From Armatimonadota bacterium (GTDB lineage: Bacteria > Armatimonadota > UBA5829 > JAUSEB01), in contig JAUSEB010000034.1 of assembly GCA_030650495.1 (NCBI GenBank), positions 1 through 34,423 of the forward strand: 34,423 nt of DNA, written 5' to 3'. This document shows positions 1 to 34,423 of the stretch, piece after piece. The notes beneath the pieces were generated by a model, which had not been told where the DNA came from, did not search any database, and saw only the letters and a program-made list of their open reading frames with translations. Made by a program: the position numbers and the translations under genes. Numbering within the stretch: the first letter of the stretch is position 1; every line of letters begins with the position of its first letter.

Positions 1-358
1 TCAGCGCGTAACCATAGGCCATACCGACCCCGTTGTAGTAGATGTCGGCCTGAACCGTATAGCGCTCGCCCACATGATATTTATCTTTCAGCTCATCGCC
101 CACGCCGACCACCGTTATCGAAACCTCATGGCCGGGCACGACGGGATTTGCGTCCAAATCGCGTCCAAGAACTCTGGGGTGCCGGCTGCCCTGGGTTCTG
201 AGCTTGATGTCGCTGAAGCAGATGCCGATTGCGTCCACCCGCGCGAGTAGCTCGCCGGGACCTGGGGCTGGAAATGGCAATTCCGTTGGCTTGCCGTCTT
301 TGCCGAAGTTCTCAACCCCCGCCTGATACATACACCAGGCCAGAGTCGTCTTTGGCAT
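1..358 (-). CDS. Zinc-type alcohol/sorbitol dehydrogenase-like protein, N-terminal part (gene truncated by window edge)
   Basis: Reverse-strand reading MPKTTLAWCMYQAGVENFGKDGKPTELPFPAPGPGELLARVDAIGICFSDIKL...NPVVPGHEVSITVVGVGDELKDKYHVGERYTVQ; GHE and GD(x)V/Y-type MDR GroES-like motifs; no stop before position 1. Confidence 0.75.
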   Translation of the reverse strand, partial: MPKTTLAWCMYQAGVENFGKDGKPTELPFPAPGPGELLARVDAIGICFSDIKLRTQGSRHPRVLGRDLDANPVVPGHEVSITVVGVGDELKDKYHVGERYTVQADIYYNGVGMAYGYAL

Positions 359-418
359 CGTATAATCTACTTGTCTGTATTTTCTCAGGATGTCGTCCAC
401 TACCAATCTCCTCCGCCG

Positions 419-1180
419 CTATTCCTTGAACTGACGTTTTCTGTAATGCTCGTCCGGCCGCGTGTAGATTCGATCAACGTTTTCTTTAGTGAAATATCGC
501 GGCCCGCCGAATATATATGTTCCGGCCAGGACTTTACACGTCTTTACCCACATCGCCGTTATCGCCTCTACTTCCTGCGCGTTTTCTCCCAGGCCGATGA
601 AGCCGTGGTTTTGCATCAAAATGACCTTTGGCGCTATGCCCTGCTTATCCATGAACTCTATGCTCGCCTGGCGAATGGCTTTGGCTAACGGCGGTCCGGG
701 GTCGATATATTCCAAAAAGACGGGTTCTATACCGCAATATACGATTTCATCTGGAAAAATCCGCCCGCTTACGATCTCCTTCGCCCTCTTTGAGCACAGG
801 ACTGAATTTACGGCGGTCGGGTGGGTATGGCCTACGAAGTTCACGCCCGGAAGCGTCAGCAGAAACGCATGGAAGACGGTTTCGATTGACGGCCTGGCCT
901 GGCTGAAACTGTCGGCGCGCGCAGCCATCAGGCGGGATTTGATCTCGTCGTCGGTCAAATTGCCTTCTTCTAAAATCGCCAGAGCCGGCTCAAGGCGCAC
1001 TTTCACGAATGAATCCCTTGTGGCCGTTGTAAGATAGCTCCCGCTTTGCTTGACGTAAAAGGTGTCTTCGTCAACTCGCGCGGAGGTGTTCCCCTCGCCC
1101 AAAATTACATACTCAGTCTCCGGTTTTCCGAGATTGAGCGACATACCGACCAACTGATCCAGGACTTCGTTGTTATCCAT
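419..1180 (-). CDS. Class II aldolase/adducin-family protein
   Basis: 253 aa ORF with GEGNTSARVDEDTFYVKQSG, HAFLLTLPGVNFVGHTHPTAVN (HxH metal site) and LMQNHGFIGLG motifs. Confidence 0.85.
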   Translation of the reverse strand: MDNNEVLDQLVGMSLNLGKPETEYVILGEGNTSARVDEDTFYVKQSGSYLTTATRDSFVKVRLEPALAILEEGNLTDDEIKSRLMAARADSFSQARPSIETVFHAFLLTLPGVNFVGHTHPTAVNSVLCSKRAKEIVSGRIFPDEIVYCGIEPVFLEYIDPGPPLAKAIRQASIEFMDKQGIAPKVILMQNHGFIGLGENAQEVEAITAMWVKTCKVLAGTYIFGGPRYFTKENVDRIYTRPDEHYRKRQFKE

Positions 1181-1270
1181 AAGCTCCCTCGACTCTCCGC
1201 TGGGTAGGGATTTCCGAATCCCTACCCCGAAACTGAATCCGGATTTCCGAATCTGGTTATATTACATACA

Positions 1271-1326
1271 CGGTTTGTTTCGGGATTTCCATTCCGCTGC
1301 GCTCCATTCAAATCCCGAAACACCGG
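1271..1326. repeat. TTTCGGGA...TCCCGAAA palindromic repeat
   Basis: Same sequence as at 26101-26155. Confidence 0.85.
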
Positions 1327-1331
1327 CAATA

Positions 1332-1363
1332 AGCTGTCAGCTGTCAGCTGACAGCTGACAGCT
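1332..1363. repeat. 32-bp perfect palindrome AGCTGTCAGCTGTCAGCTGACAGCTGACAGCT
   Basis: Equal to its own reverse complement; related copies at 28004-28028 and in 8279-8338. Confidence 0.9.
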
Positions 1364-1376
1364 CCTCTAAAATCCC

Positions 1377-3290
1377 TCACGCTTGCTTCCCGCCAAGCCT
1401 GTACTGAGGCGCCGTGATTCTAACTTGCTCCTCGTATTTTTCCATTGAAGCGTTCAGGGCGACCGCCATGGCGTAAGCCACAAAGCCCGCGCAGGCGGCA
1501 TAGCCGCGCCCGCTGACCGGGGCGCCGGTCTCAGCGTCCGCTATTTCGCAGCAAATGCCTTCGTCCAGCGGCGCGCGTTTCAGAAACTCCAAAGCTTTCT
1601 CCGTCCGTCCCATCAAAAGATCATTAGCCACCGAGAACAGCGAGATTCGCTTCGGTCCATCCGTCATCTGGGGCGTGTTAAGAGGATTCTCTTCCGAGTG
1701 AATCCAGCGGACGGTGTTCTTATACTGCTCCAGATCGGAATCGCAGAAATCGAGATACGGCAGCAGTTGCAGGCTCCCCTGCGGATTGTCGTACAGACGA
1801 TGGCGGCCTTGAAGGTCGACCGACCACACGAACATTTCGCCGAATGGGCCTTCAACAATCGCGTGCTCCATAATGGCCCGCTTAACCCTCGCGGCATGCT
1901 CGGCTGTGTCGTCCCGGCGGTCCAAGTCCCCAATGCGCTCATATATCCTGCTCATATCTCTGAGCATGCGCCAAACCATGGCATTGTCATAAGTAACATA
2001 CGGGTAAGTAGCAACATCGTCCGAGGGCAAAAGTGTCGTCTCATACAGCGGCACAACAGGATGTTTCTTGAGAGATAGTATCTCCAGAATATGGTTCACG
2101 CCGACCTGGATGCGCCGGTCGAACAGCATAGACATATCGCTGGTCGCTTGCACGTATCGCGACAGGGCGTGTATCGGCGCGACCAACTCGTCGAGTTCGA
2201 ATCCCGGTTCAAGCACGACACCGTCTATAAACCTGCTGTGAATTCCCACGTTCTTCATCTGCACTGTGAAAGCATATTCCAGCATCCGCCGCGCCTGCTG
2301 CGGCTCAATGCTCAACACGGCAGGCAGGCTCCAGAGCATAGCGTCCCTGTCGCAGTAGCAGGCGGTCAATGGATATGTGGAGCTTCGCGAGGTGACCAGA
2401 ATCTGCTCTTCCGTATCCAAAGTGACTCCCTGGGAAAAGAAATAGTTGTAGAACTGGTTCAGGTTCAAAATACACTCAAGCTCATTGTCCCCCGTGCGGA
2501 GAGAGTGTCTCCTAAGCCAGTCTATTGTAGTGTTAAGCAGGTCTTCATGCCCGCGCCTGGACAAATCGGCGGCTGACGAAACGGCGGATATTTCTTCCGG
2601 GCCAATACCGACATAGATGGCTAACATTATCTGCTCGCCTGGCTTCAATTTGAACTCGCGCGTTAGCGAATAACCTGCTGCTGTCCCGGGCTCAGCAGTA
2701 ATCTCATGTTCGACCGATCTTATTTCGGTCCCGCCGCCGGAATCCGTGAATAGTTGAACTTCCATAACCTCAGATGGGCGAAACGCGACAGCGAAATGCG
2801 GAGCGACCGATTGGAATTCCACGAAGGGCATGCCCAACCACTGATTGATTGCGGCCCGGCGAACACCGATCATCGGTTTTGCGGTGTATGTGGCATGGCA
2901 TGTCTGGCTCCAACATCCCTGCCATCCTATCCGCGCTGAAACGGCGCTGGTCGATTTGGACTCGATCTGGAGCGTATACACAAGCCCGCGCGATTGCAGC
3001 GGAGCGAATATGTGGCCCTGAAGCTCATATTTTTGCTCTGTAAGATGAAAAGCGGGAAGCCAGTTTTCATCCTGGCGCCACACCGCCTTTTCCAAATTTG
3101 TTGGGATTCCATCCACGCTGACAACAGGCTGCAGAAATGGTAAGTCCCGATCGCCGCTTATCTCGACGGAAGCTCGCAGGCCGCGGTGGAGGAAACTGAT
3201 TGTTTCGATCCCGCAGCGTTTGGTCGATATATCGGGTATGGAGATCAATTCGTTTCCGGTTGACAGTCGTGTGGGGTTTATATTTGGCAT
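1377..3290 (-). CDS. Six-hairpin (alpha/alpha)6 glycoside hydrolase / glycogen-debranching-like protein
   Basis: 637 aa ORF; YPLTACYCDRDAMLWSLPAVLSIEPQQARRMLEYAF...GVVLEPGFELDELVAPIHALSRYV resembles the debranching-enzyme catalytic fold. Confidence 0.6.
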   Translation of the reverse strand: MPNINPTRLSTGNELISIPDISTKRCGIETISFLHRGLRASVEISGDRDLPFLQPVVSVDGIPTNLEKAVWRQDENWLPAFHLTEQKYELQGHIFAPLQSRGLVYTLQIESKSTSAVSARIGWQGCWSQTCHATYTAKPMIGVRRAAINQWLGMPFVEFQSVAPHFAVAFRPSEVMEVQLFTDSGGGTEIRSVEHEITAEPGTAAGYSLTREFKLKPGEQIMLAIYVGIGPEEISAVSSAADLSRRGHEDLLNTTIDWLRRHSLRTGDNELECILNLNQFYNYFFSQGVTLDTEEQILVTSRSSTYPLTACYCDRDAMLWSLPAVLSIEPQQARRMLEYAFTVQMKNVGIHSRFIDGVVLEPGFELDELVAPIHALSRYVQATSDMSMLFDRRIQVGVNHILEILSLKKHPVVPLYETTLLPSDDVATYPYVTYDNAMVWRMLRDMSRIYERIGDLDRRDDTAEHAARVKRAIMEHAIVEGPFGEMFVWSVDLQGRHRLYDNPQGSLQLLPYLDFCDSDLEQYKNTVRWIHSEENPLNTPQMTDGPKRISLFSVANDLLMGRTEKALEFLKRAPLDEGICCEIADAETGAPVSGRGYAACAGFVAYAMAVALNASMEKYEEQVRITAPQYRLGGKQA

Positions 3291-3385
3291 AATACTTCCG
3301 AGCGCTCCATTACTATTGGTAAGTTATTTAGGAGTTAGAAGTTAGGAGTTAGAAGTTAGAATAAGAATTTTCACCCTCACCCCAG

Positions 3386-3407
3386 CCCTCTCCCTCAAGG
3401 GAGAGGG
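3386..3407. repeat. CCCTCTCCCTCAAGGGAGAGGG hairpin repeat
   Basis: Inverted repeat between divergent-context genes, preceded by GTTAG(A)AGTTAG tandem sequence (3330-3360). Confidence 0.75.
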
Positions 3408-3460
3408 GGAGGTCAATCCTCAAACTCCAACCCATCCAACACCTAACACCCATCACCCAC

Positions 3461-4738
3461 TCACATTTTCCTCAGCGCCAGGCCGCTGATGAGCTTAGGG
3501 TAGAAATACGTCGCCTTCTGGGGCATCTTCTCACCAACTCGCGCGACTTCCAGCACCGACTCTACTTTGATCGGATTCAGAAGGAACGCCATTTGGAACT
3601 CGCCCGATCTGACTCGAGCTTTCGCTTCCTCTTCATCCCTGGTGTAGGCAAGATTGATCTCATTCTTCAGGCAATACTCGTCAATTTCCAGAGTGTCTTC
3701 AAGGATCAGGTTGTGAAGAATGGTCAAATCCAGCTCGCACAACGCGCGTGGTTTGTCGATCAACGTCTGTGGTTCCGCGCGCAGCGTAAGTAAATGCGCG
3801 TCTTCATCAGTAATAAGACCTATAGACTTGCCTCCGCGCTTAGCCATTGCGCCAGTCACGTTATTGTAAGCTACGCTTTCGACGTTGAACAAGGAGCTCA
3901 GCATCGATAACAGGCCGGACGCCATGTCTTTCGGCAAATTACCGACCATCCTGTGAGTGGGGAAGATAGTGACGTCTTTGCCATATACATTAACTATGGT
4001 CATAAGAACGTAATCATAGGGCTTATCACCGTTGGCGGATGTGTCGAGAGCGCGCATCTCATCACGGTAAGCCAGGCTCGTTTCGTACCTATGATGGCCG
4101 TCGGCTATTACTATTTCCTTATCCGCCAGGAAGCCTGCCACTTGCGCAATCCGGCGCTTGTCTTTTACAATCCATAGCCTGTGATGGACTGAGTCCTTGT
4201 CGATCGCTTCAGCGGCTGGAGTTCCGGCGGCGCAATTATCCAACATCGGCGTGATTTCCTGATCGGGATCGGGATATAAGCCGTAAATGGAGTCGTAATT
4301 AGCTTGAGTTGTCCGAATCAATTTGATCAAATCAGACTTGGGCTTGGCCAGAGTGTTTTCGTGCGGCAGGATCACTCCGTTCGCGTAATCCTCGATTCGA
4401 ACCAGAACGGTAAAACCACGGATGACAAATGTGCGTCCGGCCTTTTTATATTTCTGCTCGTAAACATACACCGCGGGAGTTTCATCCATTTCCAGGACGC
4501 CATCTCTCAGCCACTGGTTCAGATACTGTTTGGACCTGGTGAACCTGTTGTTGGACCGGTTGTCTTTCGGACGCTCTTCCCCAAGGATTAGGCGAACGAA
4601 GTTATTCGGATGCCTTTCGTGATAAAAGATGCGTTCGGATGGGGAAATCACATCGTACGGCGGGCTTACAACAGCCGATAGGTCGCCTACCAAAGAAGGA
4701 TTATACCGCATTCCCTGAAAGGGACGTATGATCGCCAA
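3461..4738 (-). CDS. DUF1015 family protein
   Basis: 425 aa; MAIIRPFQGMRYNP...VVSPPYDVISPSER...FVRLILG...IADGHHRYETSLAYRDE is typical of DUF1015; TTG start with an upstream AGGAG. Confidence 0.85.
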   Translation of the reverse strand: MAIIRPFQGMRYNPSLVGDLSAVVSPPYDVISPSERIFYHERHPNNFVRLILGEERPKDNRSNNRFTRSKQYLNQWLRDGVLEMDETPAVYVYEQKYKKAGRTFVIRGFTVLVRIEDYANGVILPHENTLAKPKSDLIKLIRTTQANYDSIYGLYPDPDQEITPMLDNCAAGTPAAEAIDKDSVHHRLWIVKDKRRIAQVAGFLADKEIVIADGHHRYETSLAYRDEMRALDTSANGDKPYDYVLMTIVNVYGKDVTIFPTHRMVGNLPKDMASGLLSMLSSLFNVESVAYNNVTGAMAKRGGKSIGLITDEDAHLLTLRAEPQTLIDKPRALCELDLTILHNLILEDTLEIDEYCLKNEINLAYTRDEEEAKARVRSGEFQMAFLLNPIKVESVLEVARVGEKMPQKATYFYPKLISGLALRKM

Positions 4739-4902
4739 AGAGTTCTCCTGCTGCTCTGAATTGTGTTCACCAAACCCGGTAATTATAGCATGGACCGGGG
4801 CGCTCTGAGAACCCGCCTGAGTCGGGCGGTTGAGGGTTGAAGGTTGAGGGTTGAGGGAATCCTATCTTTCGGCTTGTTCTTTGAAGCCGAAGCCTGAACC
4901 GT

Positions 4903-4949
4903 TGTTTCGGGATTTGAGTGGAGCGAAGCGGAATGGAAATCCCGAAACA
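4903..4949. repeat. TTTCGGGA...TCCCGAAA palindromic repeat (reverse orientation)
   Basis: gttgtttcgggatttgagtggagcgaagcggaatggaaatcccgaaacaagcc. Confidence 0.85.
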
Positions 4950-5084
4950 AGCCACGGATGTAATGTTGAATGTTGAAGGAGAGAGTGTTGGAAGCAATAC
5001 CTTAAACCTTCAACATTCAACTATCTCATCGCTTATCACCAGCTTTTCCTTCTCTCAACTCTAAACTCTGGTGGAATTCATCTA

Positions 5085-5113
5085 TTGACATAGGAATATG
5101 GAATGGATAAGAT
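5085..5113 (+). promoter_or_regulatory. Sigma70-type promoter TTGACA-N17-TAAGAT upstream of the CsoR-family gene
   Basis: TTGACA at 5085-5090, TAAGAT at 5108-5113, spacer exactly 17 bp. Confidence 0.75.
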
Positions 5114-5143
5114 GGGTATAAGGAATATACCCTGGGGGGTATA
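5114..5143. promoter_or_regulatory. CsoR/CstR-family operator with three half-sites
   Basis: GGGTATA (5114-5120) - AGGAA - TATACCC (5126-5132) - TGGG - GGGTATA (5137-5143), immediately downstream of the -10 box. Confidence 0.75.
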
Positions 5144-5156
5144 CAGAGGGTAGAAT

Positions 5157-5423
5157 ATGGCTCAGGATACTCAGGCGGATGTTATATCGCGCCTTAGGAA
5201 AATCGAAGGGCAAGTGCGCGGGCTTCAGCGCATGATAGAAGAGAATAAGGATTGCGCTGAAGTAGTGAATCAACTGGCGGCGGCGAGGCAGGCTCTCGAC
5301 CGGGTAGGCTTTCTCATTTTGACCCACCGGCTGGAGGAATGTGTTAGAAAGCGCATGGAGAACGGGGTGGATGCTGATGCCGCTATGAATGAAGCGATGA
5401 AACTATTCCTGATTCTTGCGTGA
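5157..5423 (+). CDS. CsoR/FrmR/CstR-family (DUF156) transcriptional repressor, CstR-like residue pattern
   Basis: 88 aa; RLRKIEGQVRGLQRMIEENKDCAEVVNQLAAARQALDRVGFLILTHRLEECV; conserved Cys pair, but the CsoR copper-ligand His position reads as Arg by eye. Confidence 0.88.
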   Translation: MAQDTQADVISRLRKIEGQVRGLQRMIEENKDCAEVVNQLAAARQALDRVGFLILTHRLEECVRKRMENGVDADAAMNEAMKLFLILA

Positions 5424-5453
5424 ATCATCTCTGTTAAGTGGAGGAAATCTGCA

Positions 5454-5885
5454 ATGAGCAAGCGTGCGTTTTTGGTGGCTGCCATATCATTTCTGGCCGG
5501 AGCGTTGGTGTTTAATATGTATCTTCGTGGAAGGGAGACAAAAACAATGGGTGAGGTTGTGGAAGTTACCCAGGTGACATTTGAGGAAGAAGTAAGCGAG
5601 TCGGACACGCCCGTTTTGGTCGATTTCTGGGCTCCATGGTGCGGGCCGTGCAAGATGCTCGCTCCAGTGGTGGAGCAACTGGCGGGCGATTATGAAGGGC
5701 GGTTGAAGGTCTTTAAGGCCAACACGGATCAGAATCCTCAACTGGCAGGCGAGCACGGTATCAGGAGCATTCCTACGCTGATATTTTTTAAGGATGGAAA
5801 AGAAGTCGATCGTGTAGTGGGTGTCCAGTCGAAGAGCGCTCTTGCAGGAAAGATTGACGCCGTAATTGGAGACGGCAAGAACTAG
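5454..5885 (+). CDS. Thioredoxin with N-terminal hydrophobic anchor (alternative internal start at 5547)
   Basis: [24 protein letters not shown] active site; N-terminal [32 protein letters not shown] Shine-Dalgarno at 5440-5444. Confidence 0.92.
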
Positions 5886-5906
5886 GCATTTTTGGAGACC
5901 GATAAG

Positions 5907-6071
5907 ATGAAAATCGCAATAGGAATTGTTCTTGGCGGTTTGATAGGCTATGGTCTGAGCATCGCCGGCAGGCACATCGGCAGCACGTGAGGCCTTACCT
6001 GCAATCCCTATGTAGCCGTGGCTCTTGGCGCGGTGATAGGGTTGCTGATTGCCCTTGGACAGGGCGGGTAA
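5907..6071 (+). CDS. Predicted selenoprotein: 54-codon DUF6132-like membrane microprotein with in-frame UGA (codon 28, 5988-5990)
   Basis: ATG at 5907, TAA at 6069-6071; reads MKIAIGIVLGGLIGYGLSIAGRHIGST-U-GLTCNPYVAVALGAVIGLLIALGQGG with one TGA; same frame and hydrophobic pattern on both sides; not in the supplied ORF track. Confidence 0.7.
6006..6041 (+). promoter_or_regulatory. Candidate bacterial SECIS stem-loop
   Basis: CCCTAT(6006-6011)/ATAGGG(6036-6041) outer stem; inner stem GCCGTG(6015-6020)/CGCGGT(6029-6034); 8-nt apical loop GCTCTTGG starting with G, 31 nt after the UGA. Confidence 0.55.
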
Positions 6072-6075
6072 AGCC

Positions 6076-6141
6076 GGGAACGCCGCGGCGAGCGTTCCCT
6101 ATGGAGATTGATATGTAGGGAATGGACGCCGTTCCATTCCC
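6076..6141 (+). repeat. Two consecutive perfect hairpins between the UGA-containing gene and the OsmC gene
   Basis: GGGAACGC(6076-6083)/GCGTTCCC(6092-6099) and GGGAATGGA(6118-6126)/TCCATTCCC(6133-6141). Confidence 0.7.
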
Positions 6142-6187
6142 AAGACGATTAAGGACCGCCGGCAATTGGCTTAGAGTGGAGGATATT

Positions 6188-6718
6188 ATGCCCAAAGCGA
6201 AGGTGACCCTGGTCTCAGGGATGAAGTTTCGCGGGGAGGCGGAGTCAGGCCATTCGGTCACGATGGACGCTTCGTCGGAATTCGGCGGAGGAAACGCCGG
6301 TTTCCGTCCGATGGAGATGCTTCTGACCGCATTGGGCGGATGCACCGGGATGGATGTGATCAGCATTCTGCGTAAAAAGCGGCAGGTCGTGACCCATTAC
6401 GAAGTTCATGTGAGCGGGGAGCGAAGTTCTGAGCATCCCAAGGTGTTTACAAACATAAAGGTAGAGCACATTGTTCGAGGGAAAGGGATAGATCCTGCTG
6501 CGGTTGAGCGGGCGGTCGAGTTATCGAGCGCCAAATACTGCTCGGTCATTGGGATGCTTGGAAAAGCGGCGGACATAAATACCACGTATCAAGTGATAGA
6601 GGACACGGCGCCGAACTCTTTAGTAAACCAGATACTTCGGGACGAAAAACGAGTCCCGAAGGATAACAAGCCAAATCCCTATACTTCGGCTCGTTCTTTG
6701 GAGCCGAAGACAACGTAG
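6188..6718 (+). CDS. OsmC-family protein
   Basis: MPKAKVTLVSGMKFRGEAESGHSVTMDASSEFGGGNAGFRPMEMLLTALGGCTGMDVISILRKK...SSAKYCSVIGMLGKAADINTTYQVI; two OsmC cysteines present; start at 6188 preferred over 6122 because of the adjacent GGAGG. Confidence 0.9.
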   Translation: MPKAKVTLVSGMKFRGEAESGHSVTMDASSEFGGGNAGFRPMEMLLTALGGCTGMDVISILRKKRQVVTHYEVHVSGERSSEHPKVFTNIKVEHIVRGKGIDPAAVERAVELSSAKYCSVIGMLGKAADINTTYQVIEDTAPNSLVNQILRDEKRVPKDNKPNPYTSARSLEPKTT

Positions 6719-6725
6719 CCTTGTT

Positions 6726-6900
6726 AGCTTCGGCTTCAAAATGGGCGTGTTCAAAAACCGTCATTCCGAGGAGGAACGACGAGGAATCTGCTTTTCGGAG
6801 ACTCTGAATCGTGCTTAAAAGCAGATTTCTCGCTTCGCTCGAAATGACGTGTCGTGCCGTCCACCGGCTTTTTGAACACTCCCAAATACAAGCCGAAGCA
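6726..6900. repeat. Nested palindromic element, copy 1 (interior of CGTCATTCCGAG type)
   Basis: AGCTTCGGCTT ... GGGCGTGTTCAAAAACCG ... AAGCAGATTTCTCGCTTCGCTCGAAATGACG ... GGCTTTTTGAACACTCCC ... AAGCCGAAGC. Confidence 0.8.
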
Positions 6901-6960
6901 TAGGAAAACGAGTCTCGAAGGATAGCAACTTGACACGTTCAAGAGCTGACAACTGACAGC

Positions 6961-8154
6961 TTAATCCAACAGAGACTTCCACAGACTCACATACTGTTCG
7001 GCGGAATTGCGGATGTCGAACTTTTCCTGAACCACGGCGCGGCAGTTTCGGCGAACTTCGGCGCGATTCGGCGCATCGACCGCCGCGTCAATAGCTTGCG
7101 GTATGGTCTCCATCGAATCGGTGAGATAGCCGGCGCTTCCATGCTCGATGACCTCCTCGACACCCGAAGCCTGAGTCGTGATCACGGGGGTTCCATAACT
7201 CATCGCCTCAAGCCAGGTGAGCGGAGGGGCTATGCTGACATCGGGGCGGCAGCTTGGCGAGTAGAAAAAGTCGGCTGAGGCCAACACAGTCTGGAAGTCC
7301 TGCAAATCGCCATAGACTTGAACGCGTTCAGCTTCGAACTCTTTGAACTCCGCCGAGAAACACAGCGGCTTGAATGAGAATACGAAATGGCAGTCAGGTC
7401 TTTCGGCGGCTATTTTGCGCGCGGAAGAGATTGCGGCTTCGAACTCAGGGCGTTGAATGTGCAGGATAAAACCCGACCATAGTATGAGGTTGGCGCCGGT
7501 AACCACGCCGAGCCGGTCGCGAACAGCCTTAGCAGCCGCCGGGTCAGGCTCGGCATCCGGGGGCATTACTCCCCACCTGATGACCGTGACCCGGTCCTTG
7601 GGGAGTCCTGCTTCCATAAGCTGCTGGCGGCAGGACTCGGAATAGGCGACCGTAGTGTCCAGCCCCAGCATCGACGCGCGGATGTAGTTCTCATACATCC
7701 TTCCGCCGTTGTATCTAATCTGGGAATTGGTGAACTTGACCTCAGGAATTCGACTCTTAAGAAACCTCATAGCCGGTCCCATATTGTCCATAAAGTGGAT
7801 AATATCGATTTTTTCGGACTTGACGATTTCCTTGATGGTCCGCAAGTTGCGCACAGTAGTTAGGAGGAGTTCCATAGAATCCCTGGCGCGGTGATGCTTG
7901 TGCTTGTAGTCCACGGCGTCGCCTCGAATGGCGAAAAAGCGGTCGGAGCCGCCGAGGTGGAAGGAGCGTTTGAGATTTATGATCTTGAGTCCGCTTGGGG
8001 TTTCGGAGACGCCTGTCCGGTCGTTTATGGAAAGCGCGATGAGGCGCGCGCCGCGTTCTTGAAGAAGCGGCGACATGCGAATCCAAAAGTTTTTATCCCC
8101 GGCGACCGTGTGCGGAAAAAATCCCACACCCACCAGCATCACATTCAGGCTCAT
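6961..8154 (-). CDS. Glycosyltransferase, GT4-like (GT-B fold)
   Basis: 397 aa; IIHFMDNMGPAMRFLKS..., VTVIRWGVMPPDAEPD, SPSCRPDVSIAPPLTWLEAMSYGTPVITTQASGVEEVIEHGSAGYL. Confidence 0.85.
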   Translation of the reverse strand: MSLNVMLVGVGFFPHTVAGDKNFWIRMSPLLQERGARLIALSINDRTGVSETPSGLKIINLKRSFHLGGSDRFFAIRGDAVDYKHKHHRARDSMELLLTTVRNLRTIKEIVKSEKIDIIHFMDNMGPAMRFLKSRIPEVKFTNSQIRYNGGRMYENYIRASMLGLDTTVAYSESCRQQLMEAGLPKDRVTVIRWGVMPPDAEPDPAAAKAVRDRLGVVTGANLILWSGFILHIQRPEFEAAISSARKIAAERPDCHFVFSFKPLCFSAEFKEFEAERVQVYGDLQDFQTVLASADFFYSPSCRPDVSIAPPLTWLEAMSYGTPVITTQASGVEEVIEHGSAGYLTDSMETIPQAIDAAVDAPNRAEVRRNCRAVVQEKFDIRNSAEQYVSLWKSLLD

Positions 8155-8221
8155 GCTGTTAGTATTTTAACAGGAGAGTCGGTGGACTCACAAGAGGGTA
8201 TGGGTTCAGTCTTCCGCGCAC

Positions 8222-8380
8222 CGTCATTTCGAGCGGAGCGCAGCGGAGTCGAGAAATCTGCTTTTGGAACTAGCTTTCAGCTATCAGCCGTCAGCTTTCA
8301 GCTGAAAGCTGATAGCTGACGGCTGACGGCTGATAGCTTATAAAGAAAAGCAGATTCCTCCACTTAGGTCGGAATGACGG
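8222..8380. repeat. CGTCATTTCGAG...GGAATGACG inverted repeat with a second palindrome nested inside
   Basis: CGTCATTTCGAGCGGAGCGCAGCGGAGTCGAGAAATCTGCTTTT ... AAAGCAGATTCCTCCACTTAGGTCGGAATGACG; inner AGCTATCAGCCGTC(8279-8292)/GACGGCTGATAGCT(8325-8338). Confidence 0.8.
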
Positions 8381-8494
8381 GCTACCAAAGTTTGAACTGT
8401 TACGCCAACTGAGGAACCGAAACGGCGCATGCATAAGACATATTTGAATGGAAATCCGTTTGTCCGGGCGTGATACGGGATTAGGAATACGACC

Positions 8495-9256
8495 ATGAAA
8501 ACGACTTTTCCTATAGTCGCTCTGGTTCTCATCTTGATTGGCGGGGTGGCCGCCGGGCAGGAACGCGTGAGGGAGATCACCGTTCCCAGCGCCTCGACCG
8601 CGCCGCTTATAGACGGCACGATGAGCGAATCGGTTTGGAATAAGGCGGCGCGTATACAATTAGGCCGGTGTGCTGGTGTGAACGCGCCGGTCGTGCCCAC
8701 TTTCAGCACGATGGTTTTGCTCTTGTGGGACGCCCAATATCTCTACGTTGGCTTCAAATGCAATGACAAAGACATTTGGTCCACCTACGACAAACGCGAT
8801 ATGCCGCTGTGGGAAGAAGAGGTCGTGGAGGTCTATCTTGACCCATTGGGAAAAGGCGAGCATTACAAAGAGTTTGAGGTTAATCCATTGGGGGCGCTCA
8901 TGGATTTGGACATTCCGCGAGCCGTGGATGGGAACCCTGGCGATTGGAAACCGTCCGCGCGCTGGAACTCGCGGGGGATACGATGGAAAACGCGGGTCTT
9001 GGGGACCTTGAACAAGCGTGACGACCGGGACACAGGCTGGGTGGTGGAGATGGCTATCCCGCTGCGAGAGTGTGCGCCCACGGGCGCAGGCGTTAGAGTT
9101 GGAGACATTTGGCGCGCTCAGTTTTTCCGCATCGACCGCAAAACACTTGGGGATGCGAACGCCGAGTTTCTGACCTGGTCGCCAACGGACGTATTTCATC
9201 GCCCGGAGCGGTTTGGGATTATTCGGTTTGGCGCTGGTGTAGGAAAGTGGCGTTGA
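8495..9256 (+). CDS. Secreted CBM9-like carbohydrate-binding protein
   Basis: Signal peptide MKTTFPIVALVLILIGGVAAG; APLIDGTMSESVWNKAARI...LWDAQYLYVGFKCNDKDI...WEEEVVEVYLDP...FLTWSPTDVFHRPERFGIIRF. Confidence 0.75.
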   Translation: MKTTFPIVALVLILIGGVAAGQERVREITVPSASTAPLIDGTMSESVWNKAARIQLGRCAGVNAPVVPTFSTMVLLLWDAQYLYVGFKCNDKDIWSTYDKRDMPLWEEEVVEVYLDPLGKGEHYKEFEVNPLGALMDLDIPRAVDGNPGDWKPSARWNSRGIRWKTRVLGTLNKRDDRDTGWVVEMAIPLRECAPTGAGVRVGDIWRAQFFRIDRKTLGDANAEFLTWSPTDVFHRPERFGIIRFGAGVGKWR

Positions 9257-9360
9257 GGCAGGGATGCGCGTCAATAAGAGAGAAACATGTTGTGACTGCC
9301 TGCCGTTAGGTGTTAAGGCGGTTTTGCAATCTATTAGCCATATAAATTAAGGTGATGCTT

Positions 9361-10164
9361 ATGTCAAATCCAAAAGTTACCGCTCCGGGTCTTATTGAGA
9401 TGAAGGCTCGCGGGGAGAAGATTACCGCGCTGACGGCTTATGATTATCCGACGATCAGGCTGTTGGAACAGGCGGAGATAGACATTGCGCTGGTGGGGGA
9501 TTCGCTGGGGAATGTCGTGCTGGGATATGATACGACGCTTCCCGTGACCATGGAAGAGATGCTGCATCATACCAAGGCGGTTGCTTACGGCGCGGATCGA
9601 GCGCTGGTGGTGGTGGATATGCCGTTTTTATCCTACCAGATTTCCGGCGAGCAAGCCCTGATGAACGCGGGACGGTTTTTGAAAGAAGGCGGCGCGGCTG
9701 CTGTTAAGCTTGAAGGCGGTATGGAGATGGCGGAAACCGTCCGGCGGCTGGTGGACGTGGGAATTCCCGTTATGGGCCATTTGGGGATGACGCCGCAGTC
9801 GGTTCACGCTCTCGGAGGGTATAAACTGCAAGGGCAAACCGATGAAGCCGTGGAGCGGATAATGCAGGGAGCAGAGTCGCTGCAAAACGCCGGCGCATTC
9901 GCTATCGTGTTGGAGATGATCCCGGCGCATGTGGCGCGGCAGGTGACGGAAAGCGTGGATGTGCCCACGATAGGAATTGGCGCGGGGCCTTATTGCGACG
10001 GCCAGGTGCTGGTCATTCACGATATGCTCGGATTATACGACAAGTTTACGCCCAAGTTCGTGAAGCAGTACGCGCAGCTTGGAAATATAGCCGTCGATGC
10101 GATCAAGCAATACGCGGCGGAAGTGAAATCCGGGGAGTTTCCGGGGCCGGAGCAGAGCTATTGA
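9361..10164 (+). CDS. panB: 3-methyl-2-oxobutanoate hydroxymethyltransferase
   Basis: ITALTAYDYPTIRLLEQAEIDIALVGDSLGNVVLGYDTTLPVTMEEMLHHTKAV...GHLGMTPQSVHALGGYK; track start 9352, start at 9361 also possible. Confidence 0.95.
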   Translation: MSNPKVTAPGLIEMKARGEKITALTAYDYPTIRLLEQAEIDIALVGDSLGNVVLGYDTTLPVTMEEMLHHTKAVAYGADRALVVVDMPFLSYQISGEQALMNAGRFLKEGGAAAVKLEGGMEMAETVRRLVDVGIPVMGHLGMTPQSVHALGGYKLQGQTDEAVERIMQGAESLQNAGAFAIVLEMIPAHVARQVTESVDVPTIGIGAGPYCDGQVLVIHDMLGLYDKFTPKFVKQYAQLGNIAVDAIKQYAAEVKSGEFPGPEQSY

Positions 10165-10212
10165 GGCGTGGTTCGTAGAGCGTCGTCCGTAGTCCGTGCG
10201 GTTGATCATAAA

Positions 10213-11094
10213 ATGCAAATAGTTCATACGATTGCTGAGATAAGGAAGCTTGTTGGGCCGGCGAGGGCGGAAGGGAAGCTCGTTGGCCTGGTTCCGACCA
10301 TGGGGGCTTTTCACGCGGGGCATTTGGCTTTGATGAGCCGTGCCCGGCATGAGTGCGGCTTCGTGGTCGTCAGTATTTTCGTCAATCCCGCACAGTTCGG
10401 CCCTTCGGAAGATTATCAAAAGTATCCACGCGATCAAAAATCCGATGCGGAGAAGGCGGAGGTCGAAGGTGTGGATGTGATCTTCGCGCCGTCGGTTGAG
10501 GAGATGTACCCGGAGGGTTTTGGCTCTTATATAGAGGTTGTGGGGCTTACGGAAACGCTGGAAGGGGCGGTCAGGCCGGGGCATTTTCGCGGCGTCGCGA
10601 TCGTAGTGGCCAAGCTTTTTAATATAGTAGCGCCTGACAATGCCTACTTCGGCATGAAAGACTACCAACAGCTCAAAGTCATTCAGAAGATGGTGAGGGA
10701 TTTGGATTTCGACTTGGAAATCATTCCTGTTCCGACAATACGCGAATCCGATGGGCTCGCGATGTCTTCTCGCAACGTTTATCTCGACACAAAAGAACGC
10801 GCGGCGGCCACTATTCTATACCGTGCGTTGGAATTCGCCAAAGAGCGTGTATTGGAAGGTGAACGATACCCGGCGGCGCTTGAGGCGGCGATCCGGCGGT
10901 TTATCGAACAAGAGCCTCTTGCTAAAATCGACTATGTCGCAGTGGTTGACCCTGATACGCTGGAGAAGCTTGAGAAGATTGGGGCTTCGGTTTTAGTGGC
11001 GTTGGCGGTTAAGATTGGGAAGACCAGATTGATTGATAATAACGTTATCTTCGGCTTCAAAGAGGGAGCGTTCAAAACGCCGATTCCTCTGTAG
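10213..11094 (+). CDS. panC: Pantothenate synthetase
   Basis: VGLVPTMGAFHAGHLALMSRAR...VVSIFVNPAQFGPSEDYQKYPR...FFGMKDYQQL-type motif (AYFGMKDYQQLKVI)...MSSRNVYL...KTRLIDN. Confidence 0.95.
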   Translation: MQIVHTIAEIRKLVGPARAEGKLVGLVPTMGAFHAGHLALMSRARHECGFVVVSIFVNPAQFGPSEDYQKYPRDQKSDAEKAEVEGVDVIFAPSVEEMYPEGFGSYIEVVGLTETLEGAVRPGHFRGVAIVVAKLFNIVAPDNAYFGMKDYQQLKVIQKMVRDLDFDLEIIPVPTIRESDGLAMSSRNVYLDTKERAAATILYRALEFAKERVLEGERYPAALEAAIRRFIEQEPLAKIDYVAVVDPDTLEKLEKIGASVLVALAVKIGKTRLIDNNVIFGFKEGAFKTPIPL

Positions 11095-11195
11095 CTCGGG
11101 GCCTTGTGCCCCGTCTGCTGAGCGTAGATTCACTACCGCCGACCGGCCACAAGGGCCGGGGCTACGGTTTTAAACACTCCAAGAATAAGCCGAAG
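11049..11195. repeat. Nested palindromic element, copy 2; overlaps the 3' end of panC
   Basis: CTTCGGCTT ... GGAGCGTTCAAAACGCCGATTCCTCTGTAGCTCGGGGCC ... GGGCCGGGGCTACGGTTTTAAACACTCC ... AAGCCGAAG; core near-identical to 30340-30452. Confidence 0.85.
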
Positions 11196-11214
11196 GATAG
11201 ACTGAAGGGTTTTT

Positions 11215-12072
11215 ATGGAATACAGGCTGCTTGGACGAACCGGCGAGAGATTATCCATCGTTGGGATGGGTGGTATTGTCGTAAAAGGACTGCCTCAGTC
11301 TGAAGCGGATATGATAGTGGCGGAGGCCATCGAACGCGGCGTCAACTATTTCGATGTCGCGCCAAGTTATGGAGACGCTGAGGAAAGGCTCGGCGGAGCG
11401 CTCAAGGGCAAACGTGACGGGGTGTTCCTGGCGTGCAAGACGGGGGCGCGGACTTGCAAAGAAGCGATGGAGGAGTTGGACAGAAGTCTGAAACGGCTTC
11501 AGACCGACTGCGTTGACCTTTACCAGATGCATGGCTTGGACAATCCCGGCGAATTGGATATTGCGTTGGGGCCGGGTGGAGCGCTGGAAGGTTTTGTCGC
11601 GGCGCGAGAGGCAGGAAAGGTCAGATATATCGGCATAACGGGACATTCCGTGGAGAACTTGAGCAGGGCGGCGCGGACATTACACTTCGATACCGCGCTA
11701 TTTCCGGTTAATTTCGCGCAGTTTGAGATGGAGAACCGCGGGCCGGAGTTCGTGGAGCTTGCCAAAAGCATGGGGGTTGGCCGGTTGGCGATAAAGGCCG
11801 CGGCTAAGGAACGCTGGGCCGAAGGCGAGGAGCACACTTCGCCAAATTGCTGGTACAAGCCGCTGGCGGATAAAAATCTATTTGGGCTTGCGCTGCGTTA
11901 TTCACTATCTCAGGATATTACCGCCGTTCTACCGCCGGGCGACCCGCGTCTGTTCAGGATGGCTTTGGATGTAGCTGGCCGATTTGAACCTCTTGACGAA
12001 TCAGGGATCGAGGAACTACGCAAGTCTTACGGCCAATTCACACCGCTATTCGTGCCTTCGGGAGTGGCGTAG
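11215..12072 (+). CDS. Aldo/keto reductase family protein
   Basis: MEYRLLGRTGERLSIVGMGGIV...NYFDVAPSYGDAEERLGGALKGKRDGVFLACKTG...VDLYQMHGLD. Confidence 0.92.
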   Translation: MEYRLLGRTGERLSIVGMGGIVVKGLPQSEADMIVAEAIERGVNYFDVAPSYGDAEERLGGALKGKRDGVFLACKTGARTCKEAMEELDRSLKRLQTDCVDLYQMHGLDNPGELDIALGPGGALEGFVAAREAGKVRYIGITGHSVENLSRAARTLHFDTALFPVNFAQFEMENRGPEFVELAKSMGVGRLAIKAAAKERWAEGEEHTSPNCWYKPLADKNLFGLALRYSLSQDITAVLPPGDPRLFRMALDVAGRFEPLDESGIEELRKSYGQFTPLFVPSGVA

Positions 12073-12304
12073 GAATTTCCAAATGCAGACAAACGCCTGC
12101 TTTGGCAACAGTTTGTAGGGGCGAAGCATCTGCGTTTGTTTCTGATACAGTGTGCGGAGTCGTGGGGCAGAATCTTCGCCCCTACGGTTTAACGACGATT
12201 TCTCCACATTTGACACGCACCCGGGGAAGTGTTGCAGCTTGACACTACCCTCCAAGCGCCGCGATAATCGAAGTGTTCCTAATTCGCCTAAGTAGGACAT
12301 TAGA

Positions 12305-13183
12305 GTGACAACGCTATTCCATCAATCGATCGAAAAAGAGCTTGCCTGGGCTGTTGACCGGCTGCGGAAAGCGGGAATTGACACGCCGTTTCTCGACGCC
12401 GAGGTCTTGATGTCTCACGTAACCGGATTATCAAGGACACAGTTGATCGCAAATCCTAAGCGGGAGTTGTCCCAAGAAGAGAGCGCTCGTTTCCGTGAGT
12501 TGGTCGGTAGGCGGTGTGAGAGATTTCCCCTGCCATATTTGACCGGTAAGAAGGAGTTTTGGGGGCTGGAGTTCGAGGTCAATCCATCGGTTTTGATACC
12601 CAGGCCGGAGACGGAGCTTTTGGTTGAATTCGTAATTGAATGGCTTGGAGATCGTCCCGCGATTATTGCGGAAATCGGCGCCGGTAGCGGGGCAATCTCC
12701 GTGGCGCTTGCGAAGGCGCTTCCGCGGGCGATGGTTTACGCGACGGAGATTTGCCCGGATGCCGCCGCAACCGCAACCCGTAACGCTAAACGGCATTTGG
12801 TTGATGATAGAGTCAAGGTGTTATTGGGCGATTTGGCTAAGCCGCTTTTAGATGAGGGTTTGGAGGGAAAAGTGGACGCATTGGTATCAAATCCTCCTTA
12901 TGTTCACAGCGAAAAGGCGGAGGATTTGCAGCCGGAGGTTAGATGCGAGCCGAGCCTGGCGACGGTCGCCGGACCTGATCCCCTGCTCTTTTATCGCAGG
13001 ATCATTACAGAAGGCCGTTCTTTGCTTGCGCCGGGCGGTCGAGTGTTCTTTGAGATAGACCCTGGATTGGCCGAATTCATTGCGGAGATTGGCGAGCAGA
13101 ATAAGCTTCGATTCGTGGAAATGCGGCGCGATTTGGCGGGACTGGAAAGATTGGTGATATTGGAATGCGAATCTTCAAAGTAG
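12305..13183 (+). CDS. prmC: Peptide chain release factor N(5)-glutamine methyltransferase
   Basis: PLPYLTGKKEFWGLEFEVNPSVLIPRPETELLVE; AEIGAGSGAISVALAK; VSNPPYV; GTG start. Confidence 0.93.
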   Translation: MTTLFHQSIEKELAWAVDRLRKAGIDTPFLDAEVLMSHVTGLSRTQLIANPKRELSQEESARFRELVGRRCERFPLPYLTGKKEFWGLEFEVNPSVLIPRPETELLVEFVIEWLGDRPAIIAEIGAGSGAISVALAKALPRAMVYATEICPDAAATATRNAKRHLVDDRVKVLLGDLAKPLLDEGLEGKVDALVSNPPYVHSEKAEDLQPEVRCEPSLATVAGPDPLLFYRRIITEGRSLLAPGGRVFFEIDPGLAEFIAEIGEQNKLRFVEMRRDLAGLERLVILECESSK

Positions 13184-13806
13184 ACCCGGACAACCCGGAC
13201 CCAATAGCGATTCGGGAGGCGGCTGAGGCTATTCACGGTGGAGGTCTGGTTATCTTCCCAACGGAGACTGTCTACGGCCTTGCAGCAAATGCTCTGAACC
13301 CCGATGCTGTGATGGGAGTGTTCCTGGCGAAAGGCCGGGCTTTTGGATGCCCGCTGCCGGTGCAGGTAGGAGATAAGGCCAAGATCGGAGAAGTGGCAGT
13401 TGAGCTGTCCGAGGCGGCAATCCGTCTTGCGGAGCGGTTCATGCCCGGCCCAATCACGCTTATTGTCCGGCGAAGCTCTATCATCCCGGACGTGGTAACG
13501 GCGGGAGGGGCAACCGTAGGAGTTCGGATACCGGATGACCCGGTTGCGCTTTCGCTGCTGCGCGACGCGAACACGCCTATTGTGGCTACCAGCGCGAACA
13601 TCTCCGGGCAATCGGAGCCGCGCGACGCGGAAGAGGCTATCCGGCAGGTCGGGGCGCTTGTGGACGTTGTTCTGGACGCGGGGCCTGCGAAATACGGCGT
13701 CGCTTCGACGGTTATCGATACGACCGTCACACCACCGCGAATAGTGCGCTTGGGCGCGATTCCGATGGAAGAGATTCGAGAAATTGTAGGAGAATTGATT
13801 GAGTAG
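13165..13806 (+). CDS. tsaC: L-threonylcarbamoyladenylate synthase (Sua5/YciO/YrdC family)
   Basis: GGGLVIFPTETVYGLAANALNPDAVMGVFLAKGRAFGCPLPVQV...PGPITLIVRR...GVRIPDDPVALSLL...ATSANISGQ. Confidence 0.92.
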   Translation: MRIFKVDPDNPDPIAIREAAEAIHGGGLVIFPTETVYGLAANALNPDAVMGVFLAKGRAFGCPLPVQVGDKAKIGEVAVELSEAAIRLAERFMPGPITLIVRRSSIIPDVVTAGGATVGVRIPDDPVALSLLRDANTPIVATSANISGQSEPRDAEEAIRQVGALVDVVLDAGPAKYGVASTVIDTTVTPPRIVRLGAIPMEEIREIVGELIE

Positions 13807-14323
13807 TAGTAAACCAAATGCGCCGCGCATCCCGACGGCGGAAAGTAAGATTAAACGAAGGTCGGAGATACGAAACATCATCCGAAGACTGCAAGCGGAT
13901 GGAAAGACGGTTGTGTTCACCAATGGCTGTTTCGACATAATGCACGTCGGCCATATTCGTTATTTGGAAGAAGCCAGGCGGCTGGGAGATTGCCTTGTGG
14001 TAGGGGTGAACACTGACGATTCGGTCAGGGTGCGCAAAGGTGATAAGAGGCCGATTGTTTCACAGTTCCAGAGGGCTGAGGTTGTGGCTGCGCTTGCCTG
14101 CGTTGATTACGTGACGCTGTTTTCCGAGGCAACGCCTGTCGAGATTGTCGACGAACTCCGCCCTGATGTTCATGTAAAAGGTGGGGACTATACGCTGAGC
14201 CAGATGCCTGAGGCGCCGGTTGTTGAGGCGTATGGCGGGAAGGTCGTGCTTGTGCCCGTGATTGAAGGATATTCGACTACTAAGATAGTGGATAGAATCC
14301 TGGAAATAGCCGAAAAGGGATAA
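13799..14323 (+). CDS. rfaE2: D-glycero-beta-D-manno-heptose 1-phosphate adenylyltransferase
   Basis: KTVVFTNGCFDIMHVGHIRYLEEARRLGDCLVVGVNTDDSVR...KGDKRPIVSQFQRAEVVAALACVDYVTLF...HVKGGDYT. Confidence 0.92.
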   Translation: MSSSKPNAPRIPTAESKIKRRSEIRNIIRRLQADGKTVVFTNGCFDIMHVGHIRYLEEARRLGDCLVVGVNTDDSVRVRKGDKRPIVSQFQRAEVVAALACVDYVTLFSEATPVEIVDELRPDVHVKGGDYTLSQMPEAPVVEAYGGKVVLVPVIEGYSTTKIVDRILEIAEKG

Positions 14324-14330
14324 ACCTCGG

Positions 14331-15080
14331 ATGTCATTACCTAATATAACAGCCATTATTCCGGCAAGGATGGCGTCAACCCGGCTCCCCGGCAAACCGC
14401 TGCTGGATTTGTGCGGCAAGCCGATTATCCAGTGGGTTTATGAGCGTGCAATCGCCGCAAATTGCTTCGATATGATACTGGTCGCGGCTCCGGATAAAGA
14501 AATTATCGACGCTGTTGAGGGCTTCGGCGGCAGGGCTGTCCTGACTTCCCCAAATCATCGCTCCGGCGCTGACCGCCTGGCCGAAGTCTGCGGCAAGATG
14601 GACGTCGGCGACATTATTATCAACATCCAAGGTGATGAGCCGCTTATAGACTCGCAAGCCGTCGCTGAACTGGCGGCGTCGCTGGCGCAAGACGGCGCTA
14701 TTCAGATGGGAAGCCTGATGCGGCCACTTGGCGAATCGGACAACCCGGACGACCCAAATCTCGTCAAAGTCGTGGTCGATTGCGACAGCTTCGCGCTGTA
14801 TTTCTCCCGCTCGCGTATTCCTTATGTGAGAGACGTGGGAACCATGTCGCGAGTATACGGCCACATCGGCGTCTACGCATATCGAAAAGATTTCTTGCTC
14901 AAGTACGCTTCGATGGCTCCGACGATGCTGGAAAAAGCCGAGTCGCTGGAGCAGCTTCGAGCAGTGGAAAACGGATATAGAATCAAGATGATCGAAACGG
15001 AAACTAAGCCCATCGGTGTTGACACTCAAGAAGATTTTGAGCGAGTCCAGGCGCTGGTTTCCGGTGGAGGATTATTATGA
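14331..15080 (+). CDS. kdsB: 3-deoxy-manno-octulosonate cytidylyltransferase
   Basis: [35 protein letters not shown]...[10 protein letters not shown]...YFSRSRIPY...[12 protein letters not shown]. Confidence 0.95.
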
Positions 15081-15904
15081 CAAGGCAGATTGACATTGGC
15101 GGCAAATTAGTTGGCGGAGGCGCTCCGTTTGCGCTGTTCGCGGGACCATGCGTGATCGAGAGCCAGGATATGTGCTTCGAGATCGCGGCGGCTGTCAAAA
15201 AAATAGCGGACGGCCTGGGGATTCCATATATATTCAAAGCGTCGTTCGATAAGGCAAATCGAACGTCCATCAATTCGTACCGTGGTCCCGGTATGGAGCG
15301 GGGACTTGAGATACTGGCGGCGGTGAAATCGAAATTCGGGCTGCCGGTTTTGACCGACGTTCACGAAGTCATTCAAGTGAAGCCTGTCGCGGAAGTCGTG
15401 GACGTGCTGCAAGTCCCGGCGTTCTTGTCCAGGCAGACCGACCTCCTGATTGCCGCCGCTGAAACGGGCAAGCCTGTCAATATCAAAAAGGGCCAATTTC
15501 TCGCCCCGTGGGATATGCGAAACGCCATCGATAAAGTCGTCAGCGCGGGAAATGAAGATATACTCTTGACAGAAAGAGGAGCGTCGTTCGGCTACAACAC
15601 GCTCATCGTGGACATGTGCGCTTTGCCAGTTATGCGGGCTTACGGTTATCCCGTGGTCTTCGACGCCACACACAGCGTACAGCGTCCGGGCGGGATGGGC
15701 GCTTCGTCGGGCGGACAAAGGGAGTTTGTTCCCGATTTAGTAAGAGCCGCCGTAGCGGTCGGCATCGACGCGCTGTTCCTGGAAGTCCACCCCGACCCTG
15801 AAAAAGGCCTATCCGACGGCGCAACCATGCTCCCCCTTGCGGATTTGCCATCCGTCCTGAAGCAGGCGAAAGCGATTGAGCAGGCGGTTAGGGATATCCG
15901 ATGA
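15077..15904 (+). CDS. kdsA: 2-dehydro-3-deoxyphosphooctonate aldolase (KDO-8-P synthase)
   Basis: [15 protein letters not shown]...[28 protein letters not shown]...[13 protein letters not shown]...[12 protein letters not shown]; 4-bp ATGA overlap with kdsB. Confidence 0.95.
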
Positions 15905-15947
15905 TACTGAGGAATGAATAGCATTATTGGGACGTCCGTAAGGATAC

Positions 15948-16868
15948 CTAGAAGTAACCTAGCTCCAAAACATCATCTTCGATTAGATCCTCATTCTTTA
16001 TCAACCGAGATATTTTCTCAATGAAGCGCTCGAACATGTCAACACTGAGGGGGTGGTCCAAAAGGTATTTCTTATAGATTTGTCGGCCAGCTTGGCGTCC
16101 GGTAAATGTACTATAAGCATGTCGAACATTTGAATTAACACGTTTTGCTTTGCGCAGGATGATAACTTCGTCAATATCTGTTGGAGCCGTGCTGACAGGC
16201 GTCATGTCTAGCCATTCACATAAAAGAAAATACTTGGCTCCTGTAACCGCGCACTTAACATCGTGAGCTGTGGCGCAAGCCTCCTGAAACATAGTTTTGT
16301 CGAGGTTAGTCTTGCACTCTGCAGCAACATACGCTATTCGAGCTTCCCTATCAACCGACACAGCAAAGTCGGGCGTGTGAGATGCTTTGAGGTACAGAGG
16401 TAAGCATATTGCAAAGTCTTGGTTCTTTGTCCGCACACTGAATCCGCTGAGGTGTTCGGCTGTATTCAAAGACGAATTGAAGTATACAGAAGATAAAGAC
16501 GTAGAAGGGCCGACCTCTAACTTGCGGCTAAATATCTGGGGACCCAAACACTTGACAGCCAAATGCGGCAGGAACTCCTCTATTACGCTGTTATCCAGCT
16601 TCAATTGGCCTTTCTGTCTATGAAGGAAGTCGTTTTCGCTATCGAAAATCACATCTATGTCTAGATAGAGGCGATAGTCATTTAGAAATGCCACCATTTG
16701 ACGGATGGCGTTGGCATCACAACCCTCTACTTGTTTCAACTGGTCTATCCATTGATAATACCGATCTAGCGCTTGTTTGATTCTCAGCTTGTCTGACGAC
16801 GGAAGCTTCTCGTTTTCTAGTGTGGCGTTCAGTTTCTCCAGGTGTGGTGTTGGGAAACTAATCATCAA
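15948..16868 (-). CDS. Type II restriction endonuclease, probably Bpu10I-like
   Basis: 306 aa; PD-(D/E)xK-type core TPDFAVSVDREARIAYVAAECKTNLDKTMFQEACA; directly abuts a DNA methyltransferase gene. Confidence 0.65.
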   Translation of the reverse strand: MMISFPTPHLEKLNATLENEKLPSSDKLRIKQALDRYYQWIDQLKQVEGCDANAIRQMVAFLNDYRLYLDIDVIFDSENDFLHRQKGQLKLDNSVIEEFLPHLAVKCLGPQIFSRKLEVGPSTSLSSVYFNSSLNTAEHLSGFSVRTKNQDFAICLPLYLKASHTPDFAVSVDREARIAYVAAECKTNLDKTMFQEACATAHDVKCAVTGAKYFLLCEWLDMTPVSTAPTDIDEVIILRKAKRVNSNVRHAYSTFTGRQAGRQIYKKYLLDHPLSVDMFERFIEKISRLIKNEDLIEDDVLELGYF

Positions 16869-18170
16869 TTAACTGCTCCCCTCTATGTTGTTCCGCAAGT
16901 TAAGCGTCCCATACATTGGTGATGGGTGGACTGAGGTGGCTTTCAAGAGAGCTGCTTGGATGTCCTCCTTCGACTCGCAGGGAGCTTCCAAAAGCGATTC
17001 CAGTAGTGCCTGGTGTGCTACACACCTGGCTTTTTCTTCGACATTGTAGTCGTCTTGATCTGTGCGTGCAAAGTGCAAAATATCCTCATATACACGTAGT
17101 CCAAATCTGTTGTAAAAGACCCGCTCTTGGCGCATTTCGATCTCAAGCCCGGCACATTGTTTAGCTAGACGCGCTACTATGTCACCATTGTAGAATGCAG
17201 TGCCACGAACATTTGTCTCTCTGCCAAGCACAGCAATAATGCGGCCTGATGATATGCACACTCGACGCATCTCAACAAGCGCCATAGCCATATCGACGCA
17301 GTATTGAATAACCGTGAGAAATCTATTCCCGCGATTCTTTCGGTTCGACCCAATCTCAGAACGAGCTACGTCCAATAGGTTCCATCCTATCGCTTCGGTC
17401 GAACGGCGGAATTGCTGGTGATAATTTTGGACGTTTATATATGGAGGCGAAGTGATAATCAAATTGACGCTTTGGTCTGAAATTGGCAGATGTCTGGCAT
17501 CGCAATTGAATATACGGATTGGTCTTTCCGATATGGGCAAAGAAAGCACTTGGCGTGCTAACGTTTTCCAAACACTATAAAGCCTGCTCTCGTTAAGGTC
17601 CGGCTTCCAGAAGTCGAGTAAGACAATCAGCGCCTCCAATAATATCTTATGTGCAGTATTATTCACAGTCCCTTGGAGTCCACAGAGTCTAGATATAATT
17701 TCGCCCCGCTCATAAACACAGATTGGAGCGCCCAACATAGGCATTGATCGTGGGAGAACGTCTCGAAGCATCGCGGACACTCGCTCGACACAGGTTCTTC
17801 TTGTTTCTAGGTCTACATTGATGAAGCGGTATACCTGTGCCATTAGATAAGCCGCCGGGTTGATCTCGGTTCCTAACGCTTCCATTTTTAGCCTGCCAGC
17901 TTCGTGAAGCACTGTGCCACTTCCAAGAAACGGGTCGAGAACCACCGTATTCACGGTAGCGTAGCGCTCTAAAAGCGCTTGAACGAACTGCGGAGAAAAC
18001 TGCCCTTTCCAAGGGAAAGGATTACTGCGGTTCTTGTTCTCAATATTGAGTAAGGACTGGGGAATATCGTGGGTATTCAGGGGGATTGTGGCGAGTAAAG
18101 AAGCACGATCAGGCAAATCTGATTGCTGTTTCTCAACTCGTTCAAATTGTTCTATACTTATAATGCCCAC
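16869..18170 (-). CDS. DNA amino-methyltransferase of a Type II R-M system
   Basis: VVLDPFLGSGTVLHEAGRLKMEALGTEINPAAY (AdoMet motif) followed by LIITSPPYINVQNYHQQFRR (SPPY catalytic motif). Confidence 0.88.
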   Translation of the reverse strand: MGIISIEQFERVEKQQSDLPDRASLLATIPLNTHDIPQSLLNIENKNRSNPFPWKGQFSPQFVQALLERYATVNTVVLDPFLGSGTVLHEAGRLKMEALGTEINPAAYLMAQVYRFINVDLETRRTCVERVSAMLRDVLPRSMPMLGAPICVYERGEIISRLCGLQGTVNNTAHKILLEALIVLLDFWKPDLNESRLYSVWKTLARQVLSLPISERPIRIFNCDARHLPISDQSVNLIITSPPYINVQNYHQQFRRSTEAIGWNLLDVARSEIGSNRKNRGNRFLTVIQYCVDMAMALVEMRRVCISSGRIIAVLGRETNVRGTAFYNGDIVARLAKQCAGLEIEMRQERVFYNRFGLRVYEDILHFARTDQDDYNVEEKARCVAHQALLESLLEAPCESKEDIQAALLKATSVHPSPMYGTLNLRNNIEGSS

Positions 18171-18324
18171 GTCATAACATTAGGCTAGAGCAGCCCCCTC
18201 CTTCAAGACTGTATTATAGCACTCTTGGTAACTCTTGGTCGATAGAGTAAGTACACTGAGATGCTGAATATCTAATTGTTTGGTTTGACACGGCCTAGCC
18301 CACTGAATATACTGATACTAGCCC

Positions 18325-19167
18325 ATGCTATCGGACCTCCGTGAATTATATAGATACCGTGACCTGGTGGTCCAACTGGTCGTCCGGGACCTGAAGGTCC
18401 GTTATAAGAACTCGGCCCTTGGCTTCTTTTGGTCACTTATCAATCCGCTCGTCCAGGTGGCGATTATCACTATCGTCATCAAGACGGTCATGCGCCTGCC
18501 TATTCCGAACTATTCGGCGTATCTGCTGGCGGCGTTTTTGCCCTGGATGTTTTTCCAAATGTCCCTGTTGGACGCGTCCGATTCTGTGCTCAAGCACCAC
18601 GATCTGCTGAAGAAGGTCTACTTCCCCAGGGAAGCGCTGCCGATCTCGCTCGTCATATCTAATCTAATCCATTTGATACTCGCGTTCGTGGTCTTTTTCG
18701 TATATCTGGTGACGATACCACGGGCGCCGATACTCCCGACCGCGCTGCTTTTGCCCGTGTTGATGGCGATTCAGTTCGTTTTCAATTTGGGAGTAGCGTT
18801 CTTCGTTTCGTGCCTCAACGTTTTCTATGAGGACACCAAGTTCATCGTATCGGTGGGGCTGAACGTCCTGTTCTACGCTACGCCTGTTATGTATGTCTCA
18901 GAACTGGCGTATTCGGCCATGCCGGGGCCGCATAAAGGGATTCTGTGGATTCTCTACCAGATCAACCCGCTCAACGCGCTGCTGATGGCCTATAGAAAGA
19001 TTCTTCTGAACCCGATAAGCGATTTCCCTCTAAACGGACAGCAGATAAGCGATATGCCTTTGAACTATGGCTATTTAGGCGTTGCCGCGCTGATCTCGGT
19101 CGCGCTTGCGGTTTTCGGGTATCGGTTCTTCAACAAGCGCAAGTCTATGTTCGCGGAGATGCTATGA
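18325..19167 (+). CDS. Polysaccharide-export ABC transporter permease (Wzm/KpsM-like, ABC-2)
   Basis: ELYRYRDLVVQLVVRDLKVRYKNSALGFFWSLINPLVQVAIITIV...FFVSCLNVFYEDTKFIV...YQINPLNALLMAYR. Confidence 0.92.
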   Translation: MLSDLRELYRYRDLVVQLVVRDLKVRYKNSALGFFWSLINPLVQVAIITIVIKTVMRLPIPNYSAYLLAAFLPWMFFQMSLLDASDSVLKHHDLLKKVYFPREALPISLVISNLIHLILAFVVFFVYLVTIPRAPILPTALLLPVLMAIQFVFNLGVAFFVSCLNVFYEDTKFIVSVGLNVLFYATPVMYVSELAYSAMPGPHKGILWILYQINPLNALLMAYRKILLNPISDFPLNGQQISDMPLNYGYLGVAALISVALAVFGYRFFNKRKSMFAEML

Positions 19168-19895
19168 CACCTGCGGTCGAACTATCAGGAGTTACGAAGG
19201 TATTCAGGCTGTGCCACGGGCGGCCAAACTCGTTGAAGTCGCTCGCGCTGTCCTTCCGCCGCCTAAAGTGTGAGGAGCTTCTTGCGCTGGATGACGTTTC
19301 GTTTTCCGTCAAGCCGGGGGAAACAGTAGCTGTTATCGGGCGGAACGGCTCAGGCAAGAGCACGTTGCTTCGCTTGTTGGGGAACGTCTTCAAGCCTACA
19401 CGCGGGAAGGTCGTCGTGCGTGGCCGGGTGTCGTCGCAGCTTGAGCTTGGGGCGGGATTCCATCCTGAGATGACGGGGATGGAAAACATCTATCTGAATG
19501 GAACGATTCTCGGCCTGAGGACAAAAGAGATTCGGGAGCGGATCGACGACATATTGGCGTTTTCCGAGTTGGACAAGTTCATTGACGCGCCGCTGAAGAG
19601 CTATTCCAATGGCATGGTACTGCGGCTGGGGTTTGCGGTCGCCGTGCAGGTGGACCCGGACGTGCTGCTGCTGGACGAGGTCATCGCGGTAGGTGATGAG
19701 GCGTTTCAGGAGAAGTGCTACCTGAAGATTGAGGAGTTGCAGAAGGCGGGGAAGACGATCATATTTGTTTCTCACGATCTTCAAGCCGTGCATAAAGCCG
19801 CATCGAGAGCGATTTGGCTCAGTGGCGGCAAAGTGATGGCGGATGGCGCGGTGGACCAGGCGCTGAGCGCGTACTTGGCGTCGATACCGCATTAG
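19164..19895 (+). CDS. Polysaccharide-export ABC transporter ATP-binding protein (Wzt/KpsT-like)
   Basis: Walker A GRNGSGKSTLLRLLGNVFKPTRGKVVVRGRVSSQLELGAGFHPEMTG; signature SYSNGMVLRLGFAVAVQVDPDVLLLDEVIAVGDEAF. Confidence 0.93.
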   Translation: MTPAVELSGVTKVFRLCHGRPNSLKSLALSFRRLKCEELLALDDVSFSVKPGETVAVIGRNGSGKSTLLRLLGNVFKPTRGKVVVRGRVSSQLELGAGFHPEMTGMENIYLNGTILGLRTKEIRERIDDILAFSELDKFIDAPLKSYSNGMVLRLGFAVAVQVDPDVLLLDEVIAVGDEAFQEKCYLKIEELQKAGKTIIFVSHDLQAVHKAASRAIWLSGGKVMADGAVDQALSAYLASIPH

Positions 19896-19965
19896 GAGAA
19901 GTGGCTGGTGGCTGGTGGCTAGTGAATACTAGCCACTAATCACAAGCCACTAGCCACTAAAAAGG
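19896..19965. repeat. Palindromic/degenerate tandem repeat (GGCTGGTGGCTAGTG / CACTAGCCACTA)
   Basis: agtggctggtggctggtggctagtgaatactagccactaatcacaagccactagccacta. Confidence 0.7.
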
Positions 19966-19976
19966 GTGGAAAGCCT

Positions 19977-20168
19977 ATGGTTGACCAGAAATTGATCGAA
20001 ATACTTGCTTGTCCGGCGTGTGAGGACCGGCCTCCCGTGAGGCTCGAAGGCAATGAGATAGTGTGCGACAAGTGCGGCCGGGCTTATCCGATACGCGATG
20101 ATATTCCCGTTATGCTGGCAGATGAGGCGAGGATGACAATAGATATTGGGGAAGGGGACGTTAAATGA
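19977..20168 (+). CDS. Trm112 family protein
   Basis: 63 aa [51 protein letters not shown]. Confidence 0.88.
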
Positions 20169-20614
20169 TTAAGATATTGGTGGTCCATGGTCCTAATTTG
20201 AACCTGCTCGGGCAGCGCGAGCCCGGTGTTTACGGCGTCGAATCTATCGACCAGATCAACAATCGCATTCACGCGCGGGCGCAGGAGCTTGAGATGGAGG
20301 TCCGAGTTGTCCAATCGAACAGCGAAGGAGAGATCGTGGACATCATCCAGCAAGCCGCTTCGTGGGCGGAGGGTATTATTATCAACCCGGCTGCTTATAC
20401 TCACTACAGCATCGCTATTCGCGACGCGCTCGCGGCCGTTCACCTTCCCGCCGTGGAGGTGCATCTTTCCAACGTTCACGCCAGGGAGGAGTTCCGCCAC
20501 AGGTCGGTGACGGCTCCCGTGGTCAGCGGGCAGATCGTCGGTTTCGGCGGCGACGGCTATGTTCTGGCGCTCGATGCGCTCAAGAGGATAATCGCAAGTG
20601 GCGCAAAACGCTGA
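20165..20614 (+). CDS. aroQ: Type II 3-dehydroquinate dehydratase
   Basis: [21 protein letters not shown]...[13 protein letters not shown]...[17 protein letters not shown]...[18 protein letters not shown]. Confidence 0.95.
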
Positions 20615-21704
20615 TTTGGGAATGGCAATAGAAGGGCGGCTCGCCAAGCTGAGAAGCAAGCTGGCTGAACAGCGGCTGGACGCTATCCTGATCACAATGA
20701 TGGATAACGTCCGGTATATCAGCGGGTTCACCGGATCGACTGCTACGGCTATTGTGGGTAAATCTGACGCTGTTTTGCTGGTCGATCCCAGATATACGAC
20801 GCAGGCAAATGATGAGTGTAGGGGATTTCGCATCGTCGAGTATCGAAGAGTAACCGAGCGTCTGCCGCGTGTGATCGCTGAAGTTGAGGGAATGAAAGCC
20901 GGGAGTTTGGGATTTGAGGCCGACTATCTGCCGTATTCCGAATATAAAAGCCTGGAGGAAAGCAGACGCTCTAATATAAGTCTGGTTGACACTCAGCGGA
21001 TTGTTGACGATCTCCGCTTAATTAAGGACGCGCAGGAGTTGGACGCGATCAAGTATGCTATTGCCATAAGTGACGCCTGTTTTGAGGAGATTCTCGTCCA
21101 GATCAAACCGGGGCTTATGGAGCGGGATGTCGCCATCGCGATTGATTTTTGCATGCGAAAACACGGCGCGTCTAAACCGGCTTTCGATACGATTGTCGCC
21201 GCCGGTCCGCATGCCGCTTTGCCCCACGCGCAGCCCGGCGATAGGATTCTGGAACGCGGGCAATTGCTTAAAATGGACTTCGGCGCGGAATATCAGCAGT
21301 ATCCGTCCGACCTGACGCGCACGGTTTGCCTTGGCCAGCCGGACGCCAAACAGCGGGAGGTCTATAATACCGTGCTCGAAGCGCAGCTTAAGGCCATTGA
21401 CGCGATTCGTCCCGGTATCGCCGGAAAAGATGTCGATTCAGTCGCGCGCGATCATATTGCCGCGGCGGGTTACGGAAAGTATTTCGGCCACGGCTTGGGC
21501 CACAGCCTGGGTCGGGGAGTGCATGACGGCCCTGGTCTGTCCCAGACAAGCCCCATCATATTGGAACCTGGGATGGTCATGACCGTCGAACCCGGTATAT
21601 ATATTCCCGGGTGGGGCGGCGTCCGCATCGAGGATGATGTGCTGGTGACGGATGATGGGTGCGAGATTTTAACGAAGGCAACCAAGGAACTACTGGCGCT
21701 GTAG
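20598..21704 (+). CDS. M24-family Xaa-Pro (amino)peptidase
   Basis: [13 protein letters not shown]...[20 protein letters not shown]...[19 protein letters not shown]...[28 protein letters not shown]. Confidence 0.93.
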
Positions 21705-21727
21705 GCTCGTAATAAGCTATAGGTAGG

Positions 21728-21755
21728 TTGGTTTCGGCATCTGAAATGCCGAAAC
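21728..21755. repeat. GGTTTCGGCAT-CTGAA-ATGCCGAAACACC hairpin
   Basis: Perfect arms GTTTCGGCAT/ATGCCGAAAC downstream of the M24 gene; related hairpin at 33607-33628. Confidence 0.75.
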
Positions 21756-21795
21756 ACCTACACACCTACAAACAGCGAAAACGTAACGCGTCCCG

Positions 21796-21903
21796 TCATT
21801 CTGAGGAGCGAAGCGACGAAGAATCTAATCAGTTGTATATATAGCGTAACGTATATACATATCCATCACCTGTGTAGATCCTTCACTTCGTTCAGGATGA
21901 CGT
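21796..21903. repeat. CGTCATTCTGAG...CAGGATGACG type inverted repeat
   Basis: cccgtcattctgaggagcgaagcgacgaagaatct ... agatccttcacttcgttcaggatgacg. Confidence 0.8.
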
Positions 21904-21956
21904 ATTCGCGGCGTGTTTTTATAGGACGAAGGGTTTGTGCGCCCGCGAGAAGACTT

Positions 21957-23060
21957 TTAGAAGCTTATCTTATGCCGGCGGGTGTATATGCCGGCTAGTA
22001 TACCGATAGCGCTGAGGCATGCGAGCAAGCTGCTCCCGCCATAGCTGAACATGGGCAGGGGCACACCTGTGACGGGCATGATGCCCATGGTCATTCCCAG
22101 ATTTACTACGGTCTGGAACAGGAACATTGATAGAATGCCGCCGGAGATCAATCGGCCAACAGGGTCTTCGGCGCTCATCATTATCACGGCGGCTCTGTAG
22201 AGCAGGCCAAGGTAGAGCATCAGCAGCAGCGCGCCTCCCATAAAACCAAGCTCTTCGCCGACAACCGTGAAGATGAAGTCGGTGTGCTGTTCGGGTATGA
22301 ATCTGAGCTGGCTCTGCGTGCCATGCATATAGCCTTTTCCGAGGAGTTTTCCTGAACCGATTGCTATCCTCGATTGCGTTATATGATAGCCGCTGGCTTT
22401 TGGATCGACATCGGGATTGATAAACGTGACAAGGCGTTTTTTCTGATAGTCCTTCAGAACGCCGAAGCTCCACATCGCGGTGAATAATAAGGCTCCGGCA
22501 AGTACAAACACCGCCAGATGGCGAAGCCTGGCGCCCGCGAAGTAGAGCATTCCGAACCAGATCGCCAGCAGCACGAGGGCTGTGCCTAGGTCGGGCTGCT
22601 TGAAGATGAGCAGCGTCGGAACCGCCATATAAAGAAACGATTTTACGACTGTTGGGAAGTCGCGGATTTGGTCGCGCCGGGAGACTAGAAACGCGGCCAG
22701 ACATATGATAAGCGCTATCTTGGCCAACTCGGACGGCTGTATCGAAAATGGCCCGAAGCCGAGCCATCGCTGAGCGCCTTTTGCGCTTTTACCGACCAGA
22801 AGGACCGCCAGAAGGAGAGTTAGATTTACAGCGTATATCCGGCCCGCTATGCGGGGATATGCATTATGGTCTATAGTGGATATAAGGAGCATTATTGTGA
22901 TGCCCATTACAGCCCAAACAATCTGCCGGGCGACTCGCATCGTCCCAGCGTCGCCGCCCTTGCTGGCGCTGTAAATCATCAGGAGGCTATACGCGACAAT
23001 AGCCAGCGCGCACGCAACGAGAGTAAGATCGTAGTGTTTTAGATTCCTGCGGTCCATCAT
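21957..23060 (-). CDS. rodA: Rod shape-determining protein RodA (SEDS family)
   Basis: MMDRRNLKHYDLTLVACALAIVAYSLLMIYSAS...GFGPFSIQPSELAKIALII...FKQPDLGTALVLLAIW...FIPEQHTDFIFTVVGEELGF...FSYGGSSLLACLSAIGIL. Confidence 0.93.
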   Translation of the reverse strand: MMDRRNLKHYDLTLVACALAIVAYSLLMIYSASKGGDAGTMRVARQIVWAVMGITIMLLISTIDHNAYPRIAGRIYAVNLTLLLAVLLVGKSAKGAQRWLGFGPFSIQPSELAKIALIICLAAFLVSRRDQIRDFPTVVKSFLYMAVPTLLIFKQPDLGTALVLLAIWFGMLYFAGARLRHLAVFVLAGALLFTAMWSFGVLKDYQKKRLVTFINPDVDPKASGYHITQSRIAIGSGKLLGKGYMHGTQSQLRFIPEQHTDFIFTVVGEELGFMGGALLLMLYLGLLYRAAVIMMSAEDPVGRLISGGILSMFLFQTVVNLGMTMGIMPVTGVPLPMFSYGGSSLLACLSAIGILAGIYTRRHKISF

Positions 23061-23141
23061 ATCCAGTTGCCGCTACAACCGCGAGCGGGCAAATACCTCC
23101 TGAAGCCGGGAGATAATTCGGAGATAATATATTTGAAATCG

Positions 23142-24488
23142 ATGATTAGGGGTGGCGATTCGGAAATCCCCACCCAGCGTACAGTACCAATTATAGTATA
23201 CTACGCGCTGATTTTGTTGTGCGTTTCCGGCGCTGTTTTCGCGGCGCCGTTCACAACGGCGTCCGTCACCTCCACCACTTTAGACAACGGGTTGAAGGCG
23301 ATTGTTCTGGAAGACCACTCCGCTGATTTGGTTGCGGTGGAGATATGGGTCAAAGCCGGCAATATAGTGGAGACCAAGGAAAACAACGGCGTTTCCCATT
23401 TTCTGGAGCACGTCTTGTTCAAGGGAACCGAAAAACGAGGCCCGGGGCAGGCCGATAAAGAGATCGAATCCCTGGGCTCCAGCCTCGAAGCGTCTACGTC
23501 CAGAGATGCGATCAGGATCAGTACAATAGTCGCAAGTAAGTACTTCGATGCCGCTCTGGATGTTCTCACCGATGTTGCTATGAGAGCAAAGCTGGACCCG
23601 CGGGAGATCGAAAGGGAAAAGCTGGTCATATTGGATGAGATAGCCCGGCGAGATAGCGACGTGCTTCAGTCCGTGGCGGGAGTCATAGACCGCGCCTATT
23701 TTACAAATCATCCTTATGGTTTTCCAATAGAGGGAAGCGCGGCTAACGTAAAAGCCATCACTCAACAGCAGATCAAAGATTTCTATCAGACGTATTTCGT
23801 GCCGAACAATATGGCCGTGATTATAGTCGGAGACATAACCGCCGCAAAGGCGGTGGAAGCTGTCAAGGAAGCGTTCAAAGAGTTCAAGAAACGCGATCTG
23901 CCGGCTTTGCAGACTCCAATTGCAGCGCCACCCACCGCGATCCATAAGGAGAAGATTACCAACCAGACTAAATTGGGCTACTGCGCCATCGGCTTCTTCG
24001 CTCCGGGCATCCGCGACGCCGCGGAAGTTTACGCAATGGACGTTCTGACCCAATATCTGGCCTCAGGCTACCAGAGCTGGATGCAGACGAGCTTGAAGAC
24101 CGATAAAGGAGACGCGCAGGTCGTAGCGTCCGAATTCACGACCCGGCGTGACCCCGGCAATATAATACTCTTTTTCGGAACGGACCCAGGCAACGTTGAG
24201 GACACGAAGCTGGCTGTAATCGCAAAATTAAAGCAGATGAAGGAGACTCCTATATCCGACGCTGAAATCGCCACGGCCAAACGATCTCTGGAAGGCGGCT
24301 TCGCTTTCGACACGGAGACCTATGCAGGCAGAGCCCACTCTCTTGGATTCTACGAATCACTGGGCGACTACAAGCTTTCGCTCGCGTATATAGAAAACAT
24401 CCGAAAAGTCACTCCCGAAGATATACGGAAAGTGGTCGCCAAGTATATCAATACGGATGCGTATATCACGGCGGAGGTTGGGCCATGA
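23142..24488 (+). CDS. M16 family metallopeptidase, catalytic type, with signal peptide
   Basis: HFLEHVLFKGTE (HxxEH zinc motif) and VILDEIARRDSD; hydrophobic TVPIIVYYALILLCVSGAVFA; ORF open from 23067, ATG at 23142 preferred. Confidence 0.9.
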   Translation: MIRGGDSEIPTQRTVPIIVYYALILLCVSGAVFAAPFTTASVTSTTLDNGLKAIVLEDHSADLVAVEIWVKAGNIVETKENNGVSHFLEHVLFKGTEKRGPGQADKEIESLGSSLEASTSRDAIRISTIVASKYFDAALDVLTDVAMRAKLDPREIEREKLVILDEIARRDSDVLQSVAGVIDRAYFTNHPYGFPIEGSAANVKAITQQQIKDFYQTYFVPNNMAVIIVGDITAAKAVEAVKEAFKEFKKRDLPALQTPIAAPPTAIHKEKITNQTKLGYCAIGFFAPGIRDAAEVYAMDVLTQYLASGYQSWMQTSLKTDKGDAQVVASEFTTRRDPGNIILFFGTDPGNVEDTKLAVIAKLKQMKETPISDAEIATAKRSLEGGFAFDTETYAGRAHSLGFYESLGDYKLSLAYIENIRKVTPEDIRKVVAKYINTDAYITAEVGP

Positions 24489-25936
24489 GAAGACGACTTT
24501 CCGCCCTCGCCGGACTGCTGATAATTTCCCGTTGTTTCGGGAAACCCTTTTCCCGAAACACCAACACCGGACTGTTGACAATTGCCGCGATTCTACTGGT
24601 TTGCCTTTTGGCCGTTCCGGTATCGGCGGTTGAAACAGGCTCGTCAACTACCAGGACGGTTCTGCCAAATGGTTTAGTTCTGATCGTCAAGCCGGAGCTT
24701 GGCAGCGGACTGGTTGCAATAGAGGCGTTTGTCAAGGCAGGCGCGCCTCAGGAGCAGCGCGCCAGGATAGGCATAGGTAACTTGGTAGCCCGCTCGCTGT
24801 TGGGAAGCACGAGGAACAAGTCTCAGCAGCGGCTTGCGGCGGCGTTCGATGAGGTTGGAGGGACGTTCAGGACGGATTGGTATCCGGATTTTACCGAAGT
24901 AAGCGCGATTACTACAAAATCCCATTTCGACGAGGCCGTTGGAATCCTGGCTGATGTGCTGTCGAACGCTGAGTTCGATCCAACCGTCGTCAGTAACGTT
25001 CAGGATACCATACTCGCCGAGATGCGCGGTGAGAATGATGACATAGGTGACGCGCTTTATACGCGTATGCTCGAATCCTTATATAAAGACAACCCATACA
25101 GACGGCCCAAATCCGGATACAGCAGATTCGTGCGCGATTTGACTCGCGATGATGTAATGAGTTTCTACAAGCAATACTATGTTCCGAGCAACATGGTCAT
25201 ATCAGTCGCCGGAGACCTGACTGAGGAAGAAGCCGTTGAACGGATTAAGAAGGCTTTCGCGGGGACGGGCTATCCTGTGAACATCCCTCAGCGGCCATTT
25301 GCTGACGAGAAACTCGACGCAATCGTTACCAAGCCTTTTGAACGGGACACGCCCGTAGCGCACATAATGCTTGGCTATCTCGCTCCCGGAGTCAACAGCC
25401 CCGACTTTCCCGCGTTTACGGTCGTCAATTCGATACTGGGCGGCGGAAAAGGCTCCCGTCTGTTCACCAACATCCGGGAGAAACGCGGAATGGGATATGA
25501 AATAGGAACCATGTATCCCATCCTGAAGAACCAGAGTCATCTAATCGCCAGAATAGTGACCGACCTTTATAAACCGGCTACGCCCGGCGTTCCGAGGGAA
25601 ATCTCTCTCAAAGAAGTGCAGGACGCCATACTTGCCGAGGTCGCGTCATTGAAAGAAAAGGAAGTATCCGACGAAGAACTCCTCCGGGCAAAACGCTTTA
25701 ACATAGGCTCCTACGCTCTGCGGCGGCAAAGGCTCCGCGAGCGCTCTTTCTTCCTGGGATGGATGGAGACAATCGGCGTCGGTTATAAATTCGACTACGA
25801 TATAGCCTCGCGGGTAGAAGCCGTAACCAAGGCGGACGTGCAGCGCGTCGCTCGTAAGTATCTAAACAACTACGCGCTGGTGGTGGCGTTTCCGAAAAAT
25901 GATCCTTACATCGTGAATCCGTTTTCGGGCAATTAG
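24485..25936 (+). CDS. M16 family protein lacking the HxxEH motif (probable non-catalytic partner)
   Basis: TVLPNGLVLIVKPELGSGLVAIEAFVKAGAPQEQRARIGIGNLVARSLLGSTRNKS aligns with the M16 N-domain but has no HxxEH; ATGA overlap with the upstream M16 gene. Confidence 0.88.
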   Translation: MRRRLSALAGLLIISRCFGKPFSRNTNTGLLTIAAILLVCLLAVPVSAVETGSSTTRTVLPNGLVLIVKPELGSGLVAIEAFVKAGAPQEQRARIGIGNLVARSLLGSTRNKSQQRLAAAFDEVGGTFRTDWYPDFTEVSAITTKSHFDEAVGILADVLSNAEFDPTVVSNVQDTILAEMRGENDDIGDALYTRMLESLYKDNPYRRPKSGYSRFVRDLTRDDVMSFYKQYYVPSNMVISVAGDLTEEEAVERIKKAFAGTGYPVNIPQRPFADEKLDAIVTKPFERDTPVAHIMLGYLAPGVNSPDFPAFTVVNSILGGGKGSRLFTNIREKRGMGYEIGTMYPILKNQSHLIARIVTDLYKPATPGVPREISLKEVQDAILAEVASLKEKEVSDEELLRAKRFNIGSYALRRQRLRERSFFLGWMETIGVGYKFDYDIASRVEAVTKADVQRVARKYLNNYALVVAFPKNDPYIVNPFSGN

Positions 25937-26100
25937 ACGAGTCTGGTTCAGAGAAAGCTTGCTTCAGGGAAGAACGCGGATTAACGCTGATGGGCGCAGA
26001 TAAACACAGATGATAAAGGGAGTCGGGGGAGGGTTTAAGGTTGAATGTTTAAGATATTGCCTACAACACGCTCTCCTTCTACATTCAACATTACATCCGT

Positions 26101-26155
26101 GGCTTGTTTCGGGATTTCCATTCCGCTGCGCTCCATTCAAATCCCGAAACACCGG
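26101..26155. repeat. TTTCGGGATTTCCATTCCGCTGCGCTCCATTCAAATCCCGAAACACCGG repeat
   Basis: Near-identical copies at 1271-1326 (same orientation) and 4903-4949 (reverse complement). Confidence 0.85.
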
Positions 26156-26346
26156 CGCTATTTCCTTCAACATTCAACAGGCTTCGGCTTCAAAGAACAA
26201 GCCGAAGCATAGGGATTCCCCTCTCTCAACTCTAAACTCTCAACTCAACCTTCAACTCATATTCATGTTTTGAGGCGCCTGCCGTTAGGTGGGGTAATTG
26301 CGCAAGCGCCTCTTATTTCCGGTAGAAGAATCATTCCGCCGGAAAT

Positions 26347-26574
26347 CTAAGTGGCCGCATGACTGGCTGGGCCTGAGTTCCGCCAGATTTTATGCGACCC
26401 GCTGGAACTGACCGGCTTCTGTTGTTCCGCGAATATGTCGTCCACATCACCGCGCCTGTTTATTATGGCGTCGGTCTTGGCCGCCAGTATGAATGTCGCG
26501 TAGGAGACTACACCTACCGGCGTACAGCCAATTAGCAACATAAATCCGATTGGCAATATCAAATCTGATGACAT
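26347..26574 (-). CDS. Small hypothetical membrane protein
   Basis: 75 aa MSSDLILPIGFMLLIGCTPVGVVSYATFILAAKTDAIINRRGD...; hydrophobic N-terminus, weak RBS, isolated in a repeat-rich gap. Confidence 0.4.
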   Translation of the reverse strand: MSSDLILPIGFMLLIGCTPVGVVSYATFILAAKTDAIINRRGDVDDIFAEQQKPVSSSGSHKIWRNSGPASHAAT

Positions 26575-26783
26575 AACTTATGTACCTCGGTCCAATCCTT
26601 CATTCCTATACAGACCAGCCCAGCAGCCGGCCTTTTCACTCAGTATTTTCCCACCAAAACAGGAGACCGAAACTTAACCATTTACGGGCTGATTCAATGA
26701 ATACAAACAAACATCCGCGATCTTGGTTTATGTTGTGATACCAAACGGTATATCCTTCTCGGATTTACTACATGTCTGGAGGG

Positions 26784-26954
26784 ATGACAATGCCACGAGA
26801 TCCTGTATGCGGAATGCGAGTAGACGATAATACGCCGTACAGCATCGAATATGACGATGAAACCTACTACTTCTGCAGCGCGGCATGCGCCCAGGAGTTC
26901 CAAGACAACTCTGAAGAATACGTCAGCCCGCTCCAAGAGTCATTGGGCGAGTAA
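26784..26954 (+). CDS. YHS-domain small protein
   Basis: GMTMPRDPVCGMRVDDNTPYSIEYDDETYYFCSAACAQEFQDNSEEYV is a canonical YHS domain. Confidence 0.85.
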   Translation: MTMPRDPVCGMRVDDNTPYSIEYDDETYYFCSAACAQEFQDNSEEYVSPLQESLGE

Positions 26955-26990
26955 CCCTGGGCTGATTAATTTTGTGCTTTTCTTATTCTA

Positions 26991-27017
26991 TGCCTCCAGG
27001 TATGATACCTGGAGGCA
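26991..27017. repeat. 27-bp near-perfect palindrome TGCCTCCAGGTAT-G-ATACCTGGAGGCA
   Basis: 13-bp perfect arms with a 1-nt centre downstream of the YHS gene. Confidence 0.85.
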
Positions 27018-27208
27018 TAAACTATTTCCGGCGCTGGTTATTTTACTAGTTTTTCTCCAAATGGCAGGAAAACACTTTACAAACCCGAATGAAACAGTAA
27101 AAATTGGATATGTAAGATATAGACGCGCCGAACAAGCCCGGCGCGTCGAAGAGCGCCGGAATCATTGTATAAAAATCGTGGAACAGGAGCCGGCGCAGCC
27201 ATAATAGA

Positions 27209-27994
27209 ATGAATATAGATAGAAGCAAGACACTTAGCGAAGCGGCCCACCTTAGGCGAGCAGCCGTTATGGAGGAACGCGGAATGTATGAGGAGGCGGC
27301 CAACAGCCTTATTAAGGCGCTGACCGCGCGGCCTGATAACGCCGACTCGTGGAGCAGGTTGGGCGGGCTATATCGCTCGTTGTCCAAATTCGATATGGCG
27401 GTGGAAGTTTACAAAAAATCACTGGAGATCAATCCTAACAACTCGATCACTCAAGAGTCGCTGCTGCAAACATACCTTGAGATGGGTCGTTATGACGAAG
27501 CTATCGCGCACTGTAAGGATCTTCTAAAGCGAATGCCCAGAAATTTGTACGCCCGTGACGTTCTAAGCGTGGCGTATATGCAGCTTGGGCTGATCGACAA
27601 GGCGCTTCGCATTACCGACGAGCTGATACGCCTAGACCCGACCGATCCCGGCAACCACTTCAAGAAAGGCGTCCTCTTCCAGCAAAAAGGCGAAGTGGGA
27701 ATGGCGATCAGGGAATTCGCGCGCGTTATTGAGATGGCCCCTGACAGCAGCATTGCCGAACAAGCCAAACAAGCTGTCTCCTCGCTCGACAGCTATCAAT
27801 TGCGGCAGATAGTCTCACTGGCGTCCGAAGACAGCGTCTTCCGCACAAAGCTTTCCCGCGACGCGGAATCGGCCGCTTTGGAGAAAGGCTTCGTGCTGAG
27901 CTACACCGGCTTGGTCGCTCTCAGGCAAATATCTTTCGACAACCCTCCTGAACCAGGCGACGACAGCGGTCAGAAGTATTATCATTATCATTAG
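27209..27994 (+). CDS. Tetratricopeptide-repeat protein
   Basis: Successive TPR units: YEEAANSLIKALTARPDNADSWSRLGGLYRSLSKFDMAVEVYKKSLEINPNN...GRYDEAIAHCKDLLKRMPRN... Confidence 0.85.
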   Translation: MNIDRSKTLSEAAHLRRAAVMEERGMYEEAANSLIKALTARPDNADSWSRLGGLYRSLSKFDMAVEVYKKSLEINPNNSITQESLLQTYLEMGRYDEAIAHCKDLLKRMPRNLYARDVLSVAYMQLGLIDKALRITDELIRLDPTDPGNHFKKGVLFQQKGEVGMAIREFARVIEMAPDSSIAEQAKQAVSSLDSYQLRQIVSLASEDSVFRTKLSRDAESAALEKGFVLSYTGLVALRQISFDNPPEPGDDSGQKYYHYH

Positions 27995-28096
27995 CGTTGT
28001 TAAAGCTGTCAGCTGACAGCTGACAGCTCTAATCTGCGCTTATCTGCGTTCATCTGTGGTTAACTCTTCCCCACTGCCGCGAAATCCGCTACAATT

Positions 28097-29329
28097 GTGG
28101 ACATGAAGCACAACGCGCGGGTATTAGCGCTCGAAAGCAAATCCGAGATCGCGGATGAGATGCGGCGCGTGGGAGCGGAACCGAGCGGTATCGCTCGCAT
28201 GCTGCCCAAAACGCGGCATTTTGTGGTCAAACTGGAAAGCGTCCGAACCCCAATGGCCCACATCCTCAAGGAAAGCTTCCTGTCCGCCGGAGGCGACGCC
28301 GTGGTTAGTAAGGACGTCATCACCGGCAAGGTAACCCGCACCGACGTAATCCTTATAGGTTCTTATAAACATTACCAGTCGGTCTTGCAGGCGCTAAAGG
28401 CGCAACAGTTCGGCGGAAGTGAATTGGCCGGCGAGATAGAAACGGCGATCGATAACTTCGAGTCCCATATAACACCTCTACCGGAGGAAGTAAATGCAAG
28501 TTCGCGACTACACCGGATGTTCGATGAGATGAGCCGACGGACTCTGATAATGGGAATCCTCAACGTCACCCCTGACTCGTTCTCGGATGGTGGACGCTAC
28601 CTGGACAGAGACGCGGCGATGGCGCATGCCTTCAAAATGGTGGAAGATGGGGCCGACATTATCGACATCGGCGGCGAGAGTACTCGACCCGGCTCCGAAG
28701 CCGTGTCGGAAAACGAAGAGGCCGAGCGGGTTGTCCCCGTCATAGAGCGTCTTAGGAAGGAATCGGATGTTGTAATTTCCGTGGACACCTGCAAAGCCGA
28801 AGTGGCAAGGGCGGCGATAGAAGCAGGAGCGGATTTGGTAAACGACATCAGCGCGATGGCATTCGATCCAAATATGAGAGCCGTTGTGGCGGAGGCGCAG
28901 GTCCCGGTGATTTTAATGCACATTAAGGGGACTCCGAGGGATATGCAGGTCAATCCTCAATATGATGACGTGATGTCGGAGATCGCGGCGTATTTGCGGG
29001 AACATATCGACCTTGCGATCGAAGCGGGTGTTGACAAGCGTCTTATTATCATCGATCCCGGTTTCGGCTTCGGCAAGACGGTCGAGCACAACCTGCTTAT
29101 CCTGCGCCGATTGAAAGAGCTAAAAAGCCTTGGACATCCGATACTGATGGGGACCTCGCGCAAATCGACGATAGGAAAGGTTCTTGGCGATCTGCCTGTG
29201 GAAGAACGGTTGGAAGGAACCGCCGCTACTGTGGCGATATCGATAATGAATGGCGCGAATATTGTCCGCGTCCACGACGTAAAGGAAATGGCGCGCGTGG
29301 CGAGGATGACCGATGCGACTTTGGAATAG
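28097..29329 (+). CDS. folP: Dihydropteroate synthase with N-terminal extension
   Basis: RTLIMGILNVTPDSFSDGGRYLDRDAAMAHAFKMVEDGADIIDIGGESTRPGSEAVS...DLVNDISAM...LIIIDPGFGFGKTVEHNLLIL. Confidence 0.93.
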   Translation: MDMKHNARVLALESKSEIADEMRRVGAEPSGIARMLPKTRHFVVKLESVRTPMAHILKESFLSAGGDAVVSKDVITGKVTRTDVILIGSYKHYQSVLQALKAQQFGGSELAGEIETAIDNFESHITPLPEEVNASSRLHRMFDEMSRRTLIMGILNVTPDSFSDGGRYLDRDAAMAHAFKMVEDGADIIDIGGESTRPGSEAVSENEEAERVVPVIERLRKESDVVISVDTCKAEVARAAIEAGADLVNDISAMAFDPNMRAVVAEAQVPVILMHIKGTPRDMQVNPQYDDVMSEIAAYLREHIDLAIEAGVDKRLIIIDPGFGFGKTVEHNLLILRRLKELKSLGHPILMGTSRKSTIGKVLGDLPVEERLEGTAATVAISIMNGANIVRVHDVKEMARVARMTDATLE

Positions 29330-29347
29330 TTCATATAAGGAGAGCTA

Positions 29348-30289
29348 ATGCTGAAGAATTTCGGTGAATTACTGAAGGCGGTTGCATCAGAACCGGCGAG
29401 AAAAATAGCGGTGGCAGCCGCGAACGATAAGACTTTGGTCGCGGCGCTGAAACAAGCGATTGATGAGGATGTTGCCATCCCTGTTTTAGTTGGCGATAAG
29501 AAGATGATAAGCGGCTTCGCTTCAGAGCTTGGCTGGTCATTGGCTGATGGCCAGATAGTTGATTCGCCAAACGAGATAAGCGCGGCGAGAGAGGCAACGC
29601 GCCTCGTCCGGGAAGGCCGGTGCGAAATCCTGATGAAAGGACAGATTCACACGGATGACTTCTTGCGTGCTGTCCTCGATAAAGAAGCTGGGCTGAGGAC
29701 CGGAGCGGCGATGAGCCATGTGTTCATTCTGGAATTGCCTGCTCAAGAGCGCCTGCTTTTCGTCACCGATGGAGCGATGAACATAGCCCCCGATTTGGTC
29801 CGCAAGTCGGAGATTATCCTAAACGCCGTCTCTCTCGCTAACGCATTCGGCTTTGAAAAGCCGACAGTGGCTGTGGTGGCCGCGGTGGAGTTGGTCAATC
29901 CGGCTATGCCTGCCACGCTCGACGCGGCGGCGCTTGCCAAGATGTCCGACCGGGGACAGTTCCCGAACTGCATAGTAGACGGGCCATTCGGATTCGATAA
30001 CGCCGTCAGTGTTGCCGCCGCCCGGCAGAAGAAGATAAGTTCTCCGGTTGCGGGCAAGGCGGACATACTGCTGGCGCCGAACATAGAGGCGGGAAATATG
30101 CTCGTCAAATGCTTCTCCCATCTTTGTGGCGGTACAACGGCGGGAGTGTTGGTGGGAGCTTCGGTCCCAGTGGTTTTGACCTCAAGGGCTGACAACGCGG
30201 AAGCTAAGTTTTTATCTATCGCCGCCGCTGCGCTTATGGTAAACATGAGCCGGAGTGGGAATCTGAAAGTCGGAAAAGTACATTACTAG
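29348..30289 (+). CDS. Phosphate acetyl/butyryltransferase family protein
   Basis: CEILMKGQIHTDDFLRAVLDKEAGLRTGAAMSHVFILELP...LFVTDGAMNIAPDL...DGPFGFDNAVS...VAGKADILLAPNIEAGNMLVKCFSHL. Confidence 0.88.
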   Translation: MLKNFGELLKAVASEPARKIAVAAANDKTLVAALKQAIDEDVAIPVLVGDKKMISGFASELGWSLADGQIVDSPNEISAAREATRLVREGRCEILMKGQIHTDDFLRAVLDKEAGLRTGAAMSHVFILELPAQERLLFVTDGAMNIAPDLVRKSEIILNAVSLANAFGFEKPTVAVVAAVELVNPAMPATLDAAALAKMSDRGQFPNCIVDGPFGFDNAVSVAAARQKKISSPVAGKADILLAPNIEAGNMLVKCFSHLCGGTTAGVLVGASVPVVLTSRADNAEAKFLSIAAAALMVNMSRSGNLKVGKVHY

Positions 30290-30317
30290 CAGCCAACGGA
30301 TAAAGTCATCAACTATA

Positions 30318-30469
30318 CTTCGGGACACGCTTTGGGAATGTTCAAAAATGCCGATTCCTATGTAGCTCGGGGCCTTGTGCCCCGTCTGCCGAGCGTAAAT
30401 TCACTACCGCCGACCGGCCACAAGGGCCGGGGCTACGGTTTTTGAACACTCCCGCTTTTCGTCCCGAAG
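30318..30469. repeat. Nested palindromic element, copy 3
   Basis: CTTCGGGAC ... GGGAATGTTCAAAAATGCCGATTCCTATGTAGCTCGGGGCC ... GGGCCGGGGCTACGGTTTTTGAACACTCCC ... GTCCCGAAG. Confidence 0.85.
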
Positions 30470-30561
30470 AAACCTTGTTGTGGAGCGCTTCGGGATGAAA
30501 AGCGATCCCGAAGCATACTGAGGTGCATTACTGGCTACCGGCTGCTGCTGTATAGGTTTTA

Positions 30562-32448
30562 ATGAAAAAGTTAAACATTGCTATACTATCAATACTCCTA
30601 TCTTTGGCCTGCACTGCCTGCGTATCAGCCCAGCAGGCAGCCGCGCCTCGACCAATAGAAGGACGGGCAATCTGGATGGACTCCGGCGCAATTCCTACAA
30701 ATCACAGCGAGATTCGGGAAATGGTGGACCGCTATTCCCAAGCGGGGATCAACATTTTGATGCCGGAAGTTTTCCGAAATGGTTATACGATATATCCAAG
30801 CAGGATTGCGACGCAACTTCCCAAGTTCGCGCCGCATGATCCGTTGCGCGTTCTTATCTCCGAAGCGCATAAACGCAAGATGGAGGTCCACCCCTGGGTG
30901 TGGGTCTTTCGCGTTGGACATACAGGCGACCAGGGCGGCGTTCTGAAACAACATCCTGATTGGGCGGCGGTGAACAAAAGTGGAGAAAAACTCTCCCCCG
31001 GCGGCGGGCTGTGGCTCTGCCCATCCATGCCTGAGACCAGGAAGTTTCTATTCCAAGTTTATCGAGAGTTGCTGGCCAACTATGACGTCGATGGAATCCA
31101 TCTCGACTACATTCGTTTCGAGAACGAGACTCCTATTCCATATTGTTATAACGACAGCTGCCGGTCAAAATTCAAAGTTGAGTACGGGATAGACCCTATC
31201 GACATCGACCCGTTCAGCGCCGCGCAGTTGAGCTGGAATTCCTGGCGGGAACGGCTTGTCAATACGTTCGCGCAGCAGGTCGAGCTTGAGGCGAAACGCA
31301 TAAGACCCGATCTGAAAGTCTCAGCGGCGGTGGCGTCTGAACCAAATACGGCCAGGACAAGCTATATGCAGAATTGGCCGAACTGGGCGGCGAACAAGTG
31401 GGTGGATTTCCTCACACCGATGACGTATACAGCAAATACCGGCAGATTCCGCGAATTGGTGGAAACTGAAATGGCTACGGTCGATTTCAAGACACTGCTA
31501 TTCCCCGGATTGGGGCTGCATTTGCACGGAAGCTCATCGCCGATGCTGGAGCAAATAGCCGCCGCGCGCGAATCCGCCGCTTCGGGCGTCACTCTGTTCG
31601 CTTCGTCTTACTTCAAAGAGCCGTTTATCGATGCAGTGCGCGAAGGTCCATTTTCAACAAAAGCAAAACCTCCGTTTCGAGTCTCGCGGGACGAGATTCA
31701 GTGTAAAGCAAAAGGCAGGCAGGTGGCGTCAGCGGCTCCAACGATGGAGGAGCGCGACGCATATAATTTGCTCAAGTATCTGGACTATCAGGAAGCGCAG
31801 ATTGGCTATGTGGCTCCTGAGCCTCCACCGTTGTTTATGCCTTCGGTGGCGTTGCCATTGCCGTCGGTTAGTGTTCCAAAGGTTACAACGCCTCCTAAGA
31901 TTGATGGTCAATTGTCGGAAGATATTTGGAATAACGCCGTGGAGATCACGCTGAACTACACATCAATGGGCGATCCCGCTCCTGTCCCTACTCACATCAA
32001 ACTCGCGTATGACGACACAAACCTATACATCGGCGCAATGGCTATCGAGCCGGAAATGTTGGAGATTAGGGCCGCACAGACAAAACGCGACGGCCCGGTG
32101 TTCTACGATGATTCAATCGAGCTATTCCTCGATCCGGGCGGCCGGCGTAAATCCTATTTCCATCTTGCGGCTAATACCCTGGGCGCGCAGTTCGATCAGA
32201 GGCTGCTTACACCCGCTTGGAATGGGAAATGGGTTGTGGCTTCCGGCAAATCCACTGATTCTTGGACTCTGGAATTCGCAATTCCATTCGGTGAGCTTGG
32301 CGCTTTAACACCCAAACCCGGAGACAGTTGGACCGCCAATTTTGCCAGGGATCGATTCGTGACAGGCGAACCGGAGTATTTAACCTGGTCCGTAACTTAT
32401 GGCTCATTCCACCAGCTGTATAGGTTTGGTTCGTTAATCTTTAACTAA
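30562..32448 (+). CDS. GHL10 (DUF187) glycoside hydrolase-like protein with C-terminal CBM9-like domain
   Basis: RAIWMDSGAIPTNHSEIREMVDRYSQAGINILMPEVFRNGYTIYPS...DGIHLDYIRFENETPIPYCYND; C-term PPKIDGQLSEDIWNNAVEI...DDSIELFLDPGGRRKSYFHLAANTLG. Confidence 0.87.
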   Translation: MKKLNIAILSILLSLACTACVSAQQAAAPRPIEGRAIWMDSGAIPTNHSEIREMVDRYSQAGINILMPEVFRNGYTIYPSRIATQLPKFAPHDPLRVLISEAHKRKMEVHPWVWVFRVGHTGDQGGVLKQHPDWAAVNKSGEKLSPGGGLWLCPSMPETRKFLFQVYRELLANYDVDGIHLDYIRFENETPIPYCYNDSCRSKFKVEYGIDPIDIDPFSAAQLSWNSWRERLVNTFAQQVELEAKRIRPDLKVSAAVASEPNTARTSYMQNWPNWAANKWVDFLTPMTYTANTGRFRELVETEMATVDFKTLLFPGLGLHLHGSSSPMLEQIAAARESAASGVTLFASSYFKEPFIDAVREGPFSTKAKPPFRVSRDEIQCKAKGRQVASAAPTMEERDAYNLLKYLDYQEAQIGYVAPEPPPLFMPSVALPLPSVSVPKVTTPPKIDGQLSEDIWNNAVEITLNYTSMGDPAPVPTHIKLAYDDTNLYIGAMAIEPEMLEIRAAQTKRDGPVFYDDSIELFLDPGGRRKSYFHLAANTLGAQFDQRLLTPAWNGKWVVASGKSTDSWTLEFAIPFGELGALTPKPGDSWTANFARDRFVTGEPEYLTWSVTYGSFHQLYRFGSLIFN

Positions 32449-32520
32449 CTTATACAGCCCAACACCCAACACCTCAAATATGCTAAAATACCCTCTGAAC
32501 AAAAACGAGGAGGGACTTAA

Positions 32521-33603
32521 TTGAAGGTCGGAATAGTAGGGCTTCCGGGAGTTGGCAAAACGACTTTATTTCGCGCGCTGACGCATGGCGCCGCAACTCA
32601 AGAAGCCCGTGGAGCGCAGGCGGGTATTACAACTGGAGTCGTAACGGTTCCCGATGAAAGATTTGACTGGTTGGTGGATCATCACAAGCCAAAGAAAGCT
32701 ACTCCCGCGTCTGTCGAATTCGTGGACGGAGCGCCGTCTATGGGTGAAGAAGTCCGCAAGTTCGTAGCGAATTTCCTGACGCAAGTGCGCTCCGTGGATG
32801 CGCTTCTCCATCTCGTCCGCACATTTGAATCCGACCTGCTTGGCTCCCCTACCCCAATTACCGACCTCCAACGCATACAAGACGAACTGATACTTGCGGA
32901 CTTGCAGATGGTTGAGACCCGCATGGAGCGGTTGGAAAAACAATTGCACGGCACAAAAACAGGCGCGGTGACACCGCATACCATCGAACGCGATCTTATG
33001 CGCGAGATAAAAGATTGGCTGGAAGCAGAGAAATCGTTAGCGGCGTTCGAGTTCACACCGGATCAGACGAAGACCATTCGCGGATTTGAATTCCTCACCC
33101 TCAAACCGGCGATGGTCGTGGCGAATATAGCTGAGGATGAGGTCGGTAAAGAGCTATCTGGGCAAGCAGCCGAACTTAAAACCCACTGTGAAGCAAATGG
33201 GCTTCCATTCGAGGCATTATGCGCAAAGCTGGAAGCGGAGATTGCCGAATTGCCCGAAGATGAGCAGCAGTCATATCTTGAGGCTATGGGAGTCGAGCAG
33301 CCCGCGAGAAATACGATCGTCCGTGAGGCGTACAAAGCAACCGGGATGATGTCCTTCTTCACCGCGGGCGAGCCGGAGGTCCGGGCGTGGACAATATCCG
33401 CCGGATCGCCTGTCATCGAAGCGGCGGAAAAGATACATTCAGATATCGCCAGGGGGTTTATCCGGGCTGAAGTGGCGAATTTCGACGTTGTGAAAGAGGC
33501 CGGTTCTTGGGAAACCGCAAAGCAGCAGGGGAAAGTCGATCTGCACATGAAGGATTATGTCGTTAAAGATGGAGATATAATGTATATCAGGTTTAAGGTT
33601 TAG
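32521..33603 (+). CDS. ychF: Obg-like ATPase YchF
   Basis: MKVGIVGLPGVGKTTLFRALT; EFVDGAPSMGEEV...; FFTAGEPEVRAWTI; IHSDIARGFIRAEV; YVVKDGDIMYIRF; TTG start. Confidence 0.9.
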   Translation: MKVGIVGLPGVGKTTLFRALTHGAATQEARGAQAGITTGVVTVPDERFDWLVDHHKPKKATPASVEFVDGAPSMGEEVRKFVANFLTQVRSVDALLHLVRTFESDLLGSPTPITDLQRIQDELILADLQMVETRMERLEKQLHGTKTGAVTPHTIERDLMREIKDWLEAEKSLAAFEFTPDQTKTIRGFEFLTLKPAMVVANIAEDEVGKELSGQAAELKTHCEANGLPFEALCAKLEAEIAELPEDEQQSYLEAMGVEQPARNTIVREAYKATGMMSFFTAGEPEVRAWTISAGSPVIEAAEKIHSDIARGFIRAEVANFDVVKEAGSWETAKQQGKVDLHMKDYVVKDGDIMYIRFKV

Positions 33604-33663
33604 TCCTGTTTCGGCATTGAAATGCCGAAAGACCGAAAAAAATGCGAATAATTCGGGGGGGTA

Positions 33664-33692
33664 TTGACAAGTTTGTAACCCGCTCATACAAT
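33664..33692 (+). promoter_or_regulatory. Sigma70-type promoter TTGACA-N17-TACAAT
   Basis: TTGACA 33664-33669, TACAAT 33687-33692, spacer 17 bp, upstream of the TPR gene. Confidence 0.75.
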
Positions 33693-33746
33693 ACTGTAAG
33701 CTTGCTCGACATTTGATTGGATAGAAGATAATGAAAGGAGATTTGT

Positions 33747-34423
33747 ATGAGCAAAAAGCGGGTTTTAATCAATCTGTTGGCTTTTCTTCTTACCGTTTTC
33801 ATCCTGGCATCCTCTGCCGCATTGGCTACGACGCGCGAAGACGCGAAACTTCAGTACTTCAGAGGAATCAATTTTGGGATGAACGATAAGGCCATCGTGG
33901 AGTGGCAGAAGGTCTTAACGGATTTTTCTGACCAACGCGAGATATGCGCCGACGCTCAGCTCCAAATCGGCGCTGCTTATAAGTATATGAGCCGGTTCGA
34001 CCAGGCGATTGTCGAATTTCAAAAGGTAGTGAACGACTACCCCGATCAACGTTACCCCAGAGCCGACGCGCTTTATTATCTCGGCCAGCTTTACCAGGAA
34101 AAAGGAGATCTATCTCAAGCCATAGCGGCGTTTGGAAGCGTAGTATCGGAATATTCGGATATGGGATGGAGAGCGGCCAGGGCAAAGTTGGCTATGGCAA
34201 GAGCCTTGGACTTGTCAGGACAAACAGACGCCGCGCTTGAGGCGTTGAACGGGACGGTCATGGGATACTCTTCCGTAAGGTCGGTCTGCGCGGAGGCCGC
34301 GGTAGAGATCGGCCAGATACTGGTGAGTGACAATAAGAAGAATTACGACCAGGCGATAATTCAGTTTAGTGAAGTTCTAAACGAATATAAGGATGAACGC
34401 GCCGCGTGCGCGCAAGCGCTGTT
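33747..34423 (+). CDS. Secreted TPR protein (truncated by window edge)
   Basis: Signal peptide MSKKRVLINLLAFLLTVFILASSAALA then TPR-like units (IVEWQKVLTDFSDQREICADAQLQIGAAYKYMSRFDQAIVEFQKVVNDYPDQ...); open to 34423. Confidence 0.85.
   Translation, partial: MSKKRVLINLLAFLLTVFILASSAALATTREDAKLQYFRGINFGMNDKAIVEWQKVLTDFSDQREICADAQLQIGAAYKYMSRFDQAIVEFQKVVNDYPDQRYPRADALYYLGQLYQEKGDLSQAIAAFGSVVSEYSDMGWRAARAKLAMARALDLSGQTDAALEALNGTVMGYSSVRSVCAEAAVEIGQILVSDNKKNYDQAIIQFSEVLNEYKDERAACAQAL

Follow-up and report, generated by a model that had tools for sequence, protein, structure and literature searches.

Insertion sequences are already known to enter the centres of REPs, and dimers of REPs have already been seen within larger palindromes. 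ISRm22 and ISPsy8 insert at the symmetry axes of REPs, and IS1397, ISKpn1 and ISPpu9/10 are also REP-targeting elements (PMC1525189). Among the REPs themselves, those of the GTAG type are linked to RAYT, while CGTC REPs are reported without a dedicated transposase; enclosure of REP dimers by a longer palindrome is described for H. neapolitanus (CGTC-1), A. variabilis (GTAG-15) and T. roseum (GTAG-23) (PMC3733652). In the Armatimonadota genome described here the two arrangements are combined, so that a single lineage shows both transposable elements at REP centres and REP dimers in palindromes, in copy numbers sufficient for testing in which order the events took place. A literature search found no paper combining Armatimonadota with REPs. 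As far as the literature searched shows, it is new that a single MITE, with a third class of REP as its target, has both the GTAG and the CGTC superfamily as cargo, that the layers recombine freely, and that the length of the target duplication tracks the length of the palindrome.

Nested loci and the outer palindrome

The window, a stretch of 34,423 nucleotides, is contig C115 of a MAG of an uncultured Armatimonadota bacterium (genome G000; 3.59 Mb in 464 contigs, 5.8% contamination, fragmented at repeats). A preliminary description had reported nested layers at 6726-6900, 11049-11195 and 30318-30469, with the second copy partly degenerate, and all three loci agree with it. At each of them an outer palindrome, P, is split into two halves by a middle layer, M1, which in turn encloses a core; all features of the three copies are given on the plus strand. 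In copy 1 the halves of P (6728-6742 and 6884-6898, with the duplication AAAT) flank a 141-bp M1 with a CGTC-type core (6743-6883), which contains a REP dimer at 6758-6849 (CGTCATTCCGAGGAGG ... CTCGAAATGACG). The halves of copy 2 (11049-11063 and 11181-11195, duplication AAGA) flank a degenerate M1 with a GTAG-type core (11064-11180). Copy 3 splits a 27-bp P into CTTCGGGACACGCTTT (30318-30333) and GCTTTTCGTCCCGAAG (30454-30469), each half including one copy of the 5-bp target duplication GCTTT (30329-30333 and 30454-30458); identical empty 27-mers are found elsewhere, for example on contigs C168, C372 and C406. Its M1 is 120 bp long (30334-30453), ends with GGGAATGTTCAAAAA and TTTTTGAACACTCCC and holds a GTAG-type REP dimer (GTAGCTCGGGGCCTTGTGCCCC ... 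and minus-strand GTAGCCCCGGCCCTTGTGGCC) at 30362-30436. Folded as a single DNA strand, copy 3 reaches -39.6 kcal/mol (z = -6.0; 0 of 200 shuffles equally stable); an Rfam search of the window matched no family. Each layer had been regarded as an inverted repeat: the layers are indeed palindromic, but together they do not make up the symmetric shells of a single palindrome. The outer layer consists of the halves of one split REP, and the duplication of 4-5 bp at the junction is direct rather than inverted.

All three M1 copies of the window lie at or between gene ends. The gene for pantoate-beta-alanine ligase continues across the left half of P and ends within M1 copy 2 (11049-11094), which provides the last residues of the protein (..NVIFGFKEGAFKTPIPL) and the stop codon.

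P comes in two lengths, a palindrome of 26 bp (CTTCGGCTTCAAAGAACAAGCCGAAG and variants) and one of 27 bp (CTTCGGGACGAAAARCGNGTCCCGAAG). It displays the features of a REP, namely a short hairpin, a conserved unpaired tag, many copies and inverted pairs; the tag, ATA, follows P in nearly all copies among those listed and is neither GTAG nor CGTC, and the pairs, often found about 46-53 bp apart, are BIME-like. In the genome, 123 26-mers and 22 27-mers (at most 3 mismatches), about 145 in total, are empty; empty copies of P outnumber filled ones by about two to one and include sequences identical to reconstructed target sites of M1. Within the window, empty 26-bp copies are present at 4867-4892 (minus strand, one mismatch to the consensus), at 6684-6709 (minus strand, partner of the split P of copy 1 in an inverted P pair) and at 26182-26207 (plus strand), an empty 27-bp copy at 6635-6661 (plus strand), and an empty P-type palindrome, CTTCGGGATGAAAAGCGATCCCGAAG, adjoins copy 3 at 30488-30513 (plus strand).

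Insertion of the MITE M1 at the centre of P

M1, which forms the middle layer, is a MITE without coding capacity whose terminal inverted repeat is GGGAGTGTTCAAAAA. The genome-wide inventory, based on pattern searches and inspected stretches, gave 158 matches to this single end with at most 2 mismatches, against 3 for the control, and 52 paired ends TGTTCAAA-N88..118-TTTGAACA (104 strand hits), whereas the reversed control had 0, so that the pattern is not due to chance. The complete copies number at least 52 and are of fixed length: 120 bp with a GTAG-type core and 141 bp with a CGTC-type core. The ends are exact 15-bp inverted repeats that lack a GTAG tag. Short size, absence of coding sequence, terminal inverted repeats, high copy number and target-site duplication all characterize M1 as a MITE; a transposase gene of its own, as in REP-targeting elements of the ISRm22/IS1397 type, is missing, since 120-141 bp leave no room for it. 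Numerous contigs of the genome terminate within an M1 copy, as repeats in a short-read assembly lead one to expect. M1 resembles the bacterial MITEs NEMIS, RUP and Nezha, which are short, non-coding, flanked by terminal inverted repeats and target duplications and present in many copies, and differs from them in its strict palindrome target and its REP interior.

The duplications were scored on 48 M1 copies whose flanks are present on either side; the relative G001 contributed five of these. An exact direct duplication of 4 bp was found in all 32 clean cases with a 26-mer target, and one of 5 bp in the clean cases with a 27-mer target, which are only five (5/5); in every clean case 11 nt of P lie outside the duplication on each side. 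In the window, the 4-bp duplication AAGA of copy 2 is obtained when this copy is taken without its last C, and in one scored copy the duplication falls in an ambiguous T run. M1 occupies the exact centre of P, and its removal regenerates the intact palindrome. Since 4 bp are duplicated in 26-mers and 5 bp in 27-mers, the cuts always fall 11 nt from each palindrome end, and the duplication is therefore as long as the middle that remains between them. M1 inserts at the centres of P by staggered, symmetric cuts, and its orientation relative to P is random (14/13/13/9). An exact duplication is absent in 9 of the 48 scored copies, most of which have a mismatch or halves from differing P variants, as in hybrid copies, and one of which (C55:43057) lies outside any palindrome; these nine probably derive from recombination between copies, or from chimeric assembly of the 464-contig MAG.

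The dependence of the duplication on palindrome length suggests that the target is recognized arm by arm, perhaps through cruciforms. Like the REP-targeting insertion sequences, M1 is found in clean copies at a fixed position of the REP, which for ISRm22 and ISPsy8 is the palindrome axis with short direct repeats, and in hybrid copies without matching direct repeats (PMC1525189). It is unlike them in being a non-coding MITE with a REP cargo and in having a duplication of 4 or 5 bp according to the palindrome, where ISPsy8, ISPpu9/10 and ISRm22 are reported with a single fixed value for each element (3, 2 or 6; PMC1525189).

REP dimers inside M1 and the origin of the nests

Two of the four core subtypes, A and A', consist of two inverted GTAG-REPs (GTAGCCTAGGGCCTTGTGCCC..); they show the GTAG foot, the hairpin and the inverted dimers of GTAG REPs and BIMEs, and they also occur as free copies. 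The GTAG pattern GTAGCNNNGGGCCTTGTGCCC has 104 matches in the genome against 3 for the control, and free GTAG dimers with unrelated flanks are found in many places. The cores B and B' are two inverted CGTC-REPs (CGTCATTCC../..AATGACG in the 141-bp copies), recognizable by the CGTC foot and the inverted (HH) dimers, of which a few were seen outside M1; one such dimer lies at 8222-8379 (plus strand) and carries another palindromic repeat, AGCTTTCAGCTATCAGC.., at its centre (arms 8272-8338). A second MITE frame, M2 (AGCAGCCAACGGATAAAGTC..GGACTTTATCCGATCCCTGCT), likewise carries GTAG dimers, and a lone M2 end, AGCAGCCAACGGATAAAGTC, is located just upstream of copy 3 (30288-30307, plus strand). All four core subtypes are present in both P types and in either orientation; this, together with the free occurrence of the layers, indicates that the layers are interchangeable and separable. 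Separate occurrence and free combination throughout the genome bear out the interchangeability proposed from the window; neither a composite of fixed order nor an absence of other copies, the outcomes opposed to it, was encountered genome-wide, where the inventory of the layers returned at least 52 complete M1 copies and about 145 empty P palindromes.

Further elements were noticed in the window. Partly palindromic repeats of AGCTGTCAGCTGATAGC units are found at 1332-1363, 8272-8338 and 28000-28032, and one of these repeats occupies the centre of a CGTC dimer; an inverted repeat at 12115-12185 has GTAG at both outer ends (GTAGGGGCGAAGCATCTGC..) and a stem unrelated to the M1 cores; and the stop codon of a PTA_PTB-like gene (29348-30289) overlaps the outermost bases of the lone M2 end.

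The cores resemble the REPs of Di Nocera et al. 2013 in the GTAG or CGTC at the hairpin foot, in the inverted dimers and in being in part free (PMC3733652). REP dimers in the middle of a palindrome are shared with the three species mentioned above, and the H. neapolitanus frame (GGGaaGCTT..GAAAaACC) is similar to M1 in size and layout; however, the frames of those species were not presented as MITEs that duplicate their target, nor as lying within a third palindrome, and two of the three species yielded no target palindromes free of REPs, unlike this genome with its empty P (PMC3733652). Here, moreover, one MITE frame carries both superfamilies, and Armatimonadota are not named in that work (PMC3733652).

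M1 is very probably a non-autonomous MITE that is moved into P centres by a DDE-type transposase and has acquired REP-dimer interiors, the nests arising by serial insertion. Y1/HUH single-strand transposition is not known to make precise target duplications of 4-5 bp, and a DDE enzyme is proposed for M1 for this reason. Such an enzyme would choose the REP-like palindromes as targets and would make symmetric cuts in the two strands, each 2 nt into the loop and at a distance of 11 nt from the P end, which accounts for the observed duplication of the loop centre and the splitting of P into the halves that flank M1. M1 exists in at least four versions, the interiors of which are dimers of GTAG-type or CGTC-type REPs. 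Since each layer is itself palindromic, every insertion would create one more palindrome open to entry by other elements, and serial insertions would lead to nests of three to five layers. A further proposal, possible although on balance doubtful, is that the M1 transposase reads each arm of P, or the extruded hairpin, and cuts at a fixed distance, so that the target sets the duplication length and, with a REP cargo on board, the nests become self-feeding; if so, each M1 insertion would yield a new composite palindrome open to further ones. For CGTC REPs, transport as MITE cargo would be a possible route of spread, and the nests show several known repeat types stacking inside one another.

The same order of the three layers at every clean junction would also be expected if P arms, M1 ends and core spread as one composite element, the small P palindromes being its deletion remnants. 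This is scarcely credible: the junction repeats are direct (AAGA..AAGA), while symmetric shells would give inverted ones, M1 lies in P both ways round, every core occurs with every P type, GTAG cores are found alone or in M2, and empty P outnumbers filled P. The direct duplications also lead to the rejection of a scheme in which RAYT (HUH/Y1) enzymes move all the layers and treat M1 as a larger REP hairpin in single-stranded DNA. RAYT genes are indeed present in the genome, M1 folds as one long hairpin and has cores of GTAG REPs, which RAYT enzymes typically use as substrates (PMC3733652); nevertheless, the precision of the 4-5 bp duplications and the exact 15-bp ends without GTAG tag make this scheme very improbable. 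Selection for functional hairpins, acting as terminators or mRNA stabilisers with incidental nesting, would fit both the position of the window's three copies and the known occurrence of REPs downstream of genes (PMC3733652), but it would leave unexplained the direct duplications, the near-identical copies at dozens of sites and the presence of the cores within MITE ends, and it is improbable.

A different question is how the cores came to lie in M1. The terminal repeats may have repeatedly captured REP dimers, abortive transposition or gap repair replacing the interior, so that the cores were never inserted; this has a chance somewhat short of even, concerns only the origin of the core and is compatible with the transposase-driven insertion of M1 at the outer junction. 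No core-less M1 was seen, the core types have differing linkers on one side and abut the terminal repeat (CC) on the other, and GTAG dimers occur in two unrelated MITE frames, M1 and M2, all in agreement with capture; the constant place of the core in the frame and the fixed lengths would equally be expected from a single insertion followed by spread. Most likely, the REP dimers entered the M1 frames either by REP mobility, driven by RAYT, or by capture between M1 ends.

Relatives, candidate enzymes and deeper nests

A search for an autonomous element bounded by M1 ends was negative both for this genome and for G001, the only relative with M1 among the genomes searched, so that the DDE assignment relies on the structure of ends and duplications. 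End analysis of transposases retrieved with PF01609 (five genomes) or PF05598 (two genomes) gave none with matching ends, and two apparently long M1 copies of G001 (C255 and C188) lack the second end. In genome G005 an insertion sequence of 855 bp (L190:1444-2298), with two ORFs and a DDE_Tnp_1 domain (PF01609), has ends GAGCGTGTACAGAAACC that partly resemble the M1 end; we take it to belong to the IS5 family, a candidate source of M1 to which no direct link was found. A search of 61 relatives and 291 genomes of the phylum with the terminal-repeat pattern detected arrays only in two genera of one family, that of the window and that of G001; the two remaining hits among the 291 genomes are at chance level. 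A 19-bp pattern of terminal repeat and core, run against all GTDB genome contigs, matched only one Armatimonadota MAG, E14_metabat.bin.108, in a search from which the window's own genome was possibly excluded.

A deeper level of nesting is seen in the relative, where M1 copies of 284-286 bp consist of the CGTC version with a palindrome, T (TTTCGGGATTT..AAATCCCGAAAC), inserted into the CGTC arm and with GAGC visible as a direct repeat at the junction. Insertion of palindromes into palindromes is established for M1 in P and for T in the CGTC core. The general proposal that palindromes insert into the centres of others therefore holds for the outer junction, by virtue of the duplications, the approximately 145 empty sites and the exact restoration of the target, and for this deeper level, with its GAGC duplication; for the entry of GTAG and CGTC cores into a pre-existing M1 centre it stays conjectural. 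On contig C99 of the window's genome, an M1-free CGTC dimer (L231:983) has an interior with two side-by-side T-type palindromes.

A TnpA_REP enzyme had been suspected behind the nests. Two RAYT genes are in fact present in the genome (NF047646, with scores on either side of the curated cut-off), and both could act as movers of REPs, but the middle layer behaves as a cut-and-paste (DDE-type) MITE and not as a RAYT product. One of the two, on contig C324 (L140:1255-1850), codes for 158 aa and lies between inverted GTAG hairpins (GTAGCCTGCTGCCGAAGCC..), the stem of which is unlike that of the M1 cores; the other, on contig C114 (L141:1703-2233), is flanked by T palindromes. Members of the T family (TGTTTCGGGATTT..AAATCCCGAAACA) are also present in the window, at 1276-1322, 4902-4950 and 26105-26151.
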